Shown here: positions 1 to 64,000 of the stretch, piece by piece | Layout of the letters: every line of letters starts with the position of its first letter | Position numbering within the stretch: the first letter of the stretch is position 1 | The notes under the pieces: model-generated | Database searches by the model: none | What the model saw: only the letters and a program-made list of their open reading frames with translations | What the model was told of the DNA's origin: nothing | Program-made: the position numbers and the translations under genes | Source of the DNA: Psychrobacter vallis | Lineage (GTDB): Bacteria > Pseudomonadota > Gammaproteobacteria > Pseudomonadales > Moraxellaceae | Direction: 5' to 3' | NCBI RefSeq assembly: GCF_904846715.1 | Contig: NZ_CAJHBU010000009.1 | Coordinates: forward strand, 1-64,000 | Length of the DNA stretch: 64,000 bases

Positions 1-65
1 AATTATTATTGATAATACTTATAATCGAAAAACTAAAAATTATAATTACTGAGGATGACCTTGTC

Positions 66-533
66 ATGAGCCATACTTTAGATAACACTGATAAAGCCAT
101 TTTGAATTTGCTACAAGATGATGCGACCCTGCCGCTAAAAGCAGTTGCGGAACACGTTCACGTCTCTATCGCCACGGCGCAACGTCGTATTCAATTGCTG
201 ATAGATGGCGGTGTGATTACCAGGCAAGTCGCCATCGTTGATCCCGACAAGGTGGGCTACGGACTCACCGCCGTGGTGATGATAGAAATGGCGCGCTCTA
301 ATAACTCCATGCAGCATCGGTTTGAGCGTTTGATGAATGCACAACCGCAAGTCATGAGCTGCTATGAAGTATCGGGCGATGCGGATTTTATGCTGATGGT
401 GAATGCCAAAAATATGAATGATTACCATCAATTCACCCGCAGCTTACTGACGTATGAAAACAATGTCCGCCATTTTAAAAGTCAGTTTGTGATGAACTTT
501 ACCAAGAGTGGCACAAAAATTTTGCTCGACTAG
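66..533 (+). CDS. Lrp/AsnC family transcriptional regulator
   Basis: This is a 155-residue one-domain-pair regulator of the leucine-responsive (Lrp/AsnC) family, which usually senses amino acids or related metabolites and binds DNA as an octamer or dimer. The N-terminal third reads as a winged helix-turn-helix (LKAVAEHVHVSIATAQRRI and the following wing), and the rest as a RAM/AsnC ligand domain (SCYEVSGDADFMLMV). The reading frame is open further upstream through a TTG at position 9, but the ATG at 66 has a GAGGA ribosome site just before it and gives the normal family length, so I chose it. The gene it controls cannot be read from this window because the divergent or upstream neighbour lies outside. 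Family assignment is secure; the effector is unknown. Confidence 0.93.
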   Translation: MSHTLDNTDKAILNLLQDDATLPLKAVAEHVHVSIATAQRRIQLLIDGGVITRQVAIVDPDKVGYGLTAVVMIEMARSNNSMQHRFERLMNAQPQVMSCYEVSGDADFMLMVNAKNMNDYHQFTRSLLTYENNVRHFKSQFVMNFTKSGTKILLD

Positions 534-552
534 GGCATATAGAACACGCCTT

Positions 553-610
553 ATAGTCGATACCAAATAAAATGAATACACGATATGATGACGCGAGACT
601 GGGATAAATA
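553..610. repeat. Fragment of the palindromic intergenic repeat
   Basis: The stretch begins TATAGTCGATACCAAATAAA and continues with a near-match to the outer arm of the element at 18441-18587 (ATAGTCGATACTAAATAAAATGG there). It then reads GACGCGAGACTGG, which resembles the start of the inner arm, before the similarity stops. I see only one half, so this is a partial or decayed copy. Confidence 0.65.
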
Positions 611-755
611 GATTAAATATGGATGTAAATTTTAATCCTTCTCAAATGGCAATTATGAGTAGATAAGTTGGGAGCAAACGAGGTACGATATGAACGAAAG
701 TTTGATAATAAATACGATATGAATATTCAATCATCATAGACAAGGAAACGCTATC

Positions 756-1535
756 ATGAATCAGCATAAAGACGAGCTAAAAATGATGGGGAACAGCACA
801 GTCAAAAGTGCTCTACAGAAACCATTAAATATGAAGACCAATGTGAAGACCATGGTTATGGGTGCAGCGCTCACAGCTGTGCTCGCCAGCTCAGGCTGTG
901 CCACCAGCTCACTATTAGAAAGTGACAATCGAGTCAGCACGCAAACCACTAAAACCACGTTGTCTGAAGATCAAATCGTCGCCTTTGGTCGTCCCGCTCA
1001 GGCTTTACCAAAAATGCCCAACGCGACGATGGTTATCGTCGGTGAAAAAAACAGCTATGTGCTGACCCAAGGCGGGACAGAAATGGTCAACCTGTTAAGT
1101 AACCTGACGCCCAAAAACATCCAAGTTGATAATGACATGAGTTTTTATGTACCCAACAATGATGGTTACTTTCAGGGTGAAATGAAACTGTCTTACGCCA
1201 AATTGAAAGATGAATTTAAGCGCTCGGATTATCAGTTCTTTTTGCAGAATAATGGCCGAGAATGTACCTCAGCCAGCGACCAGCGGATCAATGCTCAGCG
1301 TTTTTGCTTCAGTGTGCCAGTGAAAGGTGCTATCTATCCACAAGTCAGTAACTTGAGCATCATTCAGTCGAATTATCGTGCTTTGACCAAGCCTTATATG
1401 GTGACTTTTTATACCCAAAGCCAGCAAAACCAAGTCCATCGTAGTGGCGCAAATACAGCTCAGAAGTTAGTGCTACTACCCTTTGCCCTAGCTTTTGATG
1501 TCGTCACTTTCCCACTACAATTATTAGACAATTAA
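756..1535 (+). CDS. Putative YceK/YidQ-like lipoprotein
   Basis: This encodes a 259-residue exported lipoprotein of unknown role. Around residues 30-50 there is a hydrophobic signal followed by a lipobox-like VLASSGC. The C-terminal end (LLPFALAFDVVTFPLQLL) resembles the closing segment of YceK/YidQ (DUF1375) lipoproteins, where a conserved D-x-x-x-x-P pattern precedes the end. That link is a recollection of the family pattern and is tentative. The start at 756 has an AAGGAA ribosome site at a good distance. The long N-terminal part before the hydrophobic segment is unusual, and internal ATGs at 786 or 831 could be the real start. A strong hairpin follows at 1588-1629, so the gene looks monocistronic. 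Confidence 0.7.
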   Translation: MNQHKDELKMMGNSTVKSALQKPLNMKTNVKTMVMGAALTAVLASSGCATSSLLESDNRVSTQTTKTTLSEDQIVAFGRPAQALPKMPNATMVIVGEKNSYVLTQGGTEMVNLLSNLTPKNIQVDNDMSFYVPNNDGYFQGEMKLSYAKLKDEFKRSDYQFFLQNNGRECTSASDQRINAQRFCFSVPVKGAIYPQVSNLSIIQSNYRALTKPYMVTFYTQSQQNQVHRSGANTAQKLVLLPFALAFDVVTFPLQLLDN

Positions 1536-1587
1536 AAAAACAGTCTGATTCAGTTATCACTTCATTCACTTTCTTGATACTTAGTCC

Positions 1588-1629
1588 AAAATAAGAATGG
1601 TTTTGAAAGATCAAAAACCATTCTTATTT
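1588..1629. terminator. Bidirectional-type intrinsic terminator
   Basis: An inverted repeat pairs AAATAAGAATGGTTTTGA with TCAAAAACCATTCTTATTT around a five-base loop. It lies about 50 bases after the lipoprotein stop. Confidence 0.75.
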
Positions 1630-1796
1630 GCACATTCCCTCACGCTATCAATAACTTATCAGCAATCGGCTCTCGTAGAATAGGTCGCATCATGAGTGTA
1701 ATTCATGTTAAAATGAGCGCTTTTAAATGAGCCGTCATTATTTTTGATGAATAACGGTGATTTTTTAGTACCATTTTCTACTCAACAGGTCTGCCC

Positions 1797-4265
1797 ATGT
1801 CTGCCGATACCATTGCTCGCACCGCCTTTAAACAAGGCACCAAACCACTTTACGATTATGACAAACATTGGGCGAGCTGCTACGAGCCTGCGCCTTATCT
1901 GCCCATGAGCCGCAAAGAAATGGACGATTTGGGCTGGGATGCCTGTGATGTCATCATCATTTCAGGCGATGCGTATGTCGATCATCCAAGTTTTGGTATG
2001 GCGATTATCGGTCGTCTGTTAGAGTCGCAAGGCTTTCGCGTGGGCATCATTGCCCAGCCAGACTGGAAGAGCAAAGACGCTTTTATGGAACTGGGTAAAC
2101 CTGTCTATGCGTATGGCGTGACCGCGGGCAACATGGATAGCATGATCAACCGCTATACCGCTGATCGTAAAATCCGTAGCGATGATGCGTACTCGCCTGG
2201 TAATGTCGCCAACAAACGCCCTGACCGCGCGGCTATCGTTTATAGCCAGCGCTGCCGTGAAGCGTATCCTGATGTGCCGATCATCTTGGGCGGTATCGAA
2301 GGCAGTTTACGCCGTATCGCTCATTATGATTACTGGTCGGATAAAGTCCGTCGCAGTATTTTGCTTGATGCCCGTGCCGATGTCTTATTGTACGGTAACG
2401 CTGAACGTGCCATCGTCGATGTGGTACATGGCCTATCAAAAGGCTATAGCTTTGAGCAAATGAGCAAGTTGCGCGGTACGTCTTATCTATTGACCCCAAC
2501 GCGTCGTCATTGGCAAGAAGATATGACTGAGGTCGCGAGCAATGATGTCGATACCGTGGGCCGTGTTGATCCTATCATCAACCCGTACGTGATGACTGAA
2601 GATGTGGATAGCTGTAAAGTCGAACAAGATAAACCATCGGACTCGCCTGTTGGGCAAGCCATGCCTTCACAGTCATCAATGTCATCGAAATATCAGGGCT
2701 TCGTTTCTGAGCCAGTAACTAATAAAATTCTCAATGCGCATCAAATCGACGAAGAAACGCAAGTGGTACAGATGCGCGGCTTTGACAAGCCAATGACGGC
2801 ACGTAAGCATAAGCTAAAAATGCCACCACGTGAGCAAACGGTGATTCGTCTGCCTGATTATGAGCACGTCAAATCTGACCCTGTGCTTTATGCCCATGCC
2901 AGCCGTATCTTGCATTTGGAGACCAATCCGGGTAACGCGCGTGCGCTCGTGCAGCGTCACAGCAGCGGGGCTGGTAATTCACACACCTCCATCGATGTCT
3001 GGCTCAATCCGCCACCAGTGCCACTCTCAACTGAAGAGATGGATTACGTGTTTGACTTACCTTACGCACGCTTGCCGCATCCAAGTTATGGTGATGCGCG
3101 CATCCCTGCTTATGACATGATCAAGTTTTCGGTCAATATCATGCGTGGCTGTTTTGGTGGTTGCACCTTTTGCTCGATCACTGAGCACGAAGGACGTATT
3201 ATTCAAAGCCGTTCAGAAGAATCGATCTTGCGCGAAGTGGAAGCGATTCGCGATACCGCGCCCAACTTCACTGGCGTCATCTCTGACCTTGGTGGCCCAA
3301 CGGCAAATATGTACCGCCTCAGCTGTAAAGATGAGACGATTGAGAAGAATTGCCGTAAGCCATCTTGTGTCTATCCTGATGTCTGTGAAAACCTGCTGAC
3401 CGATCACAGTAATTTGACCAAGCTGTATCGCAAAGCGCGTGATATCAAAGGCGTGAAAAAAATCCTGATTGCCTCAGGCTTGCGTTATGATTTGGCAGTC
3501 AAAGATCCTGAATACGTCAAAGAGTTGGTCAGCCATCATGTCGGCGGTTATCTAAAGATTGCGCCTGAGCATTCTGAAGAAGGCGTGCTATCGAAAATGA
3601 TGAAGCCGGGCATGGGCAGCTATGACCAGTTCAAGGCCATGTTTGAGCAATTCAGCCAAGAAGCGGGCAAAGAGCAGTATTTGATTCCTTACTTTATCGC
3701 CGCCCATCCGGGCACCAAAGATGAAGACATGATGAATCTTGCGCTTTGGCTAAAAAATCATGGCTACCGCGCTGACCAAGTCCAAGCGTTTTATCCAAGC
3801 CCGATGGCGACGGCGACCACCATGTATCACACGCACAAAGACCCACTACATAAGATTAGCCGTAGTGAAGGTGATATGGATATCGTCAAGTCTGGCAAGC
3901 AGCGAAAATTGCACAAAGCATTCTTGCGTTATCACGATCCCAAAAACTGGGTCATGCTGCGTAAAGCGCTACAAGACATGGGACGCAGTGATTTGATTGG
4001 CAAAAACCGTGGCTGCTTGATTCCGCCATTTAACGCCAGTTTGGAAGGCCGCGATGCCGCACAAGACAGCTATCAATCCGCGCGCAAAAAGAACAGCCGC
4101 CTTGGTAATGACTCGGTGAAGCGTAGCAATAACTCGGCAACCAATAGCTCGTCAACCAATGCTACTGCTGGCAAAAATACTGGCGGCAAGAACACCAAAA
4201 AGCGCGTGAGCAAAGGCAACTTCCAAACTCAGCACACAGGTCTGCCACCACGCAAAACCAAATAG
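1797..4265 (+). CDS. ygiQ: YgiQ family radical SAM protein
   Basis: This 822-residue protein belongs to the YgiQ (UPF0313) radical S-adenosylmethionine family. The [4Fe-4S]-binding motif is visible as C452-x3-C456-x2-C459 ([12 protein letters not shown]), preceded by a long N-terminal region of about 440 residues that is typical of YgiQ. A poorly conserved linker rich in Ser, Gln and Asp lies around residues 260-310. The C-terminus after about residue 760 is a basic, Asn/Lys/Ser-rich tail ending GLPPRKTK, as in many relatives. The substrate of YgiQ proteins is not established to my knowledge. It is a single-gene unit, with a strong terminator about 90 bases downstream. Family call is firm, function unknown. 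Confidence 0.95.
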
Positions 4266-4615
4266 CTTGTTGAGAAGCCGCTTTGTAAGAAGTCGCTTTG
4301 ATAATATAAGATAATGTAAAGACAGAGTCTAAACGTAGACCGTGTTAAGTTAGTCAAAAAAGCGTCTATCAGCTCTCAGTTGATAGACGCTTTTTTGTCT
4401 GACTCATTAGTGAGTAAAAATTCAAATGATTATCGTTTATCTTTCAATATGTTGGCGATTGTAAATTACATTAGGCAGCGCTTGAGTAACCAAGCAAACA
4501 CGTAACAAACAATTTCTAACATTCTCCCGCTATGGTTTTGGCTACCATATGCGTCATATGCTTAATGCATTATTAAGAATACATACATAAAAACGAATTT
4601 ACTTTGGAGAGACCC
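4266..4615. other. Intergenic region with tandem 15-mer and terminator
   Basis: Just after ygiQ there are two imperfect copies of a 15-base unit (AGAAGCCGCTTTGTA, AGAAGTCGCTTTGAT; 4273-4302). The ygiQ terminator follows. From 4400 to the ribosome site GGAGAG before 4616 I see nothing else I can name. Confidence 0.5.
4356..4397. terminator. Intrinsic terminator after ygiQ
   Basis: AAAAAAGCGTCTATCA pairs with TGATAGACGCTTTTTT around a nine-base loop, and the right arm ends in six T. It is a perfect stem of about 16 bp. Confidence 0.88.
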
Positions 4616-5029
4616 ATGAATACACTAACCAAAATTGTGACTGCCTTACCTGCCCTTGCCCTACTAAGCGCCTGTGCGACCACCGCGCCTACCACACCAA
4701 ATACTTCCGAAACGCCTGTCAAAGACAGCATGCCTGATGCAGCTTATGATCGTATGGCAGCAGCGCCTTATACTTGTACTGATGACAGCACCATCATGGC
4801 AAAACAATCTATTAATAAAAACCAAGCCATGGTGAATGCGACTTTGCCAAAAGTAAAATGGGCAGAACAAAAGATTGTCTTAAATGGCGGCGTGCAAGGT
4901 GATGTCGCAAGCTATGTCAACGACTCAAACCCAGAAGCGACCTATGCATGGCACATGAAAGGCGACAAAGGCATCTTTGCCATCAAATGGGCAAATGGTA
5001 AAGAATACCAAGTAAACTGCCAAATCTAA
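4616..5029 (+). CDS. Small lipoprotein, possibly MliC-like lysozyme inhibitor
   Basis: This is a 137-residue lipoprotein. A signal peptide ends in the lipobox LLSAC, with the lipidated Cys near residue 20, followed by a Thr/Pro-rich linker. The mature part starts YTCTDDSTI and closes with WANGKEYQVNCQI, giving two Cys at the ends of a beta-rich domain. That arrangement resembles the MliC/PliC lysozyme-inhibitor fold (Y-x-C at the start, a C near the end). The match is by pattern only, so a different small beta-barrel lipoprotein is possible. The frame extends to a TTG at 4604, but the ATG at 4616 follows GGAGAG directly and is the better start. A terminator follows at 5068. Confidence 0.7.
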   Translation: MNTLTKIVTALPALALLSACATTAPTTPNTSETPVKDSMPDAAYDRMAAAPYTCTDDSTIMAKQSINKNQAMVNATLPKVKWAEQKIVLNGGVQGDVASYVNDSNPEATYAWHMKGDKGIFAIKWANGKEYQVNCQI

Positions 5030-5067
5030 TTAGCCAAAAACAAAGAGTGGCAGTAGTAAGAATAAAT

Positions 5068-5100
5068 AAAAAACAGTCATCATCAGATGGCTGTTTTTTT
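5068..5100 (+). terminator. Intrinsic terminator
   Basis: AAAAAACAG(TC)ATC pairs with GATGGCTGTTTTTTT about 40 bases after the small lipoprotein gene. The T-tract lies on the plus strand. Confidence 0.8.
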
Positions 5101-5251
5101 GTGCGTGTTCATAGACGCTTTGGTACTTTTACCTAGAGAAGCGTCACGAAACCTGTCAAAATAGCGTTTATACATCGCAGTCCTCTACTTATTTTATAGG
5201 GGAGTGATGATATAGATATAGTATATGACCAATCACTCAGAGGATACATCG

Positions 5252-5794
5252 ATGGCTAAGCGTCTAATAAACATGATAGTAATTGCTACTACAAGTCTGT
5301 GGGCGCTGACAGGATGCGACAACGGTGCGGAGACTAGCAACCAAACCACTGAGCCCGCAGCCGCAACGGCAGCCCCCTCTGCATCGACTGCAGCCACAAA
5401 CACCATCGATTGGTCATTGGTCGCCAGTGGTGAGACGCCTGCTGACCGCGCCAGTTATCAGTATCCGTTTGCACTCGACAGTCAAAACGTTCGTGATTAT
5501 GCCGATTATTTCAAAGTGGATAATGCCACGGCTCAGCACAATCTCACTATCAGTATGGCCAGCAACGAGGCGCTATCAAAAGCCTTGGATCAGCTGAGTG
5601 AAACCTATGTCTCACATGAGGTAATCGATAGCAAGGACATGAAGCTTGTCATTCATACCACGCCCGATGTCGCTGCCAGTAGCTACGATTATGTGCTGTC
5701 TGATGACTTTGCTAAAGGACTGGTATTACCCATTGAAATCAAACCTGATGGTAAGAAAGGTGATGTGACGGCGCATGGAGAGATGGCGGAGTAG
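5252..5794 (+). CDS. Lipoprotein of unknown function
   Basis: This encodes a 180-residue lipoprotein. Residues 1-23 form a signal ending in the lipobox ALTGC. A low-complexity Ala/Thr/Ser linker follows to about residue 50, then a compact soluble domain ending LPIEIKPDGKKGDVTAHG. I do not recognise the domain. The ATG at 5252 has an AGAGGA ribosome site upstream; an in-frame ATG at 5225 lacks one. The last roughly 110 bases recur with one deleted base at 6903-7016, on the far side of the neighbouring convergent gene, so the locus has a history of duplication. Export to the inner or outer membrane is likely; the partner is unknown. Confidence 0.75.
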   Translation: MAKRLINMIVIATTSLWALTGCDNGAETSNQTTEPAAATAAPSASTAATNTIDWSLVASGETPADRASYQYPFALDSQNVRDYADYFKVDNATAQHNLTISMASNEALSKALDQLSETYVSHEVIDSKDMKLVIHTTPDVAASSYDYVLSDDFAKGLVLPIEIKPDGKKGDVTAHGEMAE

Positions 5795-5898
5795 CGTGTT
5801 CACTGGTTTGCGTAAACGACTATACCTGCTAGGTTGATAGGCCTCATAAAACTTGCTGGATGCAGCTGACTCTTATGTAAGCTGCTAAAAGTCATTGT

Positions 5899-6759
5899 TT
5901 AAATAAAAGCACGAACGAGCATGTAGCCACCCATACCAACCATCATGACATTTTCAGTTAAGGAAATAGCGCCCAACGGCACATTACTATCACCGCCTAC
6001 GCAGGCACATTTTAGCTCGCGCTTATCGATATATACCGCTTTGATGACGGATATGCCACCAATTAAGCCGATGACAAAGGCGACTATACCGGCAATGGGA
6101 TTGAGCCAAGGTTGATCCGCAAGCATAGCAATACCAGCAAAGGCTTCTAAAAACGGATACACATAAGCGTAGCGTACCACTCGTCTTGCCAGCAAATCAT
6201 AACCCAAAAACCCAGTGGTAAACCCTTCTAAGTCTTCAAGCTTTTTGATCGCCAGCACACACATAGACAGCGCGACAAACCACATCAACGCTTGCATGGA
6301 CAATATGTTGACTGAGAATGCCCAGCATAACGCCAAACTCATCAGTGCCGTAACAGAAAATATCGCAATAATGGGTGCGTAAGTCTTATCGTCTTTTTTT
6401 TCGGGTTCGCTGTTACCCAAGAATACCTGCAAATCATCATTACCGCCAATGCGGTTGCCATCAATGAATGTCTGCGGCGTGGTCTTTACCCCAAGCGTGT
6501 CCTTAACCAAACTGTTTTGGTCTTGGTTCGTGATATGCCGATCGGTAATGTCGTAGCCTGCATGTTTGAGCGCCGCTAATGACTTCAGTCCAAACGGGCA
6601 CAAATGATCGGGCATTACCATACGAAAGATGATGGCAGACTGACCGCCTTCTTTGTGGATATGCTCGCCCGGCAGTGTCTTTATCAGCTGCTGGACTTCG
6701 GACGTGTGGCTGTCATCAACCGTTTGGATGGCGGGCTGATTTTCTGTATTATCTGTCAT
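5899..6759 (-). CDS. Glutaredoxin-MauE/DoxX membrane redox fusion
   Basis: This 286-residue protein joins two redox modules. Residues 40-115 look like a glutaredoxin: C54 in LCPFGLKS, the cis-Pro region TTPQTFIDG (93-101) and GGNDDL. The active site is C-P-F-G, so it is monothiol. Residues about 128-286 hold four or more hydrophobic helices and a C251-A-C253 motif followed by GGDSNVPLG, which resembles MauE/DoxX-type membrane proteins that pass electrons to extracytoplasmic thiols. The likely role is thiol or disulfide transfer at the membrane, by inference. The gene is convergent with the lipoprotein at 5252 and has no evident operon partner. Confidence in the two domains is fair; the physiological substrate is unknown. 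Confidence 0.8.
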   Translation of the reverse strand: MTDNTENQPAIQTVDDSHTSEVQQLIKTLPGEHIHKEGGQSAIIFRMVMPDHLCPFGLKSLAALKHAGYDITDRHITNQDQNSLVKDTLGVKTTPQTFIDGNRIGGNDDLQVFLGNSEPEKKDDKTYAPIIAIFSVTALMSLALCWAFSVNILSMQALMWFVALSMCVLAIKKLEDLEGFTTGFLGYDLLARRVVRYAYVYPFLEAFAGIAMLADQPWLNPIAGIVAFVIGLIGGISVIKAVYIDKRELKCACVGGDSNVPLGAISLTENVMMVGMGGYMLVRAFI

Positions 6760-6902
6760 TACTCACTCCTCACTTATACTCACTATTATTACTTTATAAG
6801 TATGAGTCGCGATAATCTTGACCAATCGTGTTAACTTTCTTATGTTTAATGATAAGTAGAACTTTACTCTCAATTAAACAGTATTACTTACATTACTGAC
6901 GA

Positions 6903-7016
6903 CCGCTATAATTATATGCTGAATAATAGTTTTGCTAAAGGGCTGTATTGCCCATTGAAATCAAACCTGATGGTAAGAAAAGTGATGTGAAGGCGCATGG
7001 TGAGGTGGCGGAGTAG
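6903..7016 (+). pseudogene. Decayed 3' fragment of the 5252 lipoprotein gene
   Basis: About 114 bases match 5682-5794, the end of the lipoprotein gene, at roughly 80-85 percent by eye, including a perfect run covering CCCATTGAAATCAAACCTGA and the shared stop GGCGGAGTAG. One G is missing in the segment CTG-TATTGCCC (CTGGTATTACCC in the intact gene), which breaks the frame. No start or signal sequence is present, so it cannot make a protein. It marks a duplication that now flanks the glutaredoxin-MauE gene. Confidence 0.85.
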
Positions 7017-7020
7017 AAGC

Positions 7021-7059
7021 TAATAGCGCGTGTCTTGATTTGTTTGACACACGCTATTA
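7021..7059. terminator. Hairpin terminator after the DUF2971-like gene
   Basis: TAATAGCGCGTGTC pairs with GACACACGCTATTA with one mismatch, in the 50 bases between the pseudogene fragment and the stop of the minus-strand gene. T-tracts are weak on both sides, so strength is uncertain. Confidence 0.6.
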
Positions 7060-7066
7060 AAACATA

Positions 7067-8698
7067 CTAAGTCTGACGATATGGATTGTTTGAAAGGTCT
7101 ATTCTGACTTTATGCTTATTTTGACTTTTACAAAGTAATTTCGCTAAATAAGGTTGATACTGAGTAGCAGCTGGTGCGATATATATTTTATCAAGATTAT
7201 CTCTTACATCTGCTTCATACTCAATATACAAGAATTTTCCAAAGTCAATTTTGACTTTAGGATCCTCAAGCGAAGTTATATATATCATGCGACATTCTTG
7301 CTCTTCCTGAAAAGCAGAATGTTTAATCAGATATTTTAATGGTAGAAGAATCTCATCTAACAGCTTCTCTATATCATTTGACAGCCTTGAATCACAATCG
7401 CTGATTCTTGTATTTTCTTTAACAATTGATTTATAAATATTTTTAAGGCTATAAAAGGCATCTTTAAAATCTTTAGTTTTTTTATCAATATAATTTTTAT
7501 ATGCTTTCCATTCAGCTTCGGCTTTGCTTGTTTTTTCATTTTCTATATCTATAGTCTCATCACTAAACTCTCGAAAAAATGTTAATCGATTACGTTGTGC
7601 TAAATGTACATAGTTAGATGTAGGGTCAAGATAGACACATCTCATAACAGGCTGCTCTTTAATTCTTTCCACAGGTTTTTCAAAAATTTTTTCTTTTGGT
7701 GATTCAATAGTACTTTTATGAATAGGAATCGTATCATTTTTCTGTAAATTATCTTTAAATGCTACGTAAGATAATCCTGCAGTAGAACTATGTTCTTGAA
7801 AGAAATTTTGATTAAATACTAAACTAATCCCAGAAGCTTCCTTGTTATCTTGTTTACCGTATAATCTGAATTGGTTAAGGCTATCATGATTAAAAGTAAA
7901 ACAACTAATAAAAGCATGTAGCTTCTCATCGAAATCTGGCGCATAAAATGAATTTTCTTTTACACCTTTCAAATGGTTTGAAAGTAACTGACCTTCACTT
8001 GGGTCATTGACATTATTAATAGTATTGAGACGAAATGCACTTGGCCGTCCTTGGTCTTTGTCTACAGCTAATAGCTTTTCTGTTGTATATGTGCCAGTGT
8101 AGTGAGCAAGTTTCCTTTCAGGCGCCTTTTCAGTATCTGATAGCTGGCTAAAATCCAATTTCAAAATATCGACTATTAATAATGTTTGATCTAAAAGCTC
8201 TATAAAATTTTTACCCAAGGTTTCATTTTCAGGATCTAAGAGAAAGCTATTTATTTTTTCATAACAATATGTTTCATAAAGATATGTGTCGCTAACCAAT
8301 CTAAATAATTTTATAGACTTCTCATACTCTTTCTTTTTTAAATAATCCTTCGCAAATTTAAAAGCATATTCACTTATAATTGTAGTCACCCAAGACTTTC
8401 TGTTGAATAACTCTATTATTATTTCATAAGCTTCATCTACCTTATCTTTAAAGTAATATTTTACTACTGCTATATTCATTTGAGCTAGTTCATAATATCC
8501 TTTATCATCACTCTCTTTCATGTTTTCTAATACATCTAATGCTAAGTCATACTTCTGAACGCTTAGTAAACAGTCATATATCTTAAATTGAGTTTGTGCA
8601 AAAACCTCTCCTCTGTTTTTCTCACGCGTGACTTTCAGCAATTCTTCAACTTCTTTTCGAGTCACTTCATCTAGACCATCTAAATCATCAATATTCAT
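7067..8698 (-). CDS. TPR-like protein with DUF2971-like C-terminal domain
   Basis: This encodes a 543-residue cytoplasmic protein with no signal or membrane segment. Residues 1-170 are helical and repetitive in the manner of tetratricopeptide repeats. From about residue 195 the pattern HYTGTYTTEKLL, RLNTINNVNDPSEG, FISCFTF, QFRLYG and later EEQECRMIYI matches what I recall of DUF2971 proteins (NDP-x-E, W/F-x-x-YG, E-x-E-x-R). The biochemical role of that family is not known to me; members often sit in variable regions. The gene is clearly more AT-rich than ligA, zipA and smc upstream, which suggests acquisition. Its ATG is three bases after the ligA stop, with a GGGGAG ribosome site inside the ligA end, so the two are probably co-transcribed. 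Confidence 0.72.
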   Translation of the reverse strand: MNIDDLDGLDEVTRKEVEELLKVTREKNRGEVFAQTQFKIYDCLLSVQKYDLALDVLENMKESDDKGYYELAQMNIAVVKYYFKDKVDEAYEIIIELFNRKSWVTTIISEYAFKFAKDYLKKKEYEKSIKLFRLVSDTYLYETYCYEKINSFLLDPENETLGKNFIELLDQTLLIVDILKLDFSQLSDTEKAPERKLAHYTGTYTTEKLLAVDKDQGRPSAFRLNTINNVNDPSEGQLLSNHLKGVKENSFYAPDFDEKLHAFISCFTFNHDSLNQFRLYGKQDNKEASGISLVFNQNFFQEHSSTAGLSYVAFKDNLQKNDTIPIHKSTIESPKEKIFEKPVERIKEQPVMRCVYLDPTSNYVHLAQRNRLTFFREFSDETIDIENEKTSKAEAEWKAYKNYIDKKTKDFKDAFYSLKNIYKSIVKENTRISDCDSRLSNDIEKLLDEILLPLKYLIKHSAFQEEQECRMIYITSLEDPKVKIDFGKFLYIEYEADVRDNLDKIYIAPAATQYQPYLAKLLCKSQNKHKVRIDLSNNPYRQT

Positions 8699-8701
8699 AC
8701 C

Positions 8702-10846
<2,145 letters not shown>

Positions 10847-10916
10847 TCAAGATGTCGATATGATAACAAGTTTGTAGGTTGCTCGGACAATATTTTACAG
10901 AAACTGAAAGCCATTA

Positions 10917-10953
10917 AAAAAGGCAAATAACGTTCATCGCTATTTGCCTTTTT
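10917..10953. terminator. Bidirectional terminator between zipA and ligA
   Basis: AAAAAGGCAAATA pairs perfectly with TATTTGCCTTTTT around an 11-base loop, with A/T tracts on both sides. It ends the smc-zipA transcript, so ligA likely has its own promoter in the about 90 bases before its start. Confidence 0.87.
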
Positions 10954-11001
10954 AAAACTCAGAACCACTTTTAAATGTTGGTTTGTTTAACCTTCAAGCT
11001 T

Positions 11002-12009
11002 TTAACCTTCATAGTCGCGGACTTGGTTGCGCAGCTGTTGTTTGTATTCAGGCGTGATCGGTTCGTTCTCTTCATCCAAAATAATAGCATCCAAATCACT
11101 TGCCATCATATAGGCAATGCTCATCATACTATCGAAACTGCGTACCGCTTGTGGATGCGGCAAGGATAAGAACACCACAACACCATTGTAAGTATTGGTC
11201 GCCACGCTATGCGGATCAAAAGGTGCGATACCGCTGTCGGTGATGCCCATCATACTAAACCATAGTATGCCAGTGCCGTCTTTTTGCTCATAGCGATGGA
11301 ACATATTCATCGCCCCATAGCGCAGACCATACTTATCAATTAGTGCTAATAAGTCACGACCACGAATCACCGCTGCTGGACGGTCACGGTATTGGTGCGG
11401 CAAAATGGTGATATTGATGTTGTCTTTGGCATTGATCAATGGGCCATTTTGTCCTTCATCGACAGGCTCTGACAGATGTTGATCGAGTATCGGACTATTA
11501 TTGTCAAAGCTTGGCTCTTCTGCTGTATCAATCGCTGGCATCAGGCTATCGGTCGCCGACATCAGGCTCGAAAAGGCATCAGGCTCTTGCTCGATGTGCA
11601 TTTGTTCAGCCGTTTCTGCAAATTCAGTATCGTCAGTTCGCTGCTGCTCATCCTGCCAGCGAGCATAATCTTCACTTGCCTCGACATCATCGCTCACATC
11701 ATCACGGTGCGCAGTCAGTTGCGTATCGACGTTGGTAGGCGGCTGGGTCAAAGGCGCTTCTTCAACGACCGCATTCAAATAACTGCGGTCAGGGCCAATG
11801 CTTGTCTCGCCAGCGACCGTATCATCCAAATCTGGCTCGTCGATGATATTGCGCTCATGACGCGGTATGATGGGGATACCGTTTTTATCATAATTGACCG
11901 CGGCAGCCTCAACACCTTTGCGGCGCTTAAAACTACGAATGACCATAAATAGCCCTGCGAGCACGATAAATGCAGCAATGGCAATCAATATAAACTGAAT
12001 AGCGGTCAT
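11002..12009 (-). CDS. zipA: Cell division protein ZipA
   Basis: ZipA anchors the FtsZ ring to the inner membrane. The 335-residue protein begins with a membrane helix (residues 4-25, FILIAIAAFIVLAGLFMVI) and a basic patch RSFKRRKG. A long acidic, Gln/Asp-rich linker (about 40-190) follows, then a C-terminal ZipA domain (about 197-335) recognised from ITILPHQYRDRPAAVIRG, FHRYEQKDGTGILWF and the SFDSMMSIA segment. It lies between smc and ligA, a conserved location. The domain order N-terminal anchor, linker and FtsZ-binding domain is complete. The linker is poorly conserved in the family, so its sequence carries no signal. Confidence 0.93.
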   Translation of the reverse strand: MTAIQFILIAIAAFIVLAGLFMVIRSFKRRKGVEAAAVNYDKNGIPIIPRHERNIIDEPDLDDTVAGETSIGPDRSYLNAVVEEAPLTQPPTNVDTQLTAHRDDVSDDVEASEDYARWQDEQQRTDDTEFAETAEQMHIEQEPDAFSSLMSATDSLMPAIDTAEEPSFDNNSPILDQHLSEPVDEGQNGPLINAKDNINITILPHQYRDRPAAVIRGRDLLALIDKYGLRYGAMNMFHRYEQKDGTGILWFSMMGITDSGIAPFDPHSVATNTYNGVVVFLSLPHPQAVRSFDSMMSIAYMMASDLDAIILDEENEPITPEYKQQLRNQVRDYEG

Positions 12010-12385
12010 GAGAAATACATCCTAATATATGACAAAAGGGAACACACAAGAGAGGATAAATGGCAATAGTCTAGCATGGCTAATTACTATCGTCACCATA
12101 TAGTCATCGTTTATCGTCCACCCGACACACTTGCGTTACGTTATGCTCTCAGCCTTGACGATATCATACGCAATGACTGGCTCCAATTTGTAATTTGTAC
12201 TAGGGAGTGTCCTCAATTCAATCGATTATTCTCTAAATGGGCTAAAAATGGCTAAATTTTGCCAAACATCGTCAAATATCTTATCAATATCTCGATATTA
12301 TTTGCGCTACTTTCCTTGTTTGACGGCAATTTATCTTATTTTTATCACCATTTTTAAAATGAGGACACACCTTAATTGGCATTAA
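12010..12385. other. smc-zipA spacer carrying a MITE
   Basis: This 376-base gap on the minus strand separates smc from zipA. About half of it is the 169-bp MITE-like element described separately. The remaining part next to zipA (12010-12200) should hold the zipA promoter, but I cannot pick one convincingly. Confidence 0.5.
12203..12371. mobile_element. MITE-like element with GNGTGYCCTCA termini
   Basis: A 169-bp AT-rich non-coding segment starts GGGAGTGTCCTCAATTCAAT and ends with a sequence whose reverse complement is GGTGTGTCCTCATTTTAAAA. The first about 13 bases of both ends form an imperfect terminal inverted repeat. The left end also occurs near 47274 and the right end near 18330, so these are the two ends of one element family. 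The left junction is CTAG, the right TTAA, which is compatible with a YTAR-type target but no clean duplication is visible. No transposase is encoded. The parent insertion sequence is not identified. Confidence 0.7.
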
Positions 12386-15300
12386 TTAACTGGCAATATA
12401 GCGTTCGGCCTCATCGAGTGAGACGCTGACCAAAGTGGATATGCCTGCGCTTGGCATCGTGACGCCTTTTAGCTCGTCGGCAATCTGCATCGTCAGCTTA
12501 TTATGACTGATAAAAATAAACTGTAAATCGTCAGCCAACTCATGAATGAGGCTGGTAAAACGGGCAACATTGGCATCATCAAGTGGCGCATCAACTTCAT
12601 CCAGCACACAAAATGGCGCGGGATGCTGTTTAAATATCGCAAAAATTAAGCTCAATGCCGTGAGGGTTTTTTCACCACCTGACAGCACAGCCAGACGACT
12701 GTTGCGTTTGCCTTTTGGCTGTGCCATTAAGGTAAGCCCTGCCCGCCACTGTTCGGCTTTGTGTTTATCAGCAGGTATATGGGCGGGCATATCATCCGTG
12801 TTCAGGGTCAAGCTCGCTTGCCCGCCGCCAAAGACTTTGGCAAATAAATTAGCCAGCTCATTATTGACCGCATCGAGCGTCTGCATAAACAGCGTCTTGG
12901 TGGTTTCGTCAATCGACGCAATCGCTTGGGTCAAGGTATCCATACTCGCCGCAATGTCTGTGGTCTGCTGCTCCAATGGCTCTAAGCGTCCATTGACCTC
13001 TGCCAATTCTGCCACAGCCGCCAGATTGACCGCACCAATTTTGCTCAATTGCTGCTCAAGCGTTGCATGCTCGCGTGCAAGCTCAGCGATTTTATCAGGA
13101 CGCACATGGCGATCATGGGCAATAAAATCCGCCAATATATTTGAGACACTTACATTTGAAACACTGACTCTTTGCTGCGGTACCTCTGATGGTGTCTTAT
13201 TCTTATCACTCAAACGATGATAAGCAGCGAGCGCGTCATGTGTCTGATTACTCACATCATCCAAGCGGGCGGCGCTTAGTGCCAGCTCAGTGGCGTGCTG
13301 GGCAAGTATGTTTTGCTGATCTTGTAGGGTCTGTTGCAGCGTCTCTAGCGTCATCTGCTGCTGCGCATAATCCTGCTTCAGTGCCGTCAGCGCAGTCTCA
13401 CGCGCCGTTAATAATCCTTGCTGTGCATCGCGGGCAGTCTGAGCAGTTTGCAATGCGGCTTGCAACGCTGGCAGTTTATTCTGCTCTTGCTCATGGTTCG
13501 CTGTGAGACGCTGCTCGCTTTGTAGCGACTTGTCATATTGTTCGGTCGCTCGTGCCATACTGCTGATGTTGTGCTCTAGGCGCATATCACTTTGTTGAAT
13601 GCGCAGCTGCAATGCTTGCCAGGCATCATCGTCTGCTTGGCGCGTGCGGGCAAGCTCACTGCGCTCGGCTTGCAACTGCTGGATTGTCGCCCGTGCTTCG
13701 GCTATTTTTGGTGTCAGCGCTGCCATTTCACTTTGAATACGCTGCTCATCATGTTTCAGCGTTTGCAGCTCTTGCGCCAATTCTTGCTGCTCTTGTTCGA
13801 GCGCGGCTTTATCCGCCTGTAAACGTTGGCTATCAGCGAACAGGCGCTCAGCGCGCTGGGCATTGGCCTGCTGGGTAGTGAGATGCTGTTGACACTGATG
13901 TTTGTCACGGGTTAATTGTGCCGCTTGCGCGCGCGTTTCTTCGATATTGACCATCACAGCATCATAGTCACGCTGATGATTAGCGATGGCTCTTGTCTGT
14001 TCTTGTATCGCTGTCTCAAGCTTATCCAGCAGGTCTTCTAATGCTTGCAAACGTGTGCGCTGCTGCAAACGCTGCGTTAAAAACTGGCTTTGAATGCCGT
14101 CTTGATCCTTTTGTGCACCAGCAAATTTATGTAAATTCATAGTCCCATGACGGCTGATAACCCAACCATCCGCAGTCAGCAAAATGGCTGATGAGGGTAA
14201 GGCTTTTAAGACGTCTGCAAGTACCGCTAGCGTTTGCTGATTATTGGCGTCAAATTGCCCAGTATATAGATAGCATTGCTGCCAAAGCGCCAATGTAGGC
14301 TGAGTAATCAGTTCGGATAAAGGCCATACTTTATCAGCAAGTTCCTCAGATAAAGAATCTGACAAAGCATCTGGTAAAGCACTGATGAACGAGTTTTCTT
14401 TACTCGCATTTTGTGCGGCTGGTAACCACAAGCTATGAGCCGTCTCAACAGCTGGCTTATCTTTTGCATTCATGCCAGCGTATTGCTTTTGACCCGCTTG
14501 ATACGTCAGCAAACTGGTTAGATCATACTCAAGCACTTGCCATAGATTGGTTGTTTTTTGGGCACTGCCATTAACATTGTTGTCAATATTGCCATCGAAA
14601 TTATTATGGTCAACGCTTGAACCGCTGCGCTTAGGAGAAATCAGGACGTGACTGTCTAGCCATAACGCCAGCACATTGTCGAGTAGCTGTGCGTGGGCTT
14701 GCCCGTTTGCGCTTAACTCGATTTGCTCACGCAGTGTCGTGATAGATAATTGACTATAAGCGCTGGCAACATGATTGTTTAAGTCAGTCTTTTGGATGGA
14801 TTTCTGCTGCGAGCTTGGTGTGGGTTTGGGATGTAGTATCTGATGCAACGTATCGTACTCGCCTGCCAGTAGTGCATGGCGCTTTTCATGCTCGCTCAGC
14901 TCGCGCTGCTGTACTTTCAGACGTTGCTGTAAATCGTGCGCCTGCGGCTGTAATTCTGACAAACGCTCATCGACGCTATCTTGCTGCCTTTCAATCTGCT
15001 GTAACTGTTTTTTTAGCGCCGTAATTTGCGCCTCTGCGGTTTGGGGTAAAACTTGTGCCATCGAATTGTCTTGTGCACCAGCGCTATGAGATGCCGATAG
15101 TGACTGCTCTAATTGCTGCCATAAATGTTGCCAATTCTGCTGGCGACGCTGCCATTTGTCATGGCTTTGCTGGTGTCGCCGTTTGGCTTGTTCATTAATG
15201 GCTTGCTGCTGCTCAAGCGTGCGCGCCTTGTCTTGTAAGCGCGATAATTGATGTTGCGCTTCATGCCATGCGCGCTGCAATGGCTGCTCATTGCGTTTAT

Positions 15301-16405
15301 ACGTGTCACGTTTACTCGTCAGATCAGCCAGCTGTGGACGCAATTTTTCTAAGTCCGTCTGTTGCTCAGCTTGTGCGGCCTTTAACTTGTCGATCTCACC
15401 AATGACTTGCTGGCGCTGCTCATCGAGACTGGCTAATTGCTGCGCGGTAGCGGCCAGCTGCGCGGTTGCATCACTCAGTTTGTGCACTGCTTGTTGATGG
15501 CTCAGCTGCTGCTGATAATGCGCACTTTGTGCCTCGTCTTTGAGCCATTGTTCTTGGTTAATATGAGCGGCCAGCTTATCTTGCTTGGCTTTTAGAGCCT
15601 CATAGTTGGATTGCAGCGTGACGACTTCAGCTGTGCTGCGCTCATGGGCGATTTTTTGTTGCTGCTGCGTTTGTTTGGCTTGATATAACTGCTGAATGGC
15701 AAGCTGTTGCTTGATATCAGCCAGCTCAAGTGCAAGCGCTTCGTAACGCTGCGCACTGGCGGCTTGTTTAGACAGCGTCTTTTGTTGGCGAACCAATTCG
15801 CTTTGCATATCATGCAGACGGGCTAGATTTTCTTGGGTTTTCTCTAACTTCTTTTGGGTTTCTTCGCGGCGTGCCTGATAGCGTGAGACGCCAGCTGCTT
15901 CTTCAATAAATTCACGCAGCTGCATGGGGCTAGACTCGACGATACGCCCAATCATGCCTTGCTCAATGACGGCATAACTGCGCGCGCCAAGTCCTGTCCC
16001 CAAGAATACATCCACCACATCACGGCGGCGACAGCGCGTGCCATTGATAAAGTAATCTGAGCGCCCTTCTAAGTTTACCTGACGACGGACGGACAACTCT
16101 TGATAGAGATTAAACTCATGACGAATGCCATTTTGCTCATCTTGCGTATGCTCAAAGGTCAGCTCGACACTGGCGACACTTTTGGCAGCCTTATCTTGCG
16201 TCCCAGCAAAGATAACATCGCTCATCGCCCCGCCGCGTAATTGCTTGGCGGAGGTCTCGCCCAGCACCCAACGAATGGCGTCAATGACATTGGATTTGCC
16301 GCAGCCGTTTGGCCCGACAATGGCGGTGATACCATGACGAAAGGTAAAAGTCGTTGGATTGGCAAAGGATTTGAAGCCTGCCAGCTTTAGAGATTTTAAA
16401 CGCAT
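12386..16405 (-). CDS. smc: Chromosome segregation protein SMC
   Basis: SMC organises and segregates the chromosome with ScpA/ScpB. Both halves of its ATPase are present: Walker A GPNGCGKSN at residues 31-39, and near the C-terminus the ABC signature LSGGEKTL and Walker B CVLDEVDAPLDD. Between them lie two long coiled-coil arms, very rich in Gln, Ala and Leu, and a hinge at about residues 520-720. At 1339 residues it is longer than the usual 1150-1200. The extra length includes Ser/Asn-rich loops in the hinge area (around FDGNIDNNVNGSAQ and ALPDALSDSLSEELA). A MITE lies immediately downstream. Antisense open frames over the coiled coils are compositional artefacts. Confidence 0.97.
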   Translation of the reverse strand: MRLKSLKLAGFKSFANPTTFTFRHGITAIVGPNGCGKSNVIDAIRWVLGETSAKQLRGGAMSDVIFAGTQDKAAKSVASVELTFEHTQDEQNGIRHEFNLYQELSVRRQVNLEGRSDYFINGTRCRRRDVVDVFLGTGLGARSYAVIEQGMIGRIVESSPMQLREFIEEAAGVSRYQARREETQKKLEKTQENLARLHDMQSELVRQQKTLSKQAASAQRYEALALELADIKQQLAIQQLYQAKQTQQQQKIAHERSTAEVVTLQSNYEALKAKQDKLAAHINQEQWLKDEAQSAHYQQQLSHQQAVHKLSDATAQLAATAQQLASLDEQRQQVIGEIDKLKAAQAEQQTDLEKLRPQLADLTSKRDTYKRNEQPLQRAWHEAQHQLSRLQDKARTLEQQQAINEQAKRRHQQSHDKWQRRQQNWQHLWQQLEQSLSASHSAGAQDNSMAQVLPQTAEAQITALKKQLQQIERQQDSVDERLSELQPQAHDLQQRLKVQQRELSEHEKRHALLAGEYDTLHQILHPKPTPSSQQKSIQKTDLNNHVASAYSQLSITTLREQIELSANGQAHAQLLDNVLALWLDSHVLISPKRSGSSVDHNNFDGNIDNNVNGSAQKTTNLWQVLEYDLTSLLTYQAGQKQYAGMNAKDKPAVETAHSLWLPAAQNASKENSFISALPDALSDSLSEELADKVWPLSELITQPTLALWQQCYLYTGQFDANNQQTLAVLADVLKALPSSAILLTADGWVISRHGTMNLHKFAGAQKDQDGIQSQFLTQRLQQRTRLQALEDLLDKLETAIQEQTRAIANHQRDYDAVMVNIEETRAQAAQLTRDKHQCQQHLTTQQANAQRAERLFADSQRLQADKAALEQEQQELAQELQTLKHDEQRIQSEMAALTPKIAEARATIQQLQAERSELARTRQADDDAWQALQLRIQQSDMRLEHNISSMARATEQYDKSLQSEQRLTANHEQEQNKLPALQAALQTAQTARDAQQGLLTARETALTALKQDYAQQQMTLETLQQTLQDQQNILAQHATELALSAARLDDVSNQTHDALAAYHRLSDKNKTPSEVPQQRVSVSNVSVSNILADFIAHDRHVRPDKIAELAREHATLEQQLSKIGAVNLAAVAELAEVNGRLEPLEQQTTDIAASMDTLTQAIASIDETTKTLFMQTLDAVNNELANLFAKVFGGGQASLTLNTDDMPAHIPADKHKAEQWRAGLTLMAQPKGKRNSRLAVLSGGEKTLTALSLIFAIFKQHPAPFCVLDEVDAPLDDANVARFTSLIHELADDLQFIFISHNKLTMQIADELKGVTMPSAGISTLVSVSLDEAERYIAS

Positions 16406-16471
16406 GAAGGATCAGTAAACGTAGCAAAAACAGGCGGCTATTCTACCTGAAATTGGGGTGGGTTTTTAGGG

Positions 16472-17413
16472 TTAAAGTGATAAGTTCATAAACGATTTTG
16501 ATTGAAGGCTTTGATTAAATCCTTGCAGCAGTTTTTGTTCTACTTGGCAGGTGTCATTTTCTGCTAAGTAGCGATTATTGAACTCAATCAGTGACGACCA
16601 CGTGATACTTGCCACTTCTAAATGATCCACTATTTCTAACAGCTCTTTTCTTAATAAGTGCTGATATTTTTTAGCTCTTTTGTGACACAGCGCCAGCTCT
16701 CGGTCGACCAAGCGTTGCTTGTTATGCTCTAGTGCATTGCCGCCAATGAACAACAGTAAAAACTTTGCGCCTTTATCGATAAAGCCTTTTTCTAGCAAGT
16801 GCTCGTACATCAAACAATACTTTAGGAGTTGATCTGGGTTTTTCTTACCACTGAATTTTAATTCGTTTGCTACCAGTACATTCGATTGATGGTTGTAGGC
16901 CAAATTGTCCATATACATCGCTTTTAGCTCTGTACTGGATTCAAATATACCGCTGTTGCCATGTGTCGACCATAACCCACTTGGCTCAAAGGTGATAAAT
17001 TGCTGATAAAATAAGTCTAAATAGATGTCGCTACATAAACTCAGGAAAATATCGAACTCTTTATTTAGATAGTCTTCAGAAAAGAACTTTACTCGGCGAA
17101 TGGCCTCTCTAGCATTACAGATGCCTACCATTTGCGTGGAATAAGTCTCTAGCTGCTCAAATTCAGTCATTTTTAGAGTGAGCTTTTTGATGACAGATTG
17201 TTCAACCTCTTCCAGATTTTTGCCTTCTAGCTCTGGATGAATAGCCCATTCAATAATTTGGCGTACGTACTGCTTTTTACTGATACCTAAGATACGCTGC
17301 GGTTCCCATACCAAAAACTCTACCATGTTAGATAAACCAGTCGTCCATGATATCTGGTCTTTTAGATGGCTAATCGAACCAAAAACACGGCGGTATTTTT
17401 CTGCTGCTTTCAT
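16472..17413 (-). CDS. Putative PD-(D/E)XK nuclease-like protein
   Basis: This encodes a 313-residue soluble protein that I cannot place in a named family. The centre carries a pattern typical of PD-(D/E)XK nucleases: an Asp at 169 (YMDNLAYN), then NVLVANELKFS with E184-x-K186 on a hydrophobic strand, then Q195-x3-Y199 (DQLLKY), and another hydrophobic strand FLLLFIGGN. The remainder is helical. Such cores occur in restriction, repair and defence nucleases, and also in catalytically dead relatives. The gene is 66 bases upstream of smc on the same strand and could share its transcript. Its surroundings give no methyltransferase or helicase partner. The nuclease call rests on motif spacing alone. 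Confidence 0.5.
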   Translation of the reverse strand: MKAAEKYRRVFGSISHLKDQISWTTGLSNMVEFLVWEPQRILGISKKQYVRQIIEWAIHPELEGKNLEEVEQSVIKKLTLKMTEFEQLETYSTQMVGICNAREAIRRVKFFSEDYLNKEFDIFLSLCSDIYLDLFYQQFITFEPSGLWSTHGNSGIFESSTELKAMYMDNLAYNHQSNVLVANELKFSGKKNPDQLLKYCLMYEHLLEKGFIDKGAKFLLLFIGGNALEHNKQRLVDRELALCHKRAKKYQHLLRKELLEIVDHLEVASITWSSLIEFNNRYLAENDTCQVEQKLLQGFNQSLQSKSFMNLSL

Positions 17414-17456
17414 CTACTAATATTCCTATGTTGGCGTTATATTTTTTACTAAAGTT

Positions 17457-18263
17457 TTATAACACCCCAATCCCACTTAACAACAACTGCCCACCTGCAA
17501 ATAATAACAATACGCCAAACGCACGCTTAAGCGTGAGTGCGGGCAACACATGGGCAAGTTTGGCACCGACTTTTGCCATCGCAAAACTCACCACTGAAAT
17601 ACACAAAAACCCAGTGATGTGCACAAAGCCTATCGTGCCCTCAGGCAGATTGACCACGTCTTGACCAAACCATGCAAACCCAGCCGCGCCAGCCAGTGCA
17701 ATCGGTAGACCGCACGCCGCTGACGTACCGACCGATTGTTTCATCGGAAGTCCGGCCCAGTTCAAAAACGGCACGGTCAAACTACCACCGCCAATCCCGA
17801 AAATAGACGACGCCATACCAATGCCCGTCCCCGCACCAAACTGCACACCAGCAGATGGTAATAGCCTGCCAAGTTGTTCTTTATTAGAAAAAAACAGCAT
17901 CTTAAAAGCGACCAATAATGCACCAACCCCGATAATCGCCTGTAATGCTTTACCATCGATCATGTCCGCGATGCCAGCACCCACCAGACTGCCGATAACC
18001 AAGCCAAGCGCCATTTTGCGCCAAACTTCCCAGCGCACGCCGCCGCGCTTATTATGAGCAGTGAGTGAGCTGATCGAAGTCACAACGATGGTCGCCAGTG
18101 ACGTGCCGATAGCCAAATGGGTCACCACTTCTGGCGAAAAATCATAAGCGGTAAAAATCCATACCAAGGCTGGTACGATAATCATGCCGCCGCCAACCCC
18201 AAACAAGCCAGCGCTGACACCCGCAAACGCGCCAGCAATCACAAACCACACATATAACATCAT
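17457..18263 (-). CDS. TSUP (TauE/SafE) family membrane permease
   Basis: This 268-residue inner-membrane protein belongs to the sulfite exporter TauE/SafE (TSUP) family. The two family half-repeats are visible: an N-terminal GVSAGLFGVGGGMIIVPAL and a later IGMASSIFGIGGGSLTVPFL, each a glycine-rich signature at the start of a four-helix half. Eight hydrophobic helices can be counted. Family members move sulfite, sulfonates or organic anions; the substrate here cannot be inferred, as no sulfur or C2 metabolism gene is adjacent. The upstream flank contains a solo MITE end and a palindromic repeat. Confidence 0.92.
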   Translation of the reverse strand: MMLYVWFVIAGAFAGVSAGLFGVGGGMIIVPALVWIFTAYDFSPEVVTHLAIGTSLATIVVTSISSLTAHNKRGGVRWEVWRKMALGLVIGSLVGAGIADMIDGKALQAIIGVGALLVAFKMLFFSNKEQLGRLLPSAGVQFGAGTGIGMASSIFGIGGGSLTVPFLNWAGLPMKQSVGTSAACGLPIALAGAAGFAWFGQDVVNLPEGTIGFVHITGFLCISVVSFAMAKVGAKLAHVLPALTLKRAFGVLLLFAGGQLLLSGIGVL

Positions 18264-18329
18264 TGCTTTAACCCTTTGTGATACTCATCTTTTATCAAGC
18301 TCACTTTTATATCATCATGACCCGCACAC

Positions 18330-18372
18330 TAGAGCGTGCCCTCATTTTAAAAATGGCATTTGCCAAATCCTA
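18330..18372 (+). mobile_element. Solo right end of the MITE/IS family
   Basis: Following CTA, the sequence GAGCGTGCCCTCATTTTAAA and the next bases AAATGG match the reverse complement of the right terminus of the element at 12203-12371 over about 23 bases, with only two or three differences. The similarity then fades. No opposite end is apparent nearby, so it is a remnant. Confidence 0.6.
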
Positions 18373-18440
18373 ACCCGACCTTTATATTGTCTACTTTATA
18401 TTTTTTACGAGCAGCCATTGATGGATGAGCGTTTGTTAAT

Positions 18441-18587
18441 ATAGTCGATACTAAATAAAATGGATACACGACGTTATGACGCGGCGGGACTGGTGCGAAT
18501 TTTTTGCAGCCTCTGTCGGCGCAGGCACAGCAAGCAAGAAAAATTTGTACCAGTCCTGCCATATCCCTTGTATATTGACCTGACTAT
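18441..18587. repeat. Palindromic intergenic repeat, copy A
   Basis: An imperfect palindrome of about 147 bp. The inner arms are GCGGGACTGGTGCGAATTTT (18484 on) and, as reverse complement on the right (18538-18559), GCAGGACTGGTACAAATTTT. The centre contains GCAGCCTCTGTCGGCG and GCACAGCAAGCAAG, which recur in the other copies. The outer arms start ATAGTCGATACTAAATAA and end TTGACCTGACTAT. It can fold into a very long hairpin and encodes nothing. Confidence 0.8.
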
Positions 18588-18646
18588 GCCAATCGCTCAG
18601 TATATCAAAGATTCTCTATGCTCCTTTAACCACATCGACCAAACTT

Positions 18647-19648
18647 ATGCCATCATCTGCCAACCCCTCTGATTATGTATCCGACGTCGACCTATCCACT
18701 GCCGCGTCATGCCAGCTTGACCACCTGCCTGAGCTCAACCATCGTCATATGGACAGTAGCGGCTCTACCAATAGCGAGCTGATCGCAGCGCTGCAACATG
18801 GCGCTTTAAATCCTGCCGAAATGCATCTATTGACCGCAGAAACCCAAAGCGCAGGTCGCGGCCAACACGGGCGCTCATGGCAGTCCCCGCATGGCAATGT
18901 GTATCTGTCGTTGTATCATCCAGTGCATAGACCCATTAGCGGACTGCTGTCATTAATCATCGGCGTTGAGCTGGCAAAAATGCCCGTCATCCAAACGTTA
19001 AATGAGCAGCTACAGGCGCATGGTCTGACGCCTATTGGGGTAAAGTGGGCCAATGACTTGGGATTTTATGAGTCTACGCATGACGTGCAAAAGCAATCCA
19101 CGGCGACTGCCTCTGAACCAAATCAGCAAACTCTGCCTTTTCATAAACTTGCCGGTATTTTGATAGAGCCAGTCATCAAGTCTGGTCAATTGATCGGAGT
19201 GGTGATGGGCATCGGCCTCAATGTACAAGCCGCCCCCAAATTGACCACACAGACCTGCGAAGGCATGAGTTATCAAGCGATTAGTTTGCAGGATATCTGC
19301 GAGAGGCTGGCACCCAAAGTACAGCCGATCACGCTACCAAACTTGCGCGTACTCTATGAGCAAATGAGCAAAGCATTGATAGCTGCGATGACACGATTTG
19401 AGCATTTGGCATTAGAAGCACCCACAGGTCATGGCTATTACTTAGCGCGTTTTTTGCAGCAATTTGACGCGATGGATGCACTGGCTGGTCTGCGCTTGCA
19501 GGTGACCCAAGATTATAATAATAAAGAGCAGGTCGTTACTGGTCAGGCTTGCGGTATCGATACACAGGGATGTTTGCAATTGCGTCAAGATAACGGTAAG
19601 ATTTCTGCGCTTTTTACTGGACGCATTGACGTGATTCATCAGGTTTAA
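18647..19648 (+). CDS. birA: Biotin--[acetyl-CoA-carboxylase] ligase
   Basis: BirA activates biotin with ATP and attaches it to a Lys of carboxylase carrier domains. The 333-residue protein has the biotinyl-AMP loop as GRGQHGRSW (residues 70-78), the substrate Lys region VKWANDL (about 128), and KLAGILIE. A C-terminal domain of SH3-like type follows (GLRLQVTQ, VTGQACGIDTQGCLQL). There is no N-terminal helix-turn-helix, so it is a monofunctional ligase rather than the repressor type. The N-terminal about 30 residues are unusual, and the ATG at 18647 has no strong ribosome site. It is followed by coaX after 83 bases, a common pairing. A client in this window is MccA (Lys663). Confidence 0.93.
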   Translation: MPSSANPSDYVSDVDLSTAASCQLDHLPELNHRHMDSSGSTNSELIAALQHGALNPAEMHLLTAETQSAGRGQHGRSWQSPHGNVYLSLYHPVHRPISGLLSLIIGVELAKMPVIQTLNEQLQAHGLTPIGVKWANDLGFYESTHDVQKQSTATASEPNQQTLPFHKLAGILIEPVIKSGQLIGVVMGIGLNVQAAPKLTTQTCEGMSYQAISLQDICERLAPKVQPITLPNLRVLYEQMSKALIAAMTRFEHLALEAPTGHGYYLARFLQQFDAMDALAGLRLQVTQDYNNKEQVVTGQACGIDTQGCLQLRQDNGKISALFTGRIDVIHQV

Positions 19649-19731
19649 ACCGCTTATTCAATGAGCACCAACCGTGAGACGAGTATCAACTATATATTGA
19701 TAACGGACTCACTGTGTATAAAGGGAATTTT

Positions 19732-20460
19732 ATGCTCTGGCTCGATCTTGGAAACACTCGTCTTAAATACTGGCTCACCGACGATATTGGCCAGATAGTC
19801 GCGCATGATGCCAAGCAGCATCTGCAAGCGCCTGCCGAACTCCTCATGGGTTTAACCGATCGTTTTGAGCGTTATGCACCCGACTTTATTGGTATCTCCT
19901 CCGTGTTGGGTGATGATCTGAATATTAAAGTCTCAGACACGCTCAGCCGTCTTAATATTCCTTTTGGGTTTGTCCATGTTGATGCGGCGCACCCGCTCAT
20001 GAAGAGTGCCTATAATGACCAACAACTGGGCTGCGATCGTTGGCTACAGATGCTGGGCGCTGTCGATAAGAAAAAACGCCAGTGCGTCATCGGCTGCGGT
20101 ACGGCAGTAACGATTGATTTGATCGATCATGCTGAGCATTTGGGGGGTTATATTTTCCCCAATATCTATCTGCAACGTGAGGCGCTGTTTTCTGGTACTA
20201 AGCAAATCACCATCTCTAACGGCACCTTTGATAACGTGAGCCAAGGGATGACTACGCAAGACGCGGTACATCGCGGTATCTTACTGTCGATTGTTGGGGC
20301 GATCAATGAAATCAGCCGCCGGCATCCCAACTTTGAAGTGATTATGACGGGTGGTGATGCAGCTATCATTGCCCAGCATGTCAATCGCCCCGTCCACCTG
20401 CGTGATGATTTATTATTAAATGGTTTGGCGCGTTATTTTGACCATACCAAACAATCTTAA
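19732..20460 (+). CDS. coaX: Type III pantothenate kinase
   Basis: CoaX phosphorylates pantothenate in the first step of coenzyme A synthesis. The 242-residue protein has the ASKHA-fold phosphate loop LDLGNTRLKYW at the start, a DRWLQMLGAV segment, and the central GCGTAVTIDLI and LGGYIFPNI motifs of type III enzymes. The C-terminal IMTGGDAA closes the nucleotide site. The frame extends upstream to a GTG at 19714, but the ATG at 19732 is preceded by AAGGGAA at the right distance and yields the family N-terminus MLWLDLGN. It lies directly downstream of birA and ends at a strong terminator. Confidence 0.95.
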   Translation: MLWLDLGNTRLKYWLTDDIGQIVAHDAKQHLQAPAELLMGLTDRFERYAPDFIGISSVLGDDLNIKVSDTLSRLNIPFGFVHVDAAHPLMKSAYNDQQLGCDRWLQMLGAVDKKKRQCVIGCGTAVTIDLIDHAEHLGGYIFPNIYLQREALFSGTKQITISNGTFDNVSQGMTTQDAVHRGILLSIVGAINEISRRHPNFEVIMTGGDAAIIAQHVNRPVHLRDDLLLNGLARYFDHTKQS

Positions 20461-20487
20461 TACTCAATAGACTTCTAGGTCGAGCAT

Positions 20488-20523
20488 AAAAAAGCAGTAC
20501 GTGTGCGGCGTACTGCTTTTTAT
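20488..20523. terminator. Bidirectional terminator after coaX
   Basis: AAAAAGCAGTACG pairs with CGTACTGCTTTTT around a short loop. It serves both coaX and the convergent gene whose stop is at 20537. Confidence 0.88.
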
Positions 20524-20536
20524 TATTGTTTAAGCT

Positions 20537-21007
20537 TTAGTAATACTCAAAAACTATTGGAACGGTTACTTTGCCTACTACTGTCTTACTATCTTTTCTA
20601 AAGGGTTTAAAAAGACTGCGGCGTAGTTCTCTTTTAAACTCTCCATCAATTTTATCGGAACCACTACTCTTCAATACGGTAATATTTTCGACTTTGCCTT
20701 CTTTGTTTACCCTTAATAAGAACTCCATTCGAACACGCTTCTTTTTGCAAGGTTCTTCCGGATCGCAATAACCCCTTAAAGCGCGAATGTGGCGATTGTT
20801 AAAACTTGGCTGACGTAACCACTTCGCATCAGAAGTCGCAAACTGGATGACAGGTTGCGCTGGTGATAAGTCTGCTATTTCAGCATTTGCAATGTGTGCC
20901 GAAAATATACTCAGTACTAGCATCGCCTTTGTCAGCGCAGAAATGATAGTTAATCGAAGGCGTATTTTTAAGTGTCTTTTAAGCGCGGTAGTAGTAGTCG
21001 GCATCAT
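20537..21007 (-). CDS. TonB C-terminal-domain-like exported protein
   Basis: This encodes a 156-residue protein with a basic N-terminus, a hydrophobic signal or anchor segment (about residues 22-40, ending AHIANAEI) and a C-terminal domain of about 80 residues. In the C-terminal part, VRMEFLLRVNKEGKVENITVLKSSG and the following KPFRKDSK...VPIVFEY follow the TonB_C/energy-transducer pattern (V-x-G-x-V, SSG, P-F, F). It lacks the Pro-rich spacer of a working TonB, and no ExbB/ExbD is near, so it may be a stand-alone periplasmic relative rather than an energy transducer. Two Cys lie in GYCDPEEPC just before the domain. It stands alone, convergent with coaX. Confidence 0.72.
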   Translation of the reverse strand: MMPTTTTALKRHLKIRLRLTIISALTKAMLVLSIFSAHIANAEIADLSPAQPVIQFATSDAKWLRQPSFNNRHIRALRGYCDPEEPCKKKRVRMEFLLRVNKEGKVENITVLKSSGSDKIDGEFKRELRRSLFKPFRKDSKTVVGKVTVPIVFEYY

Positions 21008-21192
21008 AAACAGTATCTGATAAATATGGTGGATAAAAAAGGCTAAGGGTCAGCTTTATTAATCGATTATTGTTAATCAAAAAATAAAACCGCACCTTAG
21101 CACAATTGTTCATTATTGACCAGCCGTTGTCTTAAGCTAATATGGTTACGCCGAATTTAAGAAATCACTAATAAGACCGTTATACTTCAATA

Positions 21193-22380
21193 CTACTTAG
21201 TCTCATTAAACAGCTCTCGACCGATCAGCATACGGCGGATCTCGCTGGTGCCCGCGCCAATCTCATAGAGCTTGGCATCACGCCAGTAGCGACCAAGCGG
21301 ATACTCGTTGGTATAACCATTGCCACCAAATATTTGAATACCCTCACCCGCCATCCAAGTGGCTTTTTCGGCACACCATAAGATCACGCTGGCACAATCT
21401 TTGCGCACTTCTCGGCTGTGACCAGCACCGCGCGCGTCTAGCATATCGAGGTTTTTGCCCACCGTGTATAAGAAGCTGCGTCCTGCTTGCAGTATCGTAT
21501 ACATATCCGCCACTTTACCTTGAATGAGCTGGAACTCACCAATGGCTTGACCGAATTGCTTACGGTCATGAATATAAGGCACGACATTGTCCATCACTGC
21601 CTGCATGATACCGATAGGGCCTGCTGCCAATACGGCGCGCTCGTAATCTAGTCCGCTCATCAGCACTTTCACGCCTTCATTGAGGCCGCCCAAGATATTG
21701 TCGCTTGGCACTTCGACATTATTAAAGGTCATCTCACCCGTATGGCTACCGCGCATACCGAGTTTGTCGAGCTTTTGCGCAGTGCCAAAACCTTCCATGC
21801 CTTTTTCAACGATAAAGGCCGTCATGCCTTTGGCACTAAGCTCAGGATTGGTCTTGGCATAGACCACCATCACATCGGCATCGGGGCCATTGGTAATCCA
21901 CATTTTGCTGCCGTTTAACACATAGCTGCCATTTTTTTCTTCTGCTTTGAGCTTCATACTGACGACGTCTGAGCCAGCACCGGTTTCACTCATTGCCAGC
22001 GCCCCAATGAACTCACCACTGACCAGCTTGGGCAGGTATTTTTGTTTTTGTGCCTCAGAGCCATTGCGTTTGATTTGATTGATACACAAATTCGAATGTG
22101 CGCCATAGCTCAGTGCTACAGAGGCAGAAGCGCGGCTAATCTCTTCCATCGCAACCATATGCGCGACGTAGCCCATATCTGCACCGCCATACTCTTCAGG
22201 GACGGTGATGCCATGTAGACCGAGATCGCCCATTTTTTGCCACAAATCCATGGGGAATTGATCACTACTATCGATTTCGCTGGCACGTGGGGCGATTTCG
22301 TTTGCTGCAAACTGCTGAACGACATCGCGTAACGCATCGATATCTTCACCAAGCTGAAAATTCAATCCAGGTAAACTCAT
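21193..22380 (-). CDS. liuA: Isovaleryl-CoA dehydrogenase
   Basis: This flavoenzyme oxidises isovaleryl-CoA to 3-methylcrotonyl-CoA, the third step of leucine breakdown, passing electrons to electron-transfer flavoprotein. The 395-residue acyl-CoA dehydrogenase shows [14 protein letters not shown] and [11 protein letters not shown] (FAD and substrate binding). [13 protein letters not shown] carries the Glu at the position used as catalytic base in isovaleryl-CoA dehydrogenases rather than the C-terminal site. [12 protein letters not shown] and the closing [18 protein letters not shown] are also present. The ATG at 22380 sits six bases after AAGGA; an ATG two codons earlier overlaps that site. 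It is the last gene of the liu cluster here, whereas it is often first. A palindromic repeat separates it from liuE. Confidence 0.95.
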
Positions 22381-22453
22381 AACCATTCCTTGTGTATAAA
22401 TATTTTAACGCTTAAATTTTAATCTACTTTTCAAACCACTTCATTTTTGATGT

Positions 22454-22590
22454 CATAGTCAATTCTAAGTAAAGCCGATACGTTAATAATCCCGTGCTAC
22501 TGGTGCTAATTTTTCTTGCTTGCTGTTCGCAAGCGTGACAGAGGCTGCGAAAAATTTACTCCAGTAGCACTTATATTGGTTTTAAAGTAA
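22454..22590. repeat. Palindromic intergenic repeat, copy B
   Basis: The copy lies between liuE and liuA. Inner arms are GTGCTACTGGTGCTAATTTT (from 22494) and, reversed, GTGCTACTGGAGTAAATTTT (ending 22570). The central part reads CTTGCTTGCTGTTCGCAAGC and GACAGAGGCTGCGAAAAA. The outer arm CATAGTCAATTCTAAG is diverged from copy A. The hairpin would form in the liu transcript. Confidence 0.8.
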
Positions 22591-22606
22591 ATAAATTATA
22601 TATTGG

Positions 22607-23527
22607 TTAAGACTGACGCTTATTGATTAAGGCGCGGGCAACGTTTGAGCCGTTAGCACGTCCCAAAAACTCACTAATACGCTCGCCTGCCACGACCAGT
22701 TTATCTAAATCAATACCCGTGCTGATACCCATACCATGCAGCATGTAAACGACGTCTTCGGTTGCGACATTACCCGTGGCCCCTTTGGCATACGGACAAC
22801 CGCCCAGTCCTGCCACTGAGGTATCAAATTCACTGACGCCCATTTGTAGGGCAGCCAAGGTATTGCTTAATGCTTGACCGTAGGTATCATGAAAGTGCCC
22901 TGATAACATGGCGATATCCGCATACTCTAATGCAGCATGCAACGCCCGTTGGACTTTAAGCGCCGTACCAACCCCAATCGTATCAGCAATGCCGATTTGC
23001 TCTGAACCAATCTCAAGCAGACGTTTGGTGACATAGGCCACTTGACTGGGAGCAATCTCACCTTCATAAGGGCAACCGACGGTACAAGAAATAACGCCAC
23101 GTACTTTGATACCTTGCGCTTTTGCAGCAGCAGCAACGGGTGCGAAACGCTCAATGCTCTCGTCGATACTACAATTGATGTTTTTTTGACTAAAGGTTTC
23201 ACTTGCCGAGCCAAAAATAACGATTTCATCCGGACGGTACGCTATAGCATTCTCAAAACCGCGCATGTTTGGCACTAGAACTGAGTAACAAACCTCTGCA
23301 TTCCTTGTAGGCTCCAGCGCCCCGAGTAACGCGCTGTTGTCCCCCATTTGTGGTACCCACTTTGGTGACACAAAACTGGTGACTTCTAACTTTTTGATAC
23401 CTGCTGCGATCAGATCATTGACTAATGCTTGTTTGATCGCCGTCGGTACCGTCATCGATTCGTTTTGTAGTCCATCACGGGGACTGACATCAACGATTGA
23501 GACGTGGTCTGGATATGAGTGACTCAT
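22607..23527 (-). CDS. liuE: Hydroxymethylglutaryl-CoA lyase
   Basis: This enzyme cleaves HMG-CoA to acetyl-CoA and acetoacetate, the last step of leucine degradation. The 306-residue TIM-barrel protein has the N-terminal catalytic segment VDVSPRDGLQNE, the metal-binding SGHFHDTYG and the signature loop GLGGCPYAKGATGNVATED with the active-site Cys. The start at 23527 (MSHSYPDHV) follows GAGGATAAC; the frame is open for 12 more codons, but those lie next to a repeat and lack a ribosome site. It is located between mccA and liuA, with a palindromic repeat on each side. Confidence 0.95.
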   Translation of the reverse strand: MSHSYPDHVSIVDVSPRDGLQNESMTVPTAIKQALVNDLIAAGIKKLEVTSFVSPKWVPQMGDNSALLGALEPTRNAEVCYSVLVPNMRGFENAIAYRPDEIVIFGSASETFSQKNINCSIDESIERFAPVAAAAKAQGIKVRGVISCTVGCPYEGEIAPSQVAYVTKRLLEIGSEQIGIADTIGVGTALKVQRALHAALEYADIAMLSGHFHDTYGQALSNTLAALQMGVSEFDTSVAGLGGCPYAKGATGNVATEDVVYMLHGMGISTGIDLDKLVVAGERISEFLGRANGSNVARALINKRQS

Positions 23528-23547
23528 TTTTGTTATCCTCTTTACTG

Positions 23548-23680
23548 ACTGTAATCGATTCACTTTAAAGCGATACAGGGCGACTGTGATGAATGTTTCG
23601 CAGCCTCTGTATTAGCAGCACGCAAGGAACATTTATACCAGTCGCACAGAACTATTAACGTATCGATTTTATTTCGAACT
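23548..23680. repeat. Palindromic intergenic repeat, copy C
   Basis: This copy fills the gap between mccA and liuE and runs into the end of mccA. Inner arms are GGGCGACTGTGATGAATGTT (from 23578) and, reversed, TGTGCGACTGGTATAAATGT (ending 23647). The central CGCAGCCTCTGTATTAGCAG matches the other copies. Its right outer arm, read on the minus strand, is GTTCGAAATAAAATCGATAC and contains the mccA stop codon. Confidence 0.8.
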
Positions 23681-25786
23681 GCATATATCTTCACTATCGA
23701 TGCGCAACAGCTCATCACCATCAGCAACCAAGTCGCCTGCTGCAAACAACAACTCTGCTACCACGCCATCAGTGGGTGCGGTAATGGTGTGTTCGATTTT
23801 CATGGCTTCGATGACGGCAAGTGGCTCACCTTTTTTGACCGTGTCGCCTATCGCTACTTTAAAGGAAACAACTTGCCCTGGCATCGGTGACTTTAAGCTA
23901 CCGACAGCTGCCGTGTCCTCGCCCACATGCGCCATGATATCAATGAGTTTGATCTCATGGCGTCCACCATCTGTAAAGGCATAGACCGTCTCATTGTGTA
24001 CCCAGCTTTGGGCGTTGATACGTGCGCCCTCTAACCACAAGGTATGATGGTGCGCATCACGGCTGTCATAGCTGACTTGCCCTTCATAAACCGTTTCGGT
24101 TCGGGCAGCCACATTAATATTGCTGTTATCCTGCATATTCGCGGTTTCTTTTTCAATAACAAGTGAAAAACTGCTGAGGTTATCACTACCTTTTTTACTA
24201 TCAGAGTAGCTCGCATTGTGCCAATTGCTGATGCGAGCGCTGTAGGACTGCTCGTCATAAACCAAACTAAACGACCTTGTATAATCATTATAGGCACGGA
24301 AACCAGTAGGCTTACTAAACGGGTCTGTATTAGAGCTTTGCGCGGTGGCTTCACTGGCAAGCTGCTGCGTAATCGCTGTCACAGCAAGCGTCGATAACCC
24401 AAGAGGATGCTGATCAAAAAGCACGTCCCGCTCGCGTTCAATCAACGCGGTATCCAGATTGGCCCCGCTAAATGAATCTGTATTCAAAATATAACGCAAA
24501 AACGCCACGTTGTTTGGCAAACCCACAATACGTGTCTGTGCCAAGGCGCGATCAAGTCTCGCTAGCGCTTGCTCGCGTGTGGGTGCATGCACGATAAGTT
24601 TAGCAATCATAGAGTCGTAAAAAGGACTGATCACATCGCCCTCGCGTACGCCATCGTCGATACGCACATCATTGATGCTAAAGGTGCTGTGCTCGGGTTT
24701 TTGATAAGTAAACAACGTCCCCGTCGCTGGTAAAAAATTATTGTCAGGGTTTTCGGCACAAATACGCGCCTCAATTGCATGACCATTGATAACCAGCTTA
24801 TCTTGCGCCATTGGCAATGGCTGACCTGCGGCAACCAACAGCTGCCACTCGACCAAATCAACACCAGTAATGGCTTCGCTAACCGGATGTTCAACTTGCA
24901 AGCGCGTATTCATCTCCATAAAATAAAAATTCATGGAATCCTCGCGTTGCTCCACGATAAACTCGACCGTGCCAGCGCCTACATAAGCAACCGCTCGAGC
25001 CGCTTCGATTGCCGCTGTTCCCATTGCTTCACGCATGGCAGTATCAACACCTGGAGCTGGAGCTTCTTCTAATACTTTTTGATGGCGGCGCTGCACGGAG
25101 CAATCACGTTCAAACAGATGCACGTAATTGCCATGCGTATCACCGAATACTTGGATTTCGATATGGCGTGGTTTTAGCGCGTACTTTTCGACCAATACTT
25201 GATCGTTGCCAAAACTGGTAATTGCTTCACGGCGACACGAGTCTAGTAGGTCAACAAAGTCACTGCTTTGCTCCACAATACGCATGCCTTTACCGCCGCC
25301 GCCCGCACTCGCTTTGATCAGTACAGGATAGCCAATATCATCTGCTTGCTGCTGCAAAAATTGCGCGTCTTGATTGTCACCATGATAGCCCGGTATCAGC
25401 GGCACGCCAGCGGACTCCATCAAGCGCTTAGACTCGGACTTGCCGCCCATCGCGCGAATAGCATCCGCTGATGGACCAATAAAGACCAAACCCGCATCTT
25501 GACAGGCTTGCGCAAAATCTGCATTTTCACTTAAGAACCCATAGCCTGGGTGGATCGCTTGTGCGCCCGTTTCTTTAGCGATGGCAATAATAGCATCGCC
25601 TTTTAGGTAGCTGTCTTTTGGGGCAGAGCCACCCAGATAGATGGCCTCATCACAGACAGCCACATGCTTGGCCCCGCGGTCTGCATCGGAATACACAGCG
25701 ATGGTACTGATGCCCAAACGCTTGGCTGTCGCGGCCACTCGGCAAGCAATTTCACCACGGTTGGCGATTAGAATTTTAGAAAACAT
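23669..25786 (-). CDS. liuD: Methylcrotonyl-CoA carboxylase biotin-carrying subunit
   Basis: The alpha subunit carboxylates its own biotin with ATP and bicarbonate for the conversion of 3-methylcrotonyl-CoA to 3-methylglutaconyl-CoA. The 705-residue protein has the biotin carboxylase half (ILIANRGEIACRV, HPGYGFLSENADFA, the ATP-grasp glycine loop KASAGGGGKGMRIV, and EMNTRLQVEHPVSE). The middle domain is less conserved and Ser/Asn rich, and the C-terminal biotinyl domain carries EAMKIEHT with the biotin Lys at 663. The last residues SSK and the TAA stop lie inside palindromic repeat copy C, so the natural end has probably been altered by that insertion. BirA from this window should modify it; LiuB is the partner subunit. 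Confidence 0.96.
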   Translation of the reverse strand: MFSKILIANRGEIACRVAATAKRLGISTIAVYSDADRGAKHVAVCDEAIYLGGSAPKDSYLKGDAIIAIAKETGAQAIHPGYGFLSENADFAQACQDAGLVFIGPSADAIRAMGGKSESKRLMESAGVPLIPGYHGDNQDAQFLQQQADDIGYPVLIKASAGGGGKGMRIVEQSSDFVDLLDSCRREAITSFGNDQVLVEKYALKPRHIEIQVFGDTHGNYVHLFERDCSVQRRHQKVLEEAPAPGVDTAMREAMGTAAIEAARAVAYVGAGTVEFIVEQREDSMNFYFMEMNTRLQVEHPVSEAITGVDLVEWQLLVAAGQPLPMAQDKLVINGHAIEARICAENPDNNFLPATGTLFTYQKPEHSTFSINDVRIDDGVREGDVISPFYDSMIAKLIVHAPTREQALARLDRALAQTRIVGLPNNVAFLRYILNTDSFSGANLDTALIERERDVLFDQHPLGLSTLAVTAITQQLASEATAQSSNTDPFSKPTGFRAYNDYTRSFSLVYDEQSYSARISNWHNASYSDSKKGSDNLSSFSLVIEKETANMQDNSNINVAARTETVYEGQVSYDSRDAHHHTLWLEGARINAQSWVHNETVYAFTDGGRHEIKLIDIMAHVGEDTAAVGSLKSPMPGQVVSFKVAIGDTVKKGEPLAVIEAMKIEHTITAPTDGVVAELLFAAGDLVADGDELLRIDSEDICSSK

Positions 25787-25855
25787 AACTATCCCTGTGT
25801 CTTATCATTTTTATGTAACGTCTTGTCTATGTATCTATCATTATTCTGCTGTCAG

Positions 25856-26662
25856 TTAATCTGCTATCAGCCAATCCGGCTTGCGCTTTTGCAAAAAGGC
25901 TTGTACGCCTTCCTTACCTTGTGTTGACGAGCGGATATCAGCAATCCCTTTGACGGTATGAGCAATCAACTCATCAGTAATGGGTGCACCAGCGACATCA
26001 TGTAATAGTTGCTTGCAGGTTTTGACCGCATCAGGACTGTTCTTAACGACTTTGGCACAAAACGCAGCGACCTCATCAGCCAGCCACTCTTCGCTGACGC
26101 GCTCATGGATGAAGCCAAGCTGACGTGCTTTTTTGGCATCGAACACTTCTGCACTTAAGAAGTATCGCTGTGCGGTTCTAGCACCCATCGCTCTGATGAC
26201 ATAAGGACTAATAGTGGCAGGTGCGAGTCCCAAACGTACTTCACTTAAGCAAAAATTGGCAATCTTAACGGCGATAGCCACATCACAAACAGCGACCAAA
26301 CCCATACCTCCGGCATAAACATCGCCTTGAATAGCCGCAATCGTTGGCTTAGGACATTCATAAATGGTCTTGAGCATTTGCGCCAATTTATCAGCGTCGG
26401 CTAGGTTTTCGTCATAGCTATAATCTGCCATGGCGCGCATCCAATTAAGATCCGCACCGGCACAAAACACCTTGCCAGCGGCTGCTAAGACAATGACGCG
26501 CACATTGCCATCGCTACCCAAATCAGCAAATACCTCGGTCAACTCGCTAATCATTTCATCATTAAAAGCGTTGCGTATCTCAGGACGATTTAACGTCACC
26601 GTTGCCACGTGTTGTTGGATATTTACTAACAAGCTATTATAATTACTCGTCTCTTTTTGCAT
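25856..26662 (-). CDS. liuC: Methylglutaconyl-CoA hydratase (enoyl-CoA hydratase family)
   Basis: The context predicts hydration of 3-methylglutaconyl-CoA to HMG-CoA, between the carboxylase and the lyase of the leucine pathway. The 268-residue crotonase-fold protein has the oxyanion-hole segments GKVFCAGADLNWM and IAAIQGDVYAGGMGLVAVCDVAIA, then FCLSEVRLGLAPATISPYV, which contains the catalytic Glu. I placed the start at 26662 (MQKETSNYN). The frame runs 34 codons further upstream, but that stretch has no family similarity. An AAGGA lies about 13 bases before the ATG, somewhat far. It is located between liuB and liuD. Confidence 0.92.
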   Translation of the reverse strand: MQKETSNYNSLLVNIQQHVATVTLNRPEIRNAFNDEMISELTEVFADLGSDGNVRVIVLAAAGKVFCAGADLNWMRAMADYSYDENLADADKLAQMLKTIYECPKPTIAAIQGDVYAGGMGLVAVCDVAIAVKIANFCLSEVRLGLAPATISPYVIRAMGARTAQRYFLSAEVFDAKKARQLGFIHERVSEEWLADEVAAFCAKVVKNSPDAVKTCKQLLHDVAGAPITDELIAHTVKGIADIRSSTQGKEGVQAFLQKRKPDWLIAD

Positions 26663-26861
26663 GACTCGTGGTATTCCTTTTATATTGATCCAACTATATT
26701 GTATTTTGATAAATGCCCGATGGCTGAGTGTGGCTATTGTCTTAGCCCTATTTGTCTGCCACACGCCACTATAAACATAAATTTTGACTTTTTAATGACT
26801 GACATAGCTTAATAACTAACCTAGTCGATAGCGACTTTCAGATAAGCATTTATCTAAACAG

Positions 26862-28472
26862 CTACATCCTAAAGACACCAAAGGTCGTCTCTTCAATCGG
26901 CGCGTTATGAGACGCACTAAGCGCCAATGCCAATACATTACGAGTATCAGCAGGATCAATCACACCATCATCCCAAAGCCGAGCAGTGGCATAGTACGGA
27001 TGTCCTTGCTCTTCATACATTTCACGAATTGGAGCTTTAAAGGCCGCTTCATCTTCGTCACTCCATGCCTCGCCTTTGCGATCAAAGTTATCACGTTTGA
27101 CCGTTGCCAGTACCGATGCTGCTTGCTCACCGCCCATGACAGAGATGCGCGCATTTGGCCACATCCATAAGAAACGCGGGCTGTACGCACGACCACACAT
27201 GCCATAGTTACCTGCACCAAATGAACCACCAACAATGACGGTAAATTTTGGCACTTTGGCATTGGCCACCGCCATCACCATTTTGGCACCATGACGAGCA
27301 ATACCTTCGTTTTCGTATTTACGCCCGACCATAAATCCGGTGATATTTTGTAGGAATATGAGTGGAATTTTGCGCTTACAGCACAGCTCAATGAAATGCG
27401 TACCTTTTTGCGCTGACTCACTAAAAAGAATCCCGTTATTGGCAATAATACCAACAGGCATCCCTTCAATATGCGCGAATCCACAAACCAACGTCGTGCC
27501 AAAACGCGCTTTAAACTCGTCAAAGGCGCTGTCATCGACGATACGGGCAATGATTTCTTTAATATCAAAAGGCTTACGCTTATCGGTTGGAATGACACCG
27601 TATAGTTCTTTGGCATCATAGCGCGGTGGACGCGGTGTGATTTGATTGGGAATATTTTTAGCAGGACGGTTTAGATGGCTGACGATATTACGGGCTATCG
27701 ATAACGCATGCGTGTCGTTCTGGGCCAAATGATCGACCACACCTGACAGACGAGTATGTACATCGCCGCCGCCCAAGTCCTCTGCGGTGACCTCTTCGCC
27801 TGTTGCCGCCTTGACGAGTGGCGGACCACCCAAAAATATCGTGCCTTGGTCTTTGACAATAATAGACTCATCGCTCATCGCAGGCACGTATGCCCCGCCA
27901 GCCGTACAGCTGCCCATGACCACTGCAATTTGGGGAATGCCTGCCGCACTGAGGTTGGCTTGATTAAAAAAGATACGACCAAAGTGCTCTTTATCAGGGA
28001 ATACCTCATCTTGGTTGGGCAAGTTTGCGCCGCCAGAATCGACCAAATAGACGCAGGGTAAATGATTTTCTTGTGCAACTTCTTGTGCGCGTAAATGCTT
28101 TTTGACTGTCATTGGATAATAAGTGCCGCCTTTTACCGTGGCGTCATTACAGACAATCATGCACTCGATACCGTTGATGCGACCGATACCCGCAATCACG
28201 CCAGCTGCCGGAATATCTTCGCCATACATGTTGTGCGCCGCCATTGGTGCTACTTCTAAAAATGACGTGCCGACATCCAGCAAGCGCTCGACACGCTCAC
28301 GCGGTAACAGTTTGCCACGCGCTAAATGCTTGGCTCGTGCCCGCTCCGATCCGCCCTGAGCGACTTTACGCAGGTGCACATATAAGTCATCCACCACAGC
28401 TTGCATAGCAGCGCTGTTTTGCTGAAATTCAGCAGCGTTTGGACTCAGTTTACTGGTTATGATAGCGCTCAT
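26862..28472 (-). CDS. liuB: Methylcrotonyl-CoA carboxylase carboxyltransferase subunit
   Basis: The beta subunit moves CO2 from biotin to 3-methylcrotonyl-CoA. The 536-residue protein has the double crotonase-like carboxyltransferase fold: [56 protein letters not shown] in the N half, and [34 protein letters not shown] and [13 protein letters not shown] in the C half. The length agrees with MccB. The start at 28472 (MSAIITSK) follows AAAGGGA with five bases between; a longer open frame of 20 codons upstream has no ribosome site. It lies between the acyl-CoA ligase and liuC in one direction, consistent with a single liu transcript. Confidence 0.96.
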
Positions 28473-28596
28473 GATATCCCTTTTCTTTAATACATAAATG
28501 CGAGTAACTTTTTTATTGTCGTTTTCACTCACCTATCTATTTTCGTTTTTACTCACATAAATAATAGATGAGGTAACAGATGCAATAGAGTGCCTG

Positions 28597-30351
28597 TTAT
28601 AGACCTAACTCTTCTTTCATCTGCTCAATGATTTTATATTTCTGAATTTTGCCAGTGATGGTCATCGGGTACTCAGTCACGAAGCGATAATAGGTCGGTA
28701 CTTTATAATGGGCAATGTGCTCATGACAGAACTGACGCACTTCTTCCTCAGTCAAACTGTCCGCTTCTTTCGCAATGATCCACGCCGCCAATACCTCGCC
28801 ATAACGCTCATCTGGTATGCCGACGATTTGTACGTCACGAATTTTAGGATGACGATAGAGGTAGTTTTCGATTTCTACCGGATAAATGTTTTCCCCGCCG
28901 CGAATGACCATATCTTTACTACGACCAACGATTTTGACATAGCCGTCCTCATCCATCGTTGCCAAATCACCTGTCAGCATCCAGCCATCTTGAATGGACG
29001 CGCGTGTTTTAAAACGACTGCCCCAGTAGCCTTTCATCACCGAATAACCACGCGTGAGTAGCTCGCCCGTCTCGCCCAATGGCACAATCTCGCCAGTCTC
29101 AGTATCTACGACTTTTACCTCAAGCGCTGGCTGAACGAGCCCAACAGTAGATACTTGCTTTTCAAGTGGCGTATGTTCATTGGTTTGACAAGACACCGGA
29201 CTGGTCTCAGTCATGCCATAAGCGATGGTCACTTCCTGCATGTGCATTTTATCAATGACGCGGCGCATGACTTCAATTGGGCAGCTAGAGCCTGCCATGA
29301 TGCCAGTACGTAAGGTCGATAAATCAAAGTTATCAAACTCAGGGTGATCAAGTTCTGCGATAAACATCGTTGGTACGCCATGCAGACCGGTACATTTTTC
29401 TTCTTCGACCGCTTGCAGGACTGATAATGGCTCAAAACCGTCATTCGGATAAACGATACAGCCACCATGCGTTAAAATGGCTAAGTTACCAAGTACCATA
29501 CCAAAACAGTGATATAACGGTACAGGAATGCACAGTCTGTCTTCCTCAGTGAGATTCATGGCCTCACCGATAAAATAACCGTTATTTAAGATATTACGAT
29601 GGCTTAAGGTCGCGCCTTTTGGCGTGCCCGTCGTACCACTGGTGAACTGCACATTAATGGCATCAGTATTTTTAAGCTGTGCTTGACGCTCAGCAACCCG
29701 TGGATCATTGGCATCACCCTCACTCATCCATGCCGAGAACTTCTGCATAAAATCGAACGTCTCATCCGACTCTGGCTCATCAATCCAAATAATACGCTCA
29801 ATCGTCGGAATCTCGACCAAATCGAGCTGTGTATAGTCTTTATGATAAATCTCAGGACACAACTCGCGGATCAGACTGGCGTAATCGCTGCTTTTGAAAT
29901 GACGCATCAGGACGAGAGCCGAACAACCCAATTTATTCAAGGCATATTGCAGCTCAAAAGTACGATAGGCAGGATTAATATTGACGAGGATAACGCCGAC
30001 TTTGGCAGTCGCCAATTGCATCAATAGCCATTCAGCATTGTTATGTGACCAAATACCGATGCGATCGCCAATCTCAAGTCCCATCTCAATCATACTACTG
30101 GCTAGCTGGTTGACTTGTTGCTGTAGCTCACGATATGTCCAGCGGATATTTTGATGGCGAGAAACCAATGCTTCACGTTCAGGATATTTAAAAACAATGG
30201 CATCAAAGAAATCACCAATGGTCGCTTCAATCAGCGGCACATCAGGACCTTTGTCATAACTTTGGGTAAGGGGTGCATTTGCCGAGCGGGCGCCCATATT
30301 GATACTAGGAATAGTATTTAGAATATTGTCAAAATCAGGGGTTTGAGTCAT
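28597..30351 (-). CDS. AMP-dependent acyl-CoA ligase
   Basis: This 584-residue enzyme of the adenylate-forming family joins an acid to CoA with ATP. The P-loop is [16 protein letters not shown] (about 234-249), and [31 protein letters not shown] and [22 protein letters not shown] follow in family order. The catalytic Lys is in [10 protein letters not shown] near the C-terminus. As the first gene of the liu cluster it may activate isovalerate, methylcrotonate or another branched or medium-chain acid from terpenoid or leucine metabolism, a role inferred from position only. The sequence resembles medium/long-chain acyl-CoA synthetases and AMP-binding proteins of liu clusters. A strong start at 30351 precedes MTQTPDFDN. 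Confidence 0.9.
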
Positions 30352-30722
30352 AACGAGTCCTTTCGTTTTACTTTTTATGGTGCTTGTTGATGGCTTGCGA
30401 GAAAACCGTCTTCCTTGATCAGGTCTCGCATAGCATCTAGCTACTATACCGCCATAAATGAAAGCCTGTCAACAATATCAATACAATGCGTATCATTTAA
30501 TTGGTCACGCAAAATCTTAACTTGGAAAAGCATAGCATGAAGGCATGACAATTATTTGACACAAAAAAGCCAATCACATTATTTAGTATGTGACTGGCTT
30601 GGCGCTCAAAACTGTCTTTTTAAATCGCAATTTAAGGATAGTATTTTATAAAGGACTTCTTAAAAGCATTTCTTATAAACTATGCACCGATGCATATTTC
30701 TCAAAAGACCGTATCTCTATTA
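30352..30722. other. Upstream region of the liu cluster
   Basis: The 371 bases between the flavoprotein stop and the acyl-CoA ligase start should carry the liu promoter near 30352-30540. I see no recognisable operator or riboswitch. The only clear structure is the terminator at 30563-30600. Confidence 0.5.
30563..30600 (-). terminator. Intrinsic terminator after the flavoprotein gene
   Basis: Read on the minus strand, AAGCCAGTCACAT pairs with ATGTGATTGGCTT and runs into a T6 tract. It lies about 120 bases after the stop at 30723. Confidence 0.8.
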
Positions 30723-31982
30723 CTATGCTTTTGGTGTGGCAGGTGCTTTGATAGTGACGGTTGCACTAACTGCATCATTATCATCGAGCAAGTCCATGAT
30801 GAGCTCATCTTCATTTTCAGTCTTCACTTGCCAATTGCCAGCCGCGTTTGGCACACCCGTCACCATCACAGAGATGGCTTTGTTTTTTAGGCGAATCATC
30901 GGTGGCTTATGGTCATAGCCGCTATGCTCGTGACCCAAAATATCATCAGCGATGGTCGCAGCTTGTGCCCGTAACGGGGCGACATAGCGGCACGCAACAC
31001 CATTGATAGACATACAGTCACCAATGGCGTAGATGTTTGAGGTATCAGTACGCAATGTCGTTGCATCAACCACGATGCCCGTACGACGATCAAACTCAAC
31101 ACCAGCAGCGGTTGGCAATTTATCATCAACGGTCAGACCAGTACTAGCAATCACATGATCAACGATTACTGTCTCAGATTGCGCAGCGATGCTACTGTCT
31201 ACATTTGATGCTAGCGGCTCATAGCTGACTTGTAGCTTACCTTCGCTCTCATTGCCATTGTCACCACCACTAATACGAGTGACTTCAGATACTTGATAAC
31301 CACCCAAAAAGTTAATGCCTTGTGATTTCACGGCTTGGGCGATACGGGCGGTCGCTTTTGGCGGTAGCATTTGCGAGAGTGGCGCGTCATTTAGGTCAAT
31401 CAATGTCACTTGATGCCCCGCTTTGAGTAAATCTTCTGCAATCTCAGTTCCAACCATGCCAGCCCCAACAATAGCGACATGCTGACTGCCCGTGGCTAGC
31501 TTTTCTTGAAGCTGTCCAAAGCGCTCAATATGATTGACATGCCAGACCAAATCTTGCGGCAAACTTTTGGGGAAAATAGGATGCGCGCCCATCGCTAGTA
31601 CTAACTTGCCATAACTGATAGTGGCATAATCCGTGTTGGCTGGATCTGGCCTGTTAGCAGAGATGAGTTGTAACTGTTGAGTGGTCGTATCAATATCTGT
31701 GACCTGTGTATTGGCAAGCAAAGTCACTTGCGCAGTCTTTGCCGCATCACTACCTGTCGCCCGTACCAAGTCTGATGCGCGTTTGTTTTGACTGATCGCC
31801 ATGGTCAGCATTGGCTTATGATAACGATCACCGTTGTCAGATGTGACCAAGGTAATTGGAATCTCTGCATCTTTCGCACGAATGGCATCAATGACGTGCC
31901 AACCCGCTAGTCCAGCACCAATGATGACGACACCTTTTTTTGATGCTGTAGTTGATGCTAAAGATGGGTTTTCTACACTCAT
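30723..31982 (-). CDS. Rubredoxin reductase-like NAD(P)/FAD oxidoreductase
   Basis: This 419-residue flavoprotein resembles rubredoxin-NAD+ reductases (AlkT/RubB type). The N-terminal FAD Rossmann loop is VVIIGAGLAGWHV, and DGDRYHKPMLTMAIS matches the usual P-x-L-S region. The NAD loop is VAIVGAGMVGTEIAEDL, with ASTGLTVDD and the FAD-closing NIYAIGDC. Related reductases pass electrons to rubredoxin for alkane oxidation or oxidative-stress protection. No rubredoxin or hydroxylase gene is adjacent, so the electron acceptor must lie elsewhere. It appears monocistronic, with its own terminator. The C-terminal end (ATVTIKAPATPKA) is less conserved. Confidence 0.88.
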   Translation of the reverse strand: MSVENPSLASTTASKKGVVIIGAGLAGWHVIDAIRAKDAEIPITLVTSDNGDRYHKPMLTMAISQNKRASDLVRATGSDAAKTAQVTLLANTQVTDIDTTTQQLQLISANRPDPANTDYATISYGKLVLAMGAHPIFPKSLPQDLVWHVNHIERFGQLQEKLATGSQHVAIVGAGMVGTEIAEDLLKAGHQVTLIDLNDAPLSQMLPPKATARIAQAVKSQGINFLGGYQVSEVTRISGGDNGNESEGKLQVSYEPLASNVDSSIAAQSETVIVDHVIASTGLTVDDKLPTAAGVEFDRRTGIVVDATTLRTDTSNIYAIGDCMSINGVACRYVAPLRAQAATIADDILGHEHSGYDHKPPMIRLKNKAISVMVTGVPNAAGNWQVKTENEDELIMDLLDDNDAVSATVTIKAPATPKA

Positions 31983-32102
31983 AGGAACTCCAATAAGGTT
32001 TATGAATTATTTTAATTATCAATAATAATGGCAGCCATTGTACCAGTAAACAGATGAACACTCACATACGTATCCAAATTGCGTGTCTATATCATTTCCC
32101 AC

Positions 32103-32132
32103 AAAAAAGCGCCTAGTGATTAGACGCTTTTT
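32103..32132 (-). terminator. Terminator after the glutamate/aspartate ABC operon
   Basis: On the minus strand AAAAAGCGTCTA pairs with TAGGCGCTTTTTT around a six-base loop, about 40 bases past the ATPase stop. Confidence 0.85.
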
Positions 32133-32170
32133 ATAAATACTTTAAATAAAACAAAAAATATAACTTATAT

Positions 32171-32974
32171 TTAATGATTCAAAATTTTCGATAAGAACAA
32201 TTGCGCACGATCACTTTTTGCCCCTTCAAAAAACTCATCCTTACTGCAGTTTTCGACGATACTACCTTCATCCATAAAGATGATCCGATTGGCCACCTGA
32301 CTGGCAAAGCCCATTTCATGAGTGACACACATCATCGTCATGCCATCACGAGTCAGCTCCACCATGACATCGAGTACCTCTTGAATCATCTCAGGATCAA
32401 GCGCTGAGGTTGGTTCATCAAACAGCATCGCCACTGGATCCATCGCCAGCGCACGAGCAATGGCTACGCGCTGCTGCTGACCACCAGATAGCTCTGCTGG
32501 ATATTTGGCCGCTTGTACCGTTAGGCCAACGCGATCTAAATACGCCATTGCCTTTTGCTTAGCCTCAGATTCTTTGCGGCCCAACACTTTGATCTGCGCC
32601 ACGGTCAAATTATCAATAATAGTCAAATGCGGAAACAACTCAAAATGCTGAAATACCATGCCGACACGGCTACGTAATTTGGGTAAATTGGTCTTTGAGT
32701 CACCAACAGAGATACCATTGACCATAATCTGACCTTTTTGAAAGGGCTCAAGTCCGTTGGCAGTCTTGATTAAAGTCGACTTACCACTACCCGATGGGCC
32801 ACAAACAACGACCACATCGCCTTTATGCACATGGGCGGTACAGTCCTTTAGCACCTGAAAGTCGCCATACCATTTGCTGACATCACTCATTTGAATGACT
32901 ATCTCGTCGCTCGCATGACCATTATTGGTGACCAGTCCACCAAAAGCATTTATATACGTATCAGCATTGCTCAT
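32171..32974 (-). CDS. gltL: Glutamate/aspartate ABC transporter ATP-binding protein
   Basis: This 267-residue ATPase powers import of acidic amino acids together with the two permeases and the binding protein upstream. Walker A GPSGSGKST, the Q-loop VFQHFELFPH, the signature LSGGQQQRVAIA, Walker [15 protein letters not shown] and the H-loop CVTHEMGF are all present. The first about 25 residues (through NNGHASDE) are an extension over the usual GltL start. It is the final gene of a four-gene unit reading gltI, gltJ, gltK, gltL on the minus strand. Substrate assignment comes from the permease and binding protein, so it is probable rather than proven. Confidence 0.92.
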   Translation of the reverse strand: MSNADTYINAFGGLVTNNGHASDEIVIQMSDVSKWYGDFQVLKDCTAHVHKGDVVVVCGPSGSGKSTLIKTANGLEPFQKGQIMVNGISVGDSKTNLPKLRSRVGMVFQHFELFPHLTIIDNLTVAQIKVLGRKESEAKQKAMAYLDRVGLTVQAAKYPAELSGGQQQRVAIARALAMDPVAMLFDEPTSALDPEMIQEVLDVMVELTRDGMTMMCVTHEMGFASQVANRIIFMDEGSIVENCSKDEFFEGAKSDRAQLFLSKILNH

Positions 32975-33044
32975 TACTGGCTCCTAACCACATTGTTTTT
33001 GATAATTGTCATTAATAATCGGTGTGAAATAAGATCAACACGCC

Positions 33045-33716
33045 CTAAAACCTCAAACGTTTTTGTAGCCGCTGCACACCAATGGAGGCGCTCAAACTGA
33101 TGATAAAATAAACCGCACCAGCACCTAATATATAAGGAGTCAGCAATCCCATCAACTCGCCACGAACATAAGCGGCGCGGAAAAAATCCGTCAGGCCAAT
33201 GGCAAATACCAATGTCGTGTCTTGGAATAAAATAATACATTGCTGCAAAATCAATGGCAGCATTTTGCGAAACGCTTGTGGCAAAATCACCAAACGCATG
33301 GTTTGTCCATAAGTCATGCCCAAGGCTTTTGCGGCATTGACCTGCCCACTACCAATCGACTGAATACCCGCCCGTACCACTTCTGAAAAGTACGCGGCTT
33401 CAAACATCATAAAGGCAACCACACAAGAGGCAAAAGCGGCATCAAGTTGCAGGTATTTACCTGCTATCCAAAAATAGATCATCGGTACAGCAAAATAAAA
33501 CCATAGTAGTACCAGTAGCAGCGGCACAGAACGAAAGTAATTGACGTATAACTTCGCCGGTATCTCCAGTGCTTTGATACCAGACAAACGCATCAAGGCC
33601 AATACCGTTCCTAAACTGATACCCCCAATAATCGCCAAAAACAGCACTTTTAAGGTGGTAATCATCCCGCCCATCAAGCCGGGATAGGCCGTTGCTAATT
33701 CGGTCATCATGTTCAT
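33045..33716 (-). CDS. gltK: Glutamate/aspartate ABC transporter permease GltK
   Basis: This 223-residue inner-membrane subunit has five hydrophobic helices, and the cytoplasmic loop that contacts the ATPase reads GSGQVNAAKALGMTYGQTMRLVILPQAFRKMLP. That matches the EAA motif of polar amino-acid permeases. Its ATG overlaps the gltJ stop by four bases, which indicates translational coupling. The opening MTELATAYPGLMGGMITTLK resembles GltK-type proteins. Confidence 0.93.
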   Translation of the reverse strand: MNMMTELATAYPGLMGGMITTLKVLFLAIIGGISLGTVLALMRLSGIKALEIPAKLYVNYFRSVPLLLVLLWFYFAVPMIYFWIAGKYLQLDAAFASCVVAFMMFEAAYFSEVVRAGIQSIGSGQVNAAKALGMTYGQTMRLVILPQAFRKMLPLILQQCIILFQDTTLVFAIGLTDFFRAAYVRGELMGLLTPYILGAGAVYFIISLSASIGVQRLQKRLRF

Positions 33717-34459
33717 TTCTGACCTCCTGCAATCAGCCCAGGTACTCGCAACTTACGCTCGATCAAACCCATAATCGCAATCAAGGACAGATTAAAAACC
33801 AAATAGACAATCGTCGCATAGGTATAAATCTCGATGCTGTTTTGGGTATATTCGCTAATGGTTTTGGTTTGGCTAATCAGCTCCATCACCCCCACTAATG
33901 AGGCGACAGAAGCGTTTTTGAAGCAGTTGGTCAGCTCAGAGCTAAGCGGCGGCAAGATAATACGAAAGGCTTGCGGTAGCAACACTTCCTTGTAGACTTG
34001 TGGAATACTAAAACCCAAAGCATAAGCCGCGTTAATCTGACCGTCGGGCAACGACTCAATACCCGTCCGTACCTGCTCGACGATACGCGCAGCTGTAAAT
34101 AAACCCAGACCGATACTCGCTGACAACATGGCTGAGGTATTTGGTGACAAGCCCTTATACCACCACTCTTGTATGGTGGGCGTGAGCCAACCTGGCGCAA
34201 TGTAAAACCAAAAAAACAACTGAACAAGCAGTGGAATATTACGAAAAAACGTCACATAAGCCGTACCAATTGCACGTGCGGTTTTATTGGGCAAGGTGCG
34301 CATGATGCCAAAGATCGTACCCACGACCATGGCGATAACCCATGCGATACTGCCAATCAATAACAGCCAGCCAAGACCGGTAATCATCCAATGGATATAA
34401 AGCTCGTTACCAATACCAGTCTGCTCAAAGAGCACACCCCAGTTCCAGCTATAATTCAT
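33713..34459 (-). CDS. gltJ: Glutamate/aspartate ABC transporter permease GltJ
   Basis: This 248-residue membrane subunit has the N-terminal MNYSWNWGVLFEQ and a periplasmic stretch before the first helix, as in GltJ. The EAA loop is LPDGQINAAYALGFSIPQVYKEVLLPQAFRIILPPLSSE. It pairs with GltK to form the channel. The gene precedes and overlaps gltK by four bases, and follows gltI after about 96 bases. Confidence 0.93.
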   Translation of the reverse strand: MNYSWNWGVLFEQTGIGNELYIHWMITGLGWLLLIGSIAWVIAMVVGTIFGIMRTLPNKTARAIGTAYVTFFRNIPLLVQLFFWFYIAPGWLTPTIQEWWYKGLSPNTSAMLSASIGLGLFTAARIVEQVRTGIESLPDGQINAAYALGFSIPQVYKEVLLPQAFRIILPPLSSELTNCFKNASVASLVGVMELISQTKTISEYTQNSIEIYTYATIVYLVFNLSLIAIMGLIERKLRVPGLIAGGQK

Positions 34460-34555
34460 GCTTGTCTCTCCGAGCAGCGATTGCGAAGCCTACGCATCAG
34501 ACACACTATTTATGTCAGTCTGAATACGTAAGCAAACGATGTTGAAAGACAATTA

Positions 34556-35539
34556 TTACTGTGCAGGTGCGGCTTTTGGCTCCGCACTATCGTGAGGACT
34601 GGCAATCAAAGTTTTTAAGTTGTCAGACATCTCAAAGTTTAGATTGACATTTTTTGGTGGAATTGGGTTCAAGAACCATTTGTCATAAATGCTATTGATC
34701 TCGCCTGAGCTAAAGACATTGGTCAGAGCTTCATCGACCACTGCTTTGAACTCTGGGTCGTCTTTGCGCATCATGCAACCATAAATCTCAAACGATTGTG
34801 GCTCACCAACAATGACCCATTCATCAGGATTTTTTGCTTTGGCTTTTTCGCCCGCCAGCAGCACGTCATCCATCATAAAGGCATCAGCGCGGCCATTTTC
34901 TAACATCAAGAAGCTTTCGCCATGGTCTTTTGCTGAAATGATATTGATATCCATTTTATTTTCGTCATTGAATTGACGAATATAACGCTCTGAAGTCGTT
35001 CCCGCTGTGGTGACTAAGGTTTTGCCTTTTAGATCAGCAAAGTCTTGAATACCCGAGTCTGACTTGGTGAGTAGACGTGTACCAATTTCAAAGAAGCCGT
35101 TAGAGAACGCCACTTGTTTTTGACGCTCTTCGTTGTTGGTGGTTGAGCCACACTCAAAATCGACCGTACCGTTTTGTACCAATGGAATACGCGTTTGCGA
35201 GGTCACCAAGTTATAACGAATCTTGAGATCTGGCATGTTTAGCTTTTGCTTCACAGCTTCAACCACTTTCATTTCCAAATCATGCGCATAACCAATTGGC
35301 TGGTTGGGATCGTCAGCGATATAAGAAAAGGGAATAGAAGAGTCACGGTGACCGACGACGATGGTGCCAGAGTCTTTGATTTTTTGGAGAGTGCCATTGG
35401 CATTTGAGGCGGCTTCGGTGTTCGTGGCATCGCCTGTTGCTGCGGCATCAGTTGGCGTTTGGTTGCTGTTGTTACAACCGACTAAGCCGAGTGCCATAAA
35501 AGCAGCCAAAGTCAACGGTTTGGAGAGTAGATAGCTCAT
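34556..35539 (-). CDS. gltI: Glutamate/aspartate-binding lipoprotein GltI
   Basis: The 327-residue solute-binding protein delivers the amino acid to GltJK. A signal ends in the lipobox LGLVGCN, so it is a lipoprotein tethered to the membrane, unlike the free periplasmic E. coli GltI. The mature domain is of the bacterial extracellular solute-binding family 3 type: GTIVVGHRDSSIPFSY, GYAHDLEMKVVEAVKQ, VDFECGSTTNNEERQ (a GltI-like signature) and DAFMMDDVLLAG. The start at 35539 (MSYLLSK) follows AAGGA by eight bases; an ATG three codons upstream overlaps this site. It is the first gene of the glt ABC unit. Confidence 0.92.
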   Translation of the reverse strand: MSYLLSKPLTLAAFMALGLVGCNNSNQTPTDAAATGDATNTEAASNANGTLQKIKDSGTIVVGHRDSSIPFSYIADDPNQPIGYAHDLEMKVVEAVKQKLNMPDLKIRYNLVTSQTRIPLVQNGTVDFECGSTTNNEERQKQVAFSNGFFEIGTRLLTKSDSGIQDFADLKGKTLVTTAGTTSERYIRQFNDENKMDINIISAKDHGESFLMLENGRADAFMMDDVLLAGEKAKAKNPDEWVIVGEPQSFEIYGCMMRKDDPEFKAVVDEALTNVFSSGEINSIYDKWFLNPIPPKNVNLNFEMSDNLKTLIASPHDSAEPKAAPAQ

Positions 35540-35986
35540 GAAACACATCCTTTTATCACATTATCACAAGATTGAATGAGTGCTTTGACACACAGGTCTT
35601 ATCAATCGACCTTATTGCCACGCATCCATGTGGTTGTTGCTGTTGTTTATCACAATGCAACTTAATGTTACTGTACAACAAATTAGCGGGTGTGGGTAAA
35701 CTTTTTTTAATGAGACTACTATTTTCACCATTCTGACTTATTCACTTCAATGACGCCGCAATAGATTTGGATACATCGCCAATGACACATGTCGCTATTT
35801 AGTAGATTTATCCGGTATAAATACGTTTAAACGGCTAAGCAATCTATAGCCAATCCTAGCTGAAAGAGTTACAACCATCATAATGTACTATATTTATTTT
35901 ATAGCGGATGGACTATACCAAAGACGATTGATAAATCACGAGTAATCCCCATAAAGTTAACAACTTCTTAATACTGCTAATGACCT
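35540..35986. other. Divergent promoter region between gltI and hslO
   Basis: The 447-base AT-rich gap must serve both divergent genes. I find several TTG...TATAAT-like hexamers but none with good spacing, and no repeat or structured RNA that I can support. Confidence 0.4.
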
Positions 35987-36967
35987 ATGACACAAGATAT
36001 CCAAGTCCCCAATACGGACAGCCAAAGCGCTGTCAATCATAATGACAATGACGTACGCCAACGTTTTTTTATTGAAGACTCTCCCGTGCGCGGTGATGTG
36101 GTGCGTCTATCACGCAGCTATGCGAGCACGATTGCCCAAAAGCCTTATCCTGAAGCGCTTAAACGTTTACTGGGTGAAATGCTGACCGCAGCAAGCTTGC
36201 TGATCAGTACGGTCAAAATCAATGGTCATCTGTCCATTCAACTGCAGTCATCGGACAGCGACAGCTTGCTCAATTGGGCGATGGCAGAGTGTGACCAAGA
36301 CGGCATCATTCGTGCGCTTGCCAGCTGGAAAGGCGAAACCGACGAGCAAGTGCAGGCGTGGGACAATATGACCCATGCCAAAGAGGCATTTGCGGAGCTG
36401 GGTGCAACGGGACAAGGCGTTTTGTTTATCAATATTCAGCCTGAAGGCGGCGAGCCGTATCAAGGTATCGTTGAGCGTAGTCATGACAATCTGGCGGACT
36501 GCTTGGCACATTATCAAAAACAATCGGCACAGATTCCAACGCTGATTAACTTGGCGTCTGATGGCTTGCAGGCAGGTGGTATATTGGTGCAAATGTTGCC
36601 GCGTACGGCTGAGGAAACCTATGAAGTCGAGCAAAACCAAGATGCGGGTATCGATGATGACTTATGGACGCGCTTGAGTGTCTTGACACGAACCGTCAAA
36701 GCAGAAGAGTTGACCAAGCTTGATGCCAACGAAATTCTGTATCGTTTGTACCATGAAGAAAACGTGGTTGCGCCCGACCCTGTGTCGTTATCATTTGGTT
36801 GCACCTGCTCACGTGAGAAATGTGAGATGGCAATCGAGCAAATTGGCGAAGCCGAAGCCTTAGATATCGTCGAAGAGCAAGGCGGCACGTTTGAGATGGA
36901 TTGCGGATTTTGCGGTGAAGTTTATAAATTTAATAAAGACGACGTAGCCGCCATATTTGCTGAGTAG
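35987..36967 (+). CDS. hslO: Redox-regulated chaperone Hsp33
   Basis: Hsp33 is a cytoplasmic holdase that is switched on by oxidation when its zinc site opens. The 326-residue protein carries the zinc-binding Cys pairs C272-x-C274 (GCTCSREKC) and C306-x2-C309 (CGFCGEVY), in the C-terminal arrangement of the family. The N-terminal domain shows RGDVVRLSRSY and the later LINLASDGLQAGGILVQMLP. An N-terminal extension of about 25 residues precedes RFFIED. It is divergent from gltI and ends at a terminator shared with the convergent hydrolase gene. Confidence 0.97.
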   Translation: MTQDIQVPNTDSQSAVNHNDNDVRQRFFIEDSPVRGDVVRLSRSYASTIAQKPYPEALKRLLGEMLTAASLLISTVKINGHLSIQLQSSDSDSLLNWAMAECDQDGIIRALASWKGETDEQVQAWDNMTHAKEAFAELGATGQGVLFINIQPEGGEPYQGIVERSHDNLADCLAHYQKQSAQIPTLINLASDGLQAGGILVQMLPRTAEETYEVEQNQDAGIDDDLWTRLSVLTRTVKAEELTKLDANEILYRLYHEENVVAPDPVSLSFGCTCSREKCEMAIEQIGEAEALDIVEEQGGTFEMDCGFCGEVYKFNKDDVAAIFAE

Positions 36968-37003
36968 TTTTTTACGAAAGATTTAGGTTTAAACATATAT
37001 TTT

Positions 37004-37035
37004 AAAACCCCTCAGTGTGATGCTTAGGGGTTTTT
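37004..37035. terminator. Terminator after hslO
   Basis: AAAACCCCTCAG pairs with TTAGGGGTTTTT; A and T tracts on both sides suit the convergent pair hslO and hydrolase. Confidence 0.87.
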
Positions 37036-37088
37036 GTTTTTGGAATCTTAAACATTCGTAATTAAAAATGTTAATAAAAAAACCTGTC

Positions 37089-38576
37089 TCATAATGCCAA
37101 CGCCAAACTTCTAGGATAAGAATATATCCGCGGTTTGTCCGCATAATCGCTGTGTCCATTGTCGAGCAACCATTCAACAACTTGTTCACGCACCCTTCTA
37201 CTATGGATTAGATTCACATGACTCACGCCATAAAACACCGCTTTGTGACCATCTGGCACAAACAACGCATGTTCCTCATCGTCCTCGCCCAGCGCCGATG
37301 CGACTGATACCAGACCATCACCCAAGAAGCTGGTTACTTTAGACTCATAATGTGTCTCAATTAAAGCACTGGCGACAAAATAGGTTTTGATACCACTTGG
37401 CAGACCCGCAGGATGCCGAAAGTCTTGTGGTAGCACGCTACGACCCTCTAACGCACTCCAGTCAGCATCACGAATACTGCCATGGCGCAAATCAATAATA
37501 CCCGCACTACGCATGTCACCAAGCTTGGCCAGCGAACCTGCAAACGGCAATTTGGCAATAACATCCTGTACATGATTGCCAATACGTTCTAGCACAGCAC
37601 CATGATGCGGCGCACCCAATGTGATCAAATTACCCACGCGCATGATCCAGTCTAGGTGTTCTTGCTCTGCATAAAACAGCGCACTACGAGAGACCAAACC
37701 ACCCATACTGTGACCAACCAAGTCTATTTGGCTGATGTCAGGGTGACTATCGACCAAGTCTTGCAGCAATTGAGAGAAGTTACGACCACTACGCGAGATA
37801 CGCCGACCCGTATTATAATCAAGGTATAAAACCGTCGTATCTGGCTGACTCTGGCTGATGGCATCGCCCAGTCCTTTGTGTTCTTGCGACTGCCAACTTA
37901 AATGACTCATGCACAGCCCGTGACATAGTATGACAATACGCCCTGACAGTGCTTGGCATTGCAGATTGCCCTCTATATCGTATAGCACCATCGGAATAGC
38001 CAGCGCATTTTGATGGTTAACAAGATGGTCACCCATGACGCCATTTAATACATTCACCAGCTTTTTTAATGTGTCGGGCAGTGGCTGAGCGGTTTTTTGA
38101 TTGAGTGTGTTTTTATACAATCGCAGCACGGATGCTAAGTTTTTGCCTACCGTCAGCATCACATGACGTATCGTGCCATAGATACGCGCAGTGATACCGC
38201 GCGGCCAGTTAAGCAGATGGCGCTCATTAAAACGACCCAAAGGCCGTAAAATCACTTCGCGGTGAATGGCTTCTACAATGTCAGTGACCTCAACCACTCC
38301 CATGGTCGCCAGTTGTGCCAACCCTTCAAAAAAGTCAGTCATAGAAACAGGTGTTATCGCTGTTTCATTGCCATCATCTGCCAGTAGTTTGACCAGATCA
38401 TCCACATCGATGGCTTCGAGCTGATCTATCTGCTCGTACAAATCACTGTGTAATGGCACGGTATTATCTGAGGCAAAATGCGCCGCCAGCTCATGCTGAT
38501 TATTGGTGTTATGGTTAGCAATGTCATCACTGACACTATCGTTATAAAATAAGTTTGAACGGCTCATAGTATTCAT
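37089..38576 (-). CDS. Alpha/beta hydrolase, PGAP1/lipase-like
   Basis: This protein of about 495 residues has an alpha/beta-hydrolase core in its second half: the oxyanion strand IVILCHGLCMSHLSW, then the nucleophile elbow LVGHSMGGLVSRSA with the catalytic Ser, and LGAPHHGAV, a pattern common in PGAP1-like and lipase-type esterases. An acidic residue and a His (VSHVNLIHS near the end) can complete the triad. The first about 150 residues are acidic and helical with no signal peptide. The substrate is unknown. The first two codons are GTG-ATG; I start at the ATG at 38576, without a clear ribosome site, so the start is uncertain. Confidence 0.8.
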   Translation of the reverse strand: MNTMSRSNLFYNDSVSDDIANHNTNNQHELAAHFASDNTVPLHSDLYEQIDQLEAIDVDDLVKLLADDGNETAITPVSMTDFFEGLAQLATMGVVEVTDIVEAIHREVILRPLGRFNERHLLNWPRGITARIYGTIRHVMLTVGKNLASVLRLYKNTLNQKTAQPLPDTLKKLVNVLNGVMGDHLVNHQNALAIPMVLYDIEGNLQCQALSGRIVILCHGLCMSHLSWQSQEHKGLGDAISQSQPDTTVLYLDYNTGRRISRSGRNFSQLLQDLVDSHPDISQIDLVGHSMGGLVSRSALFYAEQEHLDWIMRVGNLITLGAPHHGAVLERIGNHVQDVIAKLPFAGSLAKLGDMRSAGIIDLRHGSIRDADWSALEGRSVLPQDFRHPAGLPSGIKTYFVASALIETHYESKVTSFLGDGLVSVASALGEDDEEHALFVPDGHKAVFYGVSHVNLIHSRRVREQVVEWLLDNGHSDYADKPRIYSYPRSLALAL

Positions 38577-38761
38577 CACATTGGTACATTAGATAGGCAC
38601 ATTACACTGGCACATTCATCGAAAAGGATAATTTTATATACTATCCTTTAAGCTCGGTAAATAAAAGAGAATGATTTGACTTAAATGTAGGTTGATTACC
38701 AAAGCGTTTGGCAGTCTATTTTTTAATATAAAGTGGTTTTTTACTGTCATAAAAACCATCA

Positions 38762-38792
38762 AAAAAATCCCAAGCAGTCACTTGGGATTTTT
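38762..38792 (-). terminator. Terminator downstream of the PhoX-family gene
   Basis: AAAAAATCCCAAG pairs with CTTGGGATTTTT around a short loop. Very similar arms recur in the terminator at 41266. Confidence 0.87.
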
Positions 38793-38806
38793 ATTGGTTA
38801 ACCGTT

Positions 38807-38866
38807 TAACTAAGTGTCTGTTAACTAAGTACCTATTAACTAAGTGGCTGTCAATTAAGTGCTTAG
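38807..38866. repeat. 15-bp tandem repeat after the PhoX-family gene
   Basis: Four consecutive 15-base units read TAACTAAGTGTCTGT, TAACTAAGTACCTAT, TAACTAAGTGGCTGT and CAATTAAGTGCTTAG. They lie just beyond the stop at 38874. In the frame of that gene the minus strand stays open through all four units, encoding HLVNR-like pentapeptides, so only the TAG separates them from the protein. Confidence 0.75.
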
Positions 38867-38873
38867 CAATTCT

Positions 38874-41096
38874 CTACGTGGCACTACTTTCAGTATCAAA
38901 TGACTCTGCCAATATGACACCACCATCTTCTTTGGTAATCATCACCGTCGCTGAGCGAGGTATACTGCCTCCAGCAACCGCACCCCAATTGTCTGGATGT
39001 TGAATATTAATAAAGAGGGTTTTAAAGTCAGGTGTCAAGACAATACCCGTCACTTCGCAGCCTTTAGGACCGACAAAGAAACGCTTGATATTGTCGTTAC
39101 TGGCAGGCATACCCACTCGCGTTTGTTGTCCTGCTGAGGTAGTCACGGTTGTACCATCACTCACTTTACCGGGTAGTGCAGCCAGTAACATGCAGCTAGT
39201 GGTATCGGTATAAGCGCCGTCATCCGTCTGTATCCACAGTACGCCACGCGGATCGAAGTACAATCCATCTGGGGAAGACAAATCGTTGCTGTCGCTAAGT
39301 CCTGATAAGTTTTCGGCACTCAAGTCACTTGGCGCAGCAAACAGATAAATGTCCCACTCAAAGCTTGTCGCTGCATGATCACCGCCTGCTTCTGCCCAGC
39401 GAATGATATGACCATTTTTATTACCGCTTCGCTTACCATTTGCTTGATAACTACGTGGGTTAGAGGCTGAAAGCGGTTGATCATCTCTGACACCGCGATT
39501 GGTATTGTTGGTCAAAGTGATATATACCTCGCCTGTAATGGGGCTGACTGATACCCATTCTGGTCGATCCATCTTGGTAGCACCAACTTTATCAGCCGCT
39601 GCACGGGCAAAGACCAATACTTCATCTTGTCCATTGAAAGGCAGTACGCTATTAGAAGCATCCAAGCCATTTTGGCCATGGACCAGTGCTTTCCATTCAC
39701 CACTACCATCTTCATTGAAGATGGCGGCATATAACGTGCCTTCATCCAGATACTTATCGCCTGCTTTTAGACCACCGCCGATATCACTATTTGACCATAC
39801 AGCCTTGGAGACAAACTTATAGATATATTCGCCGCGAGCATCATCGCCCATATAAAAGACCACAGGTTTGCCTTGCTCAACTGGCGCATAGGCACAGTTT
39901 TCATGGGCAAAACGTCCCAACGCGGTGCGCTTTTGTGAGATAGAGTTTTGATCAAACGGGTCAATCTCTGTGACATAACCAAAAGTATTAAAGCCATTAC
40001 GGTAATCTTCAGTGGCATTTGCCCCCACAGCGGTCATATCCCAGCGTGAAAACTCATCTGGTATTGTGGCATCTTTGGCATCAGGAGTGTGCCATAGATA
40101 TTCCCAGCCAGGGAAGTTTTCTGTTGCTCCGTAACGCACCCGACCGTAGTTTTGCCCAGCGCTTAATTGACTGGCATCTTGCCCACGGGCAAATACCCCT
40201 AAGAAGTTTTCTTCGCAGGTCAGGTACGTGCCCCAAGGTGACAATCCTGCGCCGCAGTTATTGTTGATGCCGCGAGTCTGGTGGCCTGTTGGATCAAATT
40301 TGGTCTTCACCAAATCAGAGCCTGCTACAGGACCAGTCAATTGCGCGGTCGTACTGCTGGTGACACGGCGATTGTACTTAGAATTTGGTACCATTTCATA
40401 GCCTTTGCCATCCGCTCGGCGCGTCATTTCAACCACCGAAACGCCATGACAGTTGACTTCACGGCGCACATCACTGGCAAGGCGACGATTTTGATAGATC
40501 GGAGCGGCATCAGCGTCTTCAATGACATGGTAACCAAACGGGCTTAATTCAGCACTATTTACGTATTCGTGATTCAGGACCAGCAGACCGTTTTCTGAGG
40601 CTTTGACATCATATGCGTTGCCTTTTTTGCCAAAGAACCACATACCATCATGATTGTCGCCCATGCGCCATTCAAATGACTCTGCTGATTGCTCGCGGTT
40701 GTCTTTCCAGTCCTCAATACCAGAGATGAGTGGCATGCCTAGCGGTAATATCATTTCCGCTTTATAGCCTTCTGCCACAGTTATCATGTCAGCAGTTGAG
40801 TGCGCTACTGCCGTAAAATTCAAGGTTTCAGGGCGTGTTAAATCACCTTGTGCAGGGATCGCGGCATCATTGCCATTCTCTACGATAGGGCTACTACTGT
40901 TATCATCATCGTCACTACAGCCAACCAAAGGTAGCGCCCCAAAGAACGCGGCAGCCGTCAATCCTGTGCCACCTTTCAAGATGCTACGGCGGTTTAAACG
41001 ACGACTAATAATGGTCTGAAAGTCGGTATTATTGGTATGGTTCGAATCTTCAACGATTTCGTGGGCGTGCTCTAGCTTATCATTTAATGATGTCAT
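38874..41096 (-). CDS. PhoX-family (DUF839) phosphatase, Tat-exported
   Basis: This 740-residue exported protein belongs to the PhoX/DUF839 family, which includes calcium- and iron-dependent alkaline phosphatases. A twin-arginine motif (NRRSILKGGTG, about residues 34-44) and the following hydrophobic stretch ending LPLVGCSDDDD indicate Tat export and probably a lipobox. Family landmarks include GISVVEM-like text (HGVSVVEMTR), AGLSPWGTYLTCEENF, GRFAHENCA, VYFMGDD-like VFYMGDDARGEYIYKFV, and LYFDPRGVLWIQTDDG. It would release phosphate from organic esters in the periplasm. No pho box was identified in the about 250 bases upstream. Confidence 0.88.
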   Translation of the reverse strand: MTSLNDKLEHAHEIVEDSNHTNNTDFQTIISRRLNRRSILKGGTGLTAAAFFGALPLVGCSDDDDNSSSPIVENGNDAAIPAQGDLTRPETLNFTAVAHSTADMITVAEGYKAEMILPLGMPLISGIEDWKDNREQSAESFEWRMGDNHDGMWFFGKKGNAYDVKASENGLLVLNHEYVNSAELSPFGYHVIEDADAAPIYQNRRLASDVRREVNCHGVSVVEMTRRADGKGYEMVPNSKYNRRVTSSTTAQLTGPVAGSDLVKTKFDPTGHQTRGINNNCGAGLSPWGTYLTCEENFLGVFARGQDASQLSAGQNYGRVRYGATENFPGWEYLWHTPDAKDATIPDEFSRWDMTAVGANATEDYRNGFNTFGYVTEIDPFDQNSISQKRTALGRFAHENCAYAPVEQGKPVVFYMGDDARGEYIYKFVSKAVWSNSDIGGGLKAGDKYLDEGTLYAAIFNEDGSGEWKALVHGQNGLDASNSVLPFNGQDEVLVFARAAADKVGATKMDRPEWVSVSPITGEVYITLTNNTNRGVRDDQPLSASNPRSYQANGKRSGNKNGHIIRWAEAGGDHAATSFEWDIYLFAAPSDLSAENLSGLSDSNDLSSPDGLYFDPRGVLWIQTDDGAYTDTTSCMLLAALPGKVSDGTTVTTSAGQQTRVGMPASNDNIKRFFVGPKGCEVTGIVLTPDFKTLFINIQHPDNWGAVAGGSIPRSATVMITKEDGGVILAESFDTESSAT

Positions 41097-41265
41097 TATC
41101 AGTCACCTTGCAGTTGGCTGGATTGGCGTGAAAAAAGGATTGCGGCTTAAAATTTTAACCGCTAAAGTACGAATTACGACTTAGTCTAATGCTAGTTTGT
41201 GACAGTACGTTGACATTTTGAAGTTATGCTAACGAAAAGCATTATGATGAGAAATGCACGGACAT

Positions 41266-41306
41266 AAAAAAATCCCAAGCGCTCATTGGAGGCACTTGGG
41301 ATTTTT
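41266..41306 (-). terminator. Terminator after the FAH-family gene
   Basis: AAAAAATCCCAAG pairs with CTTGGGATTTTT around a 15-base loop. It ends the transporter/FAH transcript on the minus strand. Confidence 0.83.
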
Positions 41307-41350
41307 GATCAGATTTATTTGAAACGATACGGTATTGCCGAGCTAGAAAC

Positions 41351-42067
41351 TTATCGAACCTGTACCTGCCACTCATGGTCACCCAGCTTTAATGTCAGTT
41401 TATCATCTGCCTGCAAGACACCAACACCACTTGGTGTACCTGTCATAATGACATCACCTGCTTGCAAGCTAAAAGCATGGCTAATTTCGGCAAGTAGCTC
41501 GTAAACCGGAAATAGCATTAAAGCGCTATCACCATCTTGTCGCAGCTCATCATTGATGGTTAGTTGATAATTTACTTGGCTAAAATCACCAAACGCTTGT
41601 GGCTCAAGCCAATCAGCCAATACGCACGCACCATCAAAACACTTAGCACGCTCCCACGGATAGCCTTTTTCTTTCAGCTCGCTTTGCAAGTCACGTAAGG
41701 TCAAATCAAGCCCCACCGTCACGCCACCAATAGCCAGCTTTGCTTGCTCAGCAGTGGCCGCAGATAAATCCGCTGCCAGCTGAATACATAGCTCCGCTTC
41801 ATAATGGGTATCACCATACACCGCTGGGTTGGGACGAACAATATCATTACGCACACTGACCACTGACGAGGCAGGCTTCATGAATAAGATGGGTGATTTG
41901 GGGATTTCATTGCCAAGCTCGCGAGCGTGCTCAGCATAATTACGGCCAACGCAAACTACCTTGCCGATGGAAGCTCTGACACTATCATCAAAATTGGCGA
42001 TACTCGCATCATCATTGACGCTGGCAGCAATCGCATTGACTAAAGACACATGTGGTGATTGGCTCAT
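41351..42067 (-). CDS. Fumarylacetoacetate hydrolase family protein
   Basis: The 238-residue enzyme has the FAH fold seen in acylpyruvate hydrolases and decarboxylases (YcgM/FAHD1-like). Metal-binding Glu residues lie in the segment GDTHYEAELCIQLA, and the active site includes VGRNYAEHARELGN, ILFMKPASSV and GDVIMTGTPSGVG. It hydrolyses or decarboxylates a beta-diketo or oxaloacetate-like acid; the exact substrate is not deducible. It is the last gene of the polar amino-acid transporter unit, separated from the permease stop by about 80 bases, and so may be co-transcribed. A catabolic link to the imported amino acid is possible but not shown. Confidence 0.9.
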   Translation of the reverse strand: MSQSPHVSLVNAIAASVNDDASIANFDDSVRASIGKVVCVGRNYAEHARELGNEIPKSPILFMKPASSVVSVRNDIVRPNPAVYGDTHYEAELCIQLAADLSAATAEQAKLAIGGVTVGLDLTLRDLQSELKEKGYPWERAKCFDGACVLADWLEPQAFGDFSQVNYQLTINDELRQDGDSALMLFPVYELLAEISHAFSLQAGDVIMTGTPSGVGVLQADDKLTLKLGDHEWQVQVR

Positions 42068-42149
42068 ACTAGGCGCTCACAGTAAATTATTGATATTTTA
42101 TTAAGGTAGATGTATCGCGCTACCTCACACTAATTTTCTTGATACATCA

Positions 42150-42875
42150 CTACGGAATGGTATTGGTCACTACATCAGGTGGTACATAGCTGGCATGACG
42201 ATTCATTCTGTTTTCAAACAATCTAAAGCTAAATAAAATCACCCATGACAATAACAGATAAATGATACCAGCAGCAAAAAACAGCTCCATCAAGGTATAA
42301 GTGCGCGCACTAATCGTACGAGCGACACCCGTGATGTCCATCAACGCAATGGTTGACGCCAGCGCACTGCCTTTTAGCATAAAGATGACTTCATTACTAT
42401 ACGCTGGAATCACAATACCAAAGGCGCGAGGCAAAGTGATGCGTGTCAGCTTCTGCCACTTTGACATACCAATCGCGTCCGCCGCTTCCAGCTCGCCCAC
42501 TGGAATCGTTTGAATCGCACCGCGAATAATCTCTGCCAAATAAGCACTGGTATTCATGGTAAAGGCAATGATAGCACACCAATACGCTTGGCTGAGCACC
42601 GGCTCCCATAAGAATGAATTGCGTACGGCCTCAAACTGTCCAAGACCATAATAAATCAAAAATATCTGAACCAGTAACGGTGTACCACGAAAAAAGAAGA
42701 TATAAGAGAAGGGTAATATCTGTACCAACCAGTTTTTTGACAAACGCAATTGCGCTAAAATCAAACCAAAGAACAGCCCGATAATGCCTGAAACAACGAC
42801 CAGTTGTACGGTCAATACTGCCCCATTGAGTAAGTCAGGAATACTATCAAAAATGACCTGCCAATTCCAATCCAT
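42150..42875 (-). CDS. Polar amino acid ABC transporter permease (HisM/ArtM type)
   Basis: This 241-residue inner-membrane protein has about five helices. The opening MDWNWQVIFDSIPDLLNGAVLTVQLV is typical of the M-type subunit, and the EAA loop reads VGELEAADAIGMSKWQKLTRITLPRAFGIVIPAY. It starts 12 bases after the neighbouring Q-type permease stop, consistent with one transcript. Together they should form the channel for basic or polar amino acids bound by the lipoproteins upstream. Confidence 0.92.
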   Translation of the reverse strand: MDWNWQVIFDSIPDLLNGAVLTVQLVVVSGIIGLFFGLILAQLRLSKNWLVQILPFSYIFFFRGTPLLVQIFLIYYGLGQFEAVRNSFLWEPVLSQAYWCAIIAFTMNTSAYLAEIIRGAIQTIPVGELEAADAIGMSKWQKLTRITLPRAFGIVIPAYSNEVIFMLKGSALASTIALMDITGVARTISARTYTLMELFFAAGIIYLLLSWVILFSFRLFENRMNRHASYVPPDVVTNTIP

Positions 42876-42887
42876 AGTAGCTCTCCT

Positions 42888-43622
42888 CTATCCTATGGTC
42901 GATTGACGGTGGGTTGTTTGACGGCTCAGCTTTTTGGCATAACGTGCCGCTGGATTGGCGCGCCATTCAAGCCACATCATAAAGCCTGTAATCAACATGG
43001 TCAGGCCCAAATAAATAATCGCCGCTGCCATATAAAAGGTAAATGGCTGCTGCGTGGATTGTGCGGCACGTGACGACTGATACATAATATCTTTGAGACC
43101 AACCACCGATACTAGAGCGGTGTCTTTGAGCAACACCAAAAACAAGTTGCCCAATCCGGGCAACGCAATTTGCCAAACTTGCGGCAAGGTGACACGATAA
43201 AATGTCTGAAAAGGACGCATCCCAATCGCTTGCGCTGCCTCGCGCTGACCTATCGGAATCTCTTGGATAGACATGCGAAAAATTTCGGTCGCATAAGCCC
43301 CAAACGCAATAGATAATGCCATCACGCCACCCCAAAAGGCACTAATCTCAACATATTCGTTATAACCGAATTTTTTGAGAATCGTCATGAGCAGTATAGA
43401 GCCGCCATAATAGATAAACAGTACCAATAACAGCTCTGGAATACCGCGCATTGTCGCTGTATACACAGTCGCAATCTTACGCAGCAGCCAGATATTAGAC
43501 AGCTTAGCTGTGGCACCGAGTAGCCCTAAAGCCATGCCGATGACTAAACTGGTCATGGCAAGTTTTATGGTGACGGTAGCGCCGCTCAGTAGTAGCGCGC
43601 CAAATCCTTGTAAGTCAAACAC
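42888..43622 (-). CDS. Polar amino acid ABC transporter permease (HisQ/ArtQ type)
   Basis: This 244-residue membrane subunit begins MFDLQGFGALLLSGATVTIKLA, the Q-type pattern, and has the EAA loop IGQREAAQAIGMRPFQTFYRVTLPQVWQIALPGLG. A basic tail (RYAKKLSRQTTHRQ) ends the protein. It precedes the M-type permease and follows, after a terminator and a 470-base gap, the last of three binding-protein genes. Confidence 0.92.
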   Translation of the reverse strand: MFDLQGFGALLLSGATVTIKLAMTSLVIGMALGLLGATAKLSNIWLLRKIATVYTATMRGIPELLLVLFIYYGGSILLMTILKKFGYNEYVEISAFWGGVMALSIAFGAYATEIFRMSIQEIPIGQREAAQAIGMRPFQTFYRVTLPQVWQIALPGLGNLFLVLLKDTALVSVVGLKDIMYQSSRAAQSTQQPFTFYMAAAIIYLGLTMLITGFMMWLEWRANPAARYAKKLSRQTTHRQSTIG

Positions 43623-43737
43623 AATTATCCACTCAGTCTCTTTATATTAGCAATTTGCAAAATATGAGTTAAAAGAATCAGCATCAATGGCTGAGCGCTG
43701 CTGATAATCGTATTTTATCCCAAATAGACACAGATTC

Positions 43738-43777
43738 TTTGTCTCATAGATAGGTTGTTTGTCTCATAGATGGAGGC
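43738..43777. repeat. Tandem 20-bp duplication
   Basis: Two adjacent units, TTTGTCTCATAGATAGGTTG and TTTGTCTCATAGATGGAGGC, share the first 14 bases exactly. They lie upstream of the permease genes. Confidence 0.65.
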
Positions 43778-44000
43778 AAAATCGATACGATTACCACTGC
43801 GAAAATTGACACAGTAGAAATGAGCGCTGATTTTATCATAATCGCTGGGCGCTATGTTAATACTCACAGGTAAAAGCTGTGCCTAAATAGACACTTATTT
43901 TCTTAAAAATGAGTGAAATCAGCCAGATTGATACAAACCAAGCAGTCAATATTGATAGTTTTGGCGACTTTTATCTTCCAAACACTTTTACAGCAGAACA

Positions 44001-44030
44001 AAAAAGGATATCGCTATTGAGGCAATATCC
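44001..44030 (-). terminator. Terminator after the third binding-protein gene
   Basis: On the minus strand GGATATTGC pairs with GCGATATCC and continues into T6. It lies 65 bases past the stop. Confidence 0.85.
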
Positions 44031-44094
44031 CTGTTGTTAAACTATAGTTGGTGAAACTTAAAAAGCCACTCGTTGAGATTTGAAAATTTAACGC

Positions 44095-45009
44095 TTACTC
44101 GGCAGGATTTTCTGGTGTCTTAGCATTAGTACTGGTCTCTGCCGCTGCGCTGCTCGCTGCAACCGCAAAATACTTTTGATTGATTTCATCATAAGTGCCA
44201 TTGGCTTTGATATTGGCTAACGACTGATTAATTTTCGCTTGTAACGCATCACCTGGGCGCACGGCAATGGCAAAATTATCATTGATATCAATCTCTTCGC
44301 CTTTGAGCGCATAATTACTGCCCGATGTCGTACCAAGCCACTCTAAAGCAGGCAGTTTGTCAGAGACCATCGCATCAACGCGCTCTGAACCCAAATCCAA
44401 GAACGCATTGCTCAACGTATCATAAAGCTTCATATCAGCTTTTGGATACGCCTTCTCAAGCCACTGCGAAGAGATGGTCGAGCGCTGGGCAGCAATAGAG
44501 TGTGAATCAATATCACTGCTATTGCTAGGATCAAAACTACTGTCTTTTTTGGCCAAAAACACCAAGGTATTGCTAAAGTAAGGCTCTGTAAAGCTGACTT
44601 GTTGCTCGCGTTCGGGTGTGACGGACATGGCTGCCACAATCGCATCATATTTGCCCGCTTTTAAACCCGGAATGATACCGTCCCAATCTTGCGCAGTGAT
44701 TTCACAAGTCATTTTCATGTCGGCACAGAGAGCGTTGGCGATATCCACATCGAAACCCCCAAGCGTGCCATCAGCATTGGTATAGTTGAAAGGTGCATAC
44801 GCCCCTTCAGTACCAATACGCAATACCTCGCCTGTCGCCGCTGTATCTTGAGTGGCTGTATCATTCGCATCATCCTGACCATTACTACAACCTGTCAACG
44901 CCAAAAGCATCGACACCGCCATGACAGGTACTGACAAACGGCGTGCCTTTGCCTCATTGCTGACTGAGTTTTTGGCGATTGTACGGTATTGGTCAAAAGG
45001 TTTGTTCAT
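44095..45009 (-). CDS. Polar amino acid-binding lipoprotein, third of three
   Basis: This 304-residue family-3 solute-binding protein has a signal whose lipobox is LALTGC (Cys near residue 41). The mature domain has the family motifs LRIGTEGAYAPFNYTNADGTLGGFDVDIANALC, DWDGIIPGLKAGKYDAIVAAMSVTPERE and AQRSTISSQWLEK. It closely parallels the two genes upstream in order and motif text, showing a tandem triplication with divergence. The C-terminus has a low-complexity Ala/Ser/Thr tail. Ligand is probably a basic amino acid or histidine, judged from the family and the LAO/HisJ-like text only. Confidence 0.9.
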   Translation of the reverse strand: MNKPFDQYRTIAKNSVSNEAKARRLSVPVMAVSMLLALTGCSNGQDDANDTATQDTAATGEVLRIGTEGAYAPFNYTNADGTLGGFDVDIANALCADMKMTCEITAQDWDGIIPGLKAGKYDAIVAAMSVTPEREQQVSFTEPYFSNTLVFLAKKDSSFDPSNSSDIDSHSIAAQRSTISSQWLEKAYPKADMKLYDTLSNAFLDLGSERVDAMVSDKLPALEWLGTTSGSNYALKGEEIDINDNFAIAVRPGDALQAKINQSLANIKANGTYDEINQKYFAVAASSAAAETSTNAKTPENPAE

Positions 45010-45093
45010 GATCGTCCTTGGTATTTACCCGTGAAAATAAAGCCCATCGCTTTGGTTAGGGCGTGTTGCTTGGATTGACCTTGTTACTTTAAT

Positions 45094-45126
45094 TAACAGC
45101 TATAGGCAAATATCCATAGCCGTTAA
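45094..45126. terminator. Hairpin between the second and third binding-protein genes
   Basis: TTAACAGCTATAGG pairs with CCATAGCCGTTAA around a seven-base loop. There is no T-tract, so it may be a processing or stability hairpin rather than a true terminator. Confidence 0.5.
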
Positions 45127-45156
45127 TCGCAGCATTTATAGCGCTAAGCTGCCATA

Positions 45157-46083
45157 TCAGTTTGTGGCGGCTTCTGTGGCGATGACAGCATCATCTTCAA
45201 CCACCATGACTTCTTTTAAGTCAGTGGTTGCCACGGCTTTCTGAGCGGCAGCCGTTGAGCTGGTACCAAAATAGCTGCCAGTGATTTGGTCATAAGTACC
45301 ATTGTCTTTTAGCTCAGCCAAAGCTTTGTTGAACTTGGCGACCAGTGGATCCCCTTTACGAAACGCAATACCCATCGCATCTTCGTCAGTGCTGATTTCT
45401 TGTCCTTTCACTTCGTAGTCTTTACCCGCTTCGGTTTTTAACCAATCAATACCGGTGACTTTGTCAGACATCATCGCTCGCACACGGCCTGACTTTAGAT
45501 CCAAATAGGCATTGTCTTGGGTGTCATACAGCTTGATATCTGCGTTGGCATGTTCATCTTGCAAATATTGTGAGGCGACGGTTGAGCGCTGTGAAGCAAC
45601 AGGCTGCCCTTCCAAGTCTCCTACACTAATATCATCGCCTTTTTTGCCGATCAAAATAATGCCGGTATGAAAATACGGATCAGTAAATTCAACCACTTCT
45701 TTACGCTCAGGCGTGATGGACATTCCAGCGATAATGGCATCGAATTTTTGCGCGTTCAGCCCTGGAATCAGACCATCCCAGTCTTGGGAAATGACTTCAC
45801 ATTCTGCCTGCATTTGCGCACATAACGCATCGACCAGCTCAATCTCGTAGCCAATCAATTTGCCATCAGCATCCGTATAACTGAAGGGTTTGTAGCTTGA
45901 TTCGGTGGCGATTTTTATGCTCGTCGGCGCATCGGTCGCGGTATCAGCCGCAGCGCTATCCGCTGGTGTTGAGCTATTGTTACAACCAGCCAGCATAAGC
46001 ATGGCGGCACTTAATGGCGCAAGCCAAAGTGTCTTGGTTTTTAGCATTTTGGTTTTGTGTGATGATGTCATGGATATTGTCAT
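45157..46083 (-). CDS. Polar amino acid-binding lipoprotein, second of three
   Basis: This 308-residue family-3 solute-binding protein has a signal ending in the lipobox LMLAGC. The mature domain shows IKIATESSYKPFSYTDADGKLIGYEIELVDALC, DWDGLIPGLNAQKFDAIIAGMSITPERKE and VASQRSTVASQYLQ. Its ligand-pocket text differs from the first and third copies (FTDPYFHTGIILIGKK), which suggests a different ligand preference. The start at 46083 follows GAGGGA by about nine bases; an ATG eight codons upstream overlaps that site. It begins 50 bases after the first copy's stop. The tail after about residue 270 is an Ala/Thr/Val-rich extension. Confidence 0.9.
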   Translation of the reverse strand: MTISMTSSHKTKMLKTKTLWLAPLSAAMLMLAGCNNSSTPADSAAADTATDAPTSIKIATESSYKPFSYTDADGKLIGYEIELVDALCAQMQAECEVISQDWDGLIPGLNAQKFDAIIAGMSITPERKEVVEFTDPYFHTGIILIGKKGDDISVGDLEGQPVASQRSTVASQYLQDEHANADIKLYDTQDNAYLDLKSGRVRAMMSDKVTGIDWLKTEAGKDYEVKGQEISTDEDAMGIAFRKGDPLVAKFNKALAELKDNGTYDQITGSYFGTSSTAAAQKAVATTDLKEVMVVEDDAVIATEAATN

Positions 46084-46133
46084 GTTTGCTATTCCCTCAT
46101 GTTGCAATCAGAAGATGATGAACCAATAGAAAG

Positions 46134-46931
46134 TTACTGACCAAAGTTCGCTTGCTCAAGACGTGCCAGCTCACCATTACTACGGATTTCGCTCAATGCT
46201 TTATTAAAATCGTCTCTCAGTGCATCACCCTTACGAACCGCAATGGCAATATTATCGTCATTGTCAATTTCATCACCAACGATACCAAAGCCTTCAGGGT
46301 TGTCTGCCAACCATGATTTGGCAGATACTTTTTCAGCCAATACCGCATCGCTACGACCAGACTTTAGATCCAAATACGCATTGTCGTAATTGTCATACAA
46401 CTGCACGGTATTGCCGTCTTTGCCTTCGTAATTGTCTTGTAGATAAGCGCCAGGCGTGGTTGAACGTTGTCCACCTAGTGTCAAGCCTTGAATCGCCATA
46501 GGATCAAATTTGCCATTTGTATCCGTCAGCCACACCATCGTGTTGGAGAAGTAAGGCTCGGTAAAATCGACCTTTTCTTGACGTTCAGGGGTGATCGACA
46601 TACCCGCCACAACCGCGTCATATTTTTGTGCCAATAGACCAGGGATAATGCCGTCCCAATCTTGGGCGACGATTTCACATTTGGCTTGCATCTGTTTACA
46701 TAAGGCATTGGCAACGTCGATATCGTAGCCTGCCAAACTGCCATCAGCATTGGTATAATTAAAAGGAGGGTAAGCGCCTTCGGTCGCGATACGAATGGTC
46801 TTGCCAGACGTCTCTGCTGCCGATGCATCCGCATTGGTATCGGTGGCGTCATTAGCAGGTTGACTGCAAGCACTTAGCATCAACGCGGCGGTAATGGTCA
46901 TTGATGACCACAATAGGCGAGAATTCGACAT
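46134..46931 (-). CDS. Polar amino acid-binding lipoprotein, first of three
   Basis: This 265-residue family-3 solute-binding protein has a signal with the lipobox LMLSAC. The mature domain has IRIATEGAYPPFNYTNADGSLAGYDIDVANALC, DWDGIIPGLLAQKYDAVVAGMSITPERQE, FTEPYFSNTMVWL and GGQRSTTPGAYLQ. It is closest in text to the third copy at the start and to the second copy in the middle. It lacks the long C-terminal tails of the other two. A candidate promoter lies about 135 bases upstream, so the binding proteins can be expressed without the ATPase gene. Confidence 0.9.
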   Translation of the reverse strand: MSNSRLLWSSMTITAALMLSACSQPANDATDTNADASAAETSGKTIRIATEGAYPPFNYTNADGSLAGYDIDVANALCKQMQAKCEIVAQDWDGIIPGLLAQKYDAVVAGMSITPERQEKVDFTEPYFSNTMVWLTDTNGKFDPMAIQGLTLGGQRSTTPGAYLQDNYEGKDGNTVQLYDNYDNAYLDLKSGRSDAVLAEKVSAKSWLADNPEGFGIVGDEIDNDDNIAIAVRKGDALRDDFNKALSEIRSNGELARLEQANFGQ

Positions 46932-47271
46932 CGTACATTCCTTAAATTCTGATGGGTTTTAATGTAGGGTTCTGATATGTTGTTCTCTGACGTTCCTGCC
47001 AGACAAGCACGATAGGTAGTAGGAGATACCAGCAGCCATCATTATCGGCCACCTGTAAGCATTCTGATAATACCTGAGTAAAATATCAAAAACAAACATT
47101 TTACATACCGACTGTCATTAAAGTGTAATAAACCGTCAGCTGTCATTATCGTGCAGTGGTTTCATTTTTTAGAGGATTTTAGAATGGCAAGCTTAGGATG
47201 GCAGAAATGTCACCATCCTAGATTTTTGCATAATGGCTATTTTTAAATAAGGATTGAATTGAGGGCACGCT
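46932..47271. other. Gap between ATPase and binding-protein genes
   Basis: The 340 bases hold a candidate promoter (47067-47095), a short perfect hairpin (TAGGATGG with CCATCCTA, about 47197-47220) that lacks a T-tract, and a MITE end at the ATPase side. I see no gene. Confidence 0.5.
47067..47095 (-). promoter_or_regulatory. Candidate sigma-70 promoter for the binding-protein genes
   Basis: On the minus strand TTGTTT is followed, after exactly 17 bases, by TATTAT. The pair lies about 136-164 bases before the start at 46931. It is a pattern match only. Confidence 0.45.
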
Positions 47272-47274
47272 CTA
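47236..47274 (-). mobile_element. Solo left end of the MITE/IS family at the ATPase stop
   Basis: Read on the minus strand from the CTAG junction, GAGCGTGCCCTCAATTCAAT and the next bases match the left end of the MITE at 12203 (GGGAGTGTCCTCAATTCAAT) with a few differences. The TAG of the junction is the stop codon of the ATPase gene. Confidence 0.6.
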
Positions 47275-48069
47275 GGTTTGACGATGCGACGCCATAAAGT
47301 CTTTGACACGCTCAGAGGTAGGATTGTCAAAGACCTGCTCAGGTGTACCGATTTCCTCAACCACACCTTGGTGTAAAAACACCACTTTACTCGATACTTC
47401 TCGGGCAAAGCGCATCTCATGGGTAACGATCAGCATGGTACGCCCTTCTTCTGCCAACTCACGCATGACTGCCAACACTTCATTAACCAGTTCAGGATCT
47501 AAAGCTGATGTTGGCTCATCAAACAATAACACCTGCGGCTGCATGGCAAGCGCACGGGCGATGGCCACACGTTGACGTTGACCGCCAGACAAGTTCGCTG
47601 GATAAGCGTCTTTCTTGTCCAGTAGACCTACTTTGTCTAGCAGTTTTTCAGCATCGCTAATGGCTTGGGCTTTTTTGATCTTGAGGACTTGCGTTGGCCC
47701 TTCAATGATATTTTGCAAAATCGTCTTATGCGGCCACAAGTTAAAGTTCTGGAATACGAATCCCACGCGGGCGCGCAAACTTTCTAGCTGCTTAACATCC
47801 GAGGCTTGCAACTCGCCTGACTTTGCAGGTTTTAGCATTAGCTCTTCATTGCCGATCAGGATACGACCTTGGTTCGGATTTTCGAGCAAATTAATGCAGC
47901 GTAGCAAGGTGGATTTGCCTGAGCCAGATGAACCCAAAATAGAGATCACATCGCCATCGTAAGCAGTGAGAGACACCCCTTTTAGCACTGCCAATGAGCC
48001 GTAGCTTTTATGGATGTCTTGTAAATCTAAGGCGATAGGCCGAGTCGGATTTTTTTCGATATCAAGCAT
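47272..48069 (-). CDS. Polar amino acid ABC transporter ATP-binding protein (ArtP/HisP type)
   Basis: This 265-residue ATPase has Walker [10 protein letters not shown], the Q-loop [12 protein letters not shown] (a HisP/ArtP/GlnQ form), the signature [12 protein letters not shown], Walker [15 protein letters not shown] and the H-loop IVTHEMRFA. It should energise the two permeases at 42150-43622, although three binding-protein genes and two gaps separate them. The stop TAG overlaps the junction of a repeat end, so the natural C-terminus may have been reset; the end [11 protein letters not shown] is normal for the family. The substrate is likely basic or polar amino acids. Confidence 0.92.
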
Positions 48070-48388
48070 GGTTTAGCAGACTTCCAATAAATATGAGTGA
48101 AAACGTGAGTGAAAAATAACCATATTGTCTCTTATTACGCAGTAAAAAGGCAAATCTTGTATAGACTAGGCGGGTTACCAAGTCGGTTAAGCGTCTGTAT
48201 GTCACTGACATAAAAAAGCCCAGACTGTCTTGACAGCGCTGAGCTTTATTTTATCACTTAAACTGACTGGGCGTGGTTTTATCTAAAATGACTTTGTCCA
48301 AAAGTGTTTTTTTAAACAGTACCAACGATTTCAGAATTACAGTTTAAATAGTCACTGTTTAAATAGTCACAGTGTAAATAAGTACGAC
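48070..48388. other. Gap upstream of the ATPase gene
   Basis: The 319 bases contain the terminator of the upstream lipoprotein gene (48213-48247) and, near the lipoprotein stop, a short direct repeat AAATAGTCAC(T/A)GT (48345-48375). The ATPase promoter should be within 48070-48210 but is not obvious. Confidence 0.45.
48213..48247 (-). terminator. Terminator after the repetitive lipoprotein gene
   Basis: On the minus strand AAAGCTCAG..CTGTC pairs with GACAGTCTGGGCTTT and runs into T6, with one bulge. Confidence 0.75.
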
Positions 48389-48718
48389 CTAATAGGTTGA
48401 AACATGTTCTGAGCTTTCAGTGCCATCTAGCATCTCTGAGTCATCAGCAGTCGCCACCGCTACATCATCATTATCACTTACTGCTATACCGTCAGCGCTA
48501 GCAACAGCCACATCGTCATTTGCACCAGCCACAGCAACGTCACTGTTTGCCGTTGCAGTACCAGTGGCCTCTTCTTCCACCGCTGTTTGTGCATCAACTG
48601 GCGATTCAGTTTCCGTTGGTGATTCCTCCTTGTTGCCGCAAGCACTTAGCGTTAATGCCGCTGCGACCAATCCAACCGTCAACCAGCTTTTATTGATACT
48701 GCGATTTGTCTTAGCCAT
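48389..48718 (-). CDS. Small acidic lipoprotein with internal repeats
   Basis: This 109-residue protein has a signal with the lipobox TLSAC (Cys about 27). The mature part is low-complexity and strongly acidic. It contains three or four degenerate copies of a NDDVAVA(x)AD unit (SDVAVAGA, NDDVAVASA, NDDVAVATA). No enzyme domain is visible. It is likely an outer-membrane or inner-membrane anchored structural or surface peptide of unknown role. It is monocistronic, with a terminator downstream. Coding is supported by the clean signal-lipobox, not by family similarity. Confidence 0.7.
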   Translation of the reverse strand: MAKTNRSINKSWLTVGLVAAALTLSACGNKEESPTETESPVDAQTAVEEEATGTATANSDVAVAGANDDVAVASADGIAVSDNDDVAVATADDSEMLDGTESSEHVSTY

Positions 48719-49155
48719 TTCTATTCTCCATTCATTTTCATTATGCTGATGTTATGAGCAACTATCTATTTATTGTCGATAGCTTTGGCTCATCGTGTTG
48801 ATACTCACTATACTAATGATTGGTCGTGGCTACCTTAGTAGTTACAGCGCAGTTCTGTTAGAGGTACGTAACGGCACACCCGCTTTTTGACTGGTCTTTA
48901 GTGATACTGATATCCTAGTCCAGTCACTTTTAATGAAAAGTCACACAGTATGGTAGGCATAAAAAAGTCGCTCATAAATGCCTTATAAAGCAGGGGTTGT
49001 TCACAAAATCGTCTTTACTATCGGGGCAATCTCCTCTATGTTAAGTAGCGTAGTACCCTATGGGTGCTGAAGTTTCTTTGCACTAATTTTGCTAAAACTT
49101 CGCCTTATTGGCGCTTGTATTTTTAAAACATTTATCACTATAAGGAAAATAATTT
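48719..49155. other. Divergent region between the small lipoprotein and proA
   Basis: The 437-base gap holds the upstream sequences of both divergent genes. The proA ribosome site AAGGAAAAT is clear at 49141-49150. A short palindrome, ACTTTTAATGAAAAGT, lies near 48930. No gene or RNA is recognisable. Confidence 0.45.
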
Positions 49156-50457
49156 ATGAGTCAATCGAATACCACAGACATCGTCGCCTATATGCAATCT
49201 GTCGGCAAACAAGCACGAGCAGCCTCGCGCGCGCTTGCCGCTGCCAATACGGGCGACAAAAATTCAGCGCTTATGGCGATTCATGAAGTATTAAAAAACG
49301 CCAAAAAAGCTATTTTGGCCGCCAATAAAATCGATATGGACAATGGTAAAAACAATGATTTGGATGCCGCCTTACTTGACCGTTTAGAGTTAAACGACGC
49401 GCGATTTGACGGTATGCTACAAGGTCTAAAAGACGTCGCTGCCCTGCCCGATCCTATTGGTGAAGTCACGGATATGACTTATCAGCCCTCTGGAATTCAT
49501 TTGGGTAAAATGCGTGTGCCACTTGGCGTGGTTGGTATGATTTATGAGTCGCGTCCTAACGTAACGTTAGAGGCCGCTTCATTGGCATTAAAATCAGGCA
49601 ACGCGATTATCTTGCGTGGCGGCTCTGAAGCATTTGAATCCAATCAAGCGATTGCCAAATGTATCTTAGAAGGTCTACAGAAAGTCGGTCTATCGGAGCA
49701 CAGCGTACAAGTACTACAAACGACCGATCGCGCTGCTGTTGGCGAGCTGATTACCATGACCAACTATGTCGACGTCATCGTGCCACGTGGCGGCAAAGGT
49801 CTCATTGAGCGTATCAGCCGTGATGCCCGCGTACCTGTGATTAAGCATTTAGATGGCAACTGCCACACCTTTATCGATAGCGATGCAGATGCTGACATCG
49901 CCATTAATGTTAGTGTCAATGCCAAAACCCATCGCTACGGCACTTGTAATACCATGGAAACGCTATTGGTCGATGAGACAGTCGCCAACGAGCTACTGCC
50001 AAAGATTGCTGAAGCGATCATAGCAGCTGATGATGCGATGCAATTGCGCCTTGATGAGCAGTCACAAACCATTTTAAATGACAATGCGATTCTTAAAGGC
50101 CATCTGTCTGCCGCAACTGCTGAGGACTGGGATACTGAATATCTAGCGCCTATCTTAGCGGTAAAAGTCGTCTCAGGCATCGATGAAGCGATTAACCATA
50201 TCAATACCCACGGCAGCCATCATACTGATGTCATCATTACTGACAACTATACTAAGTCTCAACGTTTCATCCGCGAAGTAGATTCAGCGAGCGTAATGAT
50301 TAATGCCTCTAGCCGTTTTGCCGATGGTTTTGAGTATGGGCTGGGTGCTGAGATTGGTATTTCGACTGACAAAATTCATGCCCGTGGCCCTGTTGGACTA
50401 GAAGGTCTTACCTCACAAAAATGGATCGTTTATGGTCATGGTGAGACACGCGCTTAA
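49156..50457 (+). CDS. proA: Gamma-glutamyl phosphate reductase
   Basis: ProA reduces glutamyl-5-phosphate with NADPH in proline synthesis. The 433-residue aldehyde-dehydrogenase-fold protein shows [44 protein letters not shown] and the Cys segment [15 protein letters not shown] with the catalytic Cys. The C-terminal [22 protein letters not shown] follows family order. The start has a clear ribosome site. It stands alone, without proB next to it, and ends at a strong terminator, so proline synthesis genes are scattered in this genome. Confidence 0.97.
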
Positions 50458-50517
50458 CTGATACCAAACCCAAAAAATACGATTAGCCGCTATCCTCTCA
50501 CGTCACGTATAATCTAT

Positions 50518-50550
50518 AAAAAACGTCAGCCCAATAGCTGGCGTTTTTTT
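50518..50550 (+). terminator. Terminator after proA
   Basis: AAAAAACGTCAGC pairs with GCTGGCGTTTTTTT around a six-base loop with a T7 tail. Confidence 0.88.
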
Positions 50551-50606
50551 ATTAGCGTCGAATATGTGACGCAAGCACCATAAAATATAACTACCATAAA
50601 ACATGT

Positions 50607-50630
50607 GGTCTCCTCACTGAGACCTTTTAT
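50607..50630 (+). promoter_or_regulatory. Terminator-like leader hairpin before the RNase fusion gene
   Basis: A perfect six-base stem, GGTCTC with GAGACC around CTCACT, is followed by TTTTAT and then, five bases later, the ribosome site AGGAAA of the gene at 50645. Its placement between the proA terminator and the start codon suggests attenuation or control of ribosome access, but a stem of six bases is short. Confidence 0.45.
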
Positions 50631-50644
50631 AGGAAACTGAGCCT

Positions 50645-51406
50645 ATGCAAAGTGGCAAGATTAAACGTTGGAACCAAGATAAAGGTTATGGCTTTATCGA
50701 TGTGGATAATCAGAGTGAAGATGTGTTTTTTCATGTGAGTAAAGTTCGCTTGTCGCAGCCCATTAGCGTTGGCCAAAAAGTCTACTTCAATAGTGAACGT
50801 AATGATAAAAATCAATTACGGGCAACCGAAGTTACTTCTAACACATTGAGTATTTTAGACACCTCAGTATCGGATCTCACACCTCACGATTCAAATACTA
50901 GCCGTCAAAATCACGCTAATAATAGACCATACCAGAGTCGTCGTGACCAGAACCATCAGCGCGGCGGCCATTATAAAAGAAGCGCCTTATCAACCTTATT
51001 CAGTCTAATAGCACTCATCGCTGTCGCGGTTTACTTTTTTGGTGATATAAACTCTGCTTTTTTTGCTGAAGATAATGCGCAAACCTCACTAACTCATTCT
51101 GCATCTGAAAACTCAAATCAAGCCGCAACTACCGGTATAACGAGTGATGCGCAAATAGATCACACTATTGCGCTTATTCAGCAAGGCGGGCCTTTCCCTT
51201 ATCCGCAAAAAGATGGCACGACCTTTTATAATCGCGAAGGCAGACTGCCAGCACAGTCGCAAGGCTACTACCGCGAATATACGGTTCCTACTGTTGGAGT
51301 GTCACATCGCGGCGCACGGCGTATTGTCACAGGTGGCCATCCACCAACCGTTTACTATCTGACCGTTGACCATTACGATAGCTTTAGCAGACTACAGGTA
51401 AAATAA
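50645..51406 (+). CDS. Cold-shock domain / transmembrane / RNase Sa-type fusion
   Basis: This 253-residue protein combines three parts. Residues 1-65 are a cold-shock domain with RNP1 KGYGFIDV (13-20) and RNP2 VFFHVS (27-32). A basic Asn/Gln/Arg linker runs to about 112, then a membrane helix (114-133). Residues about 168-253 match the guanyl-specific RNase Sa/T1/barnase superfamily: GGPFPYPQKDG, NREGRLP, YREYTV, GARRIVTGG and YLTVDHYDSF. They supply the catalytic Glu211, Arg225/226 and His243 in the expected order. Basic residues before the helix and acidic ones after it place the RNase outside the cytoplasm (inference). The next gene encodes a barstar. RNase Sa enzymes are normally secreted; tethering to a cold-shock domain is unusual. 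Catalytic competence is likely but unproven. Confidence 0.88.
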   Translation: MQSGKIKRWNQDKGYGFIDVDNQSEDVFFHVSKVRLSQPISVGQKVYFNSERNDKNQLRATEVTSNTLSILDTSVSDLTPHDSNTSRQNHANNRPYQSRRDQNHQRGGHYKRSALSTLFSLIALIAVAVYFFGDINSAFFAEDNAQTSLTHSASENSNQAATTGITSDAQIDHTIALIQQGGPFPYPQKDGTTFYNREGRLPAQSQGYYREYTVPTVGVSHRGARRIVTGGHPPTVYYLTVDHYDSFSRLQVK

Positions 51407-51407
51407 T

Positions 51408-51782
51408 ATGAACCAAGCCATCCACTATGTTAATCAAGACCACGTTAATCAAAATCACATTAACCAAAACGGTACACCACTAGCTGTGGCCATTCCTCCT
51501 CAGGCTGTTACCATACCCGCGGGCGACACACTCGACAAAACCGCGCTATTGACGAATCTTGCCCTTGCCTGTGATTTTCCCAGTTATTTTTCGTACAACT
51601 GGGACAGCGCATGGGACTGTCTAACCGATAGTGAGGTGGTACACCTAATGCTCGATTTGACGATGGTAAAGAAGATAAACACCGAAGACTTCAATATCTT
51701 TAAAAGCATTATTGAAGACGCCTATAGAGATTTTGGCAAACCACAATTGTGGATCATTGTGGCATCTGAAGGTAAAGCCTAG
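51408..51782 (+). CDS. Barstar-family ribonuclease inhibitor
   Basis: This encodes a 124-residue barstar-type protein, the cytoplasmic inhibitor of barnase-like RNases. The core text LALACDFPSYFSYNWDSAWDCLTD matches barstar, and its NWD-x2-WDCL places Asp66 and Asp70 at the sites that contact the RNase active site. The later strand KPQLWIIVA is also barstar-like. Residues 7-21 are a leader of three degenerate pentapeptides (VNQDH, VNQNH, INQN-), encoded by a 15-base tandem repeat at 51428-51470. The ATG lies one base after the RNase stop (TAA T ATG), so the two are coupled. Immunity to the upstream RNase is inferred from family and adjacency. Confidence 0.88.
   Translation: MNQAIHYVNQDHVNQNHINQNGTPLAVAIPPQAVTIPAGDTLDKTALLTNLALACDFPSYFSYNWDSAWDCLTDSEVVHLMLDLTMVKKINTEDFNIFKSIIEDAYRDFGKPQLWIIVASEGKA
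51428..51470 (+). repeat. 15-bp tandem repeat inside the barstar gene
   Basis: Three units, GTTAATCAAGACCAC, GTTAATCAAAATCAC and ATTAACCAAAACGGT, give VNQDH-VNQNH-INQNG. They lie in the extra N-terminal part that normal barstars lack. Confidence 0.75.
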
Positions 51783-51851
51783 CTCTTGCAAGCCTATTTA
51801 TTAGAGGATCATTCACCACTAGTCAGTGACAATTATTCGTAACCACAGAAA

Positions 51852-51891
51852 CCTAAATTCGAGATAAAGCCATATTTATCCCGAATTCAGG
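51852..51891. terminator. Hairpin between barstar and gltS
   Basis: CCTAAATTCGAGATAAA pairs imperfectly with TTTATCCCGAATTCAGG. The stem is long but GC-poor; it could terminate the RNase-barstar transcript or act in the gltS leader. It lies about 30 bases before gltS. Confidence 0.5.
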
Positions 51892-51921
51892 TTAATTTAT
51901 TTGTATAAAAAGGATTAACCT

Positions 51922-53196
51922 ATGGAAATTACTTTAAATGGCTATTACACGCTGATATTGGCCACTTTAGTACTCTTACTTGGGCGTGTTTTGGTAAAAA
52001 AGATTAAATTCTTAGAAGACTTTAATATTCCAGAACCTGTGGCTGGGGGCTTGGTTGCAGCGATTGTGGTGTATGTTCTCAATATCGTTTGGGGGTATAG
52101 CTTTAACTTTCATCAAGGGTTGCAGACCGCGACCATGCTGATGTTCTTTGCTTCTATCGGTCTCAGTGCTGATTTTAGCCGCTTAAAAGCAGGTGGAACG
52201 CCGTTATTGATTTTTACCATCGTGGTGTCAGTATTTATTGTACTACAAGATATCGTTGGTGTAGCAATGGCAAGCGTACTGGGACTTGACCCCTTACTTG
52301 GACTAGTCACAGGCTCGATCGCACTAACTGGTGGTCATGGTACGGCAGGTGCTTGGGGTATTACCTTAGAGCAAGAATATGGTGTGGTGGGTGCGACGAC
52401 ATTGGGTATCGCAGTGGCCACTTATGGTTTGGTCGCTGGTGGTATCGTGGGTGGTCCGGTGGCACGTCGTTTGATTCAAAGACTTGGTCTAAAACCGACG
52501 CTTGCCAATCCCAACCCTAGTGATATCGAAAAAGTCGCTGGCGCTCAGTCGCTATATAGCACCAAGCATGATGAAGATTCAGCGCACAGCAATAAAGAAA
52601 TTTTTGAAAGACCTGATAGTATGCGTTTTATCACGGCTTCTTCTACGATTGAGACGTTAGCACTATTTGCAGCAGCGTTGGCTTTTGCCGATGTGATGAC
52701 GCTTGTGGCCCAAGATACATGGTTTGAGCTGCCTACCTTCGTTTGGGCATTGGCAGGTGGTGTCATCATTCGTAACGTCTTAACCACTGTGTTCAATTTT
52801 GATATGTTTGACCGCTCGATTGATGTGTTTGGTAACGCCTCTTTGAGTCTATTCTTGGCAATGGCATTGCTATCCTTGAAGCTATGGCAGCTGACTGATT
52901 TGGCAGGCCCTGTCTTGATTATCTTGCTGGTGCAGACCCTCATTATGATAATTTATGTCTACTTTATAACCTTTAAAGTCATGGGGAAAGACTACGATGC
53001 AGCGGTGCTGTCAGCAGGTCATTGTGGTTTTGGTATGGGTGCAACGCCAACGGCGATTGCCAATATGCAGGCGGTCACTGATCGTTATCTGCCCTCACCT
53101 AAAGCGTTTTTGATTGTACCGATGGTTGGTGCTTTTTTCGTTGATATCGTCAATGCTACGGTATTGCAGATATTTACCAAATTGCCGTTTATGTGA
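51922..53196 (+). CDS. gltS: Sodium/glutamate symporter GltS
   Basis: This 424-residue inner-membrane protein imports glutamate with sodium. It has about ten hydrophobic helices, and two inverted re-entrant glycine-rich segments characteristic of the family: ALTGGHGTAGAWG in the first half and AGHCGFGMGATPTAIANMQ in the second. The text IPEPVAGGLVAA near residue 35 is also typical. It adds a sodium-driven route to the ATP-driven glutamate/aspartate transporter at 32171-35539. Its stop codon at 53194-53196 is two bases before the target site of an IS630-type element, which therefore lies between the gene and the terminator at 54142. Confidence 0.96.
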   Translation: MEITLNGYYTLILATLVLLLGRVLVKKIKFLEDFNIPEPVAGGLVAAIVVYVLNIVWGYSFNFHQGLQTATMLMFFASIGLSADFSRLKAGGTPLLIFTIVVSVFIVLQDIVGVAMASVLGLDPLLGLVTGSIALTGGHGTAGAWGITLEQEYGVVGATTLGIAVATYGLVAGGIVGGPVARRLIQRLGLKPTLANPNPSDIEKVAGAQSLYSTKHDEDSAHSNKEIFERPDSMRFITASSTIETLALFAAALAFADVMTLVAQDTWFELPTFVWALAGGVIIRNVLTTVFNFDMFDRSIDVFGNASLSLFLAMALLSLKLWQLTDLAGPVLIILLVQTLIMIIYVYFITFKVMGKDYDAAVLSAGHCGFGMGATPTAIANMQAVTDRYLPSPKAFLIVPMVGAFFVDIVNATVLQIFTKLPFM

Positions 53197-53262
53197 TTAT
53201 AGTCAATCCCACCTAAAAGTGTTATAAACTAATTATTAAACCCAATTGTTATCATAAAGACC

Positions 53263-53613
53263 ATGACTTACTCACTCGATTTTCGTAAACAAGTACTAAA
53301 AAGTTTAGATGAGGGTATGACCTTTGCCGAGGCGGCTGAGTTCTACAATCTGAGCCCAACCACTATACAGAACTGGAAGAGACGTGTTCACAGCAAAACA
53401 ACCAGACAAACCAAGCCTTATAAAATACCAGATCAGACACTACTTGATGACGTTAAAAACCATCCTGATGATTACCAGTATGAGCGAGCACGTCGTTTGA
53501 ACTGTAGCAAAACTGGTATTTACCACGCCCTAAAGCGTCTTGGCATCAGTCAAAAAAAAGACATTAGCGCATCCAAAAGCGTGTCCAATAAAAAGAGCGA
53601 CGTATCAGAGTAA
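53263..53613 (+). CDS. IS630 transposase N-terminal part (OrfA)
   Basis: This 116-residue frame holds the DNA-binding half: a helix-turn-helix in FRKQVLKSLDEGMTFAEAAEFYNLSPTTIQNWKRR and a second one around ARRLNCSKTGIYHALKRLGIS. Correct family text ends at LGISQKK, exactly at a run of eight A (53552-53559). After that the frame continues as DISASKSVSNKK and stops at 53611-53613, which no longer resembles IS630 proteins. The catalytic half is in the next frame. Expression of a full transposase would need a frameshift or transcript slippage at the A-tract. Confidence 0.85.
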   Translation: MTYSLDFRKQVLKSLDEGMTFAEAAEFYNLSPTTIQNWKRRVHSKTTRQTKPYKIPDQTLLDDVKNHPDDYQYERARRLNCSKTGIYHALKRLGISQKKDISASKSVSNKKSDVSE

Positions 53614-54112
53614 GCTTGATCGCTTCATACAGCGAGGCTATCCCATTGTGTATATGGACGAAAGCGGTTTTGAAAGCCAGACCATTCGTCCTCATGGTTA
53701 TGCACCGATTGGTAAGCCTTGTATTGATCGTTACAACTGGCAAGGTAAAAAGCGAACCAATGTTATCGGTGCTCTCTATGAAAAGATGCTGTTTGCGCTT
53801 GATTACTTTGAACACAACATTAATAGCGGCATATTCTATCACTGGTGCAAACACACGCTAATACCAAGTCTTAAAACCAAATGCGTTATTGTAATGGATA
53901 ACGCCAGATTTCATAAGAGCAAACGCATTCAAAAGCTACTGAACAGGCACGGGCATCGCATTCTTTGGTTACCACCTTATAGCCCTGACCTAAACCCTAT
54001 CGAGAAGAAATGGGCACAGGTGAAGTTTCTACGTCAAGGCTGGATGGAAAATGACTTATCCAAATTGTTTTATGATATTTGTCCTAGCTATAACACTTTT
54101 GTTTTGAACTGA
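53561..54112 (+). CDS. IS630 transposase catalytic part (OrfB)
   Basis: The second frame, open from before 53540, supplies the DDE domain: VYMDESGFESQTIRP with the first Asp, VIVMDNARFHKSKRI with the second, and LPPYSPDLNPIEKKWAQVK with the Glu. All three catalytic acids are present, so the domain appears intact. It has no convincing start codon or ribosome site of its own; I give the coordinate where family similarity resumes (TLAHPKACPIKRATYQSKLDRF) just after the A8 run. Removing one A (A7) would join the frames as SQKKTLAHPK. The C-terminus ends just inside the right terminal repeat. Confidence 0.82.
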   Translation, partial: TLAHPKACPIKRATYQSKLDRFIQRGYPIVYMDESGFESQTIRPHGYAPIGKPCIDRYNWQGKKRTNVIGALYEKMLFALDYFEHNINSGIFYHWCKHTLIPSLKTKCVIVMDNARFHKSKRIQKLLNRHGHRILWLPPYSPDLNPIEKKWAQVKFLRQGWMENDLSKLFYDICPSYNTFVLN

Positions 54113-54141
54113 CTATAGTTAAATAATAAAGAAAAACTAAT

Positions 54142-54179
54142 AAAAAGGCTGAGCTACGCTATCGTAACTCAGCCTTTTT
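54142..54179. terminator. Terminator overlapping the TPR gene end
   Basis: AAAAAGGCTGAG pairs with CTCAGCCTTTTTA around a loop containing the stop codon of the minus-strand gene. It probably also served gltS before the IS inserted. Confidence 0.87.
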
Positions 54180-55313
54180 ATTAGTTATTTTTATGCTTTC
54201 TGCAAAATTATCATTCATTAAATTATCATGCGCTTCACAGCCGAATAATAAACAACCAAAAAATGAATTACTAAAATCAGGCTGGAAGACTATTGGTTTT
54301 GGTTGACTATCCGTTTCTAAAAAAGCTCTTACTTTATTGATGATCTGCCTGCTAACCTCAAGACTTTCATATTCAGACTCGTATGACTCTAAATCACCTT
54401 TTATAAAACTTTCTCTTGCGCTAACTAAACACTCTTCTACCCATTCCTCTTCATCATTCAATAAAGTTTTTCTAGTTTTAAGCCACTTGTCGTAATTTGC
54501 GTGATATATAGCATACCAAATCCAGTCCCATGACTCGTTGGGGACATCATCTCCAATCATTTTATCTACTAAGTGATACTCTCCCGCTCTGGCATATTCA
54601 GTAGCAATATCTAACTTATCATAATTTTGTGTTGCAACTATTTTAGCTAATACAGTTTTAGCACTTTCAATATGTTTATCTTCGATTAATATCCTCGCTA
54701 TATTAATCTGTATTTTTTCTATCTCTTCTTTAAACAACGCTTGAGAGTCAAGATTCCTCCAATCATCGACAGTCATATCTTGTTGGATTTTTAGAGACTG
54801 CATCAAATAGTTTGACGCTTTTTTATTATCTTTGAGTATTCGATAAGCATAAGCAAGGTTATTATACATCTGCACTAAATGTATAAGATGGCGCTGCTGG
54901 TATGCTACTGGTGCTAAAGTGAATTTTTCGATAGTGATTGTTAGACATTGTATATACTCTCGGGCTTGCTCAATAGATTTAAAAGACGTGCTACCCTTTA
55001 AAAATAGCATGTTTGATTGCAGCATTTGTGCGTAGCAAGCATAAGGATAATACGACCTCGGCTGCAAAAGTAAGACTTGCTGTTGCAACTCAAGACTTCT
55101 TTCATCCTCTCCATATTCGTACATTAGGTAAAAAGCCAAATTATGAGTATTTTCTATCGAGGATTTAGTATGATAAGCTTTTTCTAGATACTCTAAATCT
55201 TTATCACTCTCTGGATTTTCAATATAATAAAGCGCAATCATCGCTAGTAACTTATCGTCATCAGGATACTGTTCTAACTGCTCGAGTAATTTATCAATAT
55301 TATATTCTGTCAT
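54159..55313 (-). CDS. TPR-like protein of unknown function
   Basis: This encodes a 384-residue soluble, acidic protein rich in Leu, Glu, Tyr and Asn. It has repeated amphipathic helices in the style of tetratricopeptide repeats, most clearly at residues 35-100 (LEYLEKAYHTK.., NLAFYLMYEYGEDERSLELQQQVLLL, YYPYACYAQML) and 145-210 (MYNNLAYAYRILKDNKKASNYLMQSLKIQ). No catalytic motif is seen. The composition is AT-rich compared with glyA and gltS, which suggests acquisition or relaxed constraint. The last residues KKAELR are encoded by one arm of a transcription terminator, so the C-terminus may be recent. No partner gene is adjacent. Confidence 0.72.
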   Translation of the reverse strand: MTEYNIDKLLEQLEQYPDDDKLLAMIALYYIENPESDKDLEYLEKAYHTKSSIENTHNLAFYLMYEYGEDERSLELQQQVLLLQPRSYYPYACYAQMLQSNMLFLKGSTSFKSIEQAREYIQCLTITIEKFTLAPVAYQQRHLIHLVQMYNNLAYAYRILKDNKKASNYLMQSLKIQQDMTVDDWRNLDSQALFKEEIEKIQINIARILIEDKHIESAKTVLAKIVATQNYDKLDIATEYARAGEYHLVDKMIGDDVPNESWDWIWYAIYHANYDKWLKTRKTLLNDEEEWVEECLVSARESFIKGDLESYESEYESLEVSRQIINKVRAFLETDSQPKPIVFQPDFSNSFFGCLLFGCEAHDNLMNDNFAESIKITNKKAELR

Positions 55314-55384
55314 GTTACTTATCCTGTAATGACTACTATTTAAGAGTTAGATTGTAAGCCATAATCTATATCATTTTATCATCA

Positions 55385-55420
55385 AAAAAAAACCGCCTAG
55401 CCAAAGCCAAGCGGTTTTTT
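55385..55420 (-). terminator. Terminator after glyA
   Basis: AAAAAACCGC pairs with GCGGTTTTTT with an internal imperfect stem (CTAGC, GCCAA). It lies about 35 bases after the glyA stop on the minus strand. Confidence 0.83.
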
Positions 55421-55455
55421 ATTTTATACAACCCTTAATAAGGGCTAACTAACAC

Positions 55456-56712
55456 TTACTGGTTTTTTTCGTAAACTGGCAGCTCTTTGCAGATTGCTTC
55501 AACTTTACCGCGTACTTCAGTCGCTACCGCTTCATCACCACGGCTGTCTAGTACGTCACAAATCCAACCAGCCAAATCACCTGCTTGCGCTTCGTTGAAG
55601 CCGCGAGTAGTAATGGCTGGTGTACCGATACGGATACCAGACGTCACGAATGGGGATTTTGGATCGTTTGGCACAGCGTTTTTGTTCACAGTAATGTGTG
55701 CTTCGCCAAGCCATTTATCGGCTTCTTTACCGGTCATTTCTTGCTTAACCAAGCTAATAAGCATTAGATGATTTTCAGTACCACCAGAGATGATTTCATA
55801 ACCGCGCTCTTGGATGACTTTCGCCATGGCTTGCGCGTTTTTAACCACTTGCTGTTGATACGTTTTAAAATTATCTTCTAACGCTTCTTTAAAGCAAACC
55901 GCTTTTGCCGCGATGACATGCATCAACGGGCCACCTTGGTTGCCCGGGAATACGGCAGAGTTTAGTTTTTTGGCAAGCTTCTCATCACGCGATAGGATCA
56001 TACCTGAGCGTGGGCCACGTAGGGTTTTGTGCGTAGTAGTTGTGACAACGTCAGCGAAAGGTACTGGCGTTGGATATACACCGCCAGCCACTAGGCCAGC
56101 GACGTGTGCCATATCGACCAATAGATATGCACCTACTTCATCTGCGATGTCACGGAAACGCTGCCAATCGACTACTTGCGAATACGCTGAAAAACCAGCG
56201 ATAATCATTTTTGGCTTGTGCTCACGTGCCAAGCTATCTACTTGGTCATAATCGATAAGACCAGTACCATCTACCAAGCCATACTGTACAGCATTGTAGT
56301 TCAGACCTGAGAAGTTGATGTGTGCGCCATGCGTCAAGTGACCCCCAGCGTCTAGGCTCATGCCAAGTACGGTGTCATTGGCCTCTAGTAATGCTAAAAA
56401 TACGGCAGAGTTTGCTTGGCTGCCTGAATGTGGCTGAACGTTGACATACTCAGCACCGAACAGCTCTTTTGCACGGTCAATGGCCAATTGTTCAACGACA
56501 TCTACATGCTCACAACCACCATAGTAACGCTTACCAGGATAGCCTTCAGCGTATTTGTTAGTTAGGTCAGTGCCTTGCGCTTCCATTACTGCTTGTGAGC
56601 AGTAGTTTTCAGAGGCAATCAATTCGATGTGATTTTCTTGACGAACGCTTTCTGCGGCCATCGCTTCAGCAAGTACTGGATCAAAATCTTTGATAGAAAT
56701 ATCTTTAAACAT
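55456..56712 (-). CDS. glyA: Serine hydroxymethyltransferase
   Basis: GlyA interconverts serine and glycine, loading one-carbon units on tetrahydrofolate. The 418-residue PLP enzyme has the expected [25 protein letters not shown] segment, then [28 protein letters not shown] and the PLP Lys motif [16 protein letters not shown]. It also has [15 protein letters not shown] and [12 protein letters not shown] near the end. Length and order are standard. It is monocistronic, with its own terminator. I looked upstream for a glycine riboswitch and saw none. Confidence 0.98.
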
Positions 56713-57232
56713 AGTAATGTCCTAAGTAGTGACTGTCGTTGGAAATATCATTGAAAAAAAAGCTGATAGCATGCCCACAATAAAACGAATACTGCGTCAA
56801 CGTCGCTCGACGTATCATTGATACCTCTGCACTCTGTTTTTATCTACGCTGTTTTATGGTATGACCATTATTGTAAATGGAGGCTATTAGCAAAGATTAA
56901 AATAAGCGTAAACGCAGGCAATACACCTGCCATTAACTTGACCGATTCGTTAATAAAATCGATATACGTTTGCATCGATATCATCGCGAAAGCGTAAGTG
57001 TAACATGAAAATTTGGGCAGCGAGCGCAAAAAAGCCCACCTTAAGATGAGCAAATTAAATGGCTATATCACATAAATAAATAACGTGCGATTTTATATAG
57101 AATTAAATCATAGACAGTTATCAATAATTTGAAAAACAGCCATTTTGGAAGGTCTATTTTTTGCACGACACACTAATTTATAGATACATAGACTTCATTA
57201 AAACATGACTCTAATAAAATAAAGATAATAAA
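56713..57232. other. glyA upstream region
   Basis: The 520-base gap upstream of glyA (minus strand) also follows the SH3b gene. It is AT-rich, contains TTGACG on the minus strand near 56795 as a possible promoter element, and has no repeat copy or structured RNA that I can support. Confidence 0.4.
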
Positions 57233-57700
57233 CTATTGAATACTGACCAATGGCTTCGATACCCAACCTTCACCTTTGTCACTCTCCACATGGTAGTAGC
57301 CATTTTGCTCAGTACCCATATATATCATGATGTCCTGCTGAGCTAGGATAGCGATAGGGCTAGAAGACTTATTGGCCTGCGAGTAGAGCTTAGTGCTTTG
57401 TAATTTGCCAGATAATATAGAACCAGAAACTGGCTTTTCTTTGCTGGATTGGTTGCTTTGGTTATTTTGATTGACTAAGTCTGTAAAACCCATATCTTCA
57501 CTTAAATTAGACACAGACTGTTTACTACCCCTAATGCTATCGGCCGTTCTACCGATTGAGCTAATGGTACTTTGTGCCTCATAAATACTATCCAAAAAAC
57601 CAGCGTTTGCATTGATAGACAAACCAAACATAGCGGTACTAACCGCTAGCAAAATTGCAGATTTCGCAAACAAGGATAACAATGGGTTTTTGACGCTCAT
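57233..57700 (-). CDS. Exported SH3b-domain protein
   Basis: This encodes a 155-residue exported protein. A signal peptide spans residues 1-33 (LLAVSTAMFGLSINANA, with likely cleavage after ANA). A Ser/Asn/Gln-rich middle (35-90) follows, and the C-terminal half from about 95 reads as a bacterial SH3 domain (LQSTKLYSQANKSSSPIAILAQQDIMIYMGTEQNGYYHVESDKGEGWVSK, ending with the typical G-W-V). Such domains often bind peptidoglycan or regulate hydrolases. No enzyme domain is fused, and the neighbours give no role. Confidence 0.8.
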   Translation of the reverse strand: MSVKNPLLSLFAKSAILLAVSTAMFGLSINANAGFLDSIYEAQSTISSIGRTADSIRGSKQSVSNLSEDMGFTDLVNQNNQSNQSSKEKPVSGSILSGKLQSTKLYSQANKSSSPIAILAQQDIMIYMGTEQNGYYHVESDKGEGWVSKPLVSIQ

Positions 57701-57819
57701 AGGAAGTTCCTGATGTTAAGAAAAGTATAGTAATGTTACTAAATTGTATTTATACCATATTCTCAAATTACCAGACAACTGTTAATTTATTAATCAATGA
57801 TTAGCTGTGTTTTTATATA

Positions 57820-58362
57820 TTAAACTTTATTTATAGCGTCCGTAGTCATATCACCCTTATCGGCATCATGAGACAAAAACGTAGGCAAAAAGGTTTCGCT
57901 GATGAGCAATGAACGGCCATACCAATCATAACGCGTTTGCCGTTGCCAACCTTCAGTGGTGTGTCGAACAGATCGCTGGTTTGGCAGTGTACGACGACGT
58001 TTGAATAACACATAACCGATGGGCGTACCTTTTAGCTGTTGTAGACGTCGCACGTTGCCCTTTAAGCTTGATAGAGGAAAGATACTTTGAGCACCGACCC
58101 ATGGCGCATCATCACAACCATATAACTGCACTTCACGTATCCACGCCAGTAGTGGACGATTTAGCGCTGAGCCTTGCAGACCCAGTTGTCGCTTTTGTTG
58201 CAGCGTCAAAAGCCGATAGCCCTCAAAGCTACGCTCTACTCGTATTGGCTGGCCTGCTTTTTCTTCCAGCAGGGCTGTGAGCGAACCTTCGGCGTTAAGC
58301 CACGATAGCAGTTCAGTAGGAGGCAAAGAAGTGGTGATACTAGCAACAGGGTTTGTGAGCAT
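57820..58362 (-). CDS. ubiC: Chorismate lyase
   Basis: UbiC removes pyruvate from chorismate to give 4-hydroxybenzoate for ubiquinone. The 180-residue protein has IREVQLYGCDDAPWVGAQSIFPLSSL, matching the REV-x-L and W-V-A-R-S-v-x-P family segments, then GTPIGYVLFKRRR and, near the end, SLLISETFLP containing the active-site Glu. A slight substitution (GAQS for EARS) is noted. No ubiA is adjacent; instead the FemAB-like gene lies upstream, 60 bases away on the same strand. Confidence 0.87.
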   Translation of the reverse strand: MLTNPVASITTSLPPTELLSWLNAEGSLTALLEEKAGQPIRVERSFEGYRLLTLQQKRQLGLQGSALNRPLLAWIREVQLYGCDDAPWVGAQSIFPLSSLKGNVRRLQQLKGTPIGYVLFKRRRTLPNQRSVRHTTEGWQRQTRYDWYGRSLLISETFLPTFLSHDADKGDMTTDAINKV

Positions 58363-58422
58363 AGTTAACGGCTAATCGTGAGGTGTGTAAAATAAATGGT
58401 TATAGGTTATTAATAATGAGCA

Positions 58423-59778
58423 CTAACGATGGGTATCAAAGGGTGGCGTATTGTCCTCATTAAACGGTAACGCTTCATGGGCTTGCTGACGATATTGCGC
58501 CATATGCATGCGGTCTTCGGCACAAAATTTCCCAATCGCTGGTACAAAACGAGGATCGTAAATACGGTGAAGAGAGTGCGTCGTCGTTGGGATAAAACCG
58601 CGAACCAACTTATGCTCCCCTTGCGTACCAGGATCAAAGGATACTAGCCCTTGTTCAATGGCAAACTCAATGCCTTGATAATAGCACAGCTCAAAATGCA
58701 AGCTGTCGTACTCACCCAGCGCGCCCCAGTAGCGACCATACAAAGTTGCCGTATCACTAACATTGTCGCTATCAGGTTTATCATATAAGAACAGGCTACT
58801 CGCGATAATTTCACCACTCACATCAAGTGCTTGCGCGAGCATTATATGCTCAGACATACTCGCTGCCAAAGCCATAAAAAAGTCCATGGTTAAGTATGGC
58901 TGCTGACCACGTACTGCGTACGTCATCACATAACAGTGATAAAAAGCTTTCCAGTCTTCATCGCTAATATCATCACCGCATTTGCGTTGACAGGTGATAC
59001 CTTGCTCTGCAACTTTACGGCGCTCCGCACGGATGGTTTTGCGTTTTTTGGCTTTTAGCGTCATCAAAAACGCATCAAAATCCGCAAACGGCTGGCTGTC
59101 ATTGACTAAGTCTTTGTTTTGCCATAAGAATTGACAGCCTTGCCGTTCAAGTATCGGCATTTCGATAGGCGTGGACTCTATACCGCTCTCTTGAACTGCT
59201 ATCGCACGCTCTATATCAACCTCAGTGGGCATGGATGTCGTGGCAATAGAGGCTAGCTCAGGTGTAATAAATAACCCATGCCAGCTTGAGGCCCCGACTT
59301 GCTGAGCAATATCATCGATGCCCGCGATGGCAGTTTTGAGGATGTCTTCATTTAGGGTTTCCCCTTTTGCCAACCAAAGACGCTGACCCGTGATCGGCGT
59401 ATATGGCACACTGGTGACCAGCCTGGGATAGTAATCAATACCATAGCGCGCGTAAGCCTCTGCCCATGCGTGATCAAATACAAACTCCCCGCGATGATGA
59501 CCTTTTATAAATACTGGCATCACCGCGACGGGTTGCATTGCTGTGTCTGCCGCACTGTCTGCTACGCTATCAGTGCTATTAGCATAATCAGCGACACGAT
59601 GTACCAAAATAAATATTGGTAGCCATCCTGCCTGCTCCCCAATCGCGCCCGTATCGGAAAGCGCTTGCCAAAAGGCAAATGACATAAAAGGCGTGTCTGG
59701 CGTTTGCCAATCTGTCCGGCTTTGCCAACTGGTATCATTAATCAGCGCATACTCTAAACTCATACTCATCGTCGCCAT
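58423..59778 (-). CDS. DUF482/FemAB-like GNAT-fold protein
   Basis: The 451-residue protein belongs to the GNAT-superfamily DUF482 group, annotated in many genomes as a peptidoglycan-biosynthesis-like protein. It shows PFMSFAFWQALSDTGAIG at the start, LKAKKRKTIRAERRKVAEQGI in the middle, LYGRYWGALGEYDSLHFELCYYQGIEFAIEQGL and the closing signature FDPGTQGEHKLVRGFIPTTTHSLH. A variable insert of about 35 residues (ADYANSTDSVADSAAD) lies near residue 70. The real substrate is not known to me. It precedes ubiC on the same strand. The ATG at 59778 has no strong ribosome site; alternatives are three and five codons downstream. Confidence 0.87.
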   Translation of the reverse strand: MATMSMSLEYALINDTSWQSRTDWQTPDTPFMSFAFWQALSDTGAIGEQAGWLPIFILVHRVADYANSTDSVADSAADTAMQPVAVMPVFIKGHHRGEFVFDHAWAEAYARYGIDYYPRLVTSVPYTPITGQRLWLAKGETLNEDILKTAIAGIDDIAQQVGASSWHGLFITPELASIATTSMPTEVDIERAIAVQESGIESTPIEMPILERQGCQFLWQNKDLVNDSQPFADFDAFLMTLKAKKRKTIRAERRKVAEQGITCQRKCGDDISDEDWKAFYHCYVMTYAVRGQQPYLTMDFFMALAASMSEHIMLAQALDVSGEIIASSLFLYDKPDSDNVSDTATLYGRYWGALGEYDSLHFELCYYQGIEFAIEQGLVSFDPGTQGEHKLVRGFIPTTTHSLHRIYDPRFVPAIGKFCAEDRMHMAQYRQQAHEALPFNEDNTPPFDTHR

Positions 59779-60587
59779 GTAGGTAATCTGTCGGTTGATG
59801 ACTTAGCCTAGCAAACTTTTATGGTTTTGCTGTCACAATTTGCAAATAAATCAGGACAGCGGTCGCTGCGTTTTAGGTTACTATATACTGGTACTTCACA
59901 AATATTTTGTAAGTACTAGGCCAAACCGATAAATTTTTCCAGTACCAAGTGTCTTACGACGTTTGACATGATTACCTTACTAATAACTTGGATCGATATA
60001 TATCTCAAGTAAAAATGAGCTTAGGTATTGAAACTTCGATCAATCATAATCAAAACATAGTGCTAAAATTCTATACAGCCTTTTTGTAACCAGTAGGTAT
60101 AATTTGGCTAAATAATGGCTATACGTTTGGTTCTATAGTATACATATATATGTTTTCAAGCCCGTAAGCACGGGGTTAGAGCAGGATTTCTACACGATTT
60201 TCTATTAATAGATGTCGCTAGAGCAGATGATATTGTTGTCGATGACTGATAGAATAACCGTGATATCTGCTCAATATTATTTGAGTCTGTACCATACGCG
60301 CACAAGCTATAAACCAAACTCTAGATACAAGATGGACTTCGTATCAGATAACCGTATTGGATAACCTAGTCATACTTGATAGGTTAGCCATATTTATAGC
60401 GTAATGATGCGCAATAACGTAAAAAATAACGAAAGCAATGTTTTACGCCGTCTTGATACACTCTTGGCGGCGCTATATTTGCACTTGGTTTGACTGCCCA
60501 CTTTATGCTTGCAGCTTTGCCTTGGTAATGCTGTGACAGCAGTCACGCCCTATTATTCACGACAGCCTAAAGGAAGAGCTTACTATA
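59779..60587. other. Long upstream region of the monomeric icd gene
   Basis: This 809-base gap lies between two divergent genes. Features seen: an inverted repeat GTACTTCACAAAT / TTTTGTAAGTACT near 59892-59920, an extended -10-like GGTATAAT at 60097-60104, an AT-rich stretch with ATACATATATATG near 60140, and the icd ribosome site AAGGAAGAG at 60570-60579. No open frame with a ribosome site or known RNA could be supported. Its length suggests elaborate regulation. Confidence 0.45.
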
Positions 60588-62807
60588 ATGTCAAAAATTA
60601 TTTATACAAAAACTGACGAAGCCCCCGCGCTTGCCACTTTATCATTTTTACCAATCGTTGAAGCCTTCACCAAAACTGCAGGCGTTGAAGTGACAACCAG
60701 CGACATCTCTGTTGCTGCCCGTATATTGGCCGAATTCCCTGAGTACTTGACCGAAGAGCAACGTGTTCCTGACAATCTGGCTGAGCTTGGTCGCCTGACT
60801 CAAGACCCAAACACCAATATCATAAAACTGCCTAACATCAGTGCCTCTGTCCAGCAGCTAAAAGCCGCTATCAAAGAGCTACAAAGTAAAGGCTTTGCGT
60901 TACCTAATTTTCCAGAAGACCCACAGACTGATGAAGAAAAAGAGCTACGTAAGCGTTATGGCAAAAGCTTAGGCAGCTCGGTTAATCCAGTACTGCGTGA
61001 AGGCAACTCAGATCGCCGTGCACCAAAGGCGGTGAAAAACTACGCACGCAAACATCCACACTCGATGGGTGAATGGAAGCAATGGTCAAGCACGCACGTG
61101 TCGCACATGCATGGCGGCGACTTCTATGATGGCGAGCAATCTATCACTTTAGACAAAGCCCGTACGGTACGTATGGATTTGCTGCTTGATGATGGCACTC
61201 AAAAGGTATTAAAACCTAAAATTGCCTTGCTTGATAAAGAAGTCATCGATCTGATGGTTATGAGCAAACAAGCCTTGCTAGAATTTTATGAGCAAGAAAT
61301 GGAAGACTGCCGCGAAGCTGGTATTTTGTTCTCACTGCACGTAAAAGCCACCATGATGAAAGTCTCGCATCCTATCGTGTTTGGACATGCGGTGAGAATT
61401 TACTATAAAGAAGCCTTTGAAAAACATGGTGCTTTCTTTGACGAGCTAGGCATCAATGTCAACAATGGCATGGCTGATCTATACGATAAGATTTCAACAC
61501 TACCAGCTTCAAAGCGTGAAGAGATTGAGCGCGACTTACATGCGTGTCAAGAGCATCGCCCACGTCTGGCCATGGTTGACTCTTCAAAAGGTATCACCAA
61601 CTTCCATTCACCAAGTGATGTGATCGTCGATGCTTCTATGCCAGCGATGATTCGTTCAGGTGGTAAAATGTGGGGCGCTGATGGCAAAATGTATGACTGT
61701 AAAGCAGTGATGCCTGAGTCTACCTTTGCCCGTATTTACCAAGAAATGATCAACTTCTGTAAATGGCATGGTAACTTTGATCCAAAAACGATGGGAACCG
61801 TTCCTAACGTTGGCCTAATGGCACAAAAAGCTGAAGAGTATGGCTCGCACGACAAGACTTTTGAATCTAGCGATGCTGGTATTGCCCGTATTATTGACAT
61901 TGATACCGATGAAGTATTGCTCGAAAAACGTGTTGAAAAAGGTGATATCTGGCGCATGTGTCAGGTAAAAGATGAGCCTATCCAAGACTGGGTAAAACTT
62001 GCTGTACGCCGTGCACGCGAATCAAATACCCCTGTTATCTTTTGGCTCGACCCATACCGTCCACACGAGAACGAGCTCATCAAGAAAGTTAAAATGTATC
62101 TAAAAGATTATGATACTGACGGCTTGCACATCGAGATTATGTCTCAGGTTCGCGCCATGCGTTATACCCTAGAGCGTGTTGCTCGTGGTCTTGATACTAT
62201 TTCTGCGACTGGTAACATTTTAAGAGATTACCTAACCGATTTATTCCCAATTCTAGAACTCGGAACGAGTGCCAAAATGCTGTCAGTCGTACCACTAATG
62301 AAGGGTGGTGGTTTGTTTGAAACGGGCGCTGGTGGTTCTGCACCAAAGCATGTTGAGCAGCTAACAGAAGAAAACCATCTACGTTGGGATTCACTCGGTG
62401 AGTTCTTGGCACTGAACGTATCTTTGGAGCATTTGGCAAGTAATGATAACAATGCTAAAGCTCAAATCTTGGCAGATACGCTAGATACAGCGACAGAAAA
62501 ACTGCTGCTTAATGACAAATCACCATCACGTAAAACGGGTGAGCTTGACAACCGTGGCAGCCACTTCTATCTAGCGATGTACTGGGCTGAAGAACTGGCC
62601 GCGCAAGATAAAGATAGCGAGTTAAAAGCGCAATTTACACCATTTGCGCAAAAGCTTAAAGAAAATGAAGCAGCCATTGTTAAAGAATTTAACCAAGCTC
62701 AAGGCAAGCCGGTAGACATCAAAGGCTACTACTATGCCGATCAAGAATTGGCTAAGAAAGCAATGCGTCCAAGCACTTTGTTCAATGAGGCATTGGCATC
62801 GCTATAG
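60588..62807 (+). CDS. icd: NADP isocitrate dehydrogenase, monomeric type
   Basis: This 739-residue enzyme oxidatively decarboxylates isocitrate to 2-oxoglutarate with NADP+. It is the large monomeric form, unrelated in length to the dimeric type. Typical text includes [21 protein letters not shown] at the start, [18 protein letters not shown] (substrate Ser/Asn/Arg), [67 protein letters not shown] and the closing [20 protein letters not shown]. The gene has a long, probably regulatory upstream region and ends facing a second, dimeric isocitrate dehydrogenase gene. In psychrophiles such as Colwellia the monomeric enzyme is the cold-active isozyme (family knowledge); the same may hold here. 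Confidence 0.98.
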
Positions 62808-62899
62808 TCTGCTTAAGCAGTCGTGATTAGATAATCGAGCATAATATTCTTTTGTCTTTATGTCCAAAGATGGTTAAGCCAGTTTGAATCACAGTGAAT

Positions 62900-62939
62900 G
62901 AAACACCTCAATGATCTTAGGACGTTGAGGTGTTTTTTT
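62900..62939 (+). terminator. Terminator after monomeric icd
   Basis: AAACACCTCAA pairs with TTGAGGTGTTTTTTT; the T7 tail is on the plus strand, about 90 bases past the stop. Confidence 0.87.
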
Positions 62940-63001
62940 GTGCTTATCTAAAAATTACCATGACTAACTATCTTGCACTCATCTATATTTTTTAAACGCA
63001 T

Positions 63002-63033
63002 AAAAAAGCCACCTACATGAGTAAGTGGATTTT
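63002..63033 (-). terminator. Terminator after dimeric icd
   Basis: On the minus strand AATCCACTTAC pairs with GTAGGTGGCTT, with T6 following. It lies about 40 bases beyond the stop. Confidence 0.75.
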
Positions 63034-63075
63034 CATAGAATCTAATAGCATAAAATGTTTTAAGCACTCATGCGA

Positions 63076-64000
63076 TTAAGCATCCATATGTTTAATGATC
63101 GCTTTACCAAACTCAGAAGTGCTGAGCAAGATAGCATCTGGCATGAGACGCTCGAAATCATAAGTCACTGTTTTATTGGCAATAGCACCTTGGATACCAT
63201 TGATAATAAGATCAGCTGCTTCCGTCCAACCCATATCACGCAGCATCATCTCAGCAGATAGAACCAACGAGCCGGGGTTTACTTTATTCTGACCTGCGTA
63301 CTTTGGTGCAGTACCATGCGTCGCTTCATAGACAGCAATCGCGCCACCTTTGTTGGCACCTGGCGCAATACCAATACCGCCCACTTCCGCTGCTAGCGCA
63401 TCAGAGATGTAGTCGCCGTTCAAGTTCAAGGTTGCGACCACCGAATAATCGGCAGGACGCATCAGAATTTGCTGCAAGAACGCATCAGCGATCACGTCTT
63501 TGATTATGATATCATTACCCGTTTTTGGGTTCTTCATGGTCATCCAAGGGCCTCCATCTAACAACGCTGCCCCGAAACGCTCTGCGGCAATATCATAACC
63601 CCAATCTTTAAATGCCCCTTCAGTAAACTTCATGATATTACCTTTGTGAACTAGGGTCACATTTGGCAAATCGTTATCGATGGCATGTTGAATGGCTTTA
63701 CGCACCAAACGCTGTGACCCTTCCTTTGATACAGGCTTGATGCCGATACCGCAGTCATCAGAAAAACGAATCTCGGTGACACCCATCTCTTCTTTTAAAA
63801 AGTTAATGATTTTTTTGGCATCATCGCTGCCTGCTTTCCACTCGATACCTGAATAAATATCTTCTGTGTTTTCGCGGAAGATAACCATGTTTGTCAATTC
63901 AGGATGGTGAACGGGGCTTGGCACACCTTCGAACCAGCGTACTGGACGCTGACAGACATACAAGTCAAGCTCTTGACGTATCGCAACGTTTAGGGAACGA
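63076..64000 (-). CDS. NADP isocitrate dehydrogenase, dimeric type (5' end outside window)
   Basis: This is the C-terminal portion, at least 308 residues, of the homodimeric isocitrate dehydrogenase. The frame stays open to the window edge and begins with [22 protein letters not shown], equivalent to the region around Ser113 of the E. coli enzyme, the site that AceK phosphorylates there. Further landmarks are [14 protein letters not shown], the Lys/Asp catalytic text [18 protein letters not shown] and [23 protein letters not shown], and the NADP loop [22 protein letters not shown]. It is convergent with the monomeric icd gene, and each has a separate terminator. The start lies beyond 64000. 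Confidence 0.96.

Follow-up and report, generated by a model that had tools for sequence, protein, structure and literature searches.

A single gene of Psychrobacter vallis joins a cold-shock domain (CSD), a hydrophobic segment and an RNase Sa-type domain, and a barstar gene follows it directly; since the same architecture recurs across Psychrobacter, it is not a chance join. Judging from the sequences of the pair and its relatives, we consider it rather probable that the first protein is an RNase tethered to the inner membrane and facing outward, with the barstar guarding the cytoplasm and a conserved CSD on the cytoplasmic side. The pair lies within the 64,000-nucleotide stretch of DNA analysed here (the window). 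Its features are listed below together with the two neighbouring genes that mark the conserved locus, which we take to be proA (upstream) and gltS (downstream); the kind of evidence is given in brackets.

50645-51406, + strand: ORF1, 253 aa, CSD, linker, hydrophobic segment and RNase Sa-type domain (ORF listing, Pfam)
50651-50836, + strand: CSD (PF00313), aa 3-64, with RNP1 KGYGFI and RNP2 VFFH (Pfam)
50984-51040, + strand: hydrophobic segment, aa 114-132, predicted single membrane anchor with basic residues N-terminal to it (hydropathy, charge bias)
51125-51394, + strand: RNase Sa-type domain (PF00545), aa 161-250 (Pfam, PDB match, fold)
51275-51277 (Glu211), 51308-51310 (Arg222), 51317-51322 (Arg225/226) and 51371-51373 (His243), + strand: RNase catalytic residues
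51408-51782, + strand: ORF2, barstar (PF01337), 124 aa, with Asp66 and Asp70 at contact positions (Pfam, alignment, fold)
49156-50457, + strand: upstream neighbour, gamma-glutamyl phosphate reductase
51922-53196, + strand: downstream neighbour, sodium/glutamate symporter

Domains of the gene pair

The first-pass annotation had described two open reading frames one base apart and had assigned their domains from the letters. Both frames were found (253 and 124 aa), with a single base between the stop of ORF1 and the ATG of ORF2, and the domain content was borne out, the CSD, Ribonuclease and Barstar models of Pfam each scoring above the curated cut-off. ORF1 has a whole-length match at 100% (rounded) in another genome of the genus (G124), and its RNase part has a 100% match in Psychrobacter aquaticus CMS 56 (locus L032). 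A terminator-like hairpin (50607-50624) lies immediately 5' of the ORF1 start. A self-regulating leader was considered and rejected: by eye, the hairpin is absent from the other folded leaders except that of the near-identical L032.

The C-terminal domain, taken earlier for a guanyl-specific RNase, scores 73.5 bits against PF00545 (cut-off 24), and ORF1 is the sole match to this family in the window's own genome. The nearest PDB sequence is RNase Sa3 (E 4.7e-22), and the AlphaFold2 model of this part matches the RNase Sa2/Sa3 fold (TM 0.83 by target, rmsd 1.1 and 86 columns against RNase Sa2, 1pyl). Glu211, Arg222, Arg225, Arg226 and His243 are kept in all 62 Psychrobacter loci and in all 18 loci from other genera, as is the N-x-E base-recognition stretch (Asn196/Glu198); the roles of these residues and their RNase Sa numbering are our assignment from general knowledge. 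The claim of an intact active site (Glu211, Arg225/226, His243) therewith stands, Arg222 being a further catalytic residue absent from the earlier list, and a check for frequent loss of catalytic residues among homologues gave none in 80 loci. We infer that the domain is a guanyl-preferring RNase of the RNase Sa type.

The CSD scores 49.5 bits against PF00313 (cut-off 27), and its AlphaFold2 model superposes on CspB (1hzb) with TM 0.82 and rmsd 2.2. It had been called canonical. RNP1 and RNP2 are indeed present: the RNP1 positions are kept in 56-57 of the 62 loci (5 gaps), the V/F/F/H positions of RNP2 in 56-58 (4 gaps), and the aromatic positions of both motifs are kept. The domain is nevertheless divergent, since position 8, which presumably corresponds to Trp in CspB, is Arg in the window protein (His in 53 and Arg in 2 of the 62 loci). 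CSD and RNase families both bind RNA, and nucleic-acid binding by the ORF1 CSD is predicted from family membership. Of the four further CSD proteins encoded in the genome, a CSD-DUF1294 protein gives the window CSD its best alignment score (118; the others 78-92), and a membrane protein of this type is possibly the donor of the domain; the score is a lead and not a tree.

ORF2 scores 40.9 bits against PF01337 over aa 34-110 (cut-off 23.4). It is divergent: the top PDB sequence match has E 0.096, NCBIfam gives no match, and Foldseek with the AlphaFold2 model returns nothing at E <=0.001, the best being 1.1e-3 (1bgs). In a second structure comparison 16 barstar rows head the list (barstar Z 9.9, rmsd 2.4, 85 aligned), and the next unrelated row has Z 7.6. 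All 51 aligned barstars carry Asp66 and Asp70, the equivalence of these residues coming from the PDB-match alignment; the barstar numbering and the contact roles of both positions are our assumption. The earlier identification of a barstar with both contact Asp residues is thus upheld, and by analogy ORF2 would inhibit the ORF1 RNase. A second short barstar-like frame, of 72 aa, was seen in the window's own genome (L112 1483-1701; G000:C34:3258-3437), where it sits among small ORFs resembling an orphan immunity array.

Distribution and origin of the fusion

We examined 80 of 97 relatives, 62 from Psychrobacter and 18 others. The fusion is uninterrupted in 57 of the 62 Psychrobacter loci; the remaining five are L051, with frameshifts in both genes, L053, at a contig end, and L076, L077 and L078, described below. 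Errors of assembly may account for some of these breaks. A suspected frameshift in G204 and G214 was rejected, the feature being in fact an in-frame shorter linker (G204; 231-aa loci L056 and L059).

An RNase of this family is present in 83 of 105 Psychrobacter genomes and absent from 22. Among the 83, the gene of G272 holds a run of N, and the RNase of G083 is a non-fusion in a 1469-codon frame. The latter frame (L123; G083:C1:3100500-3106500) is polymorphic-toxin-like, ends with the RNase and is followed by a weak barstar match of 21.5 bits, below the cut-off. At the family level 85 of 348 Moraxellaceae genomes match, namely the same 83 together with G029, where the RNase is stand-alone, and G1081, where the domain lies within a 2144-codon frame. 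The class sample gave matches in 15 of 369 genomes, and among the 14 loci beyond that of the window there is one CSD fusion (G446, from another family). The phylum sample gave matches in 35 of 398; phmmer detected no CSD in any of the 23 newly fetched phylum loci, 8 further matches without a locus standing outside this check. The order to which G446 belongs has 3 matches among 32 genomes. Two of these, G446 and G669, come from a single genus and carry fusions by Pfam; the third, G674, is without a CSD. In G674 (L163 1398-1782) the RNase-family domain ends a short frame, no barstar match was obtained in the fetched 3.3 kb, and the ORF behind the RNase frame resembles, to our eye, a SUKH-type immunity protein. 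Within the sampled genomes the fusion is therefore known from Psychrobacter and from a single genus outside its order; as the class and the phylum were sampled and relatives covered to the extent given above, it may be present elsewhere too.

In a tree of the RNase domain, which has few columns and a bootstrap that is not settled, all 19 rows of the fusion group fall into one clade (97/88) with one change. The group comprises 16 Psychrobacter rows (the CSD-less L078 included), G272, G446 and G669, and the tree further holds G029, the 18 other relatives and 13 picked class and phylum loci. The single clade is most simply read as the product of one fusion event and a later transfer between two orders; the CSD-anchor fusion probably arose once.

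Predicted membrane topology and proposed role of the pair

The first-pass annotation had placed the CSD inside and the RNase outside the cytoplasm, and this is supported as far as sequence allows. The hydrophobic segment, starting at aa 114, has a Kyte-Doolittle mean of 2.35 across 19 residues. It is the most hydrophobic segment of ORF1 and is preceded by 113 residues (CSD and linker), with no short N-terminal signal peptide; the linker between the CSD and the segment is basic, of low complexity, and rich in Ser, Asn, Arg, Thr, Gln, Lys and His. AlphaFold2 gives no helix at the segment (pLDDT block means 47 and 49). Net charge, counted as K+R minus D+E in the 15 residues on either side, falls across the segment in 60 of 60 proteins, from a mean of +3.95 in front of it to -2.23 behind it, and K+R alone falls likewise in 59; the set consists of 58 of the 62 Psychrobacter loci, the CSD-less L078 included, with G446 and G669 (loci L154 and L162). 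Under the positive-inside rule this bias predicts that the CSD is cytoplasmic and the RNase outside. A search for a cleavage site behind the membrane segment by the [AV]xA motif was set aside as uninformative, since its count (52 of 60) also catches residues within the segment.

The relatives, the gene order and two natural variants bear on the same question. In 15 of the 18 non-Psychrobacter relatives the most hydrophobic stretch starts within the first 22 residues and no CSD is present (in L097, L110 and L111 it starts later, under the start codon chosen here), and the stand-alone RNase of G029, from another Moraxellaceae genus, also begins with a signal-peptide-like stretch. In Psychrobacter celer (L078 4770-5610) the CSD and most of the linker have been lost in frame; a short N-terminus, the hydrophobic segment, the RNase and the barstar remain, with the RNase and barstar frames open. 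The CSD part is also interrupted in L076 (by a stop in the linker) and in L077 (by a frameshift), and there too both frames are open. At least one species (L078) can therefore do without the CSD.

The second variant is G669, whose fusion is uninterrupted and whose genome, estimated to be 100% complete, has no PF01337 match, nor is one found at the locus with a barstar profile. The first-pass annotation had asked whether a barstar always follows the fusion; the barstar frame is uninterrupted in 60 of 62 Psychrobacter loci, but no barstar was detected in this genome. In Psychrobacter the exceptions are L045 and L051, where the frame is split, and the frame of L073 reaches a contig end; a single base separates the barstar ATG from the end of the RNase gene in 59 of the 62, the others being L050, L091 and L092. 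The G669 fusion fits poorly with an RNase that acts in its own cytoplasm, although a divergent inhibitor may have been missed; under the export reading the missing barstar is expected, because the RNase would not be loose in the cytoplasm. Directly behind this fusion (L162; G669:C3:137831-138115), in the place of the barstar, lies a tRNA-Gly gene (1857-1930 of L162).

Finally, the RNase gene comes first in the pair, and this order fits outward-trafficked toxins, to which toxin-first gene order is tied by the authors of PMC3482391. Together, the charge bias, the RNase-first order, the signal-peptide-like relatives and the barstar-less G669 favour a cytoplasmic CSD and an exported RNase, and it is on these, with the P. 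celer form, that the proposal of an outward-facing tethered RNase with a cytoplasmic guard is based.

In this proposal an RNase Sa-type, guanyl-preferring enzyme would be made as a type II (N-in) inner-membrane protein. The CSD would fold and remain in the cytoplasm, the basic linker and one membrane helix would come next, and Sec would carry the RNase across to the periplasmic side, where it would remain tethered, or later be shed, and degrade RNA reaching the envelope. The barstar, made from the same message directly after, would neutralise RNase that fails to cross. The CSD-anchor piece would replace the signal-peptide-like stretch of other bacteria's secreted-RNase/barstar pairs; it may stem from a CSD-membrane protein like the CSD-DUF1294 family and would be kept by selection. 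As to what the CSD does, our guess is that it most likely binds nucleic acid at the inner face, its own mRNA or other single strands, and so adjusts the place or the time at which the enzyme is made or acts. A bolder form of the proposal, to which we assign a low probability, is a two-sided RNA device: the CSD would sense or bind single-stranded nucleic acid and would control how much RNase stands on the outer face or how active it is. Such a device would act via the membrane segment or through retention of the protein's own message at the membrane, and, if it exists, RNA degradation in the envelope would follow an intracellular RNA or cold signal.

Conservation by region speaks to whether the CSD matters at all. 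Mean pairwise identity among 58 proteins longer than 225 aa is 0.83 in the CSD, 0.32 and 0.44 in the two linkers, 0.75 in the hydrophobic segment and 0.86 in the RNase. The corresponding dN/dS values, from 152 pairs that share lineages and so are non-independent, are 0.072, 0.426 and 0.463, 0.077 and 0.080. These pairs were restricted to a whole-gene dS of 0.05-0.8 and drawn from 57 of the 62 loci (L051, L053, L076, L077 and L078 being broken, cut or CSD-less); the barstar core, from 56 of the 62 loci, gives 0.091. By both measures the CSD is therefore as constrained as the enzyme, and purifying selection on it is, by these estimates, as strong as on the RNase. An inert CSD, acquired when a scavenging RNase (secreted or anchored) had its signal peptide swapped in a chance fusion, would agree with L078, which keeps the rest without it, and with the open RNase and barstar frames of L076 and L077 behind a broken linker or CSD end. 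It would also agree with the commonness of stand-alone RNase/barstar neighbours: a barstar match was obtained at 13 of the 14 class loci (one being the G446 fusion) and at all 23 new phylum loci, two of them weak. Yet a dN/dS in the CSD as low as that of the RNase, far from the values of the linkers, together with its high identity and the kept RNP1 and RNP2, makes an inert domain in our estimate unlikely.

A toxin-antitoxin pair acting in its own cytoplasm, in which the CSD would bring the RNase to RNA and the barstar would restrain it until release under stress (cold, phage), would account for the barstar standing behind the RNase as one open frame in nearly all Psychrobacter loci. In the 22 Psychrobacter genomes that lack the RNase no PF01337 match was obtained, and strict co-occurrence of this kind within the genus would suit a toxin-antitoxin pair equally well. 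The gltS locus was obtained from 17 of these genomes, some of the stretches being too short to reach proA, and four (L126, L133, L138 and L140) hold a decayed barstar remnant upstream of gltS, a pattern that would arise if the RNase had to be lost before the barstar. Against such a pair, the charge bias places the RNase outside in all 60 proteins, the non-fusion relatives mostly start with a signal-peptide-like stretch, and the G669 fusion stands uninterrupted with no PF01337 match. Moreover, the RNase gene is first, and in most type II toxin-antitoxin pairs the toxin gene is not. We regard this arrangement as quite improbable.

The place of the pair in the genome is largely fixed. It lies between proA and gltS in 53 of the 62 loci; in L073 and L074 it is just behind gltS, and in the other 7 one or both neighbours were not found within the fetched stretch. 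L073 has a barstar remnant (2779-2917) between proA and gltS and an RNase/barstar pair (4542-5587) behind gltS, a displaced or duplicated pair. On the gltS tree as drawn, presence at the proA-gltS place changes 7 times, of which the well-supported branches alone force 2; the labels refer to this place only, G083 and G272, whose RNase is elsewhere, being scored as 'no'. Loss has therefore occurred, and its frequency is unsure. Plasmid records gave 26 matches in 72,556, none over 80% of the query, and among the 15 matches listed all start at residue 141 or later; 50,697 phage records gave no match to the fusion, and viral contigs no confirmed relative of it. The idea of mobile-element or phage cargo was accordingly dropped. 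Elsewhere in the window, an IS630-type transposase in two overlapping frames (HTH part, DDE part) lies just downstream of gltS (53263-54112), and three similar solute-binding protein genes (44095-48069, the middle one PF00497) stand in tandem, adjoining by eye an ABC-type ATPase gene.

A contact-dependent toxin, as the first-pass annotation had also suggested, or another interbacterial (polymorphic) toxin with the barstar as its immunity protein, could draw on the RNase at the end of the 1469-codon frame of G083 with its weak barstar and on the 2144-codon frame of G1081; barnase/barstar cassettes do occur in polymorphic toxins, as the section of PMC3482391 on these toxins describes. The window pair, however, has no delivery domain, only the CSD and Ribonuclease models passing the Pfam cut-offs in ORF1; its place is fixed, its RNase end is conserved rather than variable, and no fusion copy appears in the phage records or viral contigs, with the plasmid matches all partial. 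We consider a toxin of this kind very unlikely. The defence module that had been proposed alongside it is likewise less supported: PADLOC yields the CSD model CSD_V only (1.3e-9) and nothing for the barstar, and the retron Se72 effector of NCBIfam reaches 29.8 bits against a cut-off of 82, on the CSD part only. The toxin-antitoxin, polymorphic-toxin and defence readings are all less likely than a tethered, outward-facing RNase. Some other role, such as a membrane-bound RNA-processing or RNA-uptake enzyme with both domains on one RNA, would be compatible with two conserved domains that are RNA-binding by family knowledge and are predicted on opposite faces of one membrane, but nothing positive speaks for it and we hold it to be highly improbable.

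Relation to known systems

Secreted RNase/barstar pairs belong to the textbook proteins, yet what they do biologically is, in our judgement, poorly understood. A fusion carried by most Psychrobacter genomes, with an RNA-binding-type domain maintained by selection on the predicted cytoplasmic side, offers a genetic handle on this role. The fusion also bears on why CSDs attach to membrane proteins such as CSD-DUF1294, and its natural variants (P. celer without the CSD, G669 without a detectable barstar, and the Psychrobacter genomes without the RNase) make its role directly testable. Each part belongs to a known family; for the combination, a CSD fused to a barnase or RNase Sa-type enzyme, no description was found in the open-access (PMC) literature searched, for the most part by title and opening of the abstract. 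The nearest case found there is that of the CoCoNuT type IV restriction systems, which unite CSD-like OB folds and nuclease domains in one system. They differ in being GTPase-based and in having other nucleases, and the portion of PMC11090510 devoted to them mentions no barstar pair.

The Tox-Barnase/Imm-Barstar polymorphic toxins share with the window pair the RNase fold, the type of inhibitor and the toxin-first order, and the RNase/barstar pair as such is known and widely distributed, according to the account of these families in PMC3482391. In contrast to those toxins, the window pair is without a delivery domain and has a conserved RNase end and a fixed locus. The CSD-DUF1294 protein of the same genome (L118) also begins with a divergent CSD followed by a membrane part, but there this part is DUF1294 and, unlike in ORF1, no enzyme follows.

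The Streptomyces enzymes RNase Sa, Sa2 and Sa3 (PF00545) are alike to the ORF1 enzyme in profile, sequence, predicted fold and catalytic residues. RNase Sa is secreted free and contains a disulfide, whereas the window RNase shares its chain with a CSD and a hydrophobic segment; the window protein has no Cys and therefore no RNase Sa-type disulfide. Finally, in the RNase/barstar pairs of other bacteria the RNase also comes first, a barstar match lying near the RNase in 15 of the 18 non-Psychrobacter loci, some weakly (none for L097, L102 and L109). Those RNases carry a signal-peptide-like N-terminus where the Psychrobacter fusion has its CSD and predicted anchor.
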